NCBI GenBank assembly: GCA_000952975.1
Contig: LM997412.1
Location: forward strand, 620,001 to 684,000
Source: Peptoniphilus sp. ING2-D1G
GTDB lineage: Bacteria; Bacillota; Clostridia; Tissierellales; Peptoniphilaceae
Direction of reading: 5' to 3'
DNA: 64,000 nucleotides
Below are positions 1-64,000 of the stretch, one piece after another (position 1 is the stretch's first letter; each line of letters begins with the position of its first letter). The notes under the pieces are model-generated. The model had not been told where the DNA came from. It saw only the letters and a program-made list of their open reading frames with translations, and searched no databases. The position numbers were made by a program, and so were the translations under genes.

Positions 1-108
1 ATTACTTTGCCTTTTGTTTCCTATGGAGGCTCTTCGATGATTTCAAGTTTTATCGCCCTTGCAATATTACAGGTTACAAGTGAAGATATGTCATACAAGT
101 ATGAATGA
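1..108 (+). CDS. FtsW/RodA/SpoVE family protein, C-terminal fragment
   Basis: The window opens inside this gene; only the last 35 codons are present, ending at TGA 106-108. The translated tail carries LPFVSYGGSS, the hallmark of the last periplasmic loop and final helix of SEDS proteins (FtsW, RodA, SpoVE), which polymerise peptidoglycan glycan strands from lipid II. The next gene is a class B transpeptidase starting 10 bases downstream, the usual SEDS-bPBP pairing. Which SEDS member it is (division, elongation or other) cannot be decided from the fragment. Confidence 0.85.
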   Translation: MTLPFVSYGGSSMISSFIALAILQVTSEDMSYKYE

Positions 109-117
109 GGTGTTTAG

Positions 118-1557
118 ATGAATTTAAAGGAAAACAAAAAAATACTTGTACTTCTGATATTTTTAATTATTCTTTTTATGGCTTTAATTATATATTTAAG
201 TTACTTCACTATTTTTGAAGCTCAAGACATAGTAGATCATCCTGCTAATAGAAGAGAAAGCCTGAAAATTTCCGAAATAAAAAGAGGCAATATCTATGAT
301 AGCGAAGGAGAGTTTCTTGCCTACACAGAAGGTGAAGAGTATAAGTATAAAAGAATTTACACTCACCCGGTAATTTATTCTCATGTCATCGGATACTCCA
401 GTAAAATCAGAGGAAATACAGGCATAGAAGCCTCTTACAACAAATATATATTGGGAAAATCACAACCTGAAATAATGAAGAACATAAGAGCCTTCTTTGA
501 AAGTGATTACGACAGTAAGTTTGGAAACGATATTTATTTGACAACTAATACGGCTATTCAAGGGAAAGTTCGAGAACTCATAAGTGAAACCGGAGAAAAG
601 GGAGCAGCTGTTGTAATGAATCCGAAGACCGGAGAAGTTTTGTCTTTAGTTTCTTATCCTGATTTTAACACTGAAACCATTGAAAGGGATTATGCGGCAA
701 TAGTTGAAAAAAACGAAGGAGCCTTTTATAATTCAGCAATGCAAGGTGGCTTTACTCCCGGATCAATTCAAAAAGTAATTTCTACAGCTGCAATAATTGA
801 AAGTGGAGTTGACCAAAATTATGAAGACTTGGGAGAAGAAAGTGCCGGAGGATATCCTATAAGAAATGCAGGAGGTAGAAAATACGGACAAATTGATTTG
901 CAAGATGCCTTTATATTTTCTGTAAATACTTATTTTGCAAGTAAGGCCATGGAAATTGGAAATGAAAAAATGGGCGAAGTAGCTGAAAAGTTTTTATACA
1001 ACAAATCCATTGACTTCGATTTAAATACACAAAATGTTAAGTTCAACAAATCCACATATAATTATGAAGATTGGGACAAACAGGCTCTCGCAGCGGCAGC
1101 AATAGGTCAATCGGATATAAGTGTGACACCTCTTCACATGTGTATGGTAGCTTCTACAATTGCTAACGAGGGCAAAATGATGAAGCCTTACTTGGTATCA
1201 AAGGTCACAGAATCAAACGGAACGGAGATATTCACCAATGCGCCTGAGGAACTAATTCAATCGGTAACCCCTGAAACAGCAAATGAAATCAAAAATATGA
1301 TGATTGAAGCGGTAAGAATAGGCTCCGGGAAATCGGCCGCTTTAAGATCTGTACAAGTGGCGGGTAAGACAGGAACTGCAGAGAGGTCGCAAGAAAAAAC
1401 TATTAATAACGCGTGGTTTATAGGATTTGCGCCTGCAGAAGATCCACAGATTGCGGTGGCGGTTGTAATTGAAAATGTCGAGTTTTTAGGTGGAGAAATA
1501 GCCGCACCGATAGCCAGGGATATAATAAGTTTTTCGCTTCAAGAATTAAGTAAGTAG
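118..1557 (+). CDS. Class B penicillin-binding protein (peptidoglycan D,D-transpeptidase)
   Basis: 479-residue membrane-anchored transpeptidase that cross-links peptidoglycan outside the membrane. One transmembrane helix lies at about 8-30. The three catalytic motifs are in order and normally spaced: SIQK at 216-219 (nucleophile S216), SVN at 268-270 and KTGT at 417-420. It is short for the family and resembles the PbpA/FtsI-like proteins that pair with a SEDS polymerase, consistent with the SEDS fragment just upstream. GAGGTG precedes the ATG. Whether it serves division or elongation is not visible. Confidence 0.93.
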   Translation: MNLKENKKILVLLIFLIILFMALIIYLSYFTIFEAQDIVDHPANRRESLKISEIKRGNIYDSEGEFLAYTEGEEYKYKRIYTHPVIYSHVIGYSSKIRGNTGIEASYNKYILGKSQPEIMKNIRAFFESDYDSKFGNDIYLTTNTAIQGKVRELISETGEKGAAVVMNPKTGEVLSLVSYPDFNTETIERDYAAIVEKNEGAFYNSAMQGGFTPGSIQKVISTAAIIESGVDQNYEDLGEESAGGYPIRNAGGRKYGQIDLQDAFIFSVNTYFASKAMEIGNEKMGEVAEKFLYNKSIDFDLNTQNVKFNKSTYNYEDWDKQALAAAAIGQSDISVTPLHMCMVASTIANEGKMMKPYLVSKVTESNGTEIFTNAPEELIQSVTPETANEIKNMMIEAVRIGSGKSAALRSVQVAGKTGTAERSQEKTINNAWFIGFAPAEDPQIAVAVVIENVEFLGGEIAAPIARDIISFSLQELSK

Positions 1558-1565
1558 GTCTTGAT

Positions 1566-2285
1566 ATGATTGATAATAATTATGTTTGCGCCATAGTGGC
1601 AGCTGCCGGCATGGGAACGAGAATGAAAAACAAAATAAATAAACAGTTTTTAGAAATTGGCGGTTTTCCTATACTTGCGCATACGTTAAAAAAAATTGAA
1701 TCTTCAAAATATGTAGATTTTATAATAATTTTGATAAAACAAAGCGATATATCCTATGTCGGTTCAATATTGCATAAGTATAAAATCAACCTACCTTTTA
1801 AAATAGTATATGGAGGAGAAGAAAGACAGGACTCAGTATATAATGGTTTGATGAATTTGCCGGAGGAGACAAAAATTGTTGTAACACATGATGGAGCAAG
1901 GCCGAATGTATCTGTAGAGAAAGTGAATTTGGCAATTGAATCTGTTTTTGAAACAGGAGCATGTACTCTCGCAAACAGAGTTAAGGATACGATAAAAGTT
2001 TCTTCAAACGGGAAAACTGTAGACTATACACCCAATAGAGATGAGCTTTGGGCTGTCCAAACACCACAGGTATTTTTTAAAGATATTTTACTTAAAGCAT
2101 ATAAACAAGCCTATGAAGAAAATTATTACGGTACCGATGATTGCTCTTTAGTGGAAAAAACCGGTAGAAAAGTGAAGTTGATATTAAATGATTACAGCAA
2201 TATAAAGATAACTACACCTGAAGATTTAGTTCTTGCAGAGGCTTTGATAGAGGAGAATAAAAGTGAGAATAGGAATGGGTTATGA
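1566..2285 (+). CDS. ispD: 2-C-methyl-D-erythritol 4-phosphate cytidylyltransferase
   Basis: 239-residue cytosolic enzyme of the MEP isoprenoid pathway; transfers CMP from CTP to methylerythritol phosphate. The N-terminal nucleotide-binding loop AAAGMGTRM (about 13-21), the GGEERQDSV segment, THDGARP, and the C-terminal ITTPEDL signature are all present. It overlaps ispF by 23 bases, so the two consecutive-acting enzymes are translationally linked. The ribosome site upstream (AGGTC) is weak, suggesting coupling to the PBP gene. Length is normal for IspD. Confidence 0.95.
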
Positions 2286-2739
2286 TGTCCATAAATTAGT
2301 TGAAAATAGAAAACTTTATGTAGGAGGAGTAGAAATCGAATTTGAAAAAGGGCTCCTCGGACATTCAGACGCAGATGTATTGATTCATGCCATAATGGAC
2401 TCTATTTTGGGAGCATTAAACCTTGGGGATATAGGAAAATTGTTTCCCGATACCGATGATAAATACAAAGATATAGATTCGAAAATTTTGCTCGGAGAGG
2501 TTTATAAAATAATGGATTATGAAGGCTATGAAATTAATAATATAGATACTGTAATTATTGCTCAAAGGCCAAAGTTTAAAAATTACATAAAGGAAATGAA
2601 AGGCGTTATATCTTCAATTTTGCATACGGATGAACAAAATATATCAGTAAAGGCGACGACGACGGAAAAATTGGGTTTTGAAGGAAGAGAAGAGGGCATA
2701 GCTGCACAAGCTGTGGTTTTGTTAAAAGAAAGGATTTGA
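2263..2739 (+). CDS. ispF: 2-C-methyl-D-erythritol 2,4-cyclodiphosphate synthase
   Basis: 158-residue homotrimer-forming enzyme that cyclises CDP-methylerythritol phosphate with loss of CMP. Metal ligands are visible in GMGYDVH (Asp8/His10 region) and in [12 protein letters not shown]; the loop [10 protein letters not shown] and the C-terminal [19 protein letters not shown] are also canonical. The start lies inside ispD. Ordinary length and no oddities. Its downstream neighbour, a transaldolase, starts after one spacer base, so transcription is surely shared. Confidence 0.96.
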
Positions 2740-2740
2740 T

Positions 2741-3397
2741 ATGAAATTTTTTATTGATACGGCAAATATCGAAGAGATTAAGGAAGTAAATTCATGGGGA
2801 GTGTTGGATGGAGTAACAACCAATCCTTCGCTTATAGCTAAAGAAAATAGAGTTTTTGAAGATGTTATTGCAGAAATAACCGAAATAGTCGATGGACCCA
2901 TATCATCAGAAGTTACTGCAGATTTATGTGATGAAATGGTAGTTCAAGCTAAACAACTTTCAATTATAAATAAAAATGTAATAATAAAAATTCCCATGAC
3001 TATAGAAGGACTCAAGGCTGTAAAGATTTTATCAAAAGAGGGCATAAAGACCAATGTAACGCTTGTTTTCTCGGTAAATCAAGCTATCCTTGCCGCAAAG
3101 GCGGGAGCCGATTATGTAAGTCCTTTTATCGGAAGACTTGATGATATAGGTTTTGATGGGATTGAATTGATAAAGGAACTTGCGCAAATATTTAAAAACT
3201 ATGCCATAAGGACTGAAATAATCGCAGCAAGTATCAGACATGCAGAACATGTTCATAAGTGTGCCCTATATGGAGCTGATATAGCAACTGTTCCTTATAA
3301 TGTATTTAAGCAGATGGCAAAACATCCTCTTACAGACTTAGGTATTGAAAGATTTAAGAAAGATTTTGAAGGAGTTAAATCCAAGGGAGGATTTTAA
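2741..3397 (+). CDS. Transaldolase / fructose-6-phosphate aldolase family
   Basis: 218-residue small-subfamily transaldolase (TalC/MipB type), a cytosolic Schiff-base aldolase of the sugar phosphate pool. It opens with [13 protein letters not shown] and [10 protein letters not shown]; the Schiff-base lysine is K83 in [26 protein letters not shown] and the AASIRH stretch are conserved. Sequence alone does not separate true transaldolase from fructose-6-phosphate aldolase, so no symbol is given. It is followed immediately by the class II fructose bisphosphatase, fitting a sugar-phosphate role. Confidence 0.92.
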
Positions 3398-3398
3398 G

Positions 3399-4373
3399 AT
3401 GAAAATGAACAGAAACTTAGCATTAAATTTAGCCAGGGTAACGGAGGCTGCAGCATTATCAGCAGGAAAATACCAAGGAAAAGGCGATAAAAATGGGGCG
3501 GATAAGGCTGCAGTTGACGCAATGAGAAGAATGTTTGATGTAATTGAGATTGACGGTGTAGTAGTGATAGGAGAAGGCGAAATAGACGAAGCTCCAATGT
3601 TGTATATTGGAGAACACATAGGTAAAGATTCCGAGGATTATGACAAGGTCGATATTTCTGTAGATCCTCTTGACGGCACAACATCAATTGCGGAAGGAAA
3701 GACAAATGCCATAGCTGTACTTGCAGTATCTCCAAGGGGAACTATGCTTAATGCTCCCGACGTCTATATGGAAAAAATAGCTTGCGGGCCGAGAGCAAAG
3801 GGTCAAATAAATCTTGATGACTCGGTAACTGACAATGTCACCAGAGTTGCCAAAGCGTTGGGAAAGGATATTTCAGATATCACGGTGGCTGTATTAGACA
3901 GACCCAGACACGAAAAAATAGTAGAAGAAGTTAGAAAAATCGGCGGAAGAATAAAAAAAGTGTCCGATGGAGATATATTAACTGCACTTGAAACCTGTTT
4001 TGAAGAATCCGGAGTAGATTTGATGATAGGTATAGGAGGTGCTCCTGAAGGAGTAATAGCTGCCGCTGCTCTTAAGTGTTTAGATGGAGATTTTCAAGGA
4101 AGACTTTATCCCACAGATGATGCACAAATGCAAAGATGTAAAGCTCTTAATTCCGATGTTAAAAAAATTTATTATATAGATGATTTGGTAAAAGGAAATG
4201 AAGTAATATTTTCAGCTACAGGAGTGACATCAGGTGAAATTTTAGAAGGTGTAAAATATTACAAAAATAACATTGCGACAACTGAGTCTTTGGTATTAAG
4301 ACTTCCAAGCGGAACAATAAGAAGAATAAAGTCTACGCATAAATTATCTCAAAAGCCGGACTATGCAAAATAA
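3399..4373 (+). CDS. glpX: Class II fructose-1,6-bisphosphatase
   Basis: 324-residue GlpX-type phosphatase that turns fructose 1,6-bisphosphate into fructose 6-phosphate. Metal and substrate motifs seen: GEGEIDEAPML, SVDPLDGT, and IGIGGAPEGV. The frame is open upstream into the transaldolase gene, but GGGAGG at 3385-3390 sits 8 bases before the ATG at 3399, giving the usual N-terminus MKMNRNLALNLARVTEAAA, so that start was chosen. Placement after a transaldolase suggests gluconeogenic or pentose-phosphate carbon flow. Length is normal. Confidence 0.95.
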   Translation: MKMNRNLALNLARVTEAAALSAGKYQGKGDKNGADKAAVDAMRRMFDVIEIDGVVVIGEGEIDEAPMLYIGEHIGKDSEDYDKVDISVDPLDGTTSIAEGKTNAIAVLAVSPRGTMLNAPDVYMEKIACGPRAKGQINLDDSVTDNVTRVAKALGKDISDITVAVLDRPRHEKIVEEVRKIGGRIKKVSDGDILTALETCFEESGVDLMIGIGGAPEGVIAAAALKCLDGDFQGRLYPTDDAQMQRCKALNSDVKKIYYIDDLVKGNEVIFSATGVTSGEILEGVKYYKNNIATTESLVLRLPSGTIRRIKSTHKLSQKPDYAK

Positions 4374-4390
4374 GTCGGTAGGAGGTTACT

Positions 4391-6061
4391 TTGAAAAGCA
4401 AAGCAAAAAAAGAAAATAACAGCGAAATATTAAAAAATAAATCCTTGGATGAATTAAAGGAAATTGCAATATCAATGGGTTTGGATGACCATATTTCCCT
4501 AAACAGAGGAGATTATTATAAGTATATAACAGAAGGCAAAGAACCCTTAATAAACAATTATACAGCAGAAGAACTGGAGGAAATGAGTGTTGAAAAATTA
4601 AGGGATATTGCAACAAATCACGGTGTTAAACAAAGCTATAAATACAAAAAGATTGAATTGATAAAAAAAATACTTGAATCATCCGGAGATTCTGAAATAG
4701 ATGAAAACGAAATTCGACTTAAAAACATGAATATGGCTGAATTAAAAGAGGTTGCTGAAAATTTAGGAATAGAAAAACCATATAAATATAAAAAATCCGA
4801 ACTTATTGAAATGATAAAGGATTATCAAAAGGACGAAGATGTATTTGATAAGTACAATGAAGACGGGGATAATTTAAAAGAAGAAATAAATATAGAAGAT
4901 TTATCCGACAATGCAACTGAAATAATAGAAGACATGGAAGATATAAATTATGTAGGCGGTATTTTAGACTTGCATCAAGACGGTTACGGATTTTTAAGAA
5001 TTAATAATTATCTTCCCGGCGAAGGAGATATCTATGTATCACCGTCTCAAATAAGAAGGTTCAGACTCAGAAACGGCGATGAAGTAGTTGGAATAATCAG
5101 ACCATCAAAGCCAAATGAAAGCTACAACGCTCTTATTTATATAAAATCAGTAAACGGTCAAAATCCGGATAGTTCAAAAAACAGACCACATTTCGAAAAA
5201 TTGATTCCTCTTTATCCCAGACAAAAGTTAATTTTGGAAAACAATCCTGAAGACCTTGCGACGAGACTTATGGATTTAATTTCACCAATAGGCAAGGGGC
5301 AAAGAGGCCTTATTGTCTCTCAACCGAAAAGTGGTAAGACAACTCTTTTAAAGAAAATCGCAAAATCCATTTCAAACAATTATCCTGAAGTGAAATTGAT
5401 AGTTTTGTTAATAGATGAAAGACCTGAAGAAGTAACGGATATGCAGAGATCTGTAAAGGGAGAAGTAGTTTATTCAACCTTTGACGAACAACCCAAAAAT
5501 CACACAAGAGTTGCTGAAAATGTTTTGGAGAGAGCGAAAAGATTGGTTGAAAGTGGGCAGGATGTAGTCGTTTTAATGGATTCCTTGACCAGACTTGCAA
5601 GAGCTTACAACCTTGTAACACCACCAAGCGGCAAGACTTTATCAGGTGGCTTGGATCCATTATCCTTACACAAGCCTAAAAGATTTTTCGGAGCGGCCAG
5701 AAATATAGAAGAAGGCGGTTCTCTTACGATACTTGCGACAGCATTAATAGAAACAGGCTCAAGAATGGATGACATAATTTTTGAAGAATTTAAGGGTACA
5801 GGAAATATGGAGGTTCATCTTGATAGAAAGCTTTCAGAAAGAAGGATATTTCCCGCAATTGACATATATAAAAGCGGAACGAGAAAAGAAGAGCTGCTTT
5901 TAACAGATGAAGAACTTAATTTTTCTTGGAAGATCAGAAAAGCCATGAATCAAGATATGACCACTGAAGTTACAGAAACTCTTTTGGACAATTTGACAAA
6001 GTACAGAGCCAATAAAGAATTTTTAAATGCGATGAAGGATAAATTTAACAAATATGAATGA
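4391..6061 (+). CDS. rho: Transcription termination factor Rho with extended N-terminus
   Basis: 556-residue hexameric RNA translocase that ends transcription. Start is TTG with GTAGGAGGT seven bases ahead. The ATPase core has a Walker A-type loop QPKSGKTT near residues 309-317, Walker [17 protein letters not shown], and the Q/R-loop region. An oligonucleotide-binding domain with [20 protein letters not shown] precedes it. The first 140 residues hold what look like three Rho_N/SAP-like repeats (DELKEIA, EKLRDIA, AELKEVA; the last two followed by YKYKKxELI), against one in the short enterobacterial type. An acidic linker joins them to the core. Confidence 0.96.
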
Positions 6062-6833
6062 TGAGGTAATAAGAAGTAAAAACAACAGATATTTCAAGTA
6101 TTTTAAATCCTTGCTCAACAAAAAAAGCAGACAAAGAGAAAATTTATTTTTTGCAGAAGGTTCAAAGGTAATAAGAGAATCTCTTGAATATGAAAAACCG
6201 GAGTATCTGGTAATTTCAGAAAATTATACTGACGATGAGGACATTTTAAGAGAAAATTTAAGAACATTTATTTTTTCAGAAAACCTATTTAGAAATCTAT
6301 GTGATACGGAAAATCCCCAAGGAATTATAGCATATTATAAATTTTTGCATAAAAATTCTTTAAGAGAAATCAATAAAGGAATCTACTTATTTTTTGATGA
6401 TTTACAAGATCCGGGCAATGTGGGAGCATTGATAAGATCTGCTCTTGCCTTTGAAATAGATGGCATATTCGCTTCAAGAGATACAGTGGAGATATACAAC
6501 CCTAAACTTATAAGAACTACCATGGCTTCTATTTTTAAAATTCCCATATATATAATTGACGATAAAAGTGAATTGAAGGTTTTAAAAGATAAAAATTTTG
6601 AAATACTGATAACGGATTTAGAAGAGGGAGAAGTTCTGTATAATCAAAAGTTTTCAAGTAACACTGTAATTGTATTGGGGAATGAAGCAAGAGGTGTTTC
6701 GCGGGAGTTAAAGGATTTTTCAGACAAAAAGGTCTATATTCCCATGTCCAAAAACATCGATTCTCTAAACGTAAATGTTGCAGGGTCAATATTACTTTAT
6801 GAATTAAACAGACGAAAATATGATAATAGTTGA
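6054..6833 (+). CDS. TrmH/SpoU-family RNA 2'-O-methyltransferase
   Basis: 259-residue SPOUT-class methyltransferase that uses SAM to methylate a ribose in rRNA or tRNA. A substrate-binding N-terminal domain (SpoU_sub_bind type) precedes the knotted catalytic domain, whose three motifs are visible: [27 protein letters not shown] and [22 protein letters not shown]-like (here [16 protein letters not shown]). The ATG overlaps the last codons of rho by 8 bases, so translation is coupled. The target nucleotide cannot be inferred; RlmB-like or TsnR-like are alternatives. Confidence 0.92.
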
Positions 6834-7500
6834 TAAAAAAATTGATGATGAAATTTTAAATAATTTAAAAAATTTAGATGATATATTGTTCACCACGGAG
6901 AATAACAACCTTCCAAGCCCTGTTAATACACACCCCGATATGTTGATAAGAGCCTTGGAAGATAATGACTTAATAGTTGATAAAGACAATTACCAATACT
7001 ACAAGTCATCTCTTTTCGGATATGATGTAATGAAATCAGAAAGCTCATTAAAGGGGAAATATCCAGAAGATATCTCGCTTAATTTTTGCAAATTTAAAAA
7101 TTACATCATACATAATTTAAAATACACTGACAAAAAAATTTTAAAATATTATAAAGATAGAAATTTTAATTTTATTGATGTAAAACAAGGATACACAAAA
7201 TGTAATATTGTTGTAGGAAAAAACAGTCTTATAACTTCCGATACAGATATCTACAATAAATTGAATAGAATTTTCAACATACTTTTAATAGAGCATAAAC
7301 AAATAATTTTAGACGGATATAATTATGGGTTTATTGGCGGTTGTAGTGGCCTGATAAATGGGACTTTGTATTTTACAGGAGATATTAAAAGTCACAGTGA
7401 CGGGCAAAGAATAAAAGAATTTTTAAAGTTGAATAATGAAAAATATGGAATTTTGTCTAATGGTAATTTAAAAGACTATGGAAGCATTTTACAAATATAG
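6820..7500 (+). CDS. Uncharacterised protein resembling the DUF6873 GME-fold family
   Basis: 226 residues, cytosolic, no signal or membrane helix. I recognise it only as similar to a clostridial family described as having a GME (guanidino-group-modifying enzyme) fold: NTHPDMLI near the N-terminus, GYTKCNIVVG in the middle, GFIGGCSGLI and FTGDIKSHSDG near the C-terminus. The conserved His, Cys and Asp could be a catalytic set as in amidinotransferases, but that is inference. It overlaps the methyltransferase gene by 14 bases and is the last gene before the thrS leader. Confidence 0.6.
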   Translation: MIIVDKKIDDEILNNLKNLDDILFTTENNNLPSPVNTHPDMLIRALEDNDLIVDKDNYQYYKSSLFGYDVMKSESSLKGKYPEDISLNFCKFKNYIIHNLKYTDKKILKYYKDRNFNFIDVKQGYTKCNIVVGKNSLITSDTDIYNKLNRIFNILLIEHKQIILDGYNYGFIGGCSGLINGTLYFTGDIKSHSDGQRIKEFLKLNNEKYGILSNGNLKDYGSILQI

Positions 7501-7533
7501 ACTACAGATCTTTGAAATTATTTTTTAGAAATA

Positions 7534-7562
7534 TTGAAATATTAAATACATTATGCTAATAT
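7534..7562 (+). promoter_or_regulatory. Promoter of the thrS T-box transcript
   Basis: TTGAAA at 7534-7539, a 17-base spacer, then TAATAT at 7557-7562 preceded by TGC (extended -10). It lies right after the preceding stop codon and right before the T-box leader. Confidence 0.8.
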
Positions 7563-7770
7563 ACCTTTAGTAATGTTTCTGACGGGAAGAGTAAAGCGGA
7601 GAATTTGCACAGAGAAGATACGGTTGGTGAAAGTATTTGAAAAGATCTGTTTGAAGACTGTCCCTGAGAACTTCGGTAATACGAAGCGTATTTTCCGCGT
7701 TAAGGAAATTGAGGAATAATTAAGGTGGAACCACGATCTGTCGTCCTTTGGGCGATGGATTTTTTTATTG
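7563..7770 (+). promoter_or_regulatory. T-box riboswitch leader of thrS
   Basis: This untranslated leader senses the charging state of a tRNA and controls read-through to thrS. The conserved T-box AAGGTGGAACCACG is at 7722-7735. Upstream are stem I elements (AGAGAA and GGTTGGTGAAAG around 7608-7640) and a short hairpin CTTCG/CGAAG near 7673-7688. After the T-box, TCGTCC pairs with GGGCGA (7741-7755) with extra ATC/GAT pairs, followed by seven T at about 7760-7766: the competing terminator. Threonine specificity is inferred from the downstream gene; I could not place the specifier codon with confidence. Confidence 0.9.
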
Positions 7771-7846
7771 TGAAACAATAAGGTTTCCAGACACCTGCCA
7801 GATGTGAGGCGTTATGGAAGGTGGAGGTTTTATTTTGGAGGATTAT

Positions 7847-9751
7847 ATGAAAATTAAATTACCTGACGGGTCTGTCAGAGAATATGATGAGAAAAAAACA
7901 GTTAAAGAAATTACAAGAGATATTTCAGAAGGCTTAGAAAGAGCTTCGGTTGGAGCTGTTGTAGATGGAGAAGTCAAAGGAAAACTTGAATATGTAGATG
8001 AGGATGCGGATTTTAAGGTTTTAAAATTCGATGATAAAGAAGGAAAGAAAATATTTTGGCATACATCTTCTCATGTTATGGCATATGCAATTCAAAGATT
8101 ATATCCCAAAACAAAATTTGCAATAGGACCTGCAATAGATAATGGATTTTATTATGATTTGGATTCGGAGCATAAATTCACAGCTGAAGATTTTGAAAAA
8201 ATTGAAGTGGAAATGAAAAAAATTGTAAAGGAAAATCTTGAAGTTGAACATTTATTTATGCCCAGAGATGAGGCTATTGAATTCTTTAGATCTAAAAATC
8301 AAGATTATAAAATTGAGCTAATAGAGGGACTTGAGGATCAAAATATATCTGTTTATAAAATTGGAGAATTTTATGATTTGTGCAAAGGACCTCATCTTGA
8401 CACCATAAAAAATATTAAAGCATTCAAACTTCTATCAATAGCCGGAGCCTATTGGAGGGGAGACGAAAAGAACAAAATGCTTCAAAGAATATATGCCATA
8501 TCCTTTGAAAAGAAAAAACAATTGGATGAGTACTTGGAAAGACTTGAAGAAGCGGAAAAAAGAGACCACAGAAAATTGGGTAGGGAATTGGATTTGTTTT
8601 CAATGCATGAAGAAGGACCGGGATTTCCATTCTTTCATCCAAAGGGAATGATAATAAGAAATGAACTGCTAAACTGGTGGAGAGGAGTTTTGACAGATAA
8701 CGGTTATGGAGAAATACTGACACCCATAATCTTAAATGAATCCCTTTGGCATAGGTCAGGACACTGGGATCATTATCAGGACAACATGTATTTTACAAAG
8801 ATAGATGAAGAAGATTACGCTGTTAAGCCGATGAATTGCCCCGGGTCAACTCTTGTATATTCATCAAACAAACATTCCTACAGAGAACTTCCCATAAGAC
8901 TTTCAGAGTTTGGGCAAGTGCATAGACATGAATTATCAGGAGCGCTTCACGGGCTGTTCAGAGTAAGGACTTTTACTCAAGACGATGCACATGTATACTG
9001 TCTACCTTCACAAATCGAGGAAGAAGTATTTAAAATGATAGATCTTGCAGATTATCTGTATTCGACCTTCGGATTTAAATATGAAATAGAACTTTCTACA
9101 AGACCTGAAGACTTTATGGGAGATATTGAAACTTGGAATTTTGCTGAAGAGTCTTTAAAACAAGCTTTGGAAAATAAGGGACTCAACTACAGGATAAATG
9201 AGGGAGATGGAGCTTTTTACGGCCCTAAGATAGATTTTCATCTCGAAGATGCCATAGGAAGAACTTGGCAATGCGGAACTATACAGCTTGACTTTCAAAT
9301 GCCAGAAAATTTCAACTTGACCTATGTAAATGAAGAAGGGGAAAATGCAAGACCTGTAATGTTGCATAGAGCACTTTTAGGATCAGTTGAAAGATTTATG
9401 GGAATATTGATTGAACATTTTGCAGGAAAATTCCCTCTATGGATCTCTCCGGTGCAAGTTGAAGTAATTCCCGTATCTGAAAAATTCGGAGATTTTGCAA
9501 AGGAACTTACTGATAGACTTTACAAAGCAGGATTGAGAGTTCATTTAGATGACAGAGCGGAAAAAGTCGGTTATAAAATCAGACAAGCTCAGTTAAATAA
9601 GGTAAACTACATGTTAGTAGTAGGAGAACAAGAAATTCAGTCCGGCAAGCTCTCAGTTAGAAATAGAAAAGGTGAAGAGACAAAGGATGTTTCTGTAGAA
9701 AATTTCATTGAAGACCTGAAGGAAGAAATTAAAAATAAAACTATAAAATAA
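7847..9751 (+). CDS. thrS: Threonine--tRNA ligase
   Basis: 634-residue class II aminoacyl-tRNA synthetase. Domain order is complete: TGS domain (MKIKLPDGSVREY), the editing/SAD domain with HTSSHVMAYA and the metal site residues of CKGPHLD, the catalytic core with MNCPGST and HRHELSGALHGLFRVRTFTQDDAH, and the anticodon-binding domain from about residue 530 (SPVQVEVIPV). An in-frame ATG exists at 7814, but GGAGG at 7837-7841 lies 5 bases before the ATG at 7847, which gives the normal TGS start, so that one is used. Expression should depend on the T-box leader. Confidence 0.96.
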   Translation: MKIKLPDGSVREYDEKKTVKEITRDISEGLERASVGAVVDGEVKGKLEYVDEDADFKVLKFDDKEGKKIFWHTSSHVMAYAIQRLYPKTKFAIGPAIDNGFYYDLDSEHKFTAEDFEKIEVEMKKIVKENLEVEHLFMPRDEAIEFFRSKNQDYKIELIEGLEDQNISVYKIGEFYDLCKGPHLDTIKNIKAFKLLSIAGAYWRGDEKNKMLQRIYAISFEKKKQLDEYLERLEEAEKRDHRKLGRELDLFSMHEEGPGFPFFHPKGMIIRNELLNWWRGVLTDNGYGEILTPIILNESLWHRSGHWDHYQDNMYFTKIDEEDYAVKPMNCPGSTLVYSSNKHSYRELPIRLSEFGQVHRHELSGALHGLFRVRTFTQDDAHVYCLPSQIEEEVFKMIDLADYLYSTFGFKYEIELSTRPEDFMGDIETWNFAEESLKQALENKGLNYRINEGDGAFYGPKIDFHLEDAIGRTWQCGTIQLDFQMPENFNLTYVNEEGENARPVMLHRALLGSVERFMGILIEHFAGKFPLWISPVQVEVIPVSEKFGDFAKELTDRLYKAGLRVHLDDRAEKVGYKIRQAQLNKVNYMLVVGEQEIQSGKLSVRNRKGEETKDVSVENFIEDLKEEIKNKTIK

Positions 9752-9770
9752 GAATAATTCAAATGTCAAA

Positions 9771-9815
9771 AATCTCCTGAATAAGCAGAAACAAACTTAA
9801 TCAGGAGATTTTTTA
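9771..9815. terminator. Bidirectional intrinsic terminator between thrS and the amidase gene
   Basis: A perfect 10-base inverted repeat (9771-9780 and 9801-9810) with a 20-base loop, followed by a T run on the plus strand and preceded by an A run, so it can stop both thrS and the converging minus-strand gene. Confidence 0.85.
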
Positions 9816-9890
9816 TGGGTAGAAAATATCAAGATAGAAATTTAAACATATTTTATAAAACATCAAAAACTATAGGACTATTTTTAAAGA

Positions 9891-10793
9891 TTATTTAATT
9901 AAATTCTTTCCTTTTTGTTTAGGAATTCCAACACGTAAACTTATAGGCATTGAATCCAAGTCACAGCCTTGGTTGATTTCAACGTGACCATCAATGGAAA
10001 GGTATATATCGATGTCGGTATCATCCCAACCATAGGGCTCTCTCATCAGCTTTTGCATATCTTTCATAGCAAGCTCAAGCGATTCCTGATAAGTATCTCT
10101 TGCAGCAGTCGTATACCAGCGATTTTCTGTTTCAATTAAAGGTCTTTCCAGCTTAAAGTCTTTAATGACATCTACTGTTACTGTAGCCGCACCTGAACAT
10201 TCCAAAGCTGCACCGTCTAACTCACCATCACCCATAGCACCGTGTAAATCACCGATTTGAAGGAGAGCTCCCGATACATTTACCGGAAAGTAGAGGGTTG
10301 CTCCTTTTTGAATTAATCTGTTATCCATATTGCCACCGTGATCACCGATTCTTCCGCAGCCGATTGCATCTCCCGCAGGGGCTACACCTATAACTCCGAT
10401 CATCTTGTGAAGCGGAATTTCAAGGTCGTTGAATTTTGCAATTTGTCTTTCTTGGTCGATGGGAATAATTTTTGTTCTGATTTCTGAGTTTTCTTTAAGA
10501 GGGCCTACTCCGTAAGTTACGGATATGCCGTAATCCTTTACTTCAACATCATCAACATGAACCACTAATACATCTCCCGGTTCTGCTCCTTCCACATAGA
10601 CAGGACCTGTTCCCGGGTTGACTTGGTCAAAGTCTATATCACCGATTAAATCCTCAGGACTTTCAAGTTGGCAAGAGAAGCAATCCACAGTGTTAAAGGT
10701 GATTTTATCTCCCCTTTGAACAGTTATGACGGGTTTGTGTTCCTTGTCAAAGGAAAATTGGCGATCTTCCGCCTTGATTTCGTAATGTGCCAT
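9891..10793 (-). CDS. Acetamidase/formamidase family protein
   Basis: 300-residue cytosolic hydrolase of the FmdA/AmdA family, which releases ammonia from formamide or short amides. Conserved stretches are seen in order: NPGTGPVYVEGAEPGDVLVVHV, IGVIGVAPAG, GRIGDHGGNMDNR, and LHGAMGDGEL. AGGAGG precedes the ATG. It is convergent to thrS and 100 bases from the azlCD genes on the same strand. The natural amide is unknown; release of ammonia or carboxylate from an amino-acid-derived amide is one possibility given the neighbouring amino acid exporter. Confidence 0.88.
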   Translation of the reverse strand: MAHYEIKAEDRQFSFDKEHKPVITVQRGDKITFNTVDCFSCQLESPEDLIGDIDFDQVNPGTGPVYVEGAEPGDVLVVHVDDVEVKDYGISVTYGVGPLKENSEIRTKIIPIDQERQIAKFNDLEIPLHKMIGVIGVAPAGDAIGCGRIGDHGGNMDNRLIQKGATLYFPVNVSGALLQIGDLHGAMGDGELDGAALECSGAATVTVDVIKDFKLERPLIETENRWYTTAARDTYQESLELAMKDMQKLMREPYGWDDTDIDIYLSIDGHVEINQGCDLDSMPISLRVGIPKQKGKNLIK

Positions 10794-10887
10794 AAGATTC
10801 CTCCTTTATTATATTGAGTTTAATGTATCAGGAAAAAGCATATAAGTCAAAGACAATAAAATCGGTGCGAATTCACATAGATTTAGT

Positions 10888-11190
10888 TCACATGATATTT
10901 AATAAAATCATATAGACAATGGTAGAACCGCCGATGCTGAGTAAAATATTATGCTTCGCTTTATGAAGGACTATGCACAATGTTACGGCGATTATTTCAG
11001 GAAAGGGTACAGAGGTGGAAAAATCAGTAAATCTAAGACAATAGACCACTAATATGGCCATTATTGCACCGGGCAATATTTTCCCCAAGTAAGTTATTAT
11101 CTTCGGTACATTTCCTTCTTTAAAAAATATAAAGGGCAAAGCTCTGGTGAAGAAATTTACCAATGCAGCTATAATTATATCCATAAGCAT
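10888..11190 (-). CDS. azlD: AzlD-type branched-chain amino acid export subunit
   Basis: 100-residue integral membrane protein with about three to four helices, the small partner of AzlC in exporters of branched-chain amino acids and analogues. NFFTRALPFIFF and LPGAIMAILVVYCLR match the family. Its start codon shares one base with the azlC stop (TAATG), so the pair is translationally coupled. A second in-frame ATG lies two codons further in. Length is typical. Confidence 0.88.
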   Translation of the reverse strand: MLMDIIIAALVNFFTRALPFIFFKEGNVPKIITYLGKILPGAIMAILVVYCLRFTDFSTSVPFPEIIAVTLCIVLHKAKHNILLSIGGSTIVYMILLNIM

Positions 11191-11867
11191 TAAATTTCAC
11201 CTTCCTTTTTTCCCTTAAATATCAACAATAAAACAGTGACGGATATTGCGGGAATTATGAATTTATCCGGACCAAAAAAGATTATACAAAGTACAGATAA
11301 TATGATCCCTGTTGTGTGTGAAAAATAAGATTTTGAATTTTCCATATTTTCCAGCAAAAGAACTATAAATAAAGCTGTCATTGTAAAGTCTATGCCCTGC
11401 GTACTAAAGGGCAACATCTGTCCCACTAAGTATCCTATTAATCCGCCCAAAACCCAGTATGAATGGTTTAGGAGACTTATTTGAAAATATGCTTTGTAAA
11501 TATCTACATTTTTAGGTGGTTTGAGCGAAACCAGTATGGAATAGGTTTCATCAGTAAGAGCGAAAATGCAGTATAATTTTTTTAATTTGTTCATTTTAAA
11601 TTTTTCAATAAAACTCAGTCCGTAAAAAATTTGCCTAAAGCCCAAAATCAAGGCTATTAGAATTATTGAAAAGATTGAAGTATTCGAAGACATCATTGCC
11701 AATAATGCAAATTGCAGACTGCCTGCATAGCAAATAAAGGACATAAACACGGTAGTAAAAAAGCTCAGACCTTCAGTTGCGGCTAAAATTGAATAGGCAA
11801 GACTTAAAAAAGCATATCCGAACAGAGTTGGGATGCTTTGCTTGAATGAATATTTTAAAGTGTCCAT
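11190..11867 (-). CDS. azlC: AzlC-type branched-chain amino acid exporter subunit
   Basis: 225-residue membrane protein with about six to seven helices. The family signature lies at the N-terminus (TLFGYAFLSLAYSILA, with a glycine-rich cytosolic entry) and FICYAGSLQFALLAM, then LILGFRQIFYGLS and ALTDETYSIL. The open frame extends nine codons further, but AAGGAG (complement of 11875-11880) sits seven bases from the ATG at 11867, so this start is preferred. It exports branched-chain amino acids in studied bacteria; the substrate here is not tested. Confidence 0.9.
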   Translation of the reverse strand: MDTLKYSFKQSIPTLFGYAFLSLAYSILAATEGLSFFTTVFMSFICYAGSLQFALLAMMSSNTSIFSIILIALILGFRQIFYGLSFIEKFKMNKLKKLYCIFALTDETYSILVSLKPPKNVDIYKAYFQISLLNHSYWVLGGLIGYLVGQMLPFSTQGIDFTMTALFIVLLLENMENSKSYFSHTTGIILSVLCIIFFGPDKFIIPAISVTVLLLIFKGKKEGEI

Positions 11868-12009
11868 TATTTTTCTCCTTCCCAAGAGCAACAAATATAT
11901 GAAATATTACTATATAAACTTTCAAAAATCAATACTATGAGAATTGGAATTAAAATAGGAAAGCTCTTTGAGTTAAAATAAGAGAGAAACTGTCCCGATA
12001 ACAGTGCTA

Positions 12010-12048
12010 CAATAAAAAATACCGGCTCACCTATTGAGGCGAACCGAT
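12010..12048 (-). terminator. Intrinsic terminator downstream of the zur-like gene
   Basis: Read on the minus strand, 12048-12037 pairs with 12032-12021 over 12 positions (three G-U pairs) around a 4-base loop, then runs into a T-rich tail. The A-C mismatches on the plus strand mean it works only leftward. Confidence 0.8.
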
Positions 12049-12075
12049 ATAAAATTCTACGCTATCGGTTATATT

Positions 12076-12486
12076 TCATTTTGTTTTTTGAGCACATTCT
12101 CGGCATATTCCCTTTAGTTCCACAACATGCCCTGTAACTTTAAATCCTGTGTTAAGTTCTACTTCTTTTTCATATTCGGACATCGGGCAGTGGGCGATAG
12201 GCATCATATTACCACATATTTCACACACTATGTAGTGCCTGTGGTCCAATCTGTTGAGTTCATAAAAAGTAACACCCTCTATTACAGAAGATCTTCTAAT
12301 TATATTATTTTCTTCAAGAGTGGAGATAATTCTATAAATTGTGGATAAAGAAGCATTAGAGAACTTATTTAATTGTCTGTATATTTCATCAGCACTAAGG
12401 GGAAAGCTTGCAGAATAAAAAATTTGCAAAACCCCAACTCTTCCTTTTGTAACTTTTAGATTTTTACTTTTTAATAATTTTTCCAT
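12076..12486 (-). CDS. zur: Fur-family metalloregulator, probably Zur
   Basis: 136-residue winged-helix repressor. The DNA-binding half includes SNASLSTIYRIISTLEE, and the dimerisation half holds the regulatory metal site DHRHYIVCEIC. Two CxxC pairs (CEIC and CREC) form the structural zinc site. GAGGAG at the complement of 12494-12499 sits 7 bases from the ATG at 12486, so that start was chosen over one five codons upstream. It is divergent from a zinc ABC importer whose promoter carries a Fur-type palindrome, so zinc sensing (Zur) is the best inference; Fur or PerR are alternatives. Confidence 0.82.
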   Translation of the reverse strand: MEKLLKSKNLKVTKGRVGVLQIFYSASFPLSADEIYRQLNKFSNASLSTIYRIISTLEENNIIRRSSVIEGVTFYELNRLDHRHYIVCEICGNMMPIAHCPMSEYEKEVELNTGFKVTGHVVELKGICRECAQKTK

Positions 12487-12543
12487 AGTTATTCTCCTCA
12501 TCTTATAATTATATAATAAACAAAAGTAATTTGTAATAATATA

Positions 12544-12571
12544 TTTACAAAATAATTTTCAGGGGTATAAT
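12544..12571 (+). promoter_or_regulatory. Promoter of the zinc importer operon
   Basis: TTTACA at 12544-12549, 16-base spacer, TATAAT at 12566-12571. The palindrome below begins within the -10 box, so a bound repressor would block RNA polymerase. Confidence 0.75.
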
Positions 12572-12600
12572 TATTAATGGGAATTATTCCCATTAATAAT
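12570..12600. promoter_or_regulatory. Perfect 31-bp palindrome, probable Zur operator
   Basis: Fifteen bases mirror exactly around a single central T at 12585. The inner part reads TGGGAAT-T-ATTCCCA, the 7-1-7 layout of Fur-family boxes, though the sequence differs from the Bacillus Zur box. It overlaps the -10 element and ends just before the GGAGG of the lipoprotein gene. Confidence 0.78.
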
Positions 12601-12611
12601 GGAGGTTGGAA

Positions 12612-13628
12612 ATGAAAAAAATAATTAGATTGATATTGTTGGTTTTAACTCTCGGTACTTTGGCTGTAGGTTGTGGCTCAAAAAATCAAAATGAAGAAAT
12701 ACAAAGTGAAAATCGACAACAAACAGAAACAAAGGAAGCTTCATCTGAAGGCGGTTTAAAAATATATGCTACAATGTATCCGGTCTATGATTTTACTCAA
12801 AAAATTGCAGGGGATAAAGCTGATGTAAAATTATTAATACCTGTTGGACAAAGTTCACATCACTGGGAACCCGGACAAAAGGAAATGAAAGAACTTCAGG
12901 AAGCAGATATGTTAGTATATAATGGAGCCGGTCTTGAGGGATGGGTAGACAAGGTATTGTCATCTATTGATACAGATATAATATCAGTTGATTCAAGTAA
13001 GGACGTAAATTTGATTCCATCTACTCATACTCATGAAAATGAAGAAGTTCATGATCATGAAGAAACTGCAGAAGACCATAATCATGAAGAGGAACATGAA
13101 CATGGAGCCTATGATCCACATATCTGGCTTGATCCCAAAAATGCGGTAATTCAAATCGAAAATATAGCAAATGCGTTAATTATCGCTGATCCTGAAAATG
13201 CGGACTTTTACAGAGCAAATTTAGACAAGTATAGAGAGGAATTTATGAAGATTGACACCATGTATCAAGAACAACTTTCCTCACCGGCTAAGGATACCAT
13301 TGTAGTTTCCCATGAGGCCTATGGATATATTTGTCATGAATACGGATTGAACCAAGTTGGAATTGAGGGTATTTTTGCTGAAGGAGAACCTGATGCAAAA
13401 ACCATGGCTCAAATTATAGATTATGTTAAAAATCAAAACATAACCACCATATTTACTGAAGAATTAATTGACACTAAAACAGCAGATGCCATATCTGCCG
13501 AAACAGGAGCAAAGACAGTTTATTTGAATCCTCTTGAGGGATTATCCCAAGAAGAAATAAATTCAGGAGAGGATTATATATCAGTTATGAAGTCCAATTT
13601 AGAGAAATTAGTTGAGGCTTTAAGTTAG
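12612..13628 (+). CDS. znuA: Zinc ABC transporter substrate-binding lipoprotein
   Basis: 338-residue cluster A-I binding protein. A lipoprotein signal (LTLGTLAVGC, lipidated Cys about 23) anchors it to the outer face of the membrane. After a short linker, the metal ligands appear in order: SSHHWEPGQKEM, a His/Glu-rich loop at about 137-166 rich in HDH and HEH, DPHIWLDP, and SHEAYGYICHEYG. The histidine loop is typical of zinc rather than manganese binders. GGAGG 12601-12605 is 6 bases before the ATG; an in-frame TTG two codons earlier overlaps that site and was rejected. Confidence 0.93.
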   Translation: MKKIIRLILLVLTLGTLAVGCGSKNQNEEIQSENRQQTETKEASSEGGLKIYATMYPVYDFTQKIAGDKADVKLLIPVGQSSHHWEPGQKEMKELQEADMLVYNGAGLEGWVDKVLSSIDTDIISVDSSKDVNLIPSTHTHENEEVHDHEETAEDHNHEEEHEHGAYDPHIWLDPKNAVIQIENIANALIIADPENADFYRANLDKYREEFMKIDTMYQEQLSSPAKDTIVVSHEAYGYICHEYGLNQVGIEGIFAEGEPDAKTMAQIIDYVKNQNITTIFTEELIDTKTADAISAETGAKTVYLNPLEGLSQEEINSGEDYISVMKSNLEKLVEALS

Positions 13629-14284
13629 TGGAAGATATATTTTTAAAAATTGAAGATTTAAACTTTGCCTATACAAAGGAATTAATTTTAAAAAATATAA
13701 ACTTAGTTTTATACAGGGGAGATTTTGTTGCGATTATCGGCTCCAACGGCTCCGGCAAATCCACGTTAATAAAGATTTTAACAGGTCAACTTAAAAAAAA
13801 TAGCGGAACAATAAAATTTTATGATGAAAATGTAAAAATAGGTTACGTTCCGCAGCTTGAGATGAGCAGTTCTCTAAATTTTCCAATTAAAGTATATGAA
13901 CTTGTATCTCTTTCCCTTTATGAAGAATTAAAAGGATTTAAGAAGATAGATTCCGCGATAGAAGAGAAGATTTTCAATGCACTTTTTCAAGTAGGGATGG
14001 AAGACTTCTATAATAGTCTGTATTCCCAACTATCCGGAGGGCAAAGACAAAGAGCTCTTATAGCCAAAGCCTTGGTTGCAAATCCGAATTTTTTGCTGTT
14101 GGATGAACCGACCAACGGAGTTGACCATGAAAGTAAAATAAATATCTACAAACTCCTTAATCACTTGTCCCATGAACATAAAATTACGATTTTGATGATA
14201 ACTCATGAAATAGAAGATGCAAAAGAGTATTTAATGGATATATATAAACTGCAAAATTCTCAATTGGAGAGGTGTGTATTATGA
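13628..14284 (+). CDS. znuC: Zinc ABC transporter ATP-binding protein
   Basis: 218-residue cytosolic ATPase driving the importer. Walker A GSNGSGKST, the ABC signature LSGGQRQRALIA, Walker B FLLLDEPT and the switch histidine in MITHE are present. Translation begins at a GTG that overlaps the last base of the lipoprotein stop codon, and its own stop overlaps the permease ATG (ATGA), so all three subunits are coupled. Confidence 0.93.
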   Translation: MEDIFLKIEDLNFAYTKELILKNINLVLYRGDFVAIIGSNGSGKSTLIKILTGQLKKNSGTIKFYDENVKIGYVPQLEMSSSLNFPIKVYELVSLSLYEELKGFKKIDSAIEEKIFNALFQVGMEDFYNSLYSQLSGGQRQRALIAKALVANPNFLLLDEPTNGVDHESKINIYKLLNHLSHEHKITILMITHEIEDAKEYLMDIYKLQNSQLERCVL

Positions 14285-15072
14285 ATATTTTTGAATATTC
14301 ATACATGGTTAAAGCTTTAATAATCGGGTTTATGTTATCGGTAATTATACCTTTTATGGGGGTAGTTGTAGTAAATAAAAAAATCTCCTTAGTGGGAGAT
14401 GCTTTATCACATGTTTCTTTGGCCGGCATTATGCTTGGACTTATCACAGGAATAACACCTATGTATACAGCGGTTTTAATCTGCGTGCTTGCCGCCTTGA
14501 CCTTAGAGTATATACGAAGAAAATTTCCGGGATATCAAGAAATTTCAACTGCTATAATCATGTCCGGAGGTATCGGATTTGCCTCAGTATTATCCGGATT
14601 TGTAAAGACGGCTGCAAATTTCGAGTCTTATCTATTTGGAAGTATAGTCGCCATAGCTGATGGTGAGTTTTATGTGATAATTACAATATCCATAGCGGTA
14701 TTTATAACTTTTATTTACTACTACAGGGACCTTATGCACATATCCTTTGATGAAACAGGAGCAAGACTTGCAGGGATAAAAGTTGAAAGGGTAAACAGCA
14801 TATTCATGGTGTTAATCGCCGTAACTATATCCGCATCTGCAAGAACTGTAGGTATATTGATAATTTCATCTTTAATGGTAATACCGGTTGCCTGTGCAAT
14901 GAAATTTAAGCAAGGGTATTTTAGAACCATAGTCCTTTCCTCTCTATTCGGTATTTTCTTTACAATGAGCGGGCTTATAATCTCATTCTATATCGGATTA
15001 AAACCCGGAGGAAGCATTGTGTTAATAGGAGTTGCCACTTTGTTAACAGTTCTTCTTGTCAGGAAGGAGTAA
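14281..15072 (+). CDS. znuB: Zinc ABC transporter permease
   Basis: 263-residue ABC-3 family membrane protein with about eight to nine helices. Conserved stretches include KKISLVGDALSHVSLAGI and ARTVGILIISSLMVIPVA. The frame is open to a GTG three codons upstream, but GGAGAGG at 14266-14272 best fits the ATG at 14281, which also makes a normal ATGA overlap with the ATPase stop. With the lipoprotein and ATPase it forms a complete high-affinity zinc importer. Confidence 0.92.
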   Translation: MNIFEYSYMVKALIIGFMLSVIIPFMGVVVVNKKISLVGDALSHVSLAGIMLGLITGITPMYTAVLICVLAALTLEYIRRKFPGYQEISTAIIMSGGIGFASVLSGFVKTAANFESYLFGSIVAIADGEFYVIITISIAVFITFIYYYRDLMHISFDETGARLAGIKVERVNSIFMVLIAVTISASARTVGILIISSLMVIPVACAMKFKQGYFRTIVLSSLFGIFFTMSGLIISFYIGLKPGGSIVLIGVATLLTVLLVRKE

Positions 15073-15075
15073 AAA

Positions 15076-15366
15076 ATGTTTGATGACTATATGGAAATAA
15101 TCACTGTGGGGTTTCTGATGTTGGCAACTGCATTCTGTAGAAAATATAGAAGGTCAACCGGAATTTTAAAATACCTTTTAAAATTCATGGCTGTATCTGC
15201 AATCATTATTTTAATTGTCGTATCTGTTTTAATAATTTTTGCGACTTATGGATACTTTGTCGATAAAAACTATGAAATAGCAATCATGCTTGCAATAACC
15301 GGACTGTTATTTATTCCGTCTGCAATATTATTAATAAAGAATTTCATAAAAGATATAAAAAATTAA
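15076..15366 (+). CDS. Small membrane protein of unknown function
   Basis: 96 residues with two clear hydrophobic helices (about 34-60 and 68-88) and a basic, lysine-rich C-terminal tail (KNFIKDIKN). It starts three bases after the zinc permease and ends right before a terminator, so it is the last gene of the zinc operon. I do not recognise a family. A role in the metal uptake system is possible from position only. Confidence 0.6.
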   Translation: MFDDYMEIITVGFLMLATAFCRKYRRSTGILKYLLKFMAVSAIIILIVVSVLIIFATYGYFVDKNYEIAIMLAITGLLFIPSAILLIKNFIKDIKN

Positions 15367-15391
15367 GTCGATGCTCATGCACCGGCTTTTT
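15367..15391 (+). terminator. Terminator of the zinc operon
   Basis: GTCGATGC (15367-15374) pairs with GCACCGGC (15379-15386) around TCAT, with one G-U and one mismatch, then five T. It begins right at the stop codon of the small membrane protein. Confidence 0.7.
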
Positions 15392-15414
15392 AAATACCTA
15401 AAAAACATAACATA

Positions 15415-15423
15415 TGCTAAAAT
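15415..15423 (+). promoter_or_regulatory. Extended -10 promoter for the phosphohexomutase gene
   Basis: TGC followed by TAAAAT at 15418-15423, 30 bases before the start codon; no good -35 hexamer is visible, as for several promoters in this window. Confidence 0.5.
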
Positions 15424-15452
15424 ATAGTTAATAAAGTCCTTTGGAGGTATTT

Positions 15453-17135
15453 ATGGATTATAAAGAAAAAATGGATAATTGGCTAAGATCAAAGGTCATC
15501 TCTGAAAAATATAAAGATGAAATAAGAAAAATAGATGATGAAGAAGAATTAAAGGACAGATTTTATAAGGAACTTGAATTCGGAACGGCAGGTCTTAGAG
15601 GAATAATAGGTGCCGGCACAAATAGGATGAATGAATTTGTAGTTGCAAAGATAGCCCAAGCTATTTCCAACGTCATATTAAAATTTGAAAAGGGAAGAGA
15701 AAATGGCGTTGTTATTTCTCGAGATACGAGATATCTTTCAGAAGAGTTCACAAAAATTTCAGCGCAAATCTTTGCTGCAAATGGAATAAAAACCTATGTC
15801 TTTGATGATGTAAGACCGACACCGATGTTGTCCTATGCAGTTAGATATTTAAATACAATATCCGGAGTAATGGTAACTGCATCTCATAATCCGAAGGATT
15901 ACAACGGATATAAAGTATATTGGGAAAAAGGCTCTCAAATTTTAGATGATATTGCAGATAAAATATCTTCTGAAAATAAAAAATTAAGCTTTGATGATAT
16001 TAAAATTAAAGATTATGAAGAAGCTATAGCAGAGGGGGAAATCGTAATTCTAAGCCCCGAAATTGACAAAAGCTACTATGAAAAAACTCTTGCTCTATCC
16101 CTTGAAGATGATATTGACAAGAAGATCAACATTCTCTATACACCACTAAATGGAACGGGAAACAAACCGGTAAGACATGTATTTAAACAAAGAGGATTTA
16201 ATAATGTCCAACTGGTAGATGAACAGATAAATCCGGATCCTGAATTTAAAACAGTACCTTATCCGAATCCGGAAGATCCGGCGGCCTTCAATTTGTCCCT
16301 TAAATATGCAAAGAAATATAATTCAGATTTAATTATAGCTACAGACCCGGACTGCGACAGAGTTTCTTTAATGTGCAAATCGGAAGAAGATAGGTATGTA
16401 GGCTTTAACGGAAATCAAATCGGAGCCATGATGATTTACTACATACTGGACAGATTAAAGGCAAAAAATCAAATACCCGAAAGGGGAGCAATTGTAAAAT
16501 CTTTGGTAACAGGAGATTTAGGTGAAAAAATTGCAAAAAGTTATGGAGTGGATGTTTATGAAACTTTAACGGGATTTAAAAATATTTGTTCATTGCCAAA
16601 TAAATGGGACGAAACAGGACAACATAAGTTTATTTTTGGGTATGAAGAGTCTATCGGATATGTCTACGGAGATCATGTAAGGGATAAAGATGCAGTGGTA
16701 AGTTCAATGATAATTGCAGAGATGGCTGCTTATTATAAAAAAAGAGGGAAAAAGCTCACCGATATTCTCGAAGAGATATTTACTGAATACGGGTATCATG
16801 CTGAAAAAGTTTCGAGTTTGAGTTTTGAAGGAATAGAAGGAAGCAAAAGAATAAAGCGTATAATGGAACATTTTAGAGATACTGAGTACAAAAGCTTTTG
16901 TTCACTGGAGATTAAGGATAAAATAGATTATGAAAAGGGATATAAAGATATAGCACCATCAAATTTGTTGATATATCACTTAAAGGATGGATCGTGGTTT
17001 GCCCTTAGACCTTCGGGTACAGAACCCAAAGTAAAATTGTACGTGTATGTTGTCGATAAATTAAAAGAGAAAGCAGATGCTAAACTCAAGAATTTAAGTG
17101 AAGAGATTATAATGAAAATGAATTCTATAAATTAA
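15453..17135 (+). CDS. Phosphoglucomutase/phosphomannomutase (alpha-D-phosphohexomutase)
   Basis: 560-residue cytosolic enzyme interconverting hexose 1- and 6-phosphates. The four family landmarks are present: FGTAGLRG near the N-terminus, the phosphoserine loop MVTASHNPKDYNGYK, the metal loop ATDPDCDRV, the sugar loop FGYEESIG, and the phosphate-binding RPSGTEPK at the C-terminus. Length is that of the PgcA/PGM2 group. GGAGG at 15443-15447 fits ATG 15453; a TTG four codons earlier coincides with the ribosome site. Confidence 0.94.
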   Translation: MDYKEKMDNWLRSKVISEKYKDEIRKIDDEEELKDRFYKELEFGTAGLRGIIGAGTNRMNEFVVAKIAQAISNVILKFEKGRENGVVISRDTRYLSEEFTKISAQIFAANGIKTYVFDDVRPTPMLSYAVRYLNTISGVMVTASHNPKDYNGYKVYWEKGSQILDDIADKISSENKKLSFDDIKIKDYEEAIAEGEIVILSPEIDKSYYEKTLALSLEDDIDKKINILYTPLNGTGNKPVRHVFKQRGFNNVQLVDEQINPDPEFKTVPYPNPEDPAAFNLSLKYAKKYNSDLIIATDPDCDRVSLMCKSEEDRYVGFNGNQIGAMMIYYILDRLKAKNQIPERGAIVKSLVTGDLGEKIAKSYGVDVYETLTGFKNICSLPNKWDETGQHKFIFGYEESIGYVYGDHVRDKDAVVSSMIIAEMAAYYKKRGKKLTDILEEIFTEYGYHAEKVSSLSFEGIEGSKRIKRIMEHFRDTEYKSFCSLEIKDKIDYEKGYKDIAPSNLLIYHLKDGSWFALRPSGTEPKVKLYVYVVDKLKEKADAKLKNLSEEIIMKMNSIN

Positions 17136-17145
17136 GGAGGTAGCT

Positions 17146-18054
17146 ATGATACTTTTATGTGATTTTAATCCAAAGATAATAAGAAGTTATAAATCGGTTA
17201 ATTTTATTAAAAATACTTCAAATACATTTACGGAAAACAGAGTTTATCCCTCTGGGCATGGTATAGACATGCTGGCCTTCTTAAAAAAAATAGGAGCAAA
17301 TCCGGAGTTGATCACTTATATTGGCGGAATAAACGGAAAGATAATAGAATCGGAATTAAAAGATTTAAAGGCAAAATATGATTATGTTTCCATCAAGGAC
17401 AATAATGAAGAAAGAGTTCTGATAAAATCCGTCAATTTAAAAACTACACTGGATAGCAAAAAAGTAAGGAAGACTATTGAAGATGAAGAAAACTTTTATG
17501 CGCTTTATACAAAAAAAATAGATAACAAAGATATAGTTGCATTTTCCACCTATGATGAAGAAGCGGAAAATGTAAGTTATAGATCCTATATCGATCAATG
17601 CTATAAAAAAGGTATAAAAGTAGCGGTAAATGTAGATGATATCGAAAAAATAAAAGAATCAAAACCCTACTTGCTCATAATAGAAAAAGAAACTTTGGAA
17701 AATTATACAAACTTATTGATAAAAACTCAAGAAGAGGTATCTAAGGCATCAAATGTATTCTTAAAAGAAGGAATAGGTTCAATAATAGTAAATTCACCCA
17801 AGGGAAGTATTTATGTGAATAAAAATATAAATTACAGAGTTGATTTCAGAAAATTGGGAAAAGAAATAAACAAGAGCAGTTCGGATTTAATGCTTGGAGC
17901 ATTCTGCTTTGCAGTTGAAAGAAATTATAACTTGGAAACAACCTTAAAAATAGCTGTAGCGGCATATGTGATTGAAAATTATGTTCGATTCAGAGATATA
18001 ACTATGGCGGATTTAAAGGGATTGATGAATGAAATAGAACTGTTGAAATTTTAG
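17146..18054 (+). CDS. PfkB-like carbohydrate kinase homologue with altered active-site loop
   Basis: 302 residues. The N-terminus follows 1-phosphofructokinase-type PfkB proteins: CDFNPKII aligns with the NPAID region, YPSGHGIDMLAFLKKIGA with the GGKGINVA region, and ITYIGGINGKIIESEL with the next strand-loop. Near the C-terminus, where kinases have the GAGD anion hole, this protein has KSSSD (D247 kept, glycines lost), followed by LMLGAF. It may be a divergent kinase or a non-catalytic paralogue. It follows the phosphohexomutase gene by 10 bases in one operon, so sugar-phosphate metabolism is likely. Confidence 0.65.
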   Translation: MILLCDFNPKIIRSYKSVNFIKNTSNTFTENRVYPSGHGIDMLAFLKKIGANPELITYIGGINGKIIESELKDLKAKYDYVSIKDNNEERVLIKSVNLKTTLDSKKVRKTIEDEENFYALYTKKIDNKDIVAFSTYDEEAENVSYRSYIDQCYKKGIKVAVNVDDIEKIKESKPYLLIIEKETLENYTNLLIKTQEEVSKASNVFLKEGIGSIIVNSPKGSIYVNKNINYRVDFRKLGKEINKSSSDLMLGAFCFAVERNYNLETTLKIAVAAYVIENYVRFRDITMADLKGLMNEIELLKF

Positions 18055-18062
18055 GGGGTAGT

Positions 18063-18611
18063 ATGAAAAATTTTAAATTAAATAGAGATAATGTGATATT
18101 TTTGTTTGTGGATATACAGGAGAAACTTTTAAAGGCAATAGATAATTGGGAAAGTGTATTGAAGTATTCAAAAATTCTTGCGGAGATGGCAGATATCATG
18201 AATATAGATAAAATTGTGACAGTACAATATTCAAAGGGATTGGGGCATACAGAGGAAGGTTTACAGAAAATATTAAAGGCGGAAGAAATAGATAAAAAGA
18301 CGTTCAGTTGTCTGTTAAACGAAGAATTCAAAGAAAAACTTAAAGAAAAGAATAAAAAACAAGTAGTTCTATCGGGAACAGAGGCCCACATCTGTGTACT
18401 GCTGACAGCCAGAGATTTAATAGCTGAAGGCTATGAAGTGTTTGTAGCGGCAGATGCCATAGGCTCAAGATCAAAATTCAATTATGAAAATGGACTTGAT
18501 TTATTGAGGGATATGGGATGTGTTGTAACCAATACGGAATCAATAATGTTTGATTTAAACTCAATATCGGGAACGGAAGAGTTTAAAAAAGTTCAAAAAT
18601 TAATAAAGTAA
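18063..18611 (+). CDS. Isochorismatase-family cysteine hydrolase
   Basis: 182-residue cytosolic hydrolase. The triad is visible: Asp in FLFVDIQEKL, a lysine near QYSKGLGHT, and Cys in SGTEAHICVLLTARDL. AADAIGSRS and VTNTESIMFDL are typical of the YcaC-like branch. GGGGGTA-type ribosome site precedes the ATG 8 bases after the PfkB-like gene. Substrate unknown; the family cleaves amides, vinyl ethers or related bonds. A terminator follows at once. Confidence 0.85.
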   Translation: MKNFKLNRDNVIFLFVDIQEKLLKAIDNWESVLKYSKILAEMADIMNIDKIVTVQYSKGLGHTEEGLQKILKAEEIDKKTFSCLLNEEFKEKLKEKNKKQVVLSGTEAHICVLLTARDLIAEGYEVFVAADAIGSRSKFNYENGLDLLRDMGCVVTNTESIMFDLNSISGTEEFKKVQKLIK

Positions 18612-18616
18612 TTTAT

Positions 18617-18640
18617 ACCGCTCATTGAGAGCGGTTTTTA
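18617..18640 (+). terminator. Terminator after the isochorismatase-family gene
   Basis: ACCGCTC (18617-18623) pairs perfectly with GAGCGGT (18629-18635) around a 5-base loop, followed by a T run. Confidence 0.85.
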
Positions 18641-18715
18641 ATTATATAATAAAGTGTAAATGAAAACATTATTCAATTTATAAAGCCCTTGATTGTGGCT
18701 ATGATAATACTGCTG

Positions 18716-18724
18716 TGCTATAAT
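18716..18724 (+). promoter_or_regulatory. Extended -10 promoter for the SbcD/SbcC-like operon
   Basis: TGC then a consensus TATAAT at 18719-18724, followed by AGGTGA and the ATG at 18741. No convincing -35. Confidence 0.6.
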
Positions 18725-18740
18725 TAATTCAGGTGATTTA

Positions 18741-19778
18741 ATGAAAATAGTTCATATGGCGGATGTGCATTTAGGTAGATTTTATAAAGGGAAGCTAACC
18801 ATGGATCTCGCATCGAAAAGAAGAGAAGAGCTTTGGCAAACCTTTGAAAAGAATATAAAATACATTAGAGACAATGGAGTGGATGTCTTACTTTTATGTG
18901 GAGATATATACGAAAGAGAGCACTTTACTTCATCTGATATGGATAGATTCACTTTTTTACTCAATACTTTAAAAGAAACGGAAGTTTTTATTATTGCGGG
19001 TAATCACGATTATATTGATTCTAATTCATTGATTTTAAATTGCAATTTTAATAAAAATATTCATTTATTTGTGGAAGAAGACCATTTTCAAATAAATGAT
19101 TTAAATTTAAGGGTTTATGGATTTTCATGGGACAAAGGTTTTGATTTTTCAAAGGATTTAAAATTCGAATTAGATTCTGATTTTATTAATATATTGATGC
19201 TACACGGAAGCACTCTTTCAAAAGAACATTTTTATTTGGACAAAAATGTATTAAATTCTTTAGAGTTCGACTATATTGCTTTAGGACATATTCACATCAG
19301 ACAAAAAATTACAGACAGAGCTTATTATTCGGGATCCCCTGAACCGGTCAGCTTTAAAGACATGGGAGATCACGGTTTTATTGAGATAGAATTAAAGGAT
19401 GAATTAAGCGTTGCCTTTAAAGGAGAGTCTTTGAGAAACTATATTAAGCACGAAGTATATATCAATCCGTCCATGGACTTATATGAAGTAAAGGAAATTA
19501 TAGAAGATAAATTGAAATATTGTCAAAATGATTTTAACAGAATTATTTTAAAGGGAAGATACGATGATATAGACTATTTAGTTTCTTTTTTAGAAAAGAA
19601 TTTAAATTATTTTTATTTTGAAATAGAAAACAATCTAAAAGTTTCCTACGATATTGAAGAATTGTTGATGAAAAACAAGGATAACATTTTAGGTAGATTT
19701 ATAGAATGTTCAAAGGACGATGAAAAAGTTCTTGAATATGGCATAAGGGCATTATTGGAGGCAAAAAATGAAAATTGA
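18741..19778 (+). CDS. SbcD/YhaO-like DNA exonuclease subunit (metallophosphoesterase)
   Basis: 345 residues. The calcineurin-like metal motifs are all present: MADVHLGRF (DxH), LLCGDIYERE (GDxxE-like), AGNHDYID (GNHD), LMLHGST and ALGHIHIRQ (GHxH). With the large ATPase encoded next (10-base overlap), it forms an Mre11/Rad50-type pair that processes DNA ends. The size and the partner's membrane-like segment match the Bacillus YhaO/YhaN type more than SbcCD. The C-terminal 120 residues are a capping/ATPase-contact region. Confidence 0.87.
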   Translation: MKIVHMADVHLGRFYKGKLTMDLASKRREELWQTFEKNIKYIRDNGVDVLLLCGDIYEREHFTSSDMDRFTFLLNTLKETEVFIIAGNHDYIDSNSLILNCNFNKNIHLFVEEDHFQINDLNLRVYGFSWDKGFDFSKDLKFELDSDFINILMLHGSTLSKEHFYLDKNVLNSLEFDYIALGHIHIRQKITDRAYYSGSPEPVSFKDMGDHGFIEIELKDELSVAFKGESLRNYIKHEVYINPSMDLYEVKEIIEDKLKYCQNDFNRIILKGRYDDIDYLVSFLEKNLNYFYFEIENNLKVSYDIEELLMKNKDNILGRFIECSKDDEKVLEYGIRALLEAKNEN

Positions 19779-22116
19779 AAAGTTGGATTTAATTGCCTTT
19801 GGGAAATTCAAAGATTTTCATATAAACTTAGAGGAAGGTATAAATGTCATAAAAGGAAACAACGAAAGCGGCAAATCAACTATTTCGGCCTTTATCAGAG
19901 GTATATTCTACGGTTTTGTGAAGGACTCACTTAAGAAAAGAAGCTATGAGAACGACAAGTTTAAGTACAAACCCTGGATACATGAAGAATACAGAGGCTA
20001 TATTATTCTTGAGTATAAGAACGAAACATACAGAGTAGAAAGAGATTTTGAGAATTCAGAAATCAGTTTGACAAATTTAACTAAATCATATGATCTTTCA
20101 AAAGATGAAAGATTATTTAAATATTCAAAAGTTGCTCAGCCGGGAGCATTGTTTTTCGATGTAAACAGTCGTGTTTTTTCAAATACCTTCTATATAGGTC
20201 AATTGGAATCGGAAGTGGCTCAGGGAAGCTATGAAAGCTTAAAGGAGAAATTTGAAAATTTTTTAACGACTGAAGATGAAAAATTTGATGGAAGAAAATC
20301 AGTTGAAATATTAAGGGAAAAACTCGCTCAACTGGGCAAAGAAAACAAAAAAAACAGTGAGATCGGAGAAATTTATTCAAGACTTGAAAAAACCAATGAA
20401 TATATATTGGGGTATGCGGGAATAGAAAAGGATTTAAGCGGTATAAAAAAACAACTAAAAGAGATAGAAGAAAAAATAGTTTATGCAAAGAATAGAAACC
20501 TATTGATTTCAAAGGTTGAAGATCAAAGAAAATACGACAAAATAACAGGATATCAAGAAAAAATAAAAGAGTTGGAATCAGAAATAGACGAAGATTGCAC
20601 CATTGATTATGAAACCTATGAAAAATTGACAGATTTAGAAAAGAGATATTATTTTCTTGAGAATAAATTTAAGGAGATAATGGAAAAAATCGATAAAGAT
20701 ATTGAAGAACCAAACAATGAAACATTGCAGGAATACAGAGATGACTTAATAGGCATAAGGACTTTAAACAACAGAATAAGCGAATTGAATTCTAAAAACT
20801 ATTCAAAGGAAATGAACTTTTTACTTGATGAAATAAACAGCAATAAAATTGTTTCCAACAAATATTTTTTCGTTGTGTCAATATCTTTATTAATAACGGC
20901 AACAATTTTGATGTTTTCTTTGATAAATAAAAAATATATTTTCATTGTACTCATTCCTTTTATATTGACTTATGCTTATTTGAGAGTGCAGAAATTCAGG
21001 ATATCAAAGGATTATGTCAACAGATTAAATATTAAATTAAAAGACTACAAACAAAAGTCTTACGATAAAACAGTAGAAAAGAAAAAAATCGATAAGGATT
21101 TTGATGAACTTTTTGATAAATATGAAGTGAAAATGCCTGACTTAAAATTAAGCAAGGATGAGACTATTCAAAAAAGATATGCCGTCCTTCAAGATAAATT
21201 GGAACATCTCATAAATTTGGAAAACGAAGACAGTTTTAAATACAATTTAAAAAAAGAAGAATTGAAAGTCAATGAAATTAAGCTGGAAAATATAAAATCT
21301 GAAATGCGGAAAATTGGAAAAATTGTGAAGGAAATCTGCTTAAAACACAACACAGACAGTATTGAAGATTTTAAGGACAAGTTTAACAATGGTATTATCC
21401 AAAGCTCTAAAAATTCTGAGATTAAAATCCTCACAAATAATATCGAAAATTTGCTTGGAAGCAGGAAACAAGAGTCTTTAAATCACAATATAGACTTAGA
21501 GAAAATAGAAATTGAAGAGAATATTTTAAATATTAATTCTTTGGAAATTGAAAGAGTAAAAATAAAACAGAATTTAATAAATGTCGAGAATAAATACAAG
21601 GAATATTTAGAATTATTAGATGAAAAAAAATACCTGTCATCTAAAATTGAAGAGCTTAATGAAAAGAAAGAACACCTTGAAAAAGCGGCGGAAATAATAG
21701 AAAAACTCTTAGAAAAAAATGCAGAAGAGCTTTTACCTAAAATTATAGATAAAGTTGAATTTTATCTATCCAAGATAACTAAGCAAAAGTACGGAAAAGT
21801 TATAATCGATGACAAATTCAACATAAGTATTTACGATAAGAGTAAAAAAAATTTTGTTAAATTGGAAAGTTTGAGCAATGGAACTGTGGATCAAGTGTAT
21901 TTTTCCTTCAGACTATCTGTAACTGATTATATATTTGAAGAAGTTCCGTTGATACTTGATGATCATTTCCTTCAATATGATGATCTTAGGATGGAAAATA
22001 TTTTAGACTACTTATCTGAAGAAAAAAGACAGATTATTATTTTTACTGCCACAGATAGAGAAACTAAGGCGTTGAAAAAATTAAATAAAAAATATAACTT
22101 AATTGAAATGGAGTAG
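19768..22116 (+). CDS. SbcC/YhaN-like AAA ATPase with internal hydrophobic segment
   Basis: 782 residues. Walker A GNNESGKST at 30-38, long charged coiled coils on both sides, and a C-terminal ATPase lobe with signature LSNGTVDQVYFSFRL and Walker B VPLILDDHFLQYDD. Halfway (about 366-410) are two hydrophobic helices in place of the zinc hook, the feature of YhaN-type proteins. The residue after the two acidic Walker B positions is His where Pro is common. Expected to act with the upstream nuclease at DNA ends, perhaps near the membrane. Confidence 0.86.
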   Translation: MKIEKLDLIAFGKFKDFHINLEEGINVIKGNNESGKSTISAFIRGIFYGFVKDSLKKRSYENDKFKYKPWIHEEYRGYIILEYKNETYRVERDFENSEISLTNLTKSYDLSKDERLFKYSKVAQPGALFFDVNSRVFSNTFYIGQLESEVAQGSYESLKEKFENFLTTEDEKFDGRKSVEILREKLAQLGKENKKNSEIGEIYSRLEKTNEYILGYAGIEKDLSGIKKQLKEIEEKIVYAKNRNLLISKVEDQRKYDKITGYQEKIKELESEIDEDCTIDYETYEKLTDLEKRYYFLENKFKEIMEKIDKDIEEPNNETLQEYRDDLIGIRTLNNRISELNSKNYSKEMNFLLDEINSNKIVSNKYFFVVSISLLITATILMFSLINKKYIFIVLIPFILTYAYLRVQKFRISKDYVNRLNIKLKDYKQKSYDKTVEKKKIDKDFDELFDKYEVKMPDLKLSKDETIQKRYAVLQDKLEHLINLENEDSFKYNLKKEELKVNEIKLENIKSEMRKIGKIVKEICLKHNTDSIEDFKDKFNNGIIQSSKNSEIKILTNNIENLLGSRKQESLNHNIDLEKIEIEENILNINSLEIERVKIKQNLINVENKYKEYLELLDEKKYLSSKIEELNEKKEHLEKAAEIIEKLLEKNAEELLPKIIDKVEFYLSKITKQKYGKVIIDDKFNISIYDKSKKNFVKLESLSNGTVDQVYFSFRLSVTDYIFEEVPLILDDHFLQYDDLRMENILDYLSEEKRQIIIFTATDRETKALKKLNKKYNLIEME

Positions 22117-22118
22117 GC

Positions 22119-22802
22119 ATGATTTGGGCAATAGGAGATTTGCATTTTGATCCTGTAGGGGATAAACCCATGGATATTTTTGGAATAAATTGGATAATGC
22201 ATAAAGAAAAAATTATTTCCCATTGGAAAGAGGTAGTTGCTGAAGAGGATTTGGTATTATTGGTGGGAGATATAAGTTGGGGATTAAAACTTAAGGACAG
22301 TATAGTTGATTTAGAAGAGATAGATTTTCTGCCGGGTAAGAAAATCATTTCAAAGGGCAATCACGATTACTGGTGGAGTTCCATGAATAAAATGGATGAA
22401 ATAGGACTTAAGACCATAAAATTTTTAAACAATAACAGCTATATATATGACGATATTGCCATATTCGGCACAAGGGGTTGGATTTCAAAAGACACCCCCG
22501 GTTTTACCGAAAAGGATGGGAGAATTTTTGAAAGGGAATTGAACAGATTAAAAAATTCTCACGACAGCATAACTTCATGCTCAAAAAAAATAGCTATGAT
22601 CCATTATCCACCCTTTGATCAGTCCGGAGATCTGAATGAATTTTCAAATTTTTTTAGTGAAGTAAGTACAGATTTATGCATTTACGGTCATTTACACGGA
22701 GATGGGCATAAATTTGTGATAGAGGGGGAATTTAAAAATGTAAATTACAGATGTGTAGCATCTGATTATGTAGATTTTAAATTACAGGAGGTAACAGTTT
22801 AA
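22119..22802 (+). CDS. Calcineurin-like metallophosphoesterase
   Basis: 227-residue cytosolic phosphoesterase. Metal ligand motifs: IGDLHFDP (DxH), LVGDISWG (GD), SKGNHDYWW (GNHD), MIHYPP and IYGHLHGDG (GHxH). It belongs to a small group of bacterial predicted phosphohydrolases in which a Trp-rich stretch follows GNHD; substrate unknown. It starts two bases after the SbcC-like gene and overlaps the next start by one base, so it is in the same transcript. Confidence 0.85.
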   Translation: MIWAIGDLHFDPVGDKPMDIFGINWIMHKEKIISHWKEVVAEEDLVLLVGDISWGLKLKDSIVDLEEIDFLPGKKIISKGNHDYWWSSMNKMDEIGLKTIKFLNNNSYIYDDIAIFGTRGWISKDTPGFTEKDGRIFERELNRLKNSHDSITSCSKKIAMIHYPPFDQSGDLNEFSNFFSEVSTDLCIYGHLHGDGHKFVIEGEFKNVNYRCVASDYVDFKLQEVTV

Positions 22803-23356
22803 TGGAAATTGAAAAAGAAGTTAAAATTTTGGGCATAGATGTAGTTGAAGTGGAAAAAAACCTGATAAAATTGGGAGCAAAATTAATTTCAAAGGAAGAT
22901 CAGGAGAATATAAGGGTCGATTCATCTGAAAATCCAATAGAACCCAAAGCTCAAGGATATTTGAGAATACGAACTGTAGAGGATAAAATCACGGGCAAAA
23001 GTGAAATGTATTTTACCTTTAAAAAGCATATTACTGATATTGAAATAAGAAAAAATATTGAATACACAACTAAGATTGAAAACAAAGAAGAATTGATAAA
23101 GATATTAAAAGTAATGGGATACAATATTTTTGATGTGGGATATAAAAAAAGGACGTCCTACGAATTGGAAAGCATGAGATTTGACATAGATACATGGGAT
23201 GTTAATACTTATCCAGATCCCTTTCTTGAAATAGAATTCGATAATGAAAAACACTTATATGATATACTAAATAAATTAAATATTGATAAAAGTAAAATTT
23301 CTACTAAATCCATTGCAGAACTTAAAAATTTTTATAAAAACAGTATGACATATTGA
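22802..23356 (+). CDS. CYTH-domain protein (class IV adenylate cyclase / triphosphatase type)
   Basis: 184 residues forming a CYTH tunnel fold. The EKEVK motif at the N-terminus (ExExK pattern), YLRIRT, FTFKKHI, KKRTSYEL and FLEIEFD provide the usual acidic and basic residues lining the tunnel. Members hydrolyse inorganic triphosphate or thiamine triphosphate or cyclise ATP; which applies here is not visible. Overlap with the phosphoesterase gene by one base suggests the two act together. Confidence 0.85.
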   Translation: MEIEKEVKILGIDVVEVEKNLIKLGAKLISKEDQENIRVDSSENPIEPKAQGYLRIRTVEDKITGKSEMYFTFKKHITDIEIRKNIEYTTKIENKEELIKILKVMGYNIFDVGYKKRTSYELESMRFDIDTWDVNTYPDPFLEIEFDNEKHLYDILNKLNIDKSKISTKSIAELKNFYKNSMTY

Positions 23357-23372
23357 ATTATTATGCTATAAT
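23345..23372 (+). promoter_or_regulatory. Promoter for PEP synthase
   Basis: ATGACA at 23345-23350, 16-base spacer, TATAAT at 23367-23372 with TGC before it. It overlaps the last codons of the CYTH gene. Confidence 0.65.
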
Positions 23373-23396
23373 AGTTTTGATAATAAAGGAGGATTT

Positions 23397-25772
23397 ATGG
23401 CTGGATATACTTATATTAAATGGTTTAATGAAATTTCTAAAGAAGATGTCAGTATTGTAGGTGGAAAAGGAGCCAATTTAGGCGAACTTACAAAAATGAA
23501 TTTACCTGTTCCGCCGGGATTTTGTGTTACATCTGAAGCTTACAATAAGTTTATTGAATATGCTTCATTAGATGATACGGTAAAGTTTTTAATGTCTTCC
23601 GTGGATGTGGAAGATGTAGATTCACTTTTTGAAGCATCTAAGGCGATTCAAGATAAAATAATCGAAAGCGATTTTTATCCGCAATTAGAAAGTGAAATAA
23701 AAGAAGCCTATAAAGAATTTTCTGCAAATATAGGAGTTGTCGATCCTGAGGTAGCTGTAAGATCTTCGGCAACTGCGGAAGATTTGCCTGATGCATCCTT
23801 TGCAGGTCAACAAGATACTTATCTTCACATCAGAGGCGAAGAAGAACTGTTAAAGCATGTCAGAAAGTGTTTTGCTTCACTTTGGACATCAAGAGCAATA
23901 TACTACAGAGAAAAACAAGATTTTGATCATTTTGATGTTGCCTTGTCGGTTGTAATTCAAAAAATGGTCAATTCTGAAAAGTCCGGGGTAATGTTCACAG
24001 CAAATCCTGTAAATGGAAATAAAGATGAAATGATGATAAATGCAAGTTGGGGATTAGGTGAAGCGGTAGTATCGGGAATCGTAACTCCTGATGAATATAT
24101 AATAAATAAAAAAACTAAAGAAATAGTGGAAAAAAACATATCTACAAAAAACTACATGGTAATAAAAAACAAGAGCGGAATAGGAACCGAACAAGTACTT
24201 GTTAAAGATTACTTAGGAGAAGAATATGTAGCTGGAGAATGTTTGACCGAAAAGGAAATTAAAGGCCTAATTGAACGTGGGCTTAAAGTCGAAGAATTAT
24301 ACGGAAGTGTTCAGGATACTGAGTGGGGATTTGATAAAGATACTAAGGAATTTTACTTCTTACAATCAAGACCTATTACAACCTTAAAAGATGGAGAGGA
24401 AGAAATGGAAGAAAAAGAACTTAAAAAAGAAGTATTAAAAATGCTTGTAAAAGGCTTACCGGCATCTCCGGGAATCGGAAGAGGAAAAGTAAAGCTGATT
24501 AAAGATATTTCTGAAATAAATCTCGTAGAAGATGGCGACATACTTGTAACTGAAATGACTAATCCGGATATGGTTCCAGCAATGAGAAAAGCGGCTGGAG
24601 TTGTAACAGATGAAGGTGGAAGAACTTGCCACGCTGCAATAGTATCGAGAGAACTTCAAATTCCATGTATAGTTGGTTCAAAAAATGCTACAAAAGTATT
24701 AAAGACAGGAGATACGGTAACCGTCGATGCAACAAGGGGAATCGTGTATGAAGGTGACGTATTAAAAGAAGAAAAGAAAGAAAAAAAAGCAGGAGAGGGT
24801 TCAATAACCGTTGGAGAAGATTTAACTGCAGCCATAAGAAATTTAGTTGCTCCTGTAACAGCTACTAAAATTTACATGAATTTAGGAGAACCTGAATTAA
24901 TTGAAAGATATAAGGATCTTCCCTTTGACGGAATAGGTTTGATGAGAACCGAGTTTATATTTACAAATATGATAGGAGCACATCCTATGTATCTTGTTAA
25001 AAATAATCAAGGTGACTTCATGATAGAAAAACTTGCGGAAGGAATATCTAAGGTAGCTCAAGCGATTTATCCGAGAAATATAGTTGTAAGAATGTCCGAC
25101 TTCAGAACTAACGAATTCAGAGGATTAAAGGGCGGAGACGAAGTAGAACCCATTGAAGCAAACCCGATGATAGGCTGGAGAGGCGTATCGAGATATATAT
25201 CTCCTGAATACGAAGAAGGATTTAGACTTGAATGCAGAGCCATGAAGAAAGTCAGAGAAGAATACGGATTAGACAATGTAATTGCCATGCTTCCCTTTGT
25301 CAGAACTATAGAGGAACTCGTTGAAGTTAAAGAGATTATGGCCAGCGAAGGTTTAAAACAAAACAAAAACTTTAAAATTTGGATAATGGCGGAAGTTCCT
25401 TCGGTAGTTTTCCAAGCGGAAGAATTTGCAGAACTTGTTGACGGATTCTCCATAGGCTCAAACGATCTTACACAACTTGTAATGGGTGCAGATAGAGACT
25501 CGGGAATTTTAAATAATATGGGATATTTCGATGAAAGAAACGAACCTGTAAAAAGAGCTCTTAAAATTTTAATTGAAGCTTGTAATAAAAAAGGAAAAAC
25601 ATGTTCAATTTGTGGACAAGGTCCAAGCCAATATCCTGAACTTGCAGAATATTTAGTTGAATGTGGAGTTACATCCATTAGTGTAAATCCCGATACTGTT
25701 GAATACACAAGAAGACTTATAGCTTCAGTAGAACAAAAAATGATACTTAGAAGCTTAAGAGAAAACAGATAA
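23397..25772 (+). CDS. ppsA: Phosphoenolpyruvate synthase (pyruvate, water dikinase)
   Basis: 791-residue cytosolic enzyme making PEP from pyruvate and ATP through a phosphohistidine. Order: ATP-grasp domain (VGGKGANLGELTK, AVRSSATAEDLPDASFAGQQ), swivelling domain with the active His412 in GGRTCHAAIVSREL, and the PEP-binding barrel ending in the catalytic Cys739 of CSICGQGPS. Start has an ideal AGGAGG. It supplies PEP for gluconeogenesis, in keeping with the GlpX phosphatase at 3399. Confidence 0.94.
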   Translation: MAGYTYIKWFNEISKEDVSIVGGKGANLGELTKMNLPVPPGFCVTSEAYNKFIEYASLDDTVKFLMSSVDVEDVDSLFEASKAIQDKIIESDFYPQLESEIKEAYKEFSANIGVVDPEVAVRSSATAEDLPDASFAGQQDTYLHIRGEEELLKHVRKCFASLWTSRAIYYREKQDFDHFDVALSVVIQKMVNSEKSGVMFTANPVNGNKDEMMINASWGLGEAVVSGIVTPDEYIINKKTKEIVEKNISTKNYMVIKNKSGIGTEQVLVKDYLGEEYVAGECLTEKEIKGLIERGLKVEELYGSVQDTEWGFDKDTKEFYFLQSRPITTLKDGEEEMEEKELKKEVLKMLVKGLPASPGIGRGKVKLIKDISEINLVEDGDILVTEMTNPDMVPAMRKAAGVVTDEGGRTCHAAIVSRELQIPCIVGSKNATKVLKTGDTVTVDATRGIVYEGDVLKEEKKEKKAGEGSITVGEDLTAAIRNLVAPVTATKIYMNLGEPELIERYKDLPFDGIGLMRTEFIFTNMIGAHPMYLVKNNQGDFMIEKLAEGISKVAQAIYPRNIVVRMSDFRTNEFRGLKGGDEVEPIEANPMIGWRGVSRYISPEYEEGFRLECRAMKKVREEYGLDNVIAMLPFVRTIEELVEVKEIMASEGLKQNKNFKIWIMAEVPSVVFQAEEFAELVDGFSIGSNDLTQLVMGADRDSGILNNMGYFDERNEPVKRALKILIEACNKKGKTCSICGQGPSQYPELAEYLVECGVTSISVNPDTVEYTRRLIASVEQKMILRSLRENR

Positions 25773-25786
25773 GATAAATATATAGA

Positions 25787-25806
25787 GGACGATGTTTTCA
25801 TCGTCC
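25787..25806. terminator. Hairpin between convergent genes, possible terminator
   Basis: A perfect 8-base stem (GGACGATG/CATCGTCC) with a TTTT loop right after ppsA. The following plus-strand tail is only weakly T-rich, so efficiency is uncertain. Confidence 0.55.
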
Positions 25807-25823
25807 CCTACAATTTTCATATA

Positions 25824-26366
25824 TTAATATATGTTGAAAATGCTGTCTATAAAATTTAAACTCACCATGAAAAAATACGGGGCTGTAAAGATTGATAAGT
25901 ATAGGGAGAGTTTATGAATTTCGTCCTTTGTTAAATCAGTTTTATTAAAGGAAAATTTTTTGTTAAATAAGTATATCAGCACAGCTGCAAAAAGTATAGT
26001 GATTGCCACTACTGCGAAGCTGTAGATGCTTTTTGTCGGCTCGTAAAATACCCCATCAAATAAATTATTTTGTAAATTTCCCGGCAGGATCATAGCCACG
26101 GCAAACAGTGCAATCCCCGATAGAATATCGCTTAAGAATCCCAAAAATACTACTTTGATTATAGATTTTTTATAGTTTTTTTTGATTTCTTGAATTTTTA
26201 ATTTTTTCATTCCCAATAGTATTACAATGGAGTCAATTATGAAATTTGCCGGTATTGTGAATATCCAAACCGGTGGCAAAGCGATTAAAAACCAGATGGG
26301 AAATATTATATTGTAGAGTTTATAGTTTTTTTTCTTCGGTTGTTGTCTCATTATCTTCATTTTCAC
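25824..26366 (-). CDS. Integral membrane protein of unknown function
   Basis: 180 residues with about four hydrophobic helices (near 20-50, 70-92, 112-134, 155-177) and a basic cytosolic N-terminus (QQPKKKN). No family recognised. Its start overlaps the precorrin-2-dehydrogenase-like gene by 47 bases, so translation is coupled to it. Several clustered ATG codons near 26366-26352 make the exact start uncertain. Confidence 0.6.
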   Translation of the reverse strand: MKMKIMRQQPKKKNYKLYNIIFPIWFLIALPPVWIFTIPANFIIDSIVILLGMKKLKIQEIKKNYKKSIIKVVFLGFLSDILSGIALFAVAMILPGNLQNNLFDGVFYEPTKSIYSFAVVAITILFAAVLIYLFNKKFSFNKTDLTKDEIHKLSLYLSIFTAPYFFMVSLNFIDSIFNIY

Positions 26367-27036
26367 TTGTGTAATCTTTTACAATCTCCTCTATGTCTTT
26401 ATTTATTATATTTGAATTATCCTTTTCAAATTTCTCTTCTTTTAAATCCTTTAAAAATGTTTCCATAGTGATTTTTTCTTCATAGTAAAGTTTTTTAATT
26501 ATTTCATCAATATCCGGGACATTTTTTCTGACCAATTCCGATCTGATATTATTCAATATATTTATTTTTTCTTCGTTATAATTATCAAGGAACTTTTCAA
26601 GATCATCCTTTACGATATTAGTTAAAGTGGGGTTTAATTTAAAACCTTGAAATCCTAAAGTTATTGAGTTTTTGCTTACTATATTGTCAATTATCAAATT
26701 CGAATTTGATAATATATCGCATCTTTGATAGGGTATTTTAGATTTTTTTGCCCTCTCTTCAAAGGCGGAGTTAAGATCAAAATCGTTTGTAGCTATAATC
26801 AGGTAGTCATAACTGAAAAATATAAAATCCTTTGTCAACTTTTCTTCTTTAGTTAAAAATCTGTCAGGATATTGTTTTTCCAATTCTACAATTCTTTCTA
26901 CAAAACTATCGGCTATCACATAGATTTTAAATTCTGTTTTTATCAATTGCTCTATTTTTGAAAGCGCAAGCAATCCTCCTCCCAACACTAATGCGTTTTT
27001 TCCCTTAGTATCATAACTGACAGGTAAGTACCTCAT
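26320..27036 (-). CDS. Precorrin-2 dehydrogenase-like protein (siroheme synthase N-terminal type)
   Basis: 238 residues. The opening MRYLPVSYDTKGKNALVLGGG, then IIATNDFDLNS and the RCDILSNSN and KNSITLGFQGFKLNPTLTN stretches follow the NAD-binding domain and dimer region of SirC/Met8/CysG-N. The last 50 residues are a highly acidic tail that the enzymes lack. GAGGAGG sits upstream of the ATG at 27036. No other tetrapyrrole gene is in the window, so its substrate is open; it may be a siroheme enzyme or a NAD-binding paralogue. Confidence 0.7.
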   Translation of the reverse strand: MRYLPVSYDTKGKNALVLGGGLLALSKIEQLIKTEFKIYVIADSFVERIVELEKQYPDRFLTKEEKLTKDFIFFSYDYLIIATNDFDLNSAFEERAKKSKIPYQRCDILSNSNLIIDNIVSKNSITLGFQGFKLNPTLTNIVKDDLEKFLDNYNEEKINILNNIRSELVRKNVPDIDEIIKKLYYEEKITMETFLKDLKEEKFEKDNSNIINKDIEEIVKDYTSENEDNETTTEEKKL

Positions 27037-27079
27037 AATATTCCTCCTCATATTTAAATATTAATACATCAATATTTTA

Positions 27080-28828
27080 TTAAAATGTTTTTAACTTATT
27101 CAAATCAATATTATTATTTTTTATGTTTATAGTTTCAAAATTTGTATATGTTACCAAGCCGGGGATTTTTGACGGGTGTCTTTTTACAAATTTTCTTTTA
27201 CAATAATCTACAGCTATATTGTCTGAATTTTTAACGGAACTGTTTATGGCAGCTATTGTTGCTGCAATTTCAATACTTTGTTCTGAAAATTCGAAATTGT
27301 CATTTTTCAATATAACATGACTTCCGGCCGCCTCTTTTACATGAAACCATAAGTCTTCTTTATTGGCATACTTAAGTGTTAAGTAGTCGTTTTGTTTGTT
27401 GTTTTTTCCGCATAAAATTATATCTTTATCAGGTGTTGTATATTTCAAAAAATTCAGCTTCGGTTTTTTGTTTTTCTTTGCAGTATATCTCTTAATATAC
27501 CCCATTTCGAACAGCTCTTGCTTTATTTCATCTATGTCGTCTTCATTGTCGCTCAGTTCCACGTTAAGTTGCTGATTTTGCAAATATTCTATATTTGTCT
27601 TTGTTTTTTCAATTTCCTTTTTGAGTATTTTTTCAGCATTTTTAAGTTTTGAATACTTTTTGTAATACCTGTCGGCATTTTCGTGAGCAGATAGTTTTTC
27701 ATCGAGAGGTACAGAGATAATATTCATGTTGTCATAAAAATTTTCAAGTTCTATTGAGGATACATTTTTATCTATTTTGTAGTAATTTGATGAGATCAAG
27801 TCTGCATATGTTTTGTAAATATCTCGATCTAAGGCTTCATTTAACTCGTCTGCTTGCTTATTTAATTTTTTAGTTTCTTTATCAATATTGTGTTTAATAA
27901 CTTTTTTTATGCTGGAGGATTTATCCATTACCAACTGGTTGTTTTCCTTTGTGCTGTAGAAATATTCCAACATTTCAGACATGTTGTCAAAATATTTTTT
28001 GTCTTTATCATCTATGTACCCAAGATCAATTGAATAAAAATCCTTTAATTTATTATCTTTATATATCAATATAGGTTGGAATTTGCCTTCTCTAAATAGG
28101 CTCATCACTTCATCAAAGGAATTTTGAAGGCGCATTAATTCTTCATCGCTTAAAGTATTGTAAATTCTATCTTCATCAAGCATAGCTCGAAAACAAATTT
28201 CTCTTATGCTCAGTTTACTCAAACCTGTAAAGTTAGCTATAAGATTATTTTTTATGTTTTTTGATGGATTTAGTTTGTCTTTGTTGTCAAAAAAACTTTT
28301 TTGAATCAATGGATTTTCAGCCTTTGAAATTGAATCCACCTCATAGACAAGAGCGGGCAGTATCTGTCTAACTCTACTCATGGATGAATTGACGCGCTTT
28401 ATTGAATCATATATCTTATGATTTTGTGCATCGGTCAAGATTATATTTGAATGTTTGCCCATTATTTCTATAAATAAAGACTTCAATAGGGGATCTGAAA
28501 ATTCATTTCTTGATAGGACATCTATTTTCATAATTCTGTCCATTTTGTACTGTTCTATATTTTCAATCCTGAAACCTTCCAAATGTTTTCGCAAAAGCAT
28601 ACAAAAGGCGGGAGGACTTTGAGGATTGTTAAAAGATTCTTCAGTTAAGTAGACCCTGGGCGCATTGCTTGATGCAGATAACAAGAGTTTGTATTTATTC
28701 GACCCATTTCGCAAGTTCATAATTATATCAAAATCGTTTATTTGATAAATCTTGTCTATTCTTGCTCCTATGAGCTTGTTTTTTAAATCGTCAATTATAC
28801 ATTTGAGCACTGAACCGTCAAATGCCAT
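27080..28828 (-). CDS. rqcH: RqcH/NFACT-family ribosome quality control protein
   Basis: 582-residue homologue of eukaryotic Rqc2, which binds stalled 50S subunits and adds C-terminal alanine tails. Starts with the NFACT-N domain (MAFDGSVLKCIIDDL, YLTEESFNNP, PPAFCMLLRKHLEG), followed by an HhH-like region, a long coiled coil (about 305-425) and the NFACT-R domain (DLWFHVKEAAGSHVIL, YCKRKFVKRHPSKIPGLV). Once called fibronectin-binding protein. Length and order are typical. Confidence 0.92.
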   Translation of the reverse strand: MAFDGSVLKCIIDDLKNKLIGARIDKIYQINDFDIIMNLRNGSNKYKLLLSASSNAPRVYLTEESFNNPQSPPAFCMLLRKHLEGFRIENIEQYKMDRIMKIDVLSRNEFSDPLLKSLFIEIMGKHSNIILTDAQNHKIYDSIKRVNSSMSRVRQILPALVYEVDSISKAENPLIQKSFFDNKDKLNPSKNIKNNLIANFTGLSKLSIREICFRAMLDEDRIYNTLSDEELMRLQNSFDEVMSLFREGKFQPILIYKDNKLKDFYSIDLGYIDDKDKKYFDNMSEMLEYFYSTKENNQLVMDKSSSIKKVIKHNIDKETKKLNKQADELNEALDRDIYKTYADLISSNYYKIDKNVSSIELENFYDNMNIISVPLDEKLSAHENADRYYKKYSKLKNAEKILKKEIEKTKTNIEYLQNQQLNVELSDNEDDIDEIKQELFEMGYIKRYTAKKNKKPKLNFLKYTTPDKDIILCGKNNKQNDYLTLKYANKEDLWFHVKEAAGSHVILKNDNFEFSEQSIEIAATIAAINSSVKNSDNIAVDYCKRKFVKRHPSKIPGLVTYTNFETINIKNNNIDLNKLKTF

Positions 28829-28965
28829 TTCATCACCTACTTGAGTAAATTATACCATATGAAGCACATTTTGAATTTCGTGACGTGTTATAATTTAAGA
28901 AAGTTTTAATAATTTCTAAATTAATTTGTTAAATATAATTGATATTATAATCTTGGGGGATAGAT

Positions 28966-29673
28966 ATGGATAAATATAAAATACTTGTTGCGGAAGATGA
29001 TAAAGCTATCAGAGAGTCCATTGGGATATATTTGAAAAATTCAAATTATGATGTCGCATATGCAGAGAATGGAGAAGAAGCGCTGGAAGTTTTTAAAAAA
29101 GAAAAAATAGATCTTGTGATAATGGACTTGATGATGCCTAAGCTAAGTGGAGAAGAGGCGATACTCAGGCTTAGAGAAATAAGTTATGTACCGATCATAA
29201 TATTGTCTGCAAAATCTGAAGATTATGACAAGGTGATAGGACTCAATATAGGAGCGGATGACTACATAACCAAACCCTTTAACCCGCTTGAATTGATGGC
29301 GAGAGTGAACTCCAACATAAGAAGGCTGTTTAAATACCAAAATGTGCAATCTGAAGATGAAAAATATATAGAAATAGGAAATATAAAACTCAACACAATG
29401 GAAAAAGCCGCCTATGTCGATGGCAAAGATGTAAAATTAACATCAATTGAATATAAAATACTGGAGCTTTTGATGAAAAATGTAAACAGAGTGTTTTCCA
29501 TTGAAGAAATCTACGAACTTGTGTGGAATGAGCCTGCCATTGAAGCTAAAACCGTCACAGTTCACATAAGAAGAATAAGAGAAAAAATAGAAATAGATCC
29601 TAAAAAACCCATGTATTTAAAAGTTGCGTGGGGATTGGGATACAAATTCATAGATCCCTATAGGAGGAATTAA
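28966..29673 (+). CDS. OmpR/PhoB-family response regulator
   Basis: 235 residues: receiver domain (1-120) with phospho-acceptor D54 in VIMDLMMPKLSG, acidic pocket AEDD, and the switch lysine in DDYITKPF; then a winged-helix DNA-binding domain (about 130-232) with LTSIEYKILELL and VTVHIRRIREKI. It is cotranscribed with the kinase that starts two bases after its stop. Target genes are unknown; TGGGGGA precedes the start. Confidence 0.93.
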   Translation: MDKYKILVAEDDKAIRESIGIYLKNSNYDVAYAENGEEALEVFKKEKIDLVIMDLMMPKLSGEEAILRLREISYVPIIILSAKSEDYDKVIGLNIGADDYITKPFNPLELMARVNSNIRRLFKYQNVQSEDEKYIEIGNIKLNTMEKAAYVDGKDVKLTSIEYKILELLMKNVNRVFSIEEIYELVWNEPAIEAKTVTVHIRRIREKIEIDPKKPMYLKVAWGLGYKFIDPYRRN

Positions 29674-29674
29674 A

Positions 29675-31786
29675 ATGGAACAAAGTAAAGACATAAGATA
29701 TAATACAAAATTAATTTGGACTACAATATTTTTAATATCATTAATAGCAACATTAATCACAACATTTATCACTAAAAATAAAGAAATATCAAATCTGGAC
29801 AACCTGCCATCTTCAATTTCACAAGATTTTTATTCTTTCATAGACAGCTCTTTATATAAAGATAACGTGAACTATTCCATAAATGAGGAATTCGATTACT
29901 ATGTCAGAAGCTATAAAATCAAAAACTATCCCTTTACACAGGAATACAAAGAAAAATATCCGAACAATGTAGTCGCAAGAGATAATAGCGGAGAATATAT
30001 TTATGGATATAACGCTTCTGAATTAAAGACAAATCAAGATATAACAGAAGAACCTGTTTTCATTACAAATTATCTTTCCAACAGAATTTTAACAGAAGAT
30101 TTTGATCCTCAAAAAGTTGATTTAGATAAAAATGATATCTTTGTAAGAGGATTTTATGAAATTGATACGGAAAACATCAATATCACCGAAAAAAATATTC
30201 CGTTGAACTCTTCTGATAAGTACAATAAACAAACAAAAAAAATGTATGATTACTTCATTATCACCCTGAAAGATGTATATGGCAATATAAATCCATCAGA
30301 TAATGGCATTAAAAAAATAAATTTTGCCTATTCTTTTCGACCTGATGCTGATTTTATAAGCAAAAGTGTTTACAGAGATGATTATTTATATAACGCTTTT
30401 GAAGTTATGTTGATGGGCATTGCAATTTCTATGTTTGTTGTTGCAGTTTTTGCTATAGTTACAAATTATAGAGGAGCGAAAGAAGTTTCCTTTTATTTGG
30501 GAATATCGAGATATCCCTTGGAAATAGTAGTGATTGCTGTTGGACTTTGGATGGCTTCAATATCAACATTAGGCAGTACATTTATAGTTGATAATTTCTT
30601 TAAATATTTGGATATTATTTTGCCGATCGCTCAATTTATTGCCATACTCACCGCTTCGATAGCTGTATATTATCTGATCTATGGAATCAAGTCCGTTTAC
30701 AATGAAGGATTTAAGTCTTTTGTATTTGAAAAATCAATAATAGTTAAGATATTTAAAGCCATCAAAAAAGGTGTATTAAATATCTTGAGCAGAACAAAAA
30801 TAGGACTTGATGCAACTGATTATAAAAAGTATATAATCGCTTATGCGGCTCTTATGCTGCTTGGATTTATAGCTTGTAATACCGTTGTACATTACGGTGG
30901 AGAGATTGTATTCATACTTTGGTTTGTATTAGTTACCTCAATATTTGCTTATTTCAGAGAACATATAAAAAGTTTAAGAGAAATAGAAAGTGTAACAGAT
31001 AGTATTGCTAAAGGAGACTATTCACTAAAAGTAGATGAATACAACAATAAATTCAAGAAAATAACAGATAATATAAATAATATTTCCAATAATTTAAATA
31101 CTGCAGTGGAAAAAGCCGTAAAATCCGAAAGAATGAAAACAGAACTCATAACTAACGTGTCTCATGATTTAAAAACACCTTTGACCTCGATAATAAACTA
31201 TTCAGAGCTTATTAACTGCGGTAAAACAAAGGATGAAGACATAAAAGAGTATGCGAAAATAATAAATGAAAAATCGCATAAGTTGAAAAATATCATCGAA
31301 GATTTATTTGAAATTTCAAAGGCATCCAGCAACAATATAGAACTTCATCTGGAAAATTTGGATTTTAAATCACTTGTCAGTCAAGTAATAGGAGAATGGG
31401 AAGATAAACTTGAAGAAAAGGGTCTGGACTTAATCATAAATCTTCCTGAAAAATCTGTTATGAAAGAATTGGACGGAAATAAAACCTCCAGAGTGTTGGA
31501 TAATCTCTTCTCAAATATAGAAAAGTATGCTTTGGAAAATACCAGAGTTTATGTAGACTTGACAGAAGATGAAAAGGCAAAACTTATAATTAAAAATATT
31601 TCAAAATATTCGTTAAACATTTCTTCTGAGGAATTGCTTGAAAGATTCACAAGAGGAGACAGTTCAAGAAACACTCAGGGCTCAGGACTTGGGTTATCCA
31701 TTGCAAGTTCCCTGGTAGCAGCTCAAGGAGGAAAATTCAAACTGGATATTGATGGAGATTTATTTAAGACAATTGTGGAATTTTAA
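29675..31786 (+). CDS. Membrane sensor histidine kinase with multi-helix sensor
   Basis: 703 residues. One N-terminal helix (about 13-31), an extracytoplasmic domain to about 240, then several further helices (about 244-264, 282-301, 315-337, 386-404, 410-427), a HAMP-like linker, HisKA with H497 in NVSHDLKTPLTS, and a HATPase with VLDNLFSNIEKYA and GSGLGLSIAS. The classical N-box asparagine is kept. The many helices around a large outer domain are unusual for an OmpR-partner kinase. The stimulus is unknown. Confidence 0.9.
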   Translation: MEQSKDIRYNTKLIWTTIFLISLIATLITTFITKNKEISNLDNLPSSISQDFYSFIDSSLYKDNVNYSINEEFDYYVRSYKIKNYPFTQEYKEKYPNNVVARDNSGEYIYGYNASELKTNQDITEEPVFITNYLSNRILTEDFDPQKVDLDKNDIFVRGFYEIDTENINITEKNIPLNSSDKYNKQTKKMYDYFIITLKDVYGNINPSDNGIKKINFAYSFRPDADFISKSVYRDDYLYNAFEVMLMGIAISMFVVAVFAIVTNYRGAKEVSFYLGISRYPLEIVVIAVGLWMASISTLGSTFIVDNFFKYLDIILPIAQFIAILTASIAVYYLIYGIKSVYNEGFKSFVFEKSIIVKIFKAIKKGVLNILSRTKIGLDATDYKKYIIAYAALMLLGFIACNTVVHYGGEIVFILWFVLVTSIFAYFREHIKSLREIESVTDSIAKGDYSLKVDEYNNKFKKITDNINNISNNLNTAVEKAVKSERMKTELITNVSHDLKTPLTSIINYSELINCGKTKDEDIKEYAKIINEKSHKLKNIIEDLFEISKASSNNIELHLENLDFKSLVSQVIGEWEDKLEEKGLDLIINLPEKSVMKELDGNKTSRVLDNLFSNIEKYALENTRVYVDLTEDEKAKLIIKNISKYSLNISSEELLERFTRGDSSRNTQGSGLGLSIASSLVAAQGGKFKLDIDGDLFKTIVEF

Positions 31787-31791
31787 TAAAA

Positions 31792-31836
31792 AATCCTCGT
31801 GGAGTTAACCTTTGTTTAACTTTCACGGGGATTTTT
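31792..31836 (+). terminator. Terminator after the two-component system
   Basis: A long stem joining AATCCTCGTG..GTTAA with TTAAC..CACGGGGATT, interrupted by small bulges, followed by TTTTT. Confidence 0.85.
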
Positions 31837-31987
31837 GATTTTAAAATAATTATCATTGTGAAATATAATTTATAGAGACAATTCAGATAAAAATAAGAAA
31901 GACAAAAATAATTTTGCGATGTTTAATTAATTAAATGGGTATCATGATATTGAAAGTTATGGATATATTATGAGAGGTGATAATAAG

Positions 31988-33001
31988 ATGAAGAATGATG
32001 TTGAATTAAAAAGAAAAGAACACGAAGCGGTAAGAGAAGGTGTAGGATATTATGATTTTACACATCAACTGTTGGACGTGACAGGTCCCGATGCGGGAAA
32101 ATTTTTGGATAAAGTTTTTGTAAACTCTATTCTTGGTCTTGAAGTCGGAAAAGCTGCATATAGCACTATGTTAAATGAAGACGGTATTATTATCGATGAT
32201 GTAATTATCTTCAGAGTTGAGGAAGAAAGATATTGGGTCTCAACGCTTTATATTAAAGAATTAATTGAATGGTTGGATGCTCACAACGACGGCGAAGATG
32301 TAAGCTATGAAGATATTACAGCAAGAGTTACGATGTTTGCAGTTCAAGGACCTAAATCAAGAGATTTGATAAACAAACTTGTAGACGAAAGCATAGAAGA
32401 TTTAAAATTCTTCCACATAGTTGACAATACTGTGGGGGATCTGGATATTAAAGTTGCAAGAGCAGGATATACAGGAGAACTCGGCTTTGAACTTTATGTG
32501 CCTACAGAAAAGAAAGAACTGCTTGAAGAACAATTAAAAGAAGCAGGAAAAGAATTTGATTTATGTCCTGTTACAACTGATGTAATCGTAAGCAGCTTGC
32601 CGGCTGAAAAAGGATATGTTTTAATGAGTGATTTAAAAGACACAAATCCACTGGAAGTAGGATATGGTTGGACTGTTCATTGGGACGGCGATTTTATAGG
32701 AAAAGAAGCTCTAAAAGCTGCAAAAGAAAAGGGAATCACAAGAGATTTACTCGGATTTGAAATAGAAGATAAAGATGTTGAAATAAATCCCGAAGATAAA
32801 GTATATGTGGGAGATAAAGAAGTAGGACATGTCACTAAATACACCTACGGATTTACATTAGGCAAAAATATCGGTTATGCCTTAGTAGACACAAATGAAG
32901 CAAAAGAAGGAGACACTGTGGAAGTAGGTCCTGACAAAGTTGAAACAAAACTTTGTGATAGAGTTTTCTACGATAAAGAAAATAAAAGAGTAAGAGGATA
33001 A
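31988..33001 (+). CDS. GcvT-like aminomethyltransferase family protein, stand-alone
   Basis: 337 residues with the folate-binding GcvT fold. MLNEDGIIIDDVIIF holds the catalytic-type aspartate, VQGPKSRDLI, ARAGYTGELGFELYVP and GKEALKAAKEKG follow the family. AGAGGTGA at 31973-31980 sits seven bases from ATG 31988; an ATG six codons upstream overlaps that site. It is flanked by terminators on both sides and has no gcvH, gcvP or lipoyl genes nearby, so it may demethylate another substrate or serve a glycine system encoded elsewhere. Confidence 0.82.
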   Translation: MKNDVELKRKEHEAVREGVGYYDFTHQLLDVTGPDAGKFLDKVFVNSILGLEVGKAAYSTMLNEDGIIIDDVIIFRVEEERYWVSTLYIKELIEWLDAHNDGEDVSYEDITARVTMFAVQGPKSRDLINKLVDESIEDLKFFHIVDNTVGDLDIKVARAGYTGELGFELYVPTEKKELLEEQLKEAGKEFDLCPVTTDVIVSSLPAEKGYVLMSDLKDTNPLEVGYGWTVHWDGDFIGKEALKAAKEKGITRDLLGFEIEDKDVEINPEDKVYVGDKEVGHVTKYTYGFTLGKNIGYALVDTNEAKEGDTVEVGPDKVETKLCDRVFYDKENKRVRG

Positions 33002-33036
33002 TAATTTATTTAGGGGTTAAATAAATTAGAGTAAAA

Positions 33037-33077
33037 ATTCTCCTGGTTGAAAAATTAAACAATCAGGAGGATTTTTT
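33037..33077 (+). terminator. Terminator after the GcvT-like gene
   Basis: A 13-base stem (33037-33049 with 33060-33072, two G-U pairs) followed by six T. The core resembles the thrS terminator (both carry TCTCCTG and CAGGAGGATT/CAGGAGATT). Confidence 0.88.
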
Positions 33078-33240
33078 ATACTAAGGAAAAATAGAATTCC
33101 GATAGAAGGATTTATTTATAAGTACAGCCGATTTTACCGGATTTGAGTTTACCATAAAGTTGAGTTTTTAAATATATAAAATAAATTTTACAAAAATTAA
33201 AAAAATAAAGTGTTATACTTTCTTTAAAGGGGGAAGCTTT

Positions 33241-33723
33241 ATGAGACTTGTAATTTCGGATTTGTTGGGGGAAAGCTTTGAGAAATTAAATATTTTAAGA
33301 GATGGAGATTATTTTATTTTCGCAGATGGAAGATATTCTCCTTGTATCGGATGCTTTAAATGTTGGCTTAAGACTCCTGGGATCTGTATCTTAAAGGACA
33401 AACTTCAACGTGTCGGTGTGCTTTTCGGTTATGCTGATGAAATTTATATAGTTACTAAAAACACCTATGGTTCTTATAGTCCTCAAGTTAAAAATATAAT
33501 AGACCGTTCTTTATCAAACTCAACACCTTTTTTTACCTATAAAAATTTTGAAGTCCATCACATTGATAGATACAAGAAAAAAGAAGACTTTCTTGTAAAG
33601 GTCTTTGTATATGGAGATATGAATGATTTGGAAGAGGCAACTTTTAAGGATCTCTTGCAGAGAAATGCGATAAATATGGGATGTAAAAATCCGGTTTTTG
33701 AAAAAATAGAGGTTGAAAAATGA
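33241..33723 (+). CDS. Flavodoxin-like protein with cysteine motif, lacking the FMN phosphate loop
   Basis: 160 residues resembling the NADPH-dependent FMN reductase / iron-sulfur flavoprotein family. CIGCFKCWLKTPGICILKD is the family cysteine motif, and ADEIYIVTKNTYGSYSPQVKNIIDRS is the second flavin-side loop. The usual N-terminal GSxRxxSN phosphate-binding loop is missing; the protein starts MRLVISDLLGES instead. GGGGGAAGC precedes the ATG. It overlaps the next flavodoxin-like gene by 4 bases, suggesting a joint product. Confidence 0.72.
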   Translation: MRLVISDLLGESFEKLNILRDGDYFIFADGRYSPCIGCFKCWLKTPGICILKDKLQRVGVLFGYADEIYIVTKNTYGSYSPQVKNIIDRSLSNSTPFFTYKNFEVHHIDRYKKKEDFLVKVFVYGDMNDLEEATFKDLLQRNAINMGCKNPVFEKIEVEK

Positions 33724-34481
33724 AAAATATTATATACGTGGGTGCCAGCCCTAAAAAATCCGGAGGAGCGTCTAAACTTTTCCTATGGATTTTAAAACTG
33801 TTTCTTTTTGATTTTAAAAATGAAATCCTATCTTTAAGAAGGAAGTCGGACTATGAACCTATTTTTGAAAAAATGAGAAGAGCTGATGCGTTGGTGCTTA
33901 GTGTGCCAATTTACGTGGACGGATCACCCTCTCACGTCTTAAGTTTTTTGCTTGAAGCTGAAAAGTTAATAAAAGAAGAAAATTTAAATTTGAATTTTTA
34001 TGTTATTTCAAATATGGGTTTTGTAGAAGGAAGACAAAATAAAGTTCATTTTGAAATTTACAGGTGTTTTTGTGTAAGAGCGGGCATAAATTTTGCAGGT
34101 GCGGTCTCTATCGGAGGGGGGATCATGGTCTACATAATCTGTCTTTTGATTCTTATCCACACAGGGATTTTCATACTGAGTTTTTTCTTCCAAGATATTT
34201 TTGGACAAATCAGCCTTGAAGATTTTCTTATCAATCAACTCATAAATGTTTTTCTTATAATAGGAATGCTTTATGGAATTATAAGGCTCGCTATTGCTAT
34301 AAGAAAAAAGACTTCCATAAAAAATATTTATACCAGGCCCAGTATCTTTAGTTTTATATTTTTAATACCGGCTACAATCTTTATGATTATTGGAGGAATT
34401 TTAGGGGGTAATCTACCGTGGCAACTTTTTAAAAAGGAAGAAAATCTCCCTGAAAATTTTATTTATAGAAAAAATACTTGA
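33720..34481 (+). CDS. Flavodoxin-like protein fused to membrane helices
   Basis: 253 residues. The N-terminal half has a flavin phosphate-loop-like start (YVGASPKKSGGASKLF) and ADALVLSVPIYVDGSPSHVLSFL, but no cysteine motif. From about 138 there are three hydrophobic helices (about 138-160, 170-196, 208-232). With the upstream gene, which has the Cys motif but no phosphate loop, it looks like a complementary pair. Function unknown; a membrane-tethered flavin reductase is one reading. Confidence 0.65.
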   Translation: MKNIIYVGASPKKSGGASKLFLWILKLFLFDFKNEILSLRRKSDYEPIFEKMRRADALVLSVPIYVDGSPSHVLSFLLEAEKLIKEENLNLNFYVISNMGFVEGRQNKVHFEIYRCFCVRAGINFAGAVSIGGGIMVYIICLLILIHTGIFILSFFFQDIFGQISLEDFLINQLINVFLIIGMLYGIIRLAIAIRKKTSIKNIYTRPSIFSFIFLIPATIFMIIGGILGGNLPWQLFKKEENLPENFIYRKNT

Positions 34482-34484
34482 AAT

Positions 34485-34520
34485 AAAAAGGTTATGAAAA
34501 GTGAGTCCATAACCTTTTTT
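34485..34520. terminator. Bidirectional terminator
   Basis: A 12-base perfect stem (34485-34496 with 34508-34519) with A run at the left and T run at the right, placed between convergent genes. Confidence 0.88.
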
Positions 34521-34527
34521 ATTAATT

Positions 34528-35040
34528 TTATTTGCTAAATTGTGTAATTATTAATTTATATAAGTCCAAAGGATTATTTTTGAAATTTTCCGTTATGAGT
34601 TTTGCATATTCTTCATTGGGAGCTTCAATCTTCATGTTAAGTATTTCTCTTTTATTTTCTATAATGCTGAGATTGCAGTAATATATCCCATCATCTAAGA
34701 AATATTCAGAACGTATACTGTTTTCTATAAGTGTATCTTTGTTGAATTGTAAAATTTTTTCATCAAGGCTCATCTTTAAATCTTCTCCAATTCCATCATC
34801 AAAAAATAAAAGGGCTTTTTTAGCGCTTTCGTTGAGAATAATTTTATCATTTTCTATTGAAATGAAATCTTCAGAAATTAACTCATTTAAAAACTCCATA
34901 AAAAAGAAATAATTATAAATTTCATTGTTCATGATAAATGCTGTCAACTCACTTTGTGAAAGTGGAAATTTAAATTTATTAATTATATACAATATTATTA
35001 TTTTGTTTTGAGCAAATTCATTAAAGGTTAAATTATTCAT
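34528..35040 (-). CDS. DUF4364-family winged-helix-like protein
   Basis: 170 residues. The first 80 form a predicted winged helix (LSQSELTAFIMNNEI, FLNELISEDFISIENDKIILNESA) and the rest a small alpha/beta domain. It matches what I know of the clostridial DUF4364 family; the function is not established, a transcription regulator is likely. An upstream in-frame TTG exists, but GGAGG (complement of 35047-35051) is 6 bases before the ATG at 35040. Confidence 0.75.
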   Translation of the reverse strand: MNNLTFNEFAQNKIIILYIINKFKFPLSQSELTAFIMNNEIYNYFFFMEFLNELISEDFISIENDKIILNESAKKALLFFDDGIGEDLKMSLDEKILQFNKDTLIENSIRSEYFLDDGIYYCNLSIIENKREILNMKIEAPNEEYAKLITENFKNNPLDLYKLIITQFSK

Positions 35041-35104
35041 TGGCAACCTCCATTTTTTATAATTATATCATTAATACAGGCAGGTTTTAAATAATTAATG
35101 AATC

Positions 35105-35113
35105 TGATATAAT
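35105..35113 (+). promoter_or_regulatory. Extended -10 promoter for the small protein / CPBP operon
   Basis: TGA followed by TATAAT at 35108-35113, 15 bases before the start of the 49-residue gene. No good -35. Confidence 0.55.
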
Positions 35114-35128
35114 TTTAGTGGTGATATC

Positions 35129-35278
35129 ATGAAATATGATTTTTTAGTAACTGTTATATTTTTAATTGTGTTGGTTTCCATTCAGTTTACATTGAATAAA
35201 ATTTTAGTTGAGCTGAAAAAAATAAAAAAGATAATTGAAGACAATAGATACAGGGAGGGAAGAGATAAATTCAATTGA
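35129..35278 (+). CDS. Small single-helix membrane protein, 49 residues
   Basis: ATG at 35129 preceded by GGTGA. Residues 5-24 form one hydrophobic helix (FLVTVIFLIVLVSI), followed by a charged amphipathic stretch (ELKKIKKIIEDNRYR). The stop TGA overlaps the TTG start of the CPBP protease gene, so the two are coupled. The family is unknown to me; DUF-type small proteins with a helix plus a lysine-rich tail are common in clostridia. Support is the ribosome site, promoter and overlap. Confidence 0.6.
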   Translation: MKYDFLVTVIFLIVLVSIQFTLNKILVELKKIKKIIEDNRYREGRDKFN

Positions 35279-36216
35279 AATTTATCTTGCTGATTATGCT
35301 AAAAAACAAATACAAAAAGAAAAATTTAAATGTTTTAAGCGTCAATACCTTTACTTTAGTATTAGCTATACTTTTCTTGACAATCGGATATTCAATTCAA
35401 TCAAGAGATTTTTTCAAAGGTACATTTATTAATGAGGTTTTTATAATACTGATTCCGGCTCTCTTACTTTGTGGAAGCGGAAAAAGAACTGAGGTTTTAA
35501 AAGTAAAAAAACTTTCCTTAAAAAATTTCATAAGAGTCATACTCGTTGTGGTTTTTTCATATCCGGTAATACTTTTATTAAACGGAATATTCTTGACCAT
35601 ACTTTCTCAATTCATAGCCTTGGAAAATTTTCCCATAGATTATTCTCATGCAAAATTAAAATATCTTTTCTATATATGTCTTCTTCCGGCAATATGTGAA
35701 GAAATATTTTTTAGAGGAGCACTTATAAATTCTTATAAAATCTATGGCGGAAAATTCGCTATCTTAATGTCTTCTTTAGTATTCGCATTGTTTCACTTTG
35801 ATGTCCAAAACTTCATAGCTCCGCTTCTTCTGGGAATTTTATTCGGAAATCTGCTGGAACTTACGGGGTCAATTTTTGCCCCTATGACAGCACATTTTTT
35901 AAATAACGTGATTGCTTTTTTGACAGCGAGATACGTAAATGAAACCATATTTAGTTATTTAAATCAAACTGAACTTGCAAGAGATATCGGATCTCTTCAA
36001 CTGTATATAATAATAGTTTTAGCTATTATCTCAATAATTTCCGTTGTTGTTTTGAGATTTTTGTTTGTCCGAATGGATAGAGAAAAAAGAGAGAGAGACT
36101 ACTTAAATGGCGTACATGAGCCGACGAGATATATACAAAATATAGATTTTTTTAACTTTGTACCCATACTTACTTTGATAATATTGTACTTTATATACTT
36201 TGTTGTTGTTTATTAA
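35275..36216 (+). CDS. CPBP-family intramembrane metalloprotease (CAAX/Abi type)
   Basis: 313 residues with about eight helices. The catalytic motifs sit inside the membrane: CEEIFFRG (EExxxR-type), ALFHFDVQNF and the later MTAHFLNN. Members process membrane proteins or confer bacteriocin immunity. The TTG start overlaps the small membrane protein gene; an in-frame ATG seven codons later at 35296 is possible but has no ribosome site. Lysine-rich N-terminal stretch follows. Confidence 0.83.
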   Translation: MKFILLIMLKNKYKKKNLNVLSVNTFTLVLAILFLTIGYSIQSRDFFKGTFINEVFIILIPALLLCGSGKRTEVLKVKKLSLKNFIRVILVVVFSYPVILLLNGIFLTILSQFIALENFPIDYSHAKLKYLFYICLLPAICEEIFFRGALINSYKIYGGKFAILMSSLVFALFHFDVQNFIAPLLLGILFGNLLELTGSIFAPMTAHFLNNVIAFLTARYVNETIFSYLNQTELARDIGSLQLYIIIVLAIISIISVVVLRFLFVRMDREKRERDYLNGVHEPTRYIQNIDFFNFVPILTLIILYFIYFVVVY

Positions 36217-36227
36217 GGAGGAAATAA

Positions 36228-36965
36228 ATGAATAATATTGAAAAAGCTGCTAAGTTGATTGTAAGTTCTTCAAAAACTTTTGCACTTACAGGAGCGGGAA
36301 TAAGCACGGAGTCAGGAATTCCGGATTTCAGATCAGATACTGGATACTATACGAAGATGGATCCCATGAAGGCATTATCAAGAGATGTTCTGTTAAATGA
36401 TCCTAAGAGATTTTATAGCGAAGGATTTATAATATTAAAAGATTTGTATGACAAAAAACCAAACAAGGGACACTTAGCTCTTGCAAAGCTTGAGGAAATG
36501 AACTTATTAAATGGGATAATCACTCAAAACATAGACAATCTCCATGTAAAGGCCGGAAATAAAAATGTTTATGAAGTACATGGAGAGAGCAGAAACGTCC
36601 ACTGCGTAAATTGTGGCATGCAGTATGATTTTGATGTCATGAAACAAAAGGTGGAAAAGGGAGAAATTCCGCCCAAGTGTGATAAATGCGGTGGCACATT
36701 AAGGCCAAATGTAGTCATGTTCGGAGATATGATGCCCGATGATTTTTCAAGAGCTCAAGATGAGCTTATAGATACAGACTTGATGATAATAGTCGGTTCC
36801 AGTCTAACGGTGAGTCCGGTTAATTTTTTACCGAATATGGTGGATAAATTGATAATAATTAACCAAAGCCCTACTCCCTTTGACAGAAAGGCCGATGTAG
36901 TATTTCATGAAGGAGCCGGGGAAGTGCTGGAAAAAATTTTAGACGAGATAAATAAACTTATATGA
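36228..36965 (+). CDS. Sirtuin, NAD-dependent protein deacylase
   Basis: 245-residue Sir2 enzyme. NAD-binding GAGISTESGIPDFRS, QNIDNLH, catalytic His in VHGE, zinc pairs CVNCGMQYDF and CDKCGGTL, and the VGSSLTVSP loop are all present. It removes acyl groups from protein lysines using NAD. AAGGAGG precedes the ATG. Its stop overlaps the next start (ATGA). Confidence 0.94.
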   Translation: MNNIEKAAKLIVSSSKTFALTGAGISTESGIPDFRSDTGYYTKMDPMKALSRDVLLNDPKRFYSEGFIILKDLYDKKPNKGHLALAKLEEMNLLNGIITQNIDNLHVKAGNKNVYEVHGESRNVHCVNCGMQYDFDVMKQKVEKGEIPPKCDKCGGTLRPNVVMFGDMMPDDFSRAQDELIDTDLMIIVGSSLTVSPVNFLPNMVDKLIIINQSPTPFDRKADVVFHEGAGEVLEKILDEINKLI

Positions 36966-37684
36966 TGTATAGAGATTTTGCAGAAATTTATGATACCTTG
37001 ATGACCGAATTTGATTATGACAAAGCCTATGATTTTGTGAATTTTTTTGTATCAAAGGCTGAAATTATTCCTGAAAAAGTGCTTGAAATCGGATGCGGAA
37101 CGGGAAATTTCACTGAAAAACTTTTAAATTTCAGAGAAATTACAGCCTTTGATCTATCCGACGAGATGCTTTCAATTGCATACAATAAAATAAAAGCAGG
37201 AAATGTCAAGTTCATAAAGCAAGACATGAGAAATTTTAATTTTATGGAAAAATTTGATATTGTAGTCTCTATTTGCGACGGCATAAACTATATTTTAAAG
37301 GAATCTGAAGTCATCGATATTTTTAAAAATGTATATCTTCATTTAAATGATGGAGGACTCTTCATATTTGATTTAAATACGGAAGAACAATTTAAAAGTT
37401 TTAATTTGAGCTATGTTGATGAAGTCAATGATATTTTTTATGTCTGGGAAAATTTTTATAATGAATTGGATAAAATAAATTTGTATTCTATTAATTTTTT
37501 TGTAAGAGAAGGAGATTTTTACAGAAGATTTTATGAAGAACATTATGAAAAATCCTATAGAAATGAATTTGTTGTAAAAATTTTAAAAGAAGCCGGATTT
37601 AAAAAAATCAACACCTTTAACGGATATGAATTTGAAGAAAATATCGAATATGCAAAAAGAATTGTATATGTAGTAGAAAAATAG
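36962..37684 (+). CDS. Class I SAM-dependent methyltransferase
   Basis: 240 residues. SAM motif I is VLEIGCGTGNFTEKL; AFDLSDEMLSIA holds the acidic residue for the ribose, and QDMRNFNF and VVSICDGINYIL follow. Substrate cannot be told; similar small-molecule methyltransferases lie in many clostridial genomes between housekeeping genes. Two ATG codons in tandem overlap the sirtuin stop. Confidence 0.88.
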   Translation: MMYRDFAEIYDTLMTEFDYDKAYDFVNFFVSKAEIIPEKVLEIGCGTGNFTEKLLNFREITAFDLSDEMLSIAYNKIKAGNVKFIKQDMRNFNFMEKFDIVVSICDGINYILKESEVIDIFKNVYLHLNDGGLFIFDLNTEEQFKSFNLSYVDEVNDIFYVWENFYNELDKINLYSINFFVREGDFYRRFYEEHYEKSYRNEFVVKILKEAGFKKINTFNGYEFEENIEYAKRIVYVVEK

Positions 37685-37696
37685 ATTGGAGAGCAA

Positions 37697-38581
37697 ATGG
37701 ACTATTTGGTAAAAGCTATGGATAAAGCCGGATTTATTAGAATTTCCTCTGTCATTACAACGAACTTGGTCGAAAAAGCAAGAGTTACTCATAATTTGTC
37801 AAAAACAGCCTCAGCGGCTCTTGGCAGAACATTGAGTGCAGGGCTTATAATGGCGGAGGATTTAAAGAACGATGGCGATTCAATAACCATAAATATAAAT
37901 TGTGATGGCGAATTGGAAAAAATTGTAGTAACAGGCAAAAACGATGGAAAAATTAAAGGTTATGTCAACAATCCTCAAGCTGATGCAGATGTAAGAGAAG
38001 ATGATAACAAACTCAATGTTTCAAAAATAGTGGGAAGCGGAACTTTAACCGTAGTTAAGGATTTAGGATTAAAGGAGCCCTATATCGGGCAAGTTGATTT
38101 GGTTTCAGGAGAAATCGCAGAAGATTTTGCAAACTATTTTGCAGTATCAGATCAAGTTCCTACAGTTGTAAATTTAGGAGTATTGGTAAATAGAGATTTT
38201 TCCATTAGAGCTTCAGGTGGATTCATACTTAGTTTAATGCCCGGAGCGGGAGAAGACATAATATCAAAAATTGAAAACAATATTTCAAAAATGGAGCCCT
38301 TAACGACCCTTATTGATAAAAACTACAGTCCCGAAGATATTATTTTAAAAGTTTTAAATGGATTTGAGGTAAAGTTTTTAGATAAAAAAACCGTTGAATT
38401 TAAATGTGACTGCTCCAGAGAAAAGGTTATTGATTCTTTGATTTCCATCGGAGAAAAAGAAATAAGCAAAATAATAGAAGAAGACGAAAAGGCAGATGTA
38501 AAGTGTTATTTTTGCAATACAAACTATCATTTTGATAAAAAAGATCTGGAAGAAATACTAAAGGCGATAAAAAATTTATAA
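37697..38581 (+). CDS. hslO: Redox-regulated chaperone Hsp33
   Basis: 294-residue cytosolic holdase chaperone activated by oxidation. The N-terminal domain (MDYLVKAMDKAGFIR, TSAALGRTLSAG-like) is followed by the zinc-redox switch, with cysteines in FKCDCSRE and VKCYFCNTNYHF (CxC and CxxC), which unfolds under oxidative stress. Length and spacing are typical. Convergent with the tRNA genes. Confidence 0.94.
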   Translation: MDYLVKAMDKAGFIRISSVITTNLVEKARVTHNLSKTASAALGRTLSAGLIMAEDLKNDGDSITININCDGELEKIVVTGKNDGKIKGYVNNPQADADVREDDNKLNVSKIVGSGTLTVVKDLGLKEPYIGQVDLVSGEIAEDFANYFAVSDQVPTVVNLGVLVNRDFSIRASGGFILSLMPGAGEDIISKIENNISKMEPLTTLIDKNYSPEDIILKVLNGFEVKFLDKKTVEFKCDCSREKVIDSLISIGEKEISKIIEEDEKADVKCYFCNTNYHFDKKDLEEILKAIKNL

Positions 38582-38586
38582 AAAAA

Positions 38587-38661
38587 TGGAGCGGAAGACG
38601 AGATTCGAACTCGCGACCCTCGCCTTGGCAAGGCGATGCTCTACCACTGAGCCACTTCCGC
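38587..38661 (-). tRNA. tRNA-Gly (anticodon GCC)
   Basis: Read on the minus strand, the full cloverleaf is seen: acceptor GCGGAAG/CTTCCGC, GTTCGAATC T-loop, anticodon loop TTGCCAA, encoded CCA at the 3' end. Length 75 with CCA. Confidence 0.96.
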
Positions 38662-38664
38662 ACC

Positions 38665-38740
<76 letters not shown>

Positions 38741-38761
38741 TTTTTAATTAAAGACTTTCAA

Positions 38762-38790
38762 ATAGTACCACAAACTTTATTAGTGGTCAA
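38762..38790 (-). promoter_or_regulatory. Promoter of the tRNA-Phe/tRNA-Gly pair
   Basis: On the minus strand TTGACC (complement of 38785-38790), 17-base spacer, TACTAT (complement of 38762-38767), 22 bases before the tRNA-Phe 5' end. Confidence 0.8.
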
Positions 38791-38805
38791 TACTGCTAAT
38801 AATAT

Positions 38806-38835
38806 AAAAAAGGTTGAAATTCATCAACCTTTTTT
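38806..38835 (-). terminator. Terminator of rpmB
   Basis: 12-base perfect inverted repeat with a 6-base loop, A run and T run on either side, just downstream of the rpmB stop on the minus strand. Confidence 0.85.
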
Positions 38836-38873
38836 AATATTTTGCAAAATATTAAAAAATTTATATAAGTTAC

Positions 38874-39065
38874 TTAAATAGCTCTTTCAACTTTACCTGA
38901 TCTTAAGCATCTTGTACATACATTAATTCTTTTTCTTTGACCATTAACAACAGCCCTTACTCTTCTCAGGTTTGGAGCCCAGGATCTATTGCCTCTTTTA
39001 TGTGAGAAAGAAACTGTATTTCCGAAAATTTTTTGTTTTCCGCAAATTTCACATCTTTTTGCCAT
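38874..39065 (-). CDS. rpmB: 50S ribosomal protein L28
   Basis: 63-residue ribosomal protein. MAKRCEICGKQ at the start and CTRCLRSG near the end give the CxxC pairs of the zinc-binding form; NRSWAPNLR and NVCTRC are conserved. GGAGGTG is 7 bases upstream of the ATG at 39065; the open frame runs five codons further but without a ribosome site. A lone gene with its own terminator. Confidence 0.96.
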   Translation of the reverse strand: MAKRCEICGKQKIFGNTVSFSHKRGNRSWAPNLRRVRAVVNGQRKRINVCTRCLRSGKVERAI

Positions 39066-39298
39066 AGTGCACCTCCTCATAAATTCAAATCAGCTTAGAT
39101 ATTTTAACACATTGTAAATAATAATTCAAATACATATAAATAATAATAGTCGTATATACTTTTAATTGTCAATACATATATAAAATCATATTTATTATAT
39201 ACGTGCATTGTCTTTTTTAATTGAGATATAAAATAAAAATCTTGAAATTTCAATACTTTATTAAATTGTAAAATACATTAAAAATATATAAAGTAATG

Positions 39299-39307
39299 TG
39301 ATATAAT
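39299..39307 (+). promoter_or_regulatory. Extended -10 promoter for the asp23-fakA-recG operon
   Basis: TG-A-TATAAT at 39302-39307, 36 bases before the start; the 260-base AT-rich gap to rpmB holds no other clear feature. Confidence 0.55.
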
Positions 39308-39343
39308 AAAAAATATTAAAAAACATTTCCAAGGAGGTGTAGT

Positions 39344-39697
39344 ATGTCTGCAAACATTAGAAGCCAAGAGGGTTATATAGTGATTGAGAATAATGTAATA
39401 GCAAGCATAGCGGGTATTTCTGCTATGGAGAGTTACGGAATTGTAGGCATGGCTGCAAAAAATGCGGCAGATGGAATATTAGAAATATTAAAATTTGATA
39501 AATTGTCCAAGGGAATTTCTGTTAGTACTGAAAACAATGAATTAAATATCACATTGCATGTGGTTTTAGAATACGGAGTAAAAATATCCACAGTTGGGGA
39601 AAATATCATCGACAGAGTAAAATTCAATGTGGAAAAATTAACCGGATTAAGGGTTAATCATATAGATGTGATCGTTGAAGGAATAAGAACAAAGTAG
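39344..39697 (+). CDS. Asp23/Gls24 family protein
   Basis: 117 residues of the alkaline-shock/envelope-stress fold. IVIENNVIASIAGISAMESYGIVGMA and VGENIIDRVKFNVEKLTGLRV match. In Firmicutes this YloU-like member stands before the DAK2 kinase gene as here. AAGGAGGTG precedes the start. Cytosolic or membrane-associated; precise role unknown. Confidence 0.92.
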   Translation: MSANIRSQEGYIVIENNVIASIAGISAMESYGIVGMAAKNAADGILEILKFDKLSKGISVSTENNELNITLHVVLEYGVKISTVGENIIDRVKFNVEKLTGLRVNHIDVIVEGIRTK

Positions 39698-39707
39698 GGG
39701 GATTGAA

Positions 39708-41384
39708 TTGAATATAGAAAGGATAAATGGTACTAAATTAGCAGAATCCTTTGCAGGAGCTGTTAATTACCTTATTTCACACAAAGATGAAATCAATGCC
39801 CTAAATGTTTTTCCCGTTCCGGATGGAGATACGGGAACAAATATGTCCTTAACAGCAAAATCATCTTTAAAGCAAATTGACAATCTTAAAGATAAAAGCT
39901 CTATTTATAAAGTAGCAGAAGCAATGGCTACAGGTTCTTTGATGGGCGCAAGAGGAAACTCGGGAGTTATATTGTCGCAGTATTTAAGAGGGTTTTCTGA
40001 AGGTTTAAAGGGCAAAGATGATGCGGGAGTAAATGACTTGGCCTTGGCCTTCAAATCAGCATCTGAGACCACTTACAAGGCTGTCATGAAGCCTACTGAA
40101 GGAACTATATTAACTGTAGGTAGAGAGGCTTCTGATTTTGCCATGCGAAAAAATAGAAATTATACTAATATAATTGATTTTTTAATTGATTTTGTGAAAG
40201 CTGCAAAAATTTCTCTTGACAAAACACCTGAAAAGCTTCAAGTTTTAAAGGATGCAGGAGTTGTAGATGCAGGCGGGAAGGGGTTAGTTGTTTTGTTTGA
40301 GGGGCTGTTAAAATCGTTACGAGGTGAAACTATATCCTCAACAGAAGACGAAAATTTGAAGGCAAAAGCTCAAAAAGAAGTTGTCTTAAGCGAGGAAAAT
40401 CAAGATATTAAATTCGGATATTGTACAGAATTTATCATAAAGACGGATTACGAGGATGTTGATTCTTTTAAAGAAAGGTTATCACCCTTGGGAGATAGTT
40501 TATTAGTTGTAGGAGGAGCGGGAAGTGGAGTTATAAAAGTCCACATCCATACTAATAATCCCGGTGTTGTATTGGAAGATGCTCTTGAATTGGGAGGTCT
40601 TCAAGATATAAAAATTGACAATATGAGATTTCAGCATCAAGAAGTTCTGTTTAACAACGAAGAATTAAAAAAAGCGAAGCAGGATGAAAATGCAAATAAA
40701 AAGTCGATGGAGGAAATTACAGAAGAAAAGGAATCTTCTTTTATAGTCGTATCCATAGGCGAAGGGATTAATGAAGTGTTTAAATCCTTAGGAGCCGACT
40801 ATATTGTAGAAGGTGGACAGACGATGAATCCAAGCACGGAAGATTTTATAAATGCTATAAACAGTCTTAACAGCAAAAATATTTATATTATTCCCAATAA
40901 CAGCAATATTATACTTGCTGCAAATCAGGCGAGGGATTTATCTGAAAAAAATGTTTTTGTAATACCTACCAGTTCTATTCCTGAAGGTGTAACGGCTATG
41001 TTGTCTTTTAATGAAGAAGTAAGTGCCCAAGAAAATGTTGAAGAAATGACCGATGTTATAAAAGAGGTTAAATCAGCACAAGTAACCTATGCGGTAAGGG
41101 ATACCAATATGAATGGACAATCAATTACCGGTGGAGATATTATAGGACTTAGCGGGAAAAAGATTCTTTCTTCGGGTAAAGATGTTTCTTTAGTGACGAA
41201 AGAGTTGATTTCAAAACTTGTAAATGAAGAAACTTCAATGATTACACTTTTTTGGGGACATGACCTCAAGGAAGAGGAAGCAAAAGGACTTTACGAAGAT
41301 CTTGAGGCTGAATATGAAGATTTGGATATTGATTTAATCGAAGGCAATCAGCCCTTGTATTACTATTTAATATCTTTAGAATAA
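39708..41384 (+). CDS. fakA: Fatty acid kinase FakA-like, DAK2 and DegV-like domains
   Basis: 558 residues. The N-terminal DhaL kinase domain has NVFPVPDGDTGTNMSLT and GARGNSGVILSQ; a middle DAK1-degV-like domain and the C-terminal ATP-independent domain follow. Together with a separate FakB (not in the window) it phosphorylates fatty acids. Start is TTG after GGGGGATTG. Follows asp23 by 10 bases. Confidence 0.9.
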   Translation: MNIERINGTKLAESFAGAVNYLISHKDEINALNVFPVPDGDTGTNMSLTAKSSLKQIDNLKDKSSIYKVAEAMATGSLMGARGNSGVILSQYLRGFSEGLKGKDDAGVNDLALAFKSASETTYKAVMKPTEGTILTVGREASDFAMRKNRNYTNIIDFLIDFVKAAKISLDKTPEKLQVLKDAGVVDAGGKGLVVLFEGLLKSLRGETISSTEDENLKAKAQKEVVLSEENQDIKFGYCTEFIIKTDYEDVDSFKERLSPLGDSLLVVGGAGSGVIKVHIHTNNPGVVLEDALELGGLQDIKIDNMRFQHQEVLFNNEELKKAKQDENANKKSMEEITEEKESSFIVVSIGEGINEVFKSLGADYIVEGGQTMNPSTEDFINAINSLNSKNIYIIPNNSNIILAANQARDLSEKNVFVIPTSSIPEGVTAMLSFNEEVSAQENVEEMTDVIKEVKSAQVTYAVRDTNMNGQSITGGDIIGLSGKKILSSGKDVSLVTKELISKLVNEETSMITLFWGHDLKEEEAKGLYEDLEAEYEDLDIDLIEGNQPLYYYLISLE

Positions 41385-41410
41385 GGAGTCCATTTTGGAC
41401 TTCTTATTTT
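41383..41410 (+). terminator. Weak terminator or hairpin after fakA
   Basis: AAGGAGTCC (41383-41391) pairs with GGACTTCTT (41397-41405), loop ATTTT, followed by ATTTTAT. The stem starts inside the fakA stop codon. recG follows closely, so read-through is possible. Confidence 0.6.
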
Positions 41411-41429
41411 ATATAAAGAAGGTGAAAGA

Positions 41430-43472
41430 TTGAAATTAAAGGACTCTATCAGATTTTTAAAGGGAGTAGGGCCAAAAAGAGAAAAATATTTTAATGAAAT
41501 TGGAATATTTAATCTTGAAGATCTGCTAACTTATTATCCAAGAGATTATGAAGATAAAAGTGAAATAAAAAAATTAGATGATGTATTTGACGGAGAAAAA
41601 GCTACATTTGCCATAGAATTTAAATCTTTGATTGAAGATAGGAGAGTTAGAAAAAATTTACATCTTTTATCTTATGCGGTAGAAGATGATACTTCAGTCG
41701 CGAAAGTTACTTTTTTCAATAATAAATTCATAAAAAACAAAATAGAACTTAATAAAAAATATATTGTTACAGGAAGAATAAGTACATTTAGATCCCAAAT
41801 TCAAATCAGTTCACCGGTGGTCATGGATTATGAAGTATATTTGAATGAATCGAAAATTCATCCGATTTATCCTCAATCAAGATATATTAAAAATAATGAT
41901 ATTTCGAAACTGACAGCTCAAGTCATCGATAGGGATTTATTTTACGAAAATATACCGAAGAATTTAATAGACAAGTATAAGTTAATGGATAAAAATGAAT
42001 CGATAAAAAACGTTCACAGACCGAAAGACAGAAAATCTTTGCAAAGTGCAAGAAGGAGATTGATTTTTGAGGAATTATTATTATTTCAATTAAAACTACT
42101 TTCTATAAAAAAGTACAATAAATCTATAAAAATGAAGCCTATGCGAATTTTTGAAGAAATTGATCGATTTATCGAGGACTTGCCCTTTAAACTCACCGAT
42201 GGGCAACAAAAGGCGATAGGAGAAATATTTGACGATTTAACTTCGGGATACAAAATGAACAGGCTTGTGCAAGGAGATGTAGGTTCAGGTAAAACTGTAG
42301 TGGCGATAGCGGTTATGTATCTTGTTTATTTAAACGGATATCAATCGGCTATAATGGTACCGACGGAAATCCTGGCAAGACAACACTTAGACAGTTTCAG
42401 AACGTTTTTAGAGCCCTTGGGATTAAAGATAGAGCTTTTAGTGGGCTCAACAAAGCAAAAAAATAGAGATAGAATACTAAGGGGACTAAAAATTGGAGAA
42501 GTGGACATTGTTATAGGAACACATTCCTTATTAAATGAGGAAGTCCTTTTTAATAATTTGGGCATTACCGTAACAGATGAACAACACAGGTTCGGAGTTA
42601 AGCAAAGAGAAGCCTTAAACACTAAAATCGATGAAGCCCACACACTTGTAATGACTGCTACTCCAATACCGAGGACACTTTCGTTGATACTTTACAACGA
42701 CCTGGATATATCAATAATAGATTCATTACCGCCCGGTAGACAAAAAATAAAAACCGTCGCTATAAACAAACTAATGCTTAACAGAGTTCACGATTTTATA
42801 AAAAAACAAATTGATATGGGGCATCAAGCTTATATAATAAGTCCCTTAATAGAAGAAAATGAAAATTTAGATTTAAACAGTGTAGATGAATTATACGAAA
42901 ATTTAAGTTCAGATGTATTTAAGAACTATAGAGTCGCTTTTTTACACGGTAAACTCAAAAACGAAGAAAAAGATAAAATAATGCAAGATTTTAAAGATAA
43001 AAAAATAGATATAATCATCTCGACTACTGTTATTGAGGTGGGAGTAAATATTGAAAATGCGACTGTAATTCTGATTTATAACGCTCAGATGTTCGGGCTT
43101 GCACAGTTGCATCAATTAAGGGGTAGAGTAGGAAGGTCATCGCATAAATCCTATTGTATTTTGTATAACAGTTCAAATACAAAGATTTCATGGATGAGAA
43201 TGCGAATTTTAGAAGAATCCAATGACGGATTTTATATTGCAAATAAGGATCTTGAGTTAAGAGGGTCAGGAGACATTTTTGGAACTGAACAGTCCGGATT
43301 TTTGGATTTAAAAATAGCCGATTTTAAAAGAGATGTCAATATTTTAAAGTATGCTCATTTGGAAGCAACCAATATTTTAGAAGAGGATCCTAAACTAAAA
43401 ACGGAAAATAATAAAATGCTTGCAAAAACTTTAAAAGAAGATTATAAAGTAGATATATCTACTCTTAATTAG
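41430..43472 (+). CDS. recG: ATP-dependent DNA helicase RecG
   Basis: 680 residues. Wedge OB domain at the N-terminus, then helicase motifs: VQGDVGSGKTVVA (Walker A), DEQHRFG (DExQ-type), MTATPIPRTL, and QLRGRVGRS. Remodels stalled forks and branched DNA. TTG start after AAGGTGAAAGA. Part of the asp23-fakA-recG run seen in Firmicutes. Confidence 0.95.
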   Translation: MKLKDSIRFLKGVGPKREKYFNEIGIFNLEDLLTYYPRDYEDKSEIKKLDDVFDGEKATFAIEFKSLIEDRRVRKNLHLLSYAVEDDTSVAKVTFFNNKFIKNKIELNKKYIVTGRISTFRSQIQISSPVVMDYEVYLNESKIHPIYPQSRYIKNNDISKLTAQVIDRDLFYENIPKNLIDKYKLMDKNESIKNVHRPKDRKSLQSARRRLIFEELLLFQLKLLSIKKYNKSIKMKPMRIFEEIDRFIEDLPFKLTDGQQKAIGEIFDDLTSGYKMNRLVQGDVGSGKTVVAIAVMYLVYLNGYQSAIMVPTEILARQHLDSFRTFLEPLGLKIELLVGSTKQKNRDRILRGLKIGEVDIVIGTHSLLNEEVLFNNLGITVTDEQHRFGVKQREALNTKIDEAHTLVMTATPIPRTLSLILYNDLDISIIDSLPPGRQKIKTVAINKLMLNRVHDFIKKQIDMGHQAYIISPLIEENENLDLNSVDELYENLSSDVFKNYRVAFLHGKLKNEEKDKIMQDFKDKKIDIIISTTVIEVGVNIENATVILIYNAQMFGLAQLHQLRGRVGRSSHKSYCILYNSSNTKISWMRMRILEESNDGFYIANKDLELRGSGDIFGTEQSGFLDLKIADFKRDVNILKYAHLEATNILEEDPKLKTENNKMLAKTLKEDYKVDISTLN

Positions 43473-43524
43473 ATTATTGTTATAAATGCGTTGATGTGTT
43501 AAAATTAATATGTTTGGAGGCTTT

Positions 43525-44070
43525 ATGAGAGTTATTTCCGGCGATAAAAGGGGAACAAAGCTGTTTTCACCAAAAAACATGGATATCAGGCCGACAGAAG
43601 ACAGAGTTAAAGAAAATGTTTTTAATCTGATTGATCATAATTTGTACGGCTCTATTGTGTTAGACTTATTCGCAGGAAGTGGCGCCATAGGTATTGAGTT
43701 TTTATCTCGAGGCAGTGCGAAGGTTTATTTTGTCGAAAAAAATAAAGAATCCATAAAATTAATTGAACAAAATTTAGAAAAAACTAATTTAAAATCATCT
43801 TCTGTATTGATAAAAAACGACAGCGTATCGACTCTAAGTACATTAAAAAACGTAAAATTTGATTATGTATACATCGATCCGCCCTATAAAAATTCGCAAC
43901 TATATGTTAAAAGCGTAGAGAACTTAATTAAATATAATTTAATTGATGAAAACTCCGTTTTAATAATTGAAGAAGATGAAGATTATAAAAACTCATATGA
44001 TCAATATTTAAATTTAATAAAATCCAAAAAATATGGAAATACACACATAAGTATATGGAGTAAAAAATGA
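43525..44070 (+). CDS. rsmD: 16S rRNA (guanine-966-N2)-methyltransferase
   Basis: 181 residues. SAM motif DLFAGSGAIGIEFLSRGS and catalytic DPPY in FDYVYIDPPY. Methylates G966 of 16S rRNA in E. coli numbering. TTTGGAGG sits before ATG 43525, preferred to an ATG five codons upstream. Overlaps coaD by 4 bases. Confidence 0.94.
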   Translation: MRVISGDKRGTKLFSPKNMDIRPTEDRVKENVFNLIDHNLYGSIVLDLFAGSGAIGIEFLSRGSAKVYFVEKNKESIKLIEQNLEKTNLKSSSVLIKNDSVSTLSTLKNVKFDYVYIDPPYKNSQLYVKSVENLIKYNLIDENSVLIIEEDEDYKNSYDQYLNLIKSKKYGNTHISIWSKK

Positions 44071-44546
44071 AAGTTATTTATGCAGGCAGTTTTGATCCTG
44101 TGACAAATGGTCATCTGGATATAATAATAAGAGCAAGAGATATTTTTGGAGAAGTAATAGTATCTGTACTGAACAATACAAACAAAAAGGGCTTGTTTAC
44201 AATAGAAGAAAGAATAGATTTATTGGAAAAAGTTCTTGAAGATGTAAAAGGTGTGGAGATAGATTCTTTCGAAGGTCTTTTGGTTGATTATGCTAAGAAA
44301 AAAAAGTGCAATACAATTGTTAGAGGATTGAGATCAGCTTCGGATTACATAAATGAATATACATTGGCAATGGCAAATATGCATTATAAGGACGGCGTTG
44401 AAACAGTATTTTTGTTGTCTTCTTATAAAAATTTATTTATTAGTTCCACTTTGGCCAAAGAAGTAGCACAGTTTGATGGTGATTTATCTTTATTTGTGCC
44501 TGATGTTGTGGGAAAAGCTATGAAAGAAAAATTAATTGGGAGGTAA
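44067..44546 (+). CDS. coaD: Pantetheine-phosphate adenylyltransferase
   Basis: 159-residue cytosolic enzyme of coenzyme A synthesis. GSFDPVTNGHLDII has the nucleotidyltransferase HxGH-type NGH motif, and IVRGLRSASDYINEYTLAMAN and LFISSTLAKEVA are family signatures. ATG overlaps the rsmD stop. Normal length. Confidence 0.96.
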   Translation: MKVIYAGSFDPVTNGHLDIIIRARDIFGEVIVSVLNNTNKKGLFTIEERIDLLEKVLEDVKGVEIDSFEGLLVDYAKKKKCNTIVRGLRSASDYINEYTLAMANMHYKDGVETVFLLSSYKNLFISSTLAKEVAQFDGDLSLFVPDVVGKAMKEKLIGR

Positions 44547-44548
44547 AT

Positions 44549-44989
44549 ATGAATTTATTAGAATTAGTTGAAGAACTAGAAGATTTAATTGAAACATCAA
44601 GCCAAATACCACTTACAGGAAAAGTAATGCTTGATAGAGATGAAGTTTTGGAAATCATCAATGAAATGAGGAATGAAATACCTGCGGAAGTTAGAGAAGC
44701 ACAAAGAATAAGCACCGATAGAGATGCTATAATTCAAAGTGCAAAGACGGAAGCCGACAACATCATAGCGGGTGCAAGATCTCATGCAGAAGAAATAATT
44801 TCTCAAGATGAATTAGTGTTACAAGCTAACAAAAGAGCCGATGAGATATTAAAAATGGCGAATGAAGAATCAACAAAAATAAGAGAAGGCGCAAGAGATT
44901 ATGCAGATGAATTGCTTGAAAACACTCAAGTTAATTTGTCAGATATAATTAAATTATTAAATGAAAACAGACAAGAACTTAGAGGTTAA
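44549..44989 (+). CDS. Coiled-coil protein of the coaD neighbourhood, function unknown
   Basis: 146 residues, highly charged and helical from about 50 to the end, with repeating AEDIIxxA/ADEIL patterns (TEADNIIAGARSHAEEIIS, ANKRADEILKM), similar to the stalk of ATP synthase b subunit or DivIVA-like scaffolds. The N-terminus LLELVEELEDLIET and VMLDRDEVLEIINEM is shared with small clostridial proteins next to coaD. Starts two bases after coaD with GGGAGG. No function assigned. Confidence 0.7.
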   Translation: MNLLELVEELEDLIETSSQIPLTGKVMLDRDEVLEIINEMRNEIPAEVREAQRISTDRDAIIQSAKTEADNIIAGARSHAEEIISQDELVLQANKRADEILKMANEESTKIREGARDYADELLENTQVNLSDIIKLLNENRQELRG

Positions 44990-45000
44990 TCTCTAAGTTC
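44975..45000 (+). repeat. Inverted repeat spanning the stop codon of the coiled-coil gene
   Basis: GAACTTAGAG (44975-44984) and CTCTAAGTTC (44991-45000) are perfect partners around GTTAAT, the loop holding the stop codon. No T run follows, so it is not a terminator by itself; it may protect the transcript end. Confidence 0.7.
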
Positions 45001-45019
45001 AAATGTGAAGCAATTTGAG

Positions 45020-45056
45020 TATCAGTTCATCCTATAAGGCGGACTGATATTTTTTT
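45020..45056 (+). terminator. Terminator of the coaD operon
   Basis: TATCAGTTC (45020-45028) pairs with GGACTGATA (45041-45049, one G-U) and is followed by seven T. Confidence 0.82.
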
Positions 45057-45064
45057 GAGTTTAT

Positions 45065-45101
45065 AAAAACCTCTTTAATATCATAATTAAAGAGGTTTTT
45101 T
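45065..45101. terminator. Bidirectional terminator before tmcAL
   Basis: A 15-base perfect stem (45065-45079 with 45086-45100) with a 6-base loop, A run left and T run right, at the convergence of two genes. Confidence 0.88.
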
Positions 45102-46266
45102 AAATTACTATTTTATTAATAAGATAGTCTTCGTTCATAGTCCTTTCTGCTGCTATGTTGTAGATATTTGTTATAAATGTTTCTTTTTTTGCAATTTTTT
45201 TAATGATGGAGGAGTCGTCCATATCTTCTATTAAAGAAAATTTATCTATATAATTGACTCCCTTTAATTTTAAATCATTTAATAAAGTAAAACCGTTTCT
45301 ATTTGATGCCAATATTCGTACATAGGGCTTATTTATAGATTCAAAGATAAGTTCTTTTTTTAAATCGAGCATTATCTGAATCAATAATCTTGTTATTCTT
45401 GATTTTGTATACCTCTTTGTAGAGATTTTATTTATAAAATCATATATATTTTGGGAATTTATATATTTTCTAAATCTGTTTTCCATTCCGATTTCATAAT
45501 CAATATATTTTTCATAATCAATTTTATTTTCTAATATTTTATATTTTATTATATTAAAAAAATCATTCAAAAATACAGCTTGATTATTTATAAGAGCGTC
45601 GTAAGATTGATTCGGCATATAATTTTTAATATTATCTTCTAAATAATTATTTCTGATATAGGAAGAGGACGTAAAGTTATTGAATATAGACTCTGAGTTG
45701 TGGCTTATGTGCTTTCTTCTGATTGAAACAGGTTCAATATTTGAGTTTAATCCTCTAAGAGCTTTTAGATATTCAATTGCCAAAATATTATTAGGCATTT
45801 TAAGTATTTGTTTTTCCTCGCTTTTTAGAAATTCATAGGACATTTCTGTAGCCTTAGGGTAAGCAAATCCAAGTGACAGATATTTTTTAAGCAAATCTTC
45901 GGACGTGTTTTTATTTTCTTCGATTTTATTTAGTATGTTATTTAATTGTTCAAGACTGTTTTCAGATCCAAAACACAAATAATCGATTATCTCCATTTGG
46001 TTTAATATCCCAACAGCACCCTTTGCAAATATTTCTGCATTTGATGTCGAAAAAACCCCCGGAAGCTCAATCACCAAATCTGCTCCGCATAATACAGCAG
46101 TTTTTGCTCTTGAAAATTTATCTGTAATAGCGGGAATTCCTCTTTGTGTAAATGATGAACTCATGATTACTACGATATTTGAATTTGTGGATTTTATTTT
46201 GTCAATTTGATATTTATGCCCGTTGTGAAATGGATTATATTCTGCTATTATTGCTGTATTTTTCAT
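45100..46266 (-). CDS. tmcAL: tRNA(Met) cytidine acetate ligase (TmcAL/YlbM)
   Basis: 388-residue nucleotidyltransferase-like enzyme acetylating C34 of elongator tRNA-Met with acetate and ATP. The N-terminus AEYNPFHNGHKYQI carries the HxGH-type site, with SSSFTQRG and FGSENSLEQL downstream. Sits divergently to acetate kinase as in related genomes, a sensible pairing since the enzyme uses acetate. AGGAAA-type site precedes the start. Confidence 0.93.
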   Translation of the reverse strand: MKNTAIIAEYNPFHNGHKYQIDKIKSTNSNIVVIMSSSFTQRGIPAITDKFSRAKTAVLCGADLVIELPGVFSTSNAEIFAKGAVGILNQMEIIDYLCFGSENSLEQLNNILNKIEENKNTSEDLLKKYLSLGFAYPKATEMSYEFLKSEEKQILKMPNNILAIEYLKALRGLNSNIEPVSIRRKHISHNSESIFNNFTSSSYIRNNYLEDNIKNYMPNQSYDALINNQAVFLNDFFNIIKYKILENKIDYEKYIDYEIGMENRFRKYINSQNIYDFINKISTKRYTKSRITRLLIQIMLDLKKELIFESINKPYVRILASNRNGFTLLNDLKLKGVNYIDKFSLIEDMDDSSIIKKIAKKETFITNIYNIAAERTMNEDYLINKIVI

Positions 46267-46304
46267 AAATTTCCTCTTTTGATTAAACTTTATCTTTTCA
46301 ATTA

Positions 46305-46313
46305 TGATATAAT
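46305..46313 (+). promoter_or_regulatory. Extended -10 promoter of ackA
   Basis: TGA followed by TATAAT at 46308-46313, with the ATG at 46355 and AGGAGG between. Confidence 0.55.
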
Positions 46314-46354
46314 AAATTAGCTGAAAAATAAAGTTTGAGAATTAGGAGGAACAA

Positions 46355-47557
46355 ATGAAAATATTAGTTATTAATTGCGGGTCTTCATCTTTAAAATACC
46401 AATTAATTGATATGGACAATGAAGAACTGTTGGCTAAAGGGTTAGTGGAAAGAATCGGAATAGAAGGTTCACGTGTTAAGCACGAAACGATCGGAAAAGA
46501 TAAAAAAGTAATTGAAGAAAAATTAAATGATCATGGAGAAGCCCTTAAGATTGTACTTGATTCTTTAGTTGATAAAGAATATGGTGCAATAGATTCATTG
46601 GATGAGATAGGAGCAGTTGGACACAGAGTTGTTCATGGCGGTGAAGACTTTGCTGAAAGTGTAATTATAGACGACAAGGTTATGGATGCTATAAATAGAA
46701 ACATAGATTTGGCTCCCCTTCATAATCCTCCTAATATTATAGGAATTGAAGCTTGTAAAAAGATACTTCCTAATGTAAAACAAGTTGCAGTATTCGATAC
46801 GGCCTTTCATCAAACGATGCCTGCTTTAAACTATATTTATGCGCTCCCATATGAAGAATATGAAAATCATAAGATAAGAAGATATGGATTTCACGGAACT
46901 TCCCACAAGTATATAACGGAAAGGGCAGCAAGTATGTTAGGGAAAAATGTTGATGAAGTAAACTTGATTACTTGTCACTTAGGAAATGGCGCAAGCATCA
47001 CAGCTGTAAAAGGCGGAAAATCCTATGATACGTCTATGGGACTTACTCCTCTTGAAGGGCTTCCAATGGGTACCAGAACAGGTAATATGGATCCTGCAAT
47101 TGTAGGATTTATTATGGACAAAGATAATCTATCTATCGATGAAATAAACAATTTAATGAATAAAGAATCAGGAGTTCTTGGTATTTCAGGTGTGAGCTCT
47201 GATTTTAGAGATATCGAAGAAGCAGCTGAAAAAGGAAATAATAGGGCACAATTGGCACTTGATATATTTGAAAATTCAGTTAGAAAATTCATCGGATCTT
47301 ATTTGACTGAATTTGCCAGTCTTGATGAAGTAGACGGTATTGTGTTTACTGCAGGACTTGGAGAAAATTCTAAAACAACAAGAGCTAATATTATTAACGG
47401 ATTGTCAGTTTTTGGAATAAAGATTGATGAAAAAGCAAATGACATAAGAGGCGAAGAAAAAGTAATATCAGCAGAAGACTCTAAAATTAAAGTTTTTGTA
47501 ATTCCCACCAATGAAGAGTTAATGATTGCAAGAGACACTCTCAAACTTGTAAAATAG
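46355..47557 (+). CDS. ackA: Acetate kinase
   Basis: 400 residues of the ASKHA fold. [21 protein letters not shown], the catalytic [19 protein letters not shown], and THLGNG-type CHLGNGAS are present. Makes ATP from acetyl phosphate in fermentation. Preceded by AGGAGG; monocistronic between a divergent promoter and the yceD promoter. No pta is in the window. Confidence 0.97.
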
Positions 47558-47586
47558 TATAAATTTTCTGTAAAACTTGTTTTTTA

Positions 47587-47615
47587 TTGACAAAAATATT
47601 TTACCAATGTATAAT
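47587..47615 (+). promoter_or_regulatory. Perfect-consensus sigma-A promoter of yceD-rpmF
   Basis: TTGACA at 47587-47592, exactly 17 bases, TATAAT at 47610-47615. Expected start of transcription is near 47622, which excludes the GTG at 47621 as start of the following gene. Confidence 0.9.
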
Positions 47616-47644
47616 ATAACGTGCTAATTTTAAGGGCGATGATT

Positions 47645-48169
47645 ATGAGGTTAGATTTAAAAAATTTTATTAGTAGTGATGAGACTGTATTAAGGGACAA
47701 AGGGGAACTTGACAGTTATCAAACTGATTATGATACAGCGGATTTGAATTTAATTATGCCCATTAAGTACGATGCTGTAATATATCATATGGGTAAGGAA
47801 TTAATGCTTGATTTAAACATTGAATATAAGTATAATACTCAATGTGACAGATGTCTAAAACCAATTATCAAATGCGAATCATCAGAACTCAAGGCTTATT
47901 TTAAGCTTGATAATGAACTTGAATATGAAGATCCTGCTGATGCTCAGTATTTTGACCTTGTTAATCAAGAGATTGAATTAGATGATATAATAATATCTCA
48001 GATTATTACCGATAAACCCTTTAAGAATTTATGCGATGATAATTGTGAGGGGTTATGTCCGAAATGCGGTAAAAATTTAAATGACGGTCCTTGTGACTGT
48101 GTAGATGATTCAAACATTGATTTAAGATTTGAAAAAATATTAGACTTGTTTAATGATGAGGAGGTGTAA
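47645..48169 (+). CDS. yceD: YceD/DUF177-family protein
   Basis: 174 residues; the usual partner of rpmF, linked to 23S rRNA / 50S synthesis in other bacteria. CDRCLKP in the middle and the C-terminal CEGLCPKCGKNLNDGPCDC give zinc-type cysteines. Three in-frame starts lie close together; AAGGG at 47632-47636 is eight bases from ATG 47645 and the promoter rules out the GTG at 47621, so 47645 is used. Confidence 0.88.
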   Translation: MRLDLKNFISSDETVLRDKGELDSYQTDYDTADLNLIMPIKYDAVIYHMGKELMLDLNIEYKYNTQCDRCLKPIIKCESSELKAYFKLDNELEYEDPADAQYFDLVNQEIELDDIIISQIITDKPFKNLCDDNCEGLCPKCGKNLNDGPCDCVDDSNIDLRFEKILDLFNDEEV

Positions 48170-48171
48170 TA

Positions 48172-48351
48172 ATGGCAGTACCTAAGGGAAAAACTTCAAA
48201 ACAAAGAAAAAATAAGAGAAGGGCATCTTCTTATAGATTAAATAAAGCTACAGTGGTAGAATGCTCTAATTGCCATGAGCCGAAATTACCACACAGAGTA
48301 TGTCCAAGCTGTGGATATTATGACGGAAAAGAAATAGTAAATGTAGAATGA
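48172..48351 (+). CDS. rpmF: 50S ribosomal protein L32
   Basis: 59 residues. Starts MAVPKGKTSKQRKNKRRA and has the zinc pairs CSNCHEP and CPSCGYY. ATG 48172 is preceded by GAGGAGGTG and follows yceD by two bases. A terminator starts at its last base. Confidence 0.97.
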   Translation: MAVPKGKTSKQRKNKRRASSYRLNKATVVECSNCHEPKLPHRVCPSCGYYDGKEIVNVE

Positions 48352-48378
48352 AAACTTCCTGTAAAGGGAAGTTTTTTT
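48351..48378 (+). terminator. Terminator of yceD-rpmF
   Basis: AAAACTTCC (48351-48359) pairs with GGAAGTTTT (48367-48375), followed by more T. Confidence 0.87.
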
Positions 48379-48456
48379 ATACCCATATGAAAGATGAAAT
48401 TTGAGGGTTATTATGATAAAATATTCTATGTAAATTTATTTGAAAGGGAGATTTAA

Positions 48457-49185
48457 ATGTCAGGACATTCTAAATGGAATAATATCAAAAACAGAAAAGG
48501 TAAAGAAGATGCTAAAAGAGGCAGAATATTTACAAAACTCGGAAGAAATATAATAGTAGCTGTTAGAGAAGGTGGACCTGACCCCAATTACAACCCTTCA
48601 TTAAAGGTGGCAATTGATAAGGCAAAAGCAGAAAATATGCCTAATGATAACATAGAGAGAGCAATAAAAAAAGGAAGCGGAGAGGGTTCAGATTCAAATT
48701 ATGAACAAATAACCTATGAAGGATACGGTCCGGGAGGAATAGCTGTAATGGTCACTTGCTTGACTGACAACAGAAACAGAACGGCACCGGATATAAGGCA
48801 TTTATTTGATAAAAATGGTGGAAATCTAGGACAACCCGGTTGTGTTTCTTTTATGTTCGATAAAAGAGGACAAATCGGTGTTGAAAAAACTGAAGAAATT
48901 GATGCTGAAGATTTGATGATGAATGCTATAGAATATGGGGCTTTAGATGTAATAGATAGGGAAGAGGTTTTTGAAATATTAACGGAACCTGAAGATTATC
49001 ATGCAGTCAGAAACGGCTTAGAAAATGAAGGCTATGAGTTTATTCAATCTGATATAACCTATATTCCCCAAAATTATTCTTCGTTAAGCGGTGAAGAGGA
49101 TATTAAGAAACTGGAAAAATTAATTGATTCTTTAGAAGACAATGATGATGTACAGGAAGTCTATACTAATTGGGAAGAGGAGTAA
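48457..49185 (+). CDS. YebC/PmpR-family protein (TACO1 type)
   Basis: 242 residues. [46 protein letters not shown] and [14 protein letters not shown] are diagnostic. Family members act as transcription regulators or in translation of proline-rich stretches; which applies here is unclear. AAAGGGAG precedes the start. Followed by a flavodoxin-like gene three bases on. Confidence 0.95.
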
Positions 49186-49188
49186 TTA

Positions 49189-49800
49189 ATGAAAATACTT
49201 GCTTTCATGGGTTCGGCCAGAAAGAATAAAAACACTCATAATTTTTTAGATATTTTTAAAAAGAGAATATTAAAAGAAAAGGATGAATATAAAGAGATTA
49301 TTTTAAGAGATTTGAAATTCAGTGGGTGTATATCTTGCTACGGCTGTGCGAAAAAGCCTTTCTGTATAGTTAAAGACGATTTGACAAAAGTTTATAAATA
49401 CATTGAAGAGGCCGATATGATAATTTTTGCAACGCCCATATATTTCAATTCTTTGGCGGGTATTTCAAAGAATTTTGTAGATAGAACCCAAGTTTACTGG
49501 TGCAGAAAATACATTCTTAAATTACCGCCTATTAAAGAAAAAATAGGAATCGCTCTAATCAATGGAGGAGCTCCAAAACAAAAAGATCAATTTACAGGCT
49601 CTGAATTGGTGTTTGACCATTTTTTCAAAGTGACATCATGTAAAAGACATACAATTATTGAAATGGATAATACCGATAAATACCCTGTCAGTGAAAAAAA
49701 TGAAAAATTAATGCAACTTTTAGACAAAGTTGATTACGATTTCAAAGAAAACAAAATTTATAGACTGTGGGGAGGAGAAATAACAAGTGAACTTGAATAA
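49189..49800 (+). CDS. NAD(P)H-dependent FMN reductase / iron-sulfur flavoprotein-like
   Basis: 203 residues with the complete flavin site: GSARKNKNTHN phosphate loop, the cysteine motif CISCYGCAKKPFCIVKDD, and IIFATPIYFNSLAGISKNFVDR. Unlike the pair at 33241-34481, loop and cysteines occur in one chain. Electron donor and acceptor unknown. It overlaps deoC by 14 bases. Confidence 0.86.
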   Translation: MKILAFMGSARKNKNTHNFLDIFKKRILKEKDEYKEIILRDLKFSGCISCYGCAKKPFCIVKDDLTKVYKYIEEADMIIFATPIYFNSLAGISKNFVDRTQVYWCRKYILKLPPIKEKIGIALINGGAPKQKDQFTGSELVFDHFFKVTSCKRHTIIEMDNTDKYPVSEKNEKLMQLLDKVDYDFKENKIYRLWGGEITSELE

Positions 49801-50443
49801 AATGATAGATCATACTCTCCTTAAACCTGAAGCTAAGGAAGAAGATATAAAAAAACTTTGCGAAGAAGCGCTAAAATATGATTTTAAATCTGTGTGTGTT
49901 AACCCTTGTTGGGTTGAATTGGTAAGTGAATTGCTTAGTAAAAGCGATATAAAAACGTGTGTTGTCGTAGGATTTCCCTTGGGAGCATCCGATTCAAAGG
50001 TTAAAGAATTCGAAGCAAAAATTGCCATAGAAAAGGGCGCCGAGGAAATAGACATGGTAATTAATATCGGATTTTTGAAATCTAAAAAATACGATTTAGT
50101 AGAAAGTGAAATCAAAAATATAGTAAAAATATCAAGGGGAAGAATAGTTAAGGTAATCCTTGAAACCTGTCTATTGGACAAAGAAGAGATAGTGCAAGCA
50201 TGTGAAATATGCACAAGAGCAGGAGTGGATTTTGTAAAAACATCCACGGGATTTTCTACAGCGGGAGCAAATATAGATGATGTAAAACTCATGAGAGAGA
50301 ATATCTCCGAGAAAATGCAAGTTAAAGCTTCAGGTGGAATAAGAAATTTAGAAACTGCTCTTGGAATGATAAATGCAGGTGCGACAAGGATAGGAAGCAG
50401 CTCGGGAGTTTCTATAATGGAGGAGTACAATTATGAAAATTAA
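49787..50443 (+). CDS. deoC: Deoxyribose-phosphate aldolase
   Basis: 218-residue TIM-barrel aldolase splitting deoxyribose 5-phosphate into acetaldehyde and glyceraldehyde 3-phosphate. IDHTLLKP at the start, KVILET, and the Schiff-base lysine in VKTSTGFSTAGA are all there. Start is GTG 49787 with GGAGGAG nine bases upstream; ATG 49802 is a possible alternative. It overlaps lgt by 11 bases. Confidence 0.94.
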   Translation: MNLNKMIDHTLLKPEAKEEDIKKLCEEALKYDFKSVCVNPCWVELVSELLSKSDIKTCVVVGFPLGASDSKVKEFEAKIAIEKGAEEIDMVINIGFLKSKKYDLVESEIKNIVKISRGRIVKVILETCLLDKEEIVQACEICTRAGVDFVKTSTGFSTAGANIDDVKLMRENISEKMQVKASGGIRNLETALGMINAGATRIGSSSGVSIMEEYNYEN

Positions 50444-51167
50444 TCCTGTGGCTTTTAACATTTTTGGAATAGACATAATGTGGTATGGAGTGTTAATTGC
50501 TATCGGAGCTTCATTATGCATATATTTTGCAAGCAAACTTGCCGATAAAGAAGGATTTTATGACGGGGTTATTTCAGATTTGGCATTGTATGTAATATTG
50601 TTCGGAGTAATTGGAGCGAGGCTTTATTATGTTGCCTTTGAATGGGATTATTATTCGCAGCATTTAGATGAGCTTTTTGCCATAAGAAACGGTGGACTTG
50701 CAATATATGGAGGAATAATCACGGGAATGATTGTCCTTTATGTGTTTTCAAAAGTAAAAAAACTTTCTTTTTTAAAACTTGCAGATACCATAGCGCCCGG
50801 ACTTGCTTTGGCACAAGGTATTGGCAGATGGGGCAACTTCATAAACGGTGAGGCTCATGGAGGAGAAACAACTTTACCTTGGGCGATAGAAGTTGATGGA
50901 TTAATGGTACATCCTACTTTTTTATATGAATCCATTTTGGATGTTGGAATATTTTTATTTTTATATTTTTATATGTACAAAAGAAAAAAGTTTGACGGTC
51001 ATATATTTAGTCTATATTTAATAATATATGGTATCGGAAGATTTTTAATAGAGGGCTTACGAACTGATTCGCTATATTTTGGACCCTTTAGAATTTCTCA
51101 AATTGTAAGTTTAATTTTAATTGCTTTAGGATTTATAATTATTCATGAAAGCAGGAGAATTAATTGA
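50433..51167 (+). CDS. lgt: Prolipoprotein diacylglyceryl transferase
   Basis: 244 residues with about seven helices. The signature GRWGNFINGEAHGGET and the GARLYYVAFEW region are present. It transfers diacylglyceryl to lipobox cysteines, so it serves the zinc-binding lipoprotein in this window. AGGAGTAC upstream. TTGA overlap with the next gene. Confidence 0.95.
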   Translation: MKINPVAFNIFGIDIMWYGVLIAIGASLCIYFASKLADKEGFYDGVISDLALYVILFGVIGARLYYVAFEWDYYSQHLDELFAIRNGGLAIYGGIITGMIVLYVFSKVKKLSFLKLADTIAPGLALAQGIGRWGNFINGEAHGGETTLPWAIEVDGLMVHPTFLYESILDVGIFLFLYFYMYKRKKFDGHIFSLYLIIYGIGRFLIEGLRTDSLYFGPFRISQIVSLILIALGFIIIHESRRIN

Positions 51168-51928
51168 AGATATTATTTATATTGATTCTTGTTTTTTTAT
51201 GTATATACAATTATTTTCAAATTTCAAAATTCAAGGTATATACTTATAATGTGTATACAAATAAGATAAGAAATAATTTAAGAATTATTCGGATTTCCGA
51301 TTTTCACGATAATGCTCTGATAGATTTAAAGAAATTAAAGAAGAGCATAGAAGATTTTGATCCCCATTTAGTATTTTTAACAGGAGATATAATTTCAAGA
51401 AATACATCCGAATTTTCAAATATAAGTAATTTTTTAAATTGTTTTTGTGAATATGATACTTATTTCGTAAATGGAAATCATGAGCTTGAAAACGAATTAA
51501 AAAACAAATTATATATGTTGCTTAAAAGGCACAACATAAAAGACTTAAACAATTCAGGTGTTTGTTTAAGTCTTTTTAATGATAAAATTTTTATATCAGG
51601 AATCAGTTTTGAAAACAATGAAGTTGAAGAGCCTTCAAAGGAATCATATAATATTTTAGCTTGCCACAATCCCCAAACCTTTATAGCATCAAAAACAGCC
51701 AATTACGATTTGGTGTTAAGCGGCCATAAACATGGAGGACAGGTGAGATTGCCTTATTTTGGACAAATTATAGATCATGATTTCACATTTTTTCCAAAAT
51801 ACTCCAAAGGCTTATATAAAATAAAAAATACATATTTTAATATTGATTCAGGATTAGGGCAAAATATTAATTTAAGACTTAATTGCAAAATTTCTTACTC
51901 AAGATTTAAAGTTAAACCTATTAAATAA
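51164..51928 (+). CDS. Membrane-anchored metallophosphoesterase
   Basis: 254 residues. N-terminal helix (about 2-18) anchors it; metal motifs IRISDFHDN (DxH), FLTGDIISR, VNGNHELENE (GNHE), ACHNPQTF and LSGHKHGGQ (GHxH) are of the YkuE/YaeI type, which in known cases act on phospholipid head groups. TTG start overlaps the lgt stop. Converges with an aminopeptidase gene, overlapping by 8 bases. Confidence 0.83.
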   Translation: MKILFILILVFLCIYNYFQISKFKVYTYNVYTNKIRNNLRIIRISDFHDNALIDLKKLKKSIEDFDPHLVFLTGDIISRNTSEFSNISNFLNCFCEYDTYFVNGNHELENELKNKLYMLLKRHNIKDLNNSGVCLSLFNDKIFISGISFENNEVEEPSKESYNILACHNPQTFIASKTANYDLVLSGHKHGGQVRLPYFGQIIDHDFTFFPKYSKGLYKIKNTYFNIDSGLGQNINLRLNCKISYSRFKVKPIK

Positions 51929-53153
51929 TGAAGTTGCCATCTTTAAAAATTTGTATTTTGTCTTTTTTTTCTGTATATCCCCAGATATCAGTACTTTTAT
52001 CACCTATCATAAAGTCGACATGTATAAGAGAATCATTTGCTCCCAAAGCTTTGAGTTCTTCCTTGGAAAGCTTATCGCCATCCTTTATAGAGCTCGGATA
52101 GGATTTACCCAGTGCTAAGTGGCAGGAAGCGTTCTCGTCATATAGGGTATTATAAAACATTACATTTGTATTTGAGATAGGAGAATCATATGGCACAAAG
52201 GCGATTTCACCAAGCCTTTTTGCACCCTCATCTGTATCAAGAAGTTTTTTAAGAGTTCCATAACCGACTTTAGCATCAAAATCAAAAACCTTACCATCTT
52301 TAAATTTCAAAAAGAATTCATCAACAATTGATCCATTTAAGTTGAGAGGTTTTGTATTATAGACAATGCCATCTACGCCAAGTCTATGTGGCATTGAGAA
52401 CACCTCTTCCGTTGGAATGTTTGCGATAAAAGCTTCTCCGCTTGAGTTTTTATCTTCAGCTCCTGCAAAGAAGTAGTTTTTTGGCATTTTGATCTTTAAA
52501 TCGGTTCCATTTTCGCTTTTTATTTCGAACATGGAAAAATTTGATTCATTTAAAAATGAGCTTCTTCTTTTTAAATTAGATATATGTTTTTCCCATTCTT
52601 TTTCAGGATCTTCACAGTCTGTTCTACTTGTGTAGAAAATTAAATCCCATAGCTTAGAGATGGATTCTTCTTCACTTAAATCGGGAAATACGACCTTTGC
52701 CCAACTCCCGACAGCTGCACCTGCAACACACCAGGAGGTTTCGTTATTCATCATTTTATCATTGAAACTTTTTAGGGCGGTTGAATTTGCTATTATAGAG
52801 ACTTGCAATTTTTCTGAATCTATACCTTCAAGCAGGTTTGGATCTTCACCGGTTAAGGATAAAAATTTAGCTTTTTTATCCATGTAGTAATTTTGCTCAT
52901 CTATAAAATGCTGAGGAACATTTTTTAATACATCTTTAGAAACATATTTGTATCTCAATTTTGAAAAGTTTTCATCTCTGAAATTAATTTTAACATCGGA
53001 AGCACCTTCTTTGAAGGCTATTTCGGAGAGAATATTTATAAAGTCTATATTTTTTACTTGAGATCTTATTACTAACATATCTCCATTTTTAATTTTAAGA
53101 CCGTTTTTTATTATAAATTCTGAATATTTATATAATTTTTCTTTAAATTCCAT
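51921..53153 (-). CDS. M29-family aminopeptidase
   Basis: 410 residues. Thermophilic-aminopeptidase fold; metal and catalytic residues lie in NIPTEEVFSMPHRLGVDG and in HLALGKSYP, plus the HVDFMIGD stretch near the end. A cytosolic metallo-aminopeptidase releasing N-terminal amino acids. GGAGG-type site (AAAGGAGGTGAAATC) is upstream. Normal length. Confidence 0.92.
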   Translation of the reverse strand: MEFKEKLYKYSEFIIKNGLKIKNGDMLVIRSQVKNIDFINILSEIAFKEGASDVKINFRDENFSKLRYKYVSKDVLKNVPQHFIDEQNYYMDKKAKFLSLTGEDPNLLEGIDSEKLQVSIIANSTALKSFNDKMMNNETSWCVAGAAVGSWAKVVFPDLSEEESISKLWDLIFYTSRTDCEDPEKEWEKHISNLKRRSSFLNESNFSMFEIKSENGTDLKIKMPKNYFFAGAEDKNSSGEAFIANIPTEEVFSMPHRLGVDGIVYNTKPLNLNGSIVDEFFLKFKDGKVFDFDAKVGYGTLKKLLDTDEGAKRLGEIAFVPYDSPISNTNVMFYNTLYDENASCHLALGKSYPSSIKDGDKLSKEELKALGANDSLIHVDFMIGDKSTDIWGYTEKKDKIQIFKDGNFII

Positions 53154-53240
53154 GATTTCACCTCCTTTAAATTATACCATATGATAAAAATGCAGAAATG
53201 ATGTATAATAATTTTAATAAATATTATTTAGGAGATTAAT

Positions 53241-53849
53241 ATGGATGATTTCTTCGATAACCAAAAGAAAATTTTATTTGGGATTTTATTTGTGATACTT
53301 ATATTCGTTGTAAAAGTCACTTACGATAATTATACTTTCAACAACTCAAATAAAATCGTCTCCGATATTAACCTGACAGAAGACAAGTTAAAATCAGTGG
53401 ATAATTCAGATAGTTTAAACAAAGAGTCGCAAGAGGATATATATGTGCACGTCTGCGGACAAGTGAAAAACCCCGGACTGATTAAGCTTAAAGCCGATGC
53501 GAGGGTTATTGACGCTGTAAATGCAGCCGGTGGTATGTATGATGATGCAGATATTGACAATATTAATTTGGCAAAAAAACTTCAAGACGAAGAAAGAGTA
53601 TATATTCCTGCAGTAGGTGAAGTAAATGTGAATACCGTATTTTCAAGCAGTTCCATAGAGCAAATCAATATTAATACTGCAGATGTAAATGAGCTTCAAA
53701 ATCTACCGGGCATTGGACCGAAAACGGCTGAAAAAATAATCAAATATAGAGAAAACAAATCCTTTAGTAAAATTGAAGACATAATGAATGTCGGAGGAAT
53801 CGGCGAGAAGAAGTTCAACGAGATAAAAGACTATATAAAAACCAATTGA
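53241..53849 (+). CDS. comEA: ComEA-type DNA receptor (SLBB plus helix-hairpin-helix)
   Basis: 202 residues. N-terminal helix (about 12-31) anchors it outside the membrane; a SLBB domain (VHVCGQVKNPGLIKLK, VIDAVNAAGG) and the C-terminal tandem helix-hairpin-helix with INTADVNELQNLPGIGPKTAEKII follow. Binds incoming DNA in competence. comEC is not directly downstream; the tRNA-Trp gene is. Confidence 0.93.
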   Translation: MDDFFDNQKKILFGILFVILIFVVKVTYDNYTFNNSNKIVSDINLTEDKLKSVDNSDSLNKESQEDIYVHVCGQVKNPGLIKLKADARVIDAVNAAGGMYDDADIDNINLAKKLQDEERVYIPAVGEVNVNTVFSSSSIEQININTADVNELQNLPGIGPKTAEKIIKYRENKSFSKIEDIMNVGGIGEKKFNEIKDYIKTN

Positions 53850-53871
53850 TACTTGATTTAATTATAAAGAT

Positions 53872-53899
53872 TTGGTAAACTTTATTTTGTTGTTATAAT
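53872..53899 (+). promoter_or_regulatory. Promoter of tRNA-Trp
   Basis: TTGGTA at 53872-53877, 16-base spacer, TATAAT at 53894-53899 with TGT before it; the tRNA begins 16 bases later. Confidence 0.75.
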
Positions 53900-53914
53900 A
53901 AATATGTAAAATTA

Positions 53915-53990
53915 AGGGGTATAGTTCAGTTGGTAGAACACTGGTCTCCAAAACCAGGTGTCGTGGGTTCGAGTCCTGCTACCCCTGCCA
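53915..53990 (+). tRNA. tRNA-Trp (anticodon CCA)
   Basis: Full cloverleaf of 76 bases: acceptor AGGGGTA/TACCCCT, anticodon loop CTCCAAA, T-loop GTTCGAGTC, encoded GCCA end. It is the likely attachment site of the element that follows. Confidence 0.97.
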
Positions 53991-54001
53991 CAAATTTTAC
54001 T

Positions 54002-54072
54002 AAATTTCATAAAATACTGTAAGATTCTAAAAATGGCTATAAATACAGTAATTTATGAAATTTTTTATTTTT
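54002..54072. repeat. Long inverted repeat between tRNA-Trp and the integrase gene
   Basis: Twenty bases at 54002-54021 pair with 54044-54063 at 19 of 20 positions around a 22-base loop; a T-rich tail follows on the plus strand. It can end the tRNA transcript, and its position also suits integrase or host-factor binding. Confidence 0.75.
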
Positions 54073-54124
54073 ATTTTTAATACTATTCTATAATATTTCA
54101 CCATTTACCATAGAATCACAAAAT

Positions 54125-54146
54125 TTTTACACCATATTTTACACCA
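54125..54146. repeat. Two direct repeats of TTTTACACCA beside the integrase stop
   Basis: TTTTACACCA occurs at 54125-54134 and 54137-54146, spaced 12 bases apart, immediately downstream of the integrase gene. Such repeats are typical integrase arm-site candidates. Binding is not shown. Confidence 0.5.
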
Positions 54147-54151
54147 CATTT

Positions 54152-55297
54152 TTATATATTGAATACTTTTAAGTTATCAAGTTTTGAAACTGCTTGTTTT
54201 TTTATTTCATCTTGAACGTGAGTATAGACATTCATTGTAGTTGAAAAGTCTTCGTGCCCTGCTAAGGCTTGTGCTATTTTTGGTGATATTTCTGATTCTG
54301 CTAATCTTGTAAGATATGTGTGCCTTAATGCGTGAAATGTTTTATATTCTATATTATTTTCTTCACATAGTCTTTTTAATCTTCTTGTTGGTCTTTTTAT
54401 TTCTATGTGTTTTCCTTTATCACAAAATAGAATGTTATCCGGATCATATTCAAAGCCAGTTTTAAGGTTGAGTTCTTTAATTTTGGTTATTCTTTTTTTT
54501 ATTATTTCACAGGCTTGTTTTGGAAGAGGAATGAATCTGTGTGATGCTTGTGTCTTTAAATCTCTAACTATATAGATGGCTATTTGCTTGTTATTTTCGT
54601 TTTTGTAGCTTATGTTATATTGTTTATCAATGTTTAGTCCATCGTCTCTAAAATCGTCAATATTTAAGCCTAAACATTCCCCTAGTCTTAGACCTGCTAC
54701 TAGGGAAGTGTATATTACTAGATCTACCGGATCTTCATAGTTTAGGTTGTCTAGTATGATTTTTTGTTCCTCTATTGTATAGGCCTGACGTTTTTTAAAA
54801 TTATTTTTTATTGTTATTGTTGAAAATGGGTTAAATTTTACCATTCGATTTTTTGTTGCATATAGGAAAAATGAATTTATGTGTGATAGGGTTCTTTTTA
54901 CTGTTGCTAAGCTATTAGTTTCTTTTAATTGTTTAATGTAGATTTGAGCATCTAAATTGCTTATATCTGCTGTTTTCATTTTTGCTATTAAATAGTCCTT
55001 GATTCTTTTGCTGTAGGTTGTTATATAAGGCTTCAGACTTACTCCAAGTATGTTGTCTTGTTTGACGTTTACAATCCATGAGTAAAACATGCTTCCAAAG
55101 CTATCATTGTCTTGTATAATTAGATCTTTATATTTTTCTATCCAATTATCTCTCTTTTCTAGTGCTAGATATCTTTTTAAGCTACCAAAGCTTTTTCTTA
55201 TACTTTTAGTGTCTGTTTTAATTGTTGCATCACATCTAAAATAATCTTTACCATTTCTTTTAGTTTTATAGACGCTACCTAGTTTTATTTCTTGCAT
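54152..55297 (-). CDS. int: Phage-type tyrosine integrase
   Basis: 381 residues. N-terminal AP2-like arm-binding region and SAM-like core-binding domain lead to the catalytic domain with R204 (AGLRLGE), K248, H322 and R325 (HALRHTY), H348 (AGHED) and nucleophile Y358. It ends 160 bases from tRNA-Trp and points at it. AGGAGG precedes the ATG. Expected to insert and excise the element. Confidence 0.95.
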   Translation of the reverse strand: MQEIKLGSVYKTKRNGKDYFRCDATIKTDTKSIRKSFGSLKRYLALEKRDNWIEKYKDLIIQDNDSFGSMFYSWIVNVKQDNILGVSLKPYITTYSKRIKDYLIAKMKTADISNLDAQIYIKQLKETNSLATVKRTLSHINSFFLYATKNRMVKFNPFSTITIKNNFKKRQAYTIEEQKIILDNLNYEDPVDLVIYTSLVAGLRLGECLGLNIDDFRDDGLNIDKQYNISYKNENNKQIAIYIVRDLKTQASHRFIPLPKQACEIIKKRITKIKELNLKTGFEYDPDNILFCDKGKHIEIKRPTRRLKRLCEENNIEYKTFHALRHTYLTRLAESEISPKIAQALAGHEDFSTTMNVYTHVQDEIKKQAVSKLDNLKVFNI

Positions 55298-55331
55298 AAA
55301 AAATAACCTCCTTTATTTTTAAAAGTAAGGT

Positions 55332-55416
55332 TATATGCTATAATATGAATGTGTGGGTTATAGCATATAGCTTAACTCTTGCCCTTGTTCTATGCCAGTA
55401 GAGCAGGGGCTTTTTT
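55332..55416 (+). promoter_or_regulatory. Integrase leader: facing extended -10 sequences and a plus-strand terminator
   Basis: A perfect 12-base inverted repeat (55332-55343 and 55358-55369) contains TGCTATAA on both strands; the plus copy reads TGC-TATAAT. Downstream on the plus strand 55381-55392 pairs with 55399-55410 (12 pairs, two G-U) and six T follow: an intrinsic terminator with no gene in front of it. A transcript of about 65 bases is therefore possible. The minus copy may be the integrase promoter. Confidence 0.5.
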
Positions 55417-55468
55417 GTTACTAATGTTTTAAAAGACTTTATAATAGGAGTATTTCTCCATTATGTAT

Positions 55469-55855
55469 TTAGATGATTATTTCTTCACCTAATAATGCTG
55501 AAGCTAAAATTCTATCTAATTTGCGTATATCGGCTTTAGCGTTGAGCTTTATTTTTATGTGTCCTGCTTTTGTCCAGAGTTCTACTTCGGAATTAAAGTC
55601 TAAAAGTTTTCCTGCATTTTCTGTAGAATACATAACTATTGATGTGTAAGGTAAAGAGTATATCTCTACTTTTTTACCTGTTAATCCTTGAGAGTCTCTA
55701 ACTATAAGTCTTTTATTTGTAAATATAGCTGAATCTCTGATTGTTTTGTAAGCACAAATGGCTATTTCGTTTGGAAGTAGTAAGTCTGAAACATCTTCTG
55801 GCATAGGACATTCATTATAAAAAGTCCATAATATTGGTGCTAAATCTTCTGGCAT
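55469..55855 (-). CDS. Bacterial PH-domain protein
   Basis: 128 residues. A central domain with AIFTNKRLIVRDSQGLTGKKVEIYSL and a strand-rich VELWTKAGHIKIKLN matches the bPH_1 pleckstrin-like family common in Gram-positive prophages and ICEs. AGGAGG precedes the ATG. Lies between the integrase and Fic genes on the lysogeny strand. Function unknown. Confidence 0.75.
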   Translation of the reverse strand: MPEDLAPILWTFYNECPMPEDVSDLLLPNEIAICAYKTIRDSAIFTNKRLIVRDSQGLTGKKVEIYSLPYTSIVMYSTENAGKLLDFNSEVELWTKAGHIKIKLNAKADIRKLDRILASALLGEEIII

Positions 55856-55939
55856 ATTTTTCCTCCTTTAATATTTAAAATTATATAACGTCACTTTGAA
55901 AAGCAACGGCTTTTTCTGATATTTTTATTTATTTTAAAT

Positions 55940-56506
55940 TTATTCATCTAACTTATAAATGTCATAATTATATAGATTTTCATAGTAATAAGAATTTTGT
56001 ATTCCACGCATATAGACTTGTCTGTTGTTTATATCATCTGTTAATGCTGATTTTAAAAGATGTTTTATTTCGAGTGAATTTACGGGGGATCTTTCCATTG
56101 CTTGTAGGTATTCAAATTTATCAACTTTTGACCAGTCAATGCACAGTTTAAGGTTTTTCTTTAAAATCAGGTCAAGCCATATACGCATTGAGCGACCGTT
56201 ACCCTCTCTAAAAGGATGTGCGACATTCATTTCTACGTATTTTTCTATTATTTCATCAAATGTATTTTCGGGCATTTTTTCTATAATTATTAAATTTTCT
56301 TTTAAAAATAGAATTGGTGCGAATCTAAAATTACCTTTTGATAGATTTACATTTCTTATTTCACCTGCAAATTCAAATATGTCTTGAAATAGGTATTGAT
56401 GTATTTGACAAAGTCCTTTAAATGTCCCTACTTCGAATAAGGCTATTATATTTTTATCCCAGAGTTCAATAGCTCTTTTTTTGCTTAGTAGTTCTTCATT
56501 TTTCAT
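55940..56506 (-). CDS. Fic-domain protein with C-terminal inhibitory motif (class III type)
   Basis: 188 residues. The active-site loop HPFREGNGRSMR begins at H97, complete for AMP transfer to a target Ser/Thr/Tyr. Near the C-terminus S172-Y-Y-Y-E176-N177 fits the (S/T)xxxE(G/N) helix that blocks ATP in single-chain class III Fic enzymes, so no separate antitoxin gene is needed, and none is adjacent. GGAGAAAC lies upstream, right after the repressor stop. Expected to be expressed in the lysogen. Target unknown. Confidence 0.85.
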   Translation of the reverse strand: MKNEELLSKKRAIELWDKNIIALFEVGTFKGLCQIHQYLFQDIFEFAGEIRNVNLSKGNFRFAPILFLKENLIIIEKMPENTFDEIIEKYVEMNVAHPFREGNGRSMRIWLDLILKKNLKLCIDWSKVDKFEYLQAMERSPVNSLEIKHLLKSALTDDINNRQVYMRGIQNSYYYENLYNYDIYKLDE

Positions 56507-56521
56507 TTATGGGTTTCTCCT

Positions 56522-57163
56522 TTATTTATTTCTACTTGAATAAACTCCGACCATTTCTCCAAGGATTATGATATTTTTATGCTCCTCTTTTGTGAATATG
56601 ATTGGCTCATAATTCGCATTACAAGGTTGTAAAATTAGGAAATCTTTTGATTTAATTACACGTTTTAAAGTAGCCTCATCATCTATTAAAACTGCGGCTA
56701 TTGTTCCGTTGTCTACATCATTTTGTTTTCTAAAAAATACGAAGTCGCTTTCAAAAATATTAGCTTCTATCATGCTATCACCTTTTGCTTTAAGTACAAA
56801 GTCAGCTTCAGGGATGTTTTTGTCGAGCATAAAATATCCGTCATAATTTTGTTCGGCGAAAATAGGATTTCCACATGCGATTGTACCAAGTATAGGGATT
56901 TTTTTCATTTTTATAGGGGTAATAATGCCAGGTATATTTTCGAGGATTGGTTCGCTGTTTTCATCTTCCCAACCCATGAGGTAGGCGGGGGTAGTATTTA
57001 AAAATTTTGCCAATAATTCTATTTTGTCAGAAGGAATATTAGATATAACTCCATTTTCATAACGTTGTATTGTGGCACGAGAAACTCCAACGTAATTGCC
57101 TACTTCTTCTAAGGTAAAGTCGTTTTCTATTCTTTTCTTTCTTATCCTTCTTCCGATATCCAT
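56522..57163 (-). CDS. Phage repressor, HTH plus S24 LexA-like protease
   Basis: 213 residues. An XRE helix-turn-helix (LEEVGNYVGVSRATIQRYENG) precedes an S24 domain with S130 (KGDSM) and K167 (ATLKRV), and a possible self-cleavage site at C97-G98 in GTIACGNP. It represses the early genes until RecA-stimulated cleavage. AGGAGG-type site before the ATG. Divergent from the cro-like gene, with shared operators between them. Confidence 0.93.
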   Translation of the reverse strand: MDIGRRIRKKRIENDFTLEEVGNYVGVSRATIQRYENGVISNIPSDKIELLAKFLNTTPAYLMGWEDENSEPILENIPGIITPIKMKKIPILGTIACGNPIFAEQNYDGYFMLDKNIPEADFVLKAKGDSMIEANIFESDFVFFRKQNDVDNGTIAAVLIDDEATLKRVIKSKDFLILQPCNANYEPIIFTKEEHKNIIILGEMVGVYSSRNK

Positions 57164-57192
57164 TTTTTCCTCCTAATTAACTTGTTAATAAT

Positions 57193-57221
57193 ATTCTATA
57201 CTTAAATTACATATAAAGCAA
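57193..57221 (-). promoter_or_regulatory. Repressor promoter (PRM-like)
   Basis: On the minus strand TTGCTT (complement of 57216-57221), 17-base spacer, TAGAAT (complement of 57193-57198). Operator-like site 57206-57222 covers the -35, allowing self-control. Confidence 0.65.
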
Positions 57222-57222
57222 C
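57206..57222. promoter_or_regulatory. Operator-like site 1 (ATTAC-N7-GCAAC)
   Basis: Same 5-7-5 geometry as the two perfect sites at 57285 and 57517, with one changed base in each arm. It overlaps the repressor -35. Confidence 0.5.
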
Positions 57223-57252
57223 AAAAAAGTAAAATATTTTTACTAAAATTAC

Positions 57253-57281
57253 TTGACAAGATACAAACGATATTGTAATAT
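57253..57281 (+). promoter_or_regulatory. Early rightward promoter (PR-like)
   Basis: Consensus TTGACA at 57253-57258, exactly 17 bases, TAATAT at 57276-57281. It drives the cro-like gene. Just before it lies a 17-base palindrome AGTAAAA-N3-TTTTACT at 57228-57244. Confidence 0.85.
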
Positions 57282-57284
57282 TGA

Positions 57285-57301
57285 GTTACACAATAAGTAA
57301 C
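57285..57301. promoter_or_regulatory. Operator-like site 2 (GTTAC-N7-GTAAC)
   Basis: Perfect inverted arms GTTAC/GTAAC, positioned across the expected transcription start of the early promoter, where a bound protein would block initiation. Confidence 0.7.
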
Positions 57302-57318
57302 AAAGGGGTGATTATATT

Positions 57319-57525
57319 TTGATAAAAGTTGATGAACTAAAAGGAAGAATAGTCGCAAATGGATTTACCCAGGCAGAAATAGCGGAAAAACTTGGAATTA
57401 CACCAAAAACACTATCTTTAAAATTTAAAAAAGGGGTTCTAGATTCTGATGAAATTTATAAATTAATAGATATTTTAAAGATAGAAGATCCTGTAGATAT
57501 TTTTTTTACTCAAAGTGTTACATAA
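57319..57525 (+). CDS. Cro-like small HTH protein
   Basis: 68 residues with a helix-turn-helix at about 18-38 (FTQAEIAEKLGITPKTLSLK). TTG start with GGGGTGA eight bases before. First gene of the early transcript; probable antagonist of the repressor. Operator-like site 3 overlaps its stop codon. Confidence 0.85.
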   Translation: MIKVDELKGRIVANGFTQAEIAEKLGITPKTLSLKFKKGVLDSDEIYKLIDILKIEDPVDIFFTQSVT

Positions 57526-57533
57526 AACGTAAC
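57517..57533. promoter_or_regulatory. Operator-like site 3 (GTTAC-N7-GTAAC)
   Basis: Perfect copy of the site 2 arms and spacing, overlapping the cro-like stop codon (57523-57525). Confidence 0.65.
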
Positions 57534-57571
57534 ATAAACATTAACAATGTATAGGAGGCGGGGGATGAAAA

Positions 57572-57781
57572 GTGTTAAATATTTTAAAGTTAAAGGGGAA
57601 AATTGCAGAAAATAATTTGACAATGTCGTCTTTGGCAAAAAAATTAGATATCAATAGAGATACGCTTTATAGAAGATTAAGGAATAATGGCGAAAAGTTG
57701 TTTTTAAAAGATATTAATGCGATTATTAAAATTTTGAATTTGAGTTATGAGGATGTCATTGAAATATTTTTAAAAGTTTGA
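57572..57781 (+). CDS. Second small HTH protein
   Basis: 69 residues, similar in layout to the Cro-like protein: LTMSSLAKKLDINRDTLYRRLRN is a helix-turn-helix. GTG start with GGAGGCGGGGG eight bases before; an out-of-frame ATG at 57565 gives only 16 codons. Possibly a regulator of the DUF739 type. Role unknown. Confidence 0.75.
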   Translation: MLNILKLKGKIAENNLTMSSLAKKLDINRDTLYRRLRNNGEKLFLKDINAIIKILNLSYEDVIEIFLKV

Positions 57782-57812
57782 GCATGACAAATGCCATGCT
57801 CAGTTGGTAAAG

Positions 57813-57950
57813 CTATTTAGTTTTTCTTGATGCACGTTGGGATAGTGCGCTTCCTGCAGCTGTTTTGCTTGCTTTGCTTGTTCGACCGTCACGTAGAACT
57901 TTAGAGGCTGCACTTGCTGCTTTTTTGGAAGTTTGCTTGCTATTCTTCAT
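57813..57950 (-). CDS. 45-residue basic small protein on the lysogeny strand
   Basis: Read leftward from ATG 57950 with AGGAGGTG ahead. Rich in Lys, Ala and Ser, with VLRDGRTSKASKTAAGSAL and QRASRKTK at the end. Similar short proteins with an SAAGSALSQ core occur in Gram-positive phages and chromosomes; function unknown. It lies in the 360-base gap between the second HTH gene and the 66-residue gene, opposite to early transcription. No promoter was located. Confidence 0.7.
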   Translation of the reverse strand: MKNSKQTSKKAASAASKVLRDGRTSKASKTAAGSALSQRASRKTK

Positions 57951-58139
57951 TAATTCACCTCCTTTGTATAGTATTTATTTAATTTTAATACAAAGTGCGG
58001 GAAATATCAATATATGGTATATAAGTTGCCGTATTTGAAGAAAAACAACAATATGTTGTTCTGAAAATAATATTCTGATAAAAAATAAGAAGATGTATAT
58101 TTTGTTAAATCAGTATTAATAGTTGTAATAGGAGGGGTT

Positions 58140-58340
58140 ATGAAATTACCTAAAAAAATAGAAGTCACCTCTGTTGTTAAGGTGACATATGAAGCAGACG
58201 ATAATCCTTTTTTACCTAATCGAATTATTCAAGAGTTTTGGACTTTAGATGGTAGAAAGATTGGTAGGTTAGATTTGTTAGATCAGTTTCCGTTTATAAA
58301 GGATGCCGATTCTAATACTAAGTATTCTGATGAGAGGTGA
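58140..58340 (+). CDS. Uncharacterised 66-residue phage protein
   Basis: Starts after AGGAGGGGTT. Contains VVKVTYEADDNPFLPNRIIQEF and WTLDGRKIGRLDLL; a small beta-rich domain is likely. No family recognised. Its last 58 bases overlap the 3' end of the minus-strand DUF4145 gene. Confidence 0.6.
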   Translation: MKLPKKIEVTSVVKVTYEADDNPFLPNRIIQEFWTLDGRKIGRLDLLDQFPFIKDADSNTKYSDER

Positions 58341-58981
58341 TGTGATAATGCTCTTATATATTTTTTCATATCATTGATATCTTTATCTTGATATTTTTTA
58401 ATATAGTGGGTTTCATCATTGCCTATCCATGTTGCAGCTTTAGCTAAATTAATCATTGATTGGTTGTGAAGTTTATCGATAGCTTGTGAAAGATTTAATT
58501 TTGAAATTTTTGATTTTTCTTCATCATTATCTATTACTACATTTATTAAGAAGTCTTTTACTAGAAATTCTATTGATTTTCTAAAGCCTATTCCTGCAAT
58601 GTGATTAAGATTATATGCTTCAGCTGTTTGAGATTGTTGATATATTTCTTTAAATGTTGGAGAAAATTCTTCGATTTCTTTAGGAATATCGTATTCAACA
58701 TATTTTGAGTAGTTGTAAGGTATTAAACTTGTTTTAAAATAATTTGGATATCTTTCATGTTGGTGTGAAAGAAGCTTATAAGTAAGAGCAAAAAATTCTT
58801 TACAATCTATACATTGACATAGTAAAGAAATTACAGTTTCTCCATTAATATTAATTAGTTCGGGAGAGCGCAATACTACATCTGGCGTCATTGAATGGTT
58901 GCAATGTGGGCATGTTCGAGGTAATTCAAATACAAAACTTTTATAATTTATTTGTGCCATATGGTCTGAATAATTTTTCAT
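58283..58981 (-). CDS. DUF4145-domain protein
   Basis: 232 residues. A zinc-ribbon-like N-terminus (CPHC and CQCIDC) is followed by the DUF4145 signature NHIAGIGFRKSIEFLVKDFL in the second half. Such domains occur in prophages and next to restriction or defence genes; the function is not established. Leftward, among rightward early genes, it is best seen as a passenger expressed in the lysogen. GGAGATGA lies before its ATG at 58981. The 3' end overlaps the 66-residue gene. Confidence 0.78.
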   Translation of the reverse strand: MKNYSDHMAQINYKSFVFELPRTCPHCNHSMTPDVVLRSPELININGETVISLLCQCIDCKEFFALTYKLLSHQHERYPNYFKTSLIPYNYSKYVEYDIPKEIEEFSPTFKEIYQQSQTAEAYNLNHIAGIGFRKSIEFLVKDFLINVVIDNDEEKSKISKLNLSQAIDKLHNQSMINLAKAATWIGNDETHYIKKYQDKDINDMKKYIRALSHHLSSEYLVLESASFINGN

Positions 58982-59072
58982 TTATAATCATCTCCTTTAG
59001 ATGATTATATCATAGCAAGGTTAAGGGAAATATAAAGCGATAAGTTAAGTTGATAAAGATAGGGAGGTTATT

Positions 59073-59261
59073 ATGACAATATTAAGTTTTCCGAAGTTTT
59101 ATAAAAAGTATAAGGATAGTATTGATGTTGGGCGTGAGTCTTTGAGAAAAATTGTAAAAAGAAAGGGTTTTCCGTGTTTTATGGTGGGTAGTCAACCAAG
59201 GATTATAGAGGAAGAGGCTATTGAGTATTTAAAAACTAATTATGGGTTTCAGATTAGATAG
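59073..59261 (+). CDS. Excisionase-like / helix-turn-helix protein
   Basis: 62 residues: ILSFPKFYKKY, GRESLRKIVKRKGFPCFMVGSQPRIIEEEAIEYLKTNYG. The layout (helix, RESLRKIV turn, wing with a basic residue, closing helix) fits MerR/Xis-like excisionases or phage HTH domains. GGGAGG before the ATG. Probable partner of the integrase. Confidence 0.7.
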   Translation: MTILSFPKFYKKYKDSIDVGRESLRKIVKRKGFPCFMVGSQPRIIEEEAIEYLKTNYGFQIR

Positions 59262-59271
59262 GTGAATCATA

Positions 59272-59403
59272 ATGAAAAAAAAGAAAAAGACTAAAGTTAA
59301 TATCATTCAGTTTTTATCGGTAAGTGCAAGTCTATTATTGATTTTAGCAATTTTTTATCATGGTTTTATGTATATGATTTTAAGAATTGCGGGGATGATG
59401 TGA
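59272..59403 (+). CDS. 43-residue small membrane protein
   Basis: MKKKKKTKVN, then one hydrophobic helix (LSVSASLLLILAIFYHGF, about 14-33). Preceded by AGGTGAATCAT. An 18-codon frame overlaps its stop (59403-59459) but is probably not a gene. Single-helix phage proteins are common; function unknown. Confidence 0.5.
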   Translation: MKKKKKTKVNIIQFLSVSASLLLILAIFYHGFMYMILRIAGMM

Positions 59404-59410
59404 TGAAAGC

Positions 59411-59477
59411 AAATAAAAAAGCCCTTATAAATGCCGCCAAGCAAAGGGCTAGAAGTTAATCTATCTGTATTATAGCA
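59411..59477 (-). ncRNA. Possible short minus-strand RNA, promoter to terminator
   Basis: On the minus strand TGC-TATAAT lies at 59477-59469 and, about 25 bases on, AGCCCTT pairs with AAGGGCT (59450-59444 and 59426-59420), followed by TTTTTTATTT: a good terminator. The transcript would be about 50 bases. Only pattern evidence. Confidence 0.4.
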
Positions 59478-59497
59478 GATTTTGAGGAGAAATTGAA

Positions 59498-59728
59498 ATG
59501 AAAAACTATTTTAAAGAAATTAAAAATATAGAAGATGAACAGGAAAGATTAATAAAAGAATATAAGAAAGCGGAAATTTTATTTTATAAAGCTGACAATA
59601 TTTTTGATAAGGAAGAATTGAGATTAAATATGATTGATATTCAGTCGAAGATTGACAATTTAAAATTCGAAAAAGGTCAAGTAATGGAATGTCTGGAGAA
59701 TATGATTAATCAGGGGATAATGATATGA
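59498..59728 (+). CDS. Uncharacterised coiled-coil phage protein
   Basis: 76 residues, highly charged, likely two helices (MKNYFKEIKNIEDEQERLIKEY and DIQSKIDNLKFEKGQ). AGGAGAAATTGAA precedes the ATG. No family recognised; probable early phage protein. Confidence 0.6.
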   Translation: MKNYFKEIKNIEDEQERLIKEYKKAEILFYKADNIFDKEELRLNMIDIQSKIDNLKFEKGQVMECLENMINQGIMI

Positions 59729-59752
59729 GGATTATAAGGGTCAGGTGAGTAT

Positions 59753-60070
59753 ATGATACTGCTTAATACTACTTTAAAAAAGACTTTTTATAGGGTTATT
59801 GATGGTGATAGAAAGTTCTATATTGAAAAAACAACTTCCGGATATATTCAGCTTGATGGAAATGAGAATTATTTTAAAGATAGGACTCGAGATGAGATTA
59901 AATTTACAAGTTTAAGTAATTTTGCATATCACAAAGATATAGAAGAGTGTTACTACGAGGTTGAGATAATTGAGCTTGACGAAAATTATACAAGCAATGA
60001 AGAAATAATAAATTTCATAAATAGATATAGACGTAACGGAAGGCTTAAAAAATATGCATATGCATTATAG
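59753..60070 (+). CDS. Uncharacterised 105-residue phage protein
   Basis: Starts after CAGGTGA. Sequence alternates strands and charged loops (LKKTFYRVIDGDRKFYIEK, EECYYEVEIIELDENYTS) and ends with a helix rich in Tyr and Lys. No family recognised. Lies just before the Gam-like gene. Confidence 0.58.
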   Translation: MILLNTTLKKTFYRVIDGDRKFYIEKTTSGYIQLDGNENYFKDRTRDEIKFTSLSNFAYHKDIEECYYEVEIIELDENYTSNEEIINFINRYRRNGRLKKYAYAL

Positions 60071-60079
60071 GAGGTAAGA

Positions 60080-60610
60080 ATGGATAACTTAGCACTGATA
60101 GAAGATTTGACAAATGAAGAAGTAACAGAAAGAGAGAGTTTTAAAGTAACGGACATGGCAAGTGCTGATTGGTGTTTTAGGAAGATATCGGCTATTAAGA
60201 AGGACATAGCAGAAAAGGAGCGCTATGCAGATTTAGAGATAGAAAAGTATGTGGCTTTTAAGGATAAGGAAAAGAAAGCTGCGGATGACAGTATAGCTTT
60301 TTTTGAAAGTCTTTTAATTGCATATTATGAAGAGCAAAAAGCAATTGATGATAAGTTTAAGCTTAAAACTGCACAGGGCAGCTTATCTGCACGAAAAACA
60401 AAGTCATATAAGTATGATGATGACAAAGTAATAGCATTTTTAAAAGAAAATGGTATTGATGGATATATAAAAACAGAAGAGAAGCTGAAAAAACAAGAGC
60501 TTAAGACAGACTTCAAAGCAATTAATGGAAGTCTTGTTACTGAAAATGGCGAGATAATAGATGGTGTAGTAATTGAAGATGTAACAAGTTACACGATAAA
60601 GGGGGTTTAA
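60080..60610 (+). CDS. Gam-like host-nuclease inhibitor
   Basis: 176 residues. The DWCFRKISAIKKDIAEKERYA stretch, followed by a helical hairpin and ARKTKSYKYDDDKVIAFLKE, matches the Mu-Gam-like family in Firmicutes phages, which binds double-stranded ends and shields them from host nucleases. AGGAGG precedes the ATG. The next gene starts one base after its stop. Confidence 0.8.
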   Translation: MDNLALIEDLTNEEVTERESFKVTDMASADWCFRKISAIKKDIAEKERYADLEIEKYVAFKDKEKKAADDSIAFFESLLIAYYEEQKAIDDKFKLKTAQGSLSARKTKSYKYDDDKVIAFLKENGIDGYIKTEEKLKKQELKTDFKAINGSLVTENGEIIDGVVIEDVTSYTIKGV

Positions 60611-60611
60611 T

Positions 60612-61451
60612 ATGAATAATGAAATAATGAATTTAATAGATACAGTTGAGCTTGATGAGGTATCGGCAAGTTTAAATAAAGTAGCAAGTGTACAGGCAGT
60701 AATACAAAAGACTTTAAAATCCGGACATGATTATGATGTAATACCCGGAACCGGTAAACCAACATTACTAAAACCGGGTGCAGAAAAGATACTTATGATG
60801 TTTGGTCTAACAAGTGAATATGAGATTGTTGACAGCATAGAGGACTGGAAAAATGGAGTATTTGCTTATACAGTCCGTTGTATATTATCCAAAGGCGGAT
60901 CAAAAATAACCGAGGGTCTGGGTAACTGCAACAGTAAAGAGGACAAGTATAGATATAGATGGGTCAGACCTGAAGATGTGCCAATGGGAATAGATCCGAG
61001 CACTCTAAAGACAAATCAATACGGCAAGGTCAGAGTTGAAAATGATGAAATTTATTCACAGGTAAATACAATTTTAAAAATGGCAAAGAAAAGGGCACAA
61101 GTGGATGCAACTTTAACTGTTGCAAGTCTATCAGAAGTATTTACGCAAGATATGGAGGACATGAAACAATTTGCTCAAGCGGAACAGACAGATAATATGA
61201 CACAGGATGATGCTAAGAAATTCAAGGTAACATTTGGAAAATATAAAGGAATGACTTTAGGCGAGATTGCAGAAATCGACAAAGGATATGTAAAATGGAT
61301 AGCTGAAAATGGACGAGACCAAATTTTAAGGCAAGGAGCAGCAATGCTTTTAAATAAGCCTACTGTTAATGTTAAGCAGGAACAAGGAAAAGAAGAGCCG
61401 CAAGAGAAAGAAACACTATTTGATTTTAATGAAGAGGAGATACCATTTTAA
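60612..61451 (+). CDS. Phage recombination-associated protein with ExoX-like C-terminal module
   Basis: 279 residues. N-terminal region (VIQKTLKSGHDYDVIPGTGKPTLLKPGAEKIL, VNTILKMAKKRAQVDATL) matches a widespread uncharacterised phage family. From about 205 KVTFGKYKGMTLGEIAEIDKGYVKWIAENG resembles the small C-terminal module of exonuclease X-like proteins. No catalytic nuclease residues are obvious. Sits right after the Gam-like gene; an annealing or mediator role is inference. Confidence 0.62.
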   Translation: MNNEIMNLIDTVELDEVSASLNKVASVQAVIQKTLKSGHDYDVIPGTGKPTLLKPGAEKILMMFGLTSEYEIVDSIEDWKNGVFAYTVRCILSKGGSKITEGLGNCNSKEDKYRYRWVRPEDVPMGIDPSTLKTNQYGKVRVENDEIYSQVNTILKMAKKRAQVDATLTVASLSEVFTQDMEDMKQFAQAEQTDNMTQDDAKKFKVTFGKYKGMTLGEIAEIDKGYVKWIAENGRDQILRQGAAMLLNKPTVNVKQEQGKEEPQEKETLFDFNEEEIPF

Positions 61452-61454
61452 CTA

Positions 61455-61476
61455 AAGGGGTCGATTTTGACCCCTT
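61455..61476 (+). repeat. Intergenic hairpin before the replisome organiser gene
   Basis: AAGGGGTC (61455-61462) pairs perfectly with GACCCCTT (61469-61476) around GATTTT. No T run; the GTG start follows 14 bases later, so it could affect translation or protect the RNA. Confidence 0.6.
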
Positions 61477-61490
61477 AAGGATGTGATTAA

Positions 61491-62405
61491 GTGGCAAGAC
61501 CTAATAAACAAGGGTTGGATTACTTTCCTTTAGATGTTGGATTTTTAAGAGATATAAAGGTTAGAAGAATTAAAAAGGCTCAAAAGAATGCCGTAGAGGT
61601 ACTCATCGCGCTGCTTTCTAATATCTATCAAGATGAGGGATATTTTATGAGTTTTGATGATGATGTGTGCTTCCTAATTGCTGACGATGTTGGCGTTAGT
61701 GAGGGTGCCGTTACCAGCGTCATTGACATGGCCTTAAAAGTAGATTTTTTTGATAAAGTGCTTTATGAAAAATATAAAATTCTAACCAGTAGAGGTATAC
61801 AGAAAAGATTTATTGAAGCTACAAATAGAAGGCAGCAGGTTAATATGTGTCAAGATTATTTATTAATAAACACTGATGCAGTTAATCATGTAGTCGTTAA
61901 TGTAGACAATAATGATATCTCAGATGAGTTAATGTATACAGAAACTCAACTCAACGGAATTAATGTAGACAATAATCGAGTTAATGTATACAGAAGTACA
62001 CAAAGTAAAGTAAAGGAAAGTAAAGTAAAGTATATTGATGATGATTATATTAATATCTTTATTTCAGCATGCAAAAAATTATTGAATCGGGATTTTATCT
62101 TGCAATCATCAACACCAGCGAAACTTAAATATTTAGTAAAAAACTATGAAAAGGCTGTATTTGAGCAGGTTTTATCAAACATCAAAGATAGTCAGTATTT
62201 GACAGATAATGCTGATATAGATTTTATTTTAAATAATTTTATTAAAATTTATAATGGCAAGTACAAGGATTTTAAGACTAATAAGTCAAGCAACAGTTTT
62301 AACAATTCTGTCAATGTTTCCAACAGTTTTAGTGATGAAGAGTTAGAGGATCTTGCACGTGAGAAAAGAGACAAATTGTTTAAGGAAATGGGTGATGGCA
62401 TTTGA
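61491..62405 (+). CDS. Phage replisome organiser-like (DUF4373/Lin1244 N-terminal domain)
   Basis: 304 residues. The first 100 (PNKQGLDYFPLDVGFL, KNAVEVLIALLSNIY) are the DUF4373/Lin1244-type winged-helix domain typical of phage replication initiators. The middle is Asn/Val-rich and the C-terminal 100 hold a DnaD-like helical region (LKYLVKNYEKAVFEQVLSNI). GTG start. Likely loads the replication helicase or binds the origin. Confidence 0.82.
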   Translation: MARPNKQGLDYFPLDVGFLRDIKVRRIKKAQKNAVEVLIALLSNIYQDEGYFMSFDDDVCFLIADDVGVSEGAVTSVIDMALKVDFFDKVLYEKYKILTSRGIQKRFIEATNRRQQVNMCQDYLLINTDAVNHVVVNVDNNDISDELMYTETQLNGINVDNNRVNVYRSTQSKVKESKVKYIDDDYINIFISACKKLLNRDFILQSSTPAKLKYLVKNYEKAVFEQVLSNIKDSQYLTDNADIDFILNNFIKIYNGKYKDFKTNKSSNSFNNSVNVSNSFSDEELEDLAREKRDKLFKEMGDGI

Positions 62406-62734
62406 AAGAGTCTTATGTCCAAAAGCAAATTAAAGATGCTATAAATAATTCTTTTCTCGGGGTGTGTTTTGTTGCTTCTTCAGGTCTTGTTAAAAGTCCT
62501 GATGGGAAGAGGTTTATCAGGATGTTACCGGAGGGTTTTCCTGATTTGTTCGGATATCGAAAAAAGGACTGTAAGTTTTTCGCTATTGAGGTTAAGGCTC
62601 ATAATGGCAGGTTAAGTGCTAAGCAGGAAGAGGTTTTGGATATGCTTAAGGCTCATGGTGTGCTTTGTGGTGTGGCTCATGATGTTGATGAGGCTTTGGC
62701 TATTTTGGGCTATGTTCAAGGTAGATTATTTTGA
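62402..62734 (+). CDS. VRR-NUC domain nuclease
   Basis: 110 residues. PDLFGYRKK, FFAIEVKAHNGRLSAKQEEVL and the GVLCGVAHDVDEAL end are the PD-(D/E)xK-type VRR-NUC layout; used in phages as structure-specific endonuclease. TTG start overlaps the organiser stop by 4 bases. The tandem repeats begin at its stop codon. Confidence 0.85.
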   Translation: MKESYVQKQIKDAINNSFLGVCFVASSGLVKSPDGKRFIRMLPEGFPDLFGYRKKDCKFFAIEVKAHNGRLSAKQEEVLDMLKAHGVLCGVAHDVDEALAILGYVQGRLF

Positions 62735-62774
62735 TGAAATGTTGATGAAATGTTGATGAAATGTTAAGAAATGT
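62732..62774 (+). repeat. Tandem 11-base repeats after the VRR-NUC gene
   Basis: TGATGAAATGT is repeated exactly three times at 62732-62742, 62743-62753 and 62754-62764, with a degenerate fourth unit TAAGAAATGT at 62765-62774. Each copy has a TGATG stop-start overlap. Iteron-like, close to replication genes; too few for CRISPR. Confidence 0.8.
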
Positions 62775-62795
62775 TAAGGGTTTAGAGGTGGAAGA

Positions 62796-62987
62796 ATGAA
62801 ATATATCGTTAGAAAAAAAGGTTGGTATATAACAGGATATTCAAAAGAAAAAGATAACGAACAACAAGTATTATCAAAAAGTCATTATGATAGTGAAAAA
62901 GTTCTGCATTTTACAAAACGCAAAGAAGCACAGGCGCTTGCAACACTTGTGGGCGGAAAAGTAGAAGAGGTAGAAAATGGACATTAA
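62796..62987 (+). CDS. Uncharacterised 63-residue phage protein
   Basis: GAGGTGGAAGA precedes ATG 62796. The stretch YIVRKKGWYITGYSKEKDN suggests a small beta-rich fold ending with a helix (FTKRKEAQALATLVGGKVEEVE). No family recognised. Overlaps the next gene by 11 bases. Confidence 0.6.
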   Translation: MKYIVRKKGWYITGYSKEKDNEQQVLSKSHYDSEKVLHFTKRKEAQALATLVGGKVEEVENGH

Positions 62988-63321
62988 CATTAAAAATTTT
63001 GAAGAATATATTCCCGAAAATGAATTAAAAGAATATGTCAAAGAAGCGGTGAAATTAAACTTACCCGCTTTCAAAGAATTGGCTAACGAAAAAGTGTGTC
63101 AAAAATTAAAACGCACTATGAACAAAATGCTTAGTCAAAATTATAGTGGAGATTTCATTGATGAAGATATAGGCAAATTATTTAAGCCGACTGTAATAAA
63201 TATAATCAATGAAGTCTTGGAAGAAATACAAATAGACGGTGTAATTAAAGAAACACTGAAAGAATACACCAAACAGGAAACGATTAAATCAATTAAACAC
63301 ATTATAAAACAAAAATTATGA
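62977..63321 (+). CDS. Uncharacterised 114-residue phage protein
   Basis: Mostly helical, charged (LKEYVKEAVKLNLPAFKEL, IINEVLEEIQIDGVIKETLKEYTKQE). The ATG lies inside the previous gene with GTAGAAGAGGTAG before it. No family recognised; the stop overlaps the start of the broken frame that follows. Confidence 0.58.
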   Translation: MDINIKNFEEYIPENELKEYVKEAVKLNLPAFKELANEKVCQKLKRTMNKMLSQNYSGDFIDEDIGKLFKPTVINIINEVLEEIQIDGVIKETLKEYTKQETIKSIKHIIKQKL

Positions 63322-63440
63322 GGTGGAAGAATGAAAATTTAACACCTACAGCAATTTTAAACACACCACAACAAGACTTTCGAGATTGAACTGTAAACAA
63401 TTGGTTTATAGTTGAAGATGATATTGGTAGAGGAGGTTGA
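63318..63440 (+). pseudogene. Short reading frame interrupted by an in-frame TGA
   Basis: From ATG 63318 (ATGA overlap with the previous stop) 23 codons lead to TGA at 63387-63389, after which the same frame stays open for 16 codons with a coding-like character (TVNNWFIVEDDIGRGG) to a second TGA at 63438-63440. If the first TGA were TGG, one 40-residue frame would result. A ribosome site string GAGGTGGAAGAATGAAA at 63320-63336 repeats that at 62784-62801, but its ATG (63331) meets a stop after three codons. A decayed small gene is the simplest reading. Confidence 0.45.
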
Positions 63441-63443
63441 ACA

Positions 63444-63602
63444 ATGACAGTTAAAGAATTAATTGAAGAGCTTGAAAAGTATGACGAGAACTTAGAGGTT
63501 AAAGCAGAGATCATCATCGATGACAGAGAATATCTCATGCAAGTAATGAGCTTTGACGAAGGGATAGAAACCTTGTATTTAGAGTTAGAGGAGTTATTTT
63601 AA
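63444..63602 (+). CDS. Uncharacterised 52-residue phage protein
   Basis: AGGAGGTTGAACA precedes the ATG. Sequence MTVKELIEELEKYDENLEV, then IIIDDREYLMQVMSFDEGIETLYLELEEL. The start resembles a class of small acidic phage proteins that begin TVKELIEELKKYD; function unknown. Confidence 0.65.
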   Translation: MTVKELIEELEKYDENLEVKAEIIIDDREYLMQVMSFDEGIETLYLELEELF

Positions 63603-63626
63603 GATAGTTCAAGAAAGGATAAGGAA

Positions 63627-64000
63627 ATGCAGGTTAATAAGCTGAGACAGTACAGGGATTTACTTAGAGAAATAGAAAATTTGAAATCTCGTAAGAAAAA
63701 GGCTGAAGATAAATCTGAAATTGTAAGAGATATAACGACGGCTTCTAATCCTGAGTTTCCTTATCAGCCTATACATATACGATTAGAGGGCATAGATACT
63801 CGAGAAGTAGATAAAATAAATGCAATTATTGTTAAAAGATACAAGCAAGCGGCAAAGGCAAAGTATAAAATTGAGAAATTTATTTCAGATATTGATGATT
63901 CAAGGACAAGGATGATTTTTGAAAGGCGTTACATAGATGGGTGGAGCTGGATTAAAATTTCTATGGCAATGGGTAGCACTAATGAATCTTATGCAAGGAT
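63627..64000 (+). CDS. ArpU/RinA-like phage regulator, N-terminal part
   Basis: The window cuts this gene; 124 codons are visible. A coiled-coil-like start (LLREIENLKSRKKKAEDKSE) leads to a helix-turn-helix-like end with RMIFERRYIDGWSWIKISMAMG, typical of DUF1492/ArpU/RinA-type late-gene regulators that sit near the end of the early module. AAGGATAAGGAA precedes the ATG. Partial at the right edge. Confidence 0.7.
   Translation, partial: MQVNKLRQYRDLLREIENLKSRKKKAEDKSEIVRDITTASNPEFPYQPIHIRLEGIDTREVDKINAIIVKRYKQAAKAKYKIEKFISDIDDSRTRMIFERRYIDGWSWIKISMAMGSTNESYAR

Follow-up and report, generated by a model that had tools for sequence, protein, structure and literature searches.

Around a divergent repressor gene in the prophage of Peptoniphilus sp. 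ING2-D1G, palindromes of 5-7-5 geometry lie at the two promoters and also on the stop codon of a small HTH gene. Which type of lysogeny switch these sites belong to, and which protein reads them, is the question addressed here. The stretch of DNA analysed, hereafter the window, is 64,000 nucleotides long. Its gene annotation shows the lysogeny end of a prophage, with the following gene order:

54152-55297, - strand: integrase
55469-55855, - strand: PH-domain protein
55940-56506, - strand: Fic-domain gene, directly downstream of the repressor gene
56522-57163, - strand: cI-like S24 repressor of 213 aa (Pfam Peptidase_S24, 5.4e-26; HTH_3, 3.6e-13)
57319-57525, + strand: MOR/Cro-like HTH protein of 68 aa with a TTG start, divergent from cI
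57572-57781, + strand: second small HTH gene, next after the 68-aa gene

The three putative operators and the early promoter were located as follows:

57206-57222: weak upstream operator ATTACATATAAAGCAAC, ATTAC-N7-GCAAC, with two mismatches, OR-like
57253-57281, + strand: early (lytic) promoter, a match of the form TTGACA-17-TAATAT
57285-57301: main operator GTTACACAATAAGTAAC, over the early transcription start, OL-like
57517-57533: distal operator GTTACATAAAACGTAAC, containing the TAA stop (57523-57525) of the 68-aa gene, OD-like

Since the TTGACA-17-TAATAT match spans 57253-57281, the early transcription start was inferred to be near 57288, inside the main operator. GTTAC-N7-GTAAC is exact at 57285-57301 and 57517-57533, all four sequences named in the preliminary description lie where it placed them, and its assignment of the first site to the early start agrees with the promoter match. 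The second exact site does contain the stop codon, as had been claimed; the gene ending there had been called cro-like, and its product is MOR-like instead.

The two exact sites are 232 bp apart. In the whole genome (1,601,846 bp), exact GTTAC-N7-GTAAC was found three times, twice at this locus, and a control pattern read backwards was found twice. The third copy (L003) is at genome positions 1211862-1211878. When at most one change was allowed, there were 36 sites versus 92 for the control, and with at most two changes 535 versus 1114; the control counts were above the motif counts at both levels, and therefore the genome as a whole shows no enrichment of the motif. Sites with at most two changes numbered 28 in the 64-kb window; 100 shuffled versions gave 16.0 on average, and every one stayed below 28. 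Five such sites fell in 57206-57545, against 0.11 predicted per 340 bp by the genome rate, and two of the five (57505 and 57529) overlap 57517-57533 and share its half-sites. If the three exact sites were placed uniformly, two of them would share one named 600-bp region with a probability of ~4e-7, and some pair would lie as close as 232 bp with a probability of ~9e-4. Clustering is confined to the exact pair, which is the significant part.

It is very improbable that the matches arose by chance or that the copy on the stop codon is an RNA hairpin or terminator. Chance would be favoured by the high A+T content of the region and by one further exact palindrome elsewhere in the genome, but two of the three genome copies lie within 232 bp, the sites recur in relatives well above control regions, and a hairpin need not match the sequence of the promoter site.

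We compared the arrangement with that of TP901-1. In TP901-1 DNA, AGTTCA-type sites were found at 3318-3336, at the lytic transcript start, and at 3566-3584, and the mor TAA (3573-3575) lies inside the latter. The two sites were equated with OL and OD by the published description and the AGTTCAYR consensus, as given in the accessible text of PMC8516035. A palindrome scan (described below for the relatives) gave both OL and OD the full score, at a distance of 248 bp. TP901-1 and the window have in common a divergent cI and small DUF739/MOR gene, a strong operator on the lytic start, another at the end of mor with the stop codon in it, a weak operator between the divergent promoters (CI binding and the site strengths are predicted for the window), and, beyond cI, int and a PH-domain gene, the TP901-1 order being int, PH-domain protein, metalloprotease, cI, mor. 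The half-sites are of AGTTCAYR type in TP901-1 and GTTAC in the window; the places agree, whereas the specificity group differs. OL and the weak site are 63 bp apart in TP901-1, compared with 79 bp between the main operator and the weak site in the window, and a metalloprotease gene stands in TP901-1 where the window has the Fic gene. TP901-1 CI is without a peptidase domain, as far as the accessible parts of PMC8516035, PMC7250872, and PMC11149083 describe it, whereas the window CI has the S24 domain.

In this last respect the window is like phi13, whose CI has a peptidase/autocleavage C-terminal domain according to the available sections of PMC8516035. In the same sections, tagged phi13 CI binds OL and OD strongly and OR, which has a deviant half-site, more weakly; untagged CI binds OR with equal affinity, and for this reason the weakness of phi13 OR is not settled. 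By its published description, phi13 differs from the window in operator sequence, and the identity between the MOR proteins is low. These comparisons indicate that the window very probably carries a further member of the TP901-1/phi13 type of lysogeny switch, in which the sites would be operators of the CI/LexA-type repressor.

The preliminary description had proposed a lambda-like switch. Lambda and the window have a divergent repressor and small HTH gene, a CI-type HTH, and a LexA-like self-cleaving domain in common. In lambda, three operators are clustered between the promoters and a second set is present at OL. Unlike lambda, the window has an operator on the stop codon of the small gene, and the small protein is MOR-like, not Cro. 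Hence the proposed set of a repressor and its operators held, with sites that recur in relatives and in TP901-1, and the type was revised to that of TP901-1/phi13 with sites matching OR, OL, and OD. The 5-7-5 palindrome geometry is also that of the GATAC boxes of Lactobacillus phage phi-g1e, a term not found in our literature search.

The two regulator proteins were characterized by sequence searches. CI has an N-terminal HTH with the recognition helix SRATIQRYENG and a C-terminal LexA/S24 domain. Residues 87-208 aligned to LexA with GDSM, TLKR, and ACG in register with GMSM, TVKR, and AAG; thus the Ser and Lys of self-cleaving S24 proteins are present, and the cleavage site is Cys-Gly in place of Ala-Gly. 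For the 68-aa protein as a single sequence, the best PDB match was MOR of TP901-1 (E 0.0082), and a 13-member profile of its relatives matched MOR at 4.5e-9. One row stood above MOR in the profile search: 8vd6, a repeat protein whose separate repeats had E values of 12-15. The protein scored 26.2 bits against Pfam DUF739, the annotation of TP901-1 mor, which is 0.8 bits short of the cut-off of 27, and the single-sequence evidence for DUF739 is therefore borderline; five of the six members of set A1, the window protein included, matched DUF739 at E <=0.001. Identity with lambda Cro was considered and rejected, as lambda repressor chains reached only E 0.2-0.4 with the family profile. Among solved structures, the 68-aa protein resembles MOR, not Cro, in sequence.

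The recurrence of the start/stop pair was investigated in related loci. The score was that of the best pair of like palindromes, one in the 100 bp before the mor-like start and the other in -45 to +60 around the stop, with a maximum of 24. From 80 loci, L059 (the window's own DNA) and L108 and L133 (too little upstream) were omitted; the 77 remaining loci and the window formed 69 clusters, and 68 were left after L093, whose regions were not full length, was dropped. Paired palindromes scoring at least 22 of 24 were found in 63 of the 68 loci (among the 63, L071 owes its score to a T/A-run artefact), compared with 3/68 inside the gene and 1/68 farther downstream for the same score. When the start of one locus was paired with the stop of another, 87 of 133 swaps reached 22; because many loci have one common motif, the 68-locus set does not demonstrate locus-specific pairing. 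In a wider CI-anchored set, the pair was found in 20/26 loci (TP901-1 included) versus 0/26 and 0/25 in controls, with varying operator sequences such as CTTACG, GTCGCA, TGTTGA, and TATCTT. In a DUF739 sample drawn from whole genomes of the same class, it was found in 17/29 versus 1/29 and 2/29. Some matches in these wider sets are of low complexity and some lie off the stop codon. Of the 42 CI-anchored loci, 11 had been omitted because they were duplicates or had been counted elsewhere, L009 because it is nearly identical to L008, and L006, L010, L011, L019, and L022 for having no recognised mor-like frame; L038 is the same contig as L134 and hence present in two sets. The DUF739 genome sample is without L158 (the window's own genome), and the far control of L139, which could not be scored, was entered as 0.

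Finer features were scored in 65 loci (the 68 without L071, L087, and L138). The stop codon lies inside the 17-bp site in 52 of them. Matches at 9 or more of the 12 half-site positions were found in the start region of 62/65 loci and over the early -35 hexamer in 56/65 relatives, versus 0/65 and 1/65 in controls, the counts being partly circular because the consensus was derived from two of the sites. The latter place corresponds to a candidate degenerate fourth site in the window, which is weak there (7 of 12 half-site positions):

57248-57264: ATTAC-TTGACAA-GATAC, over the early -35 hexamer, three mismatches

In phiCD27 (L200), the palindrome scan gave 22 and the controls 21 and 21, and an operator pair was not picked out. 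By eye, a near-repeat, ATCCCAAA..GCAACGA, was seen upstream of and near the end of a small repressor-like gene at 1501-1722 of phiCD27, and may represent a non-palindromic start/stop pair.

The start-to-stop spacing was 226-252 bp with a mean of 236 (62 loci), which would suit DNA looping between CI oligomers at the two sites. For the hexameric CI of TP901-1, simultaneous binding of three sites has been proposed, according to the accessible text of PMC4941734, and the distances have a weak 10.5-bp periodicity (R 0.28; p 0.008 versus a smoothed null, with relatedness ignored). However, the distance is mostly fixed by gene length, many loci are near half-integer turns, the range of spacings does not clearly indicate one helical phase, and a roadblock or simple cooperative binding fits equally. 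Looping is thus a tentative reading, which we regard as somewhat doubtful. In the promoter scan, no promoter-like match was listed over 57517-57533, and for this reason the stop-codon site most likely acts together with the start site by cooperative binding, or as a roadblock.

To which protein the sites belong was examined by covariation in 63 loci (the 65 without L062 and L080, in which no CI was found). Operator position 3 is A in 49, C in 9, and T in 5 loci. Among all columns of CI and the Cro-like protein, its best covariate was column 32 of the CI recognition helix, corresponding to Q33 of the window: Y/F occurred with A in 48/48 cases, Q/S/A with C/T in 13/13, and H was split 1:1. The corrected mutual information was 0.665 bits for this column, 0.422 for the next-best CI column, its neighbour, and 0.242 for the best mor-like column. 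On the best CI tree, built without the helix, there were six class changes; well-supported branches gave two independent pairs, both concordant (sign test, p 0.5), and the tree-corrected support for the covariation is thin. We infer that CI is the probable reader of the 17-bp sites. An improbable alternative is that the MOR/Cro-like protein is the main binder and represses itself from the start and end of its own gene. This protein has an HTH and autoregulation would suit a site on its own gene, but its recognition helix is alike across operator classes, with the low best-column value given above, and TP901-1 MOR alone shows no efficient DNA binding in the accessible text of PMC7250872 and PMC11149083.

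The weak upstream site was considered together with two neighbouring features:

57193-57221, - strand: presumed cI promoter, assigned by eye (TTGCTT at 57216-57221, 17-bp spacer, TAGAAT at 57193-57198)
57228-57244: palindrome AGTAAAATATTTTTACT, AGTAAAA-N3-TTTTACT

The presumed -35 (TTGCTT) is a poor consensus match, and the promoter scan gave an alternative reading, TTTATA-18-TATTAT at 57217-57188. Under either reading 57206-57222 covers the cI -35, in agreement with the placement originally proposed for this site. It is 79 bp upstream of the main operator. Among the same-family relatives L171-L176, of which L175 was unreadable, ATTAC-N7-GCAAC was found in L172, L173, and L174 at the same distance upstream, 79 bp, with a spacer sequence different from that of the window (L172 and L173 are near-identical to each other), and L171 has GTTAC-N7-ACAAC at 69 bp. 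In L176, no upstream site was found within two changes. The CI helices of L172-L174 are SRATMQRYE or NKATIQRYE, and GTTAC-type sites are kept at start and stop. A match with two changes would not suffice by itself, and the third site is credible because it is conserved, being present in four of the five readable relatives. The palindrome AGTAAAATATTTTTACT had been suggested as the site of a second protein. By eye, it has no counterpart at the same place in L171-L174; it is therefore probably incidental, and the suggestion was abandoned.

The class-neutral form ATnAC-N7-GCnAC was exact in 10/65 loci (the window included) versus 0/65 in the downstream control, with 0.1 expected. In these ten loci the left half tracks the CI class (T in 7/7 non-A loci, A in 2/3 A loci), and the right half is GCAAC in 9/10 regardless of class. 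This is consistent with a composite site, in which ATTAC would be read by CI and, within a CI:MOR complex, GCAAC(A) by the MOR-like protein; alternatively, it would be fixed simply because it is the cI -35. In the available text of PMC7250872, TP901-1 has a composite OM-OR operator for CI:MOR, arranged as OM1-OM2-OR-OM3 with OM motifs such as TCAACAnAA beside OR. When the window was compared with this motif, GCAACAAAA at 57218-57226 was found to overlap the right half of the weak site. CAACAAA was present upstream in 8/69 loci versus 1/69 downstream, and CAAnAAAA in 39 versus 4 of the 69 loci, but the cI -35 also overlaps this place. Against the composite reading, its form is exact in only 10 of the 65 loci, and, as its right half shares bases with the presumed -35 TTG, constraint on the promoter could by itself account for that half. 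The composite reading is the bolder one, and we consider it a possibility that falls short of an even chance.

On the preferred reading of a TP901-1/phi13-type switch, CI would bind the strong sites 57285-57301 and 57517-57533 in the lysogen, and with CI at both sites the mor/cro-like gene and everything downstream would not be transcribed. The weak site over the cI -35 would keep cI expression in check at high CI levels or, alternatively, when CI is complexed with the MOR-like protein, which would counter CI as an anti-repressor. After DNA damage, RecA-stimulated self-cleavage of CI would lift the repression.

This type of switch is already known; the novel points are a GTTAC-specific member and how widely the stop-codon operator occurs. 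The layout known experimentally from TP901-1 and phi13 recurs here in another bacterial family, where the operator sequence is unrelated, as well as in many more loci, and therefore operators should be predictable by position alone in uncharacterised prophages. In addition, the CI residue at window Q33 (Y/F versus Q/S/A) and operator base 3 offer a simple specificity code. The chances appear evenly balanced that a wider rule applies to MOR/DUF739-type switches of Firmicutes phages: the operator on the mor stop codon would be general, its place kept while its sequence turns over with one CI recognition-helix residue, the operator would often supply the stop codon, and the site at the cI promoter would be a half-CI composite whose other half serves the promoter or MOR. 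In the literature covered by our search, no statement of the stop-codon operator as a general rule was recognised; Johansen 2003 and Pedersen 2008 may discuss the matter. The reason for placing an operator on the stop codon of an anti-repressor gene is a question raised by these results.

Several minor observations were made in the neighbourhood. The protein encoded at 57572-57781 is a diverged relative of the MOR-like protein (family model, E 3.2e-7; BLASTP, E 4e-5), and the anti-repressor roles may be divided between the two proteins of this tandem pair. A perfect 8-bp inverted repeat, TGAGCATG-ACAAATGC-CATGCTCA at 57779-57802, begins on the stop codon of the second HTH gene, and a convergent small Ala-rich frame (- strand) lies beyond it. 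The repeat is possibly a two-way terminator; no terminator-like site was listed in 57100-57900, and the same scan was the ground for rejecting a terminator where the 68-aa gene stops. A viral contig on record (L046) is identical to the window DNA over 4,359 bp. In the early region, 60080-60610 (+ strand) encodes a Mu Gam-like end-protection protein.
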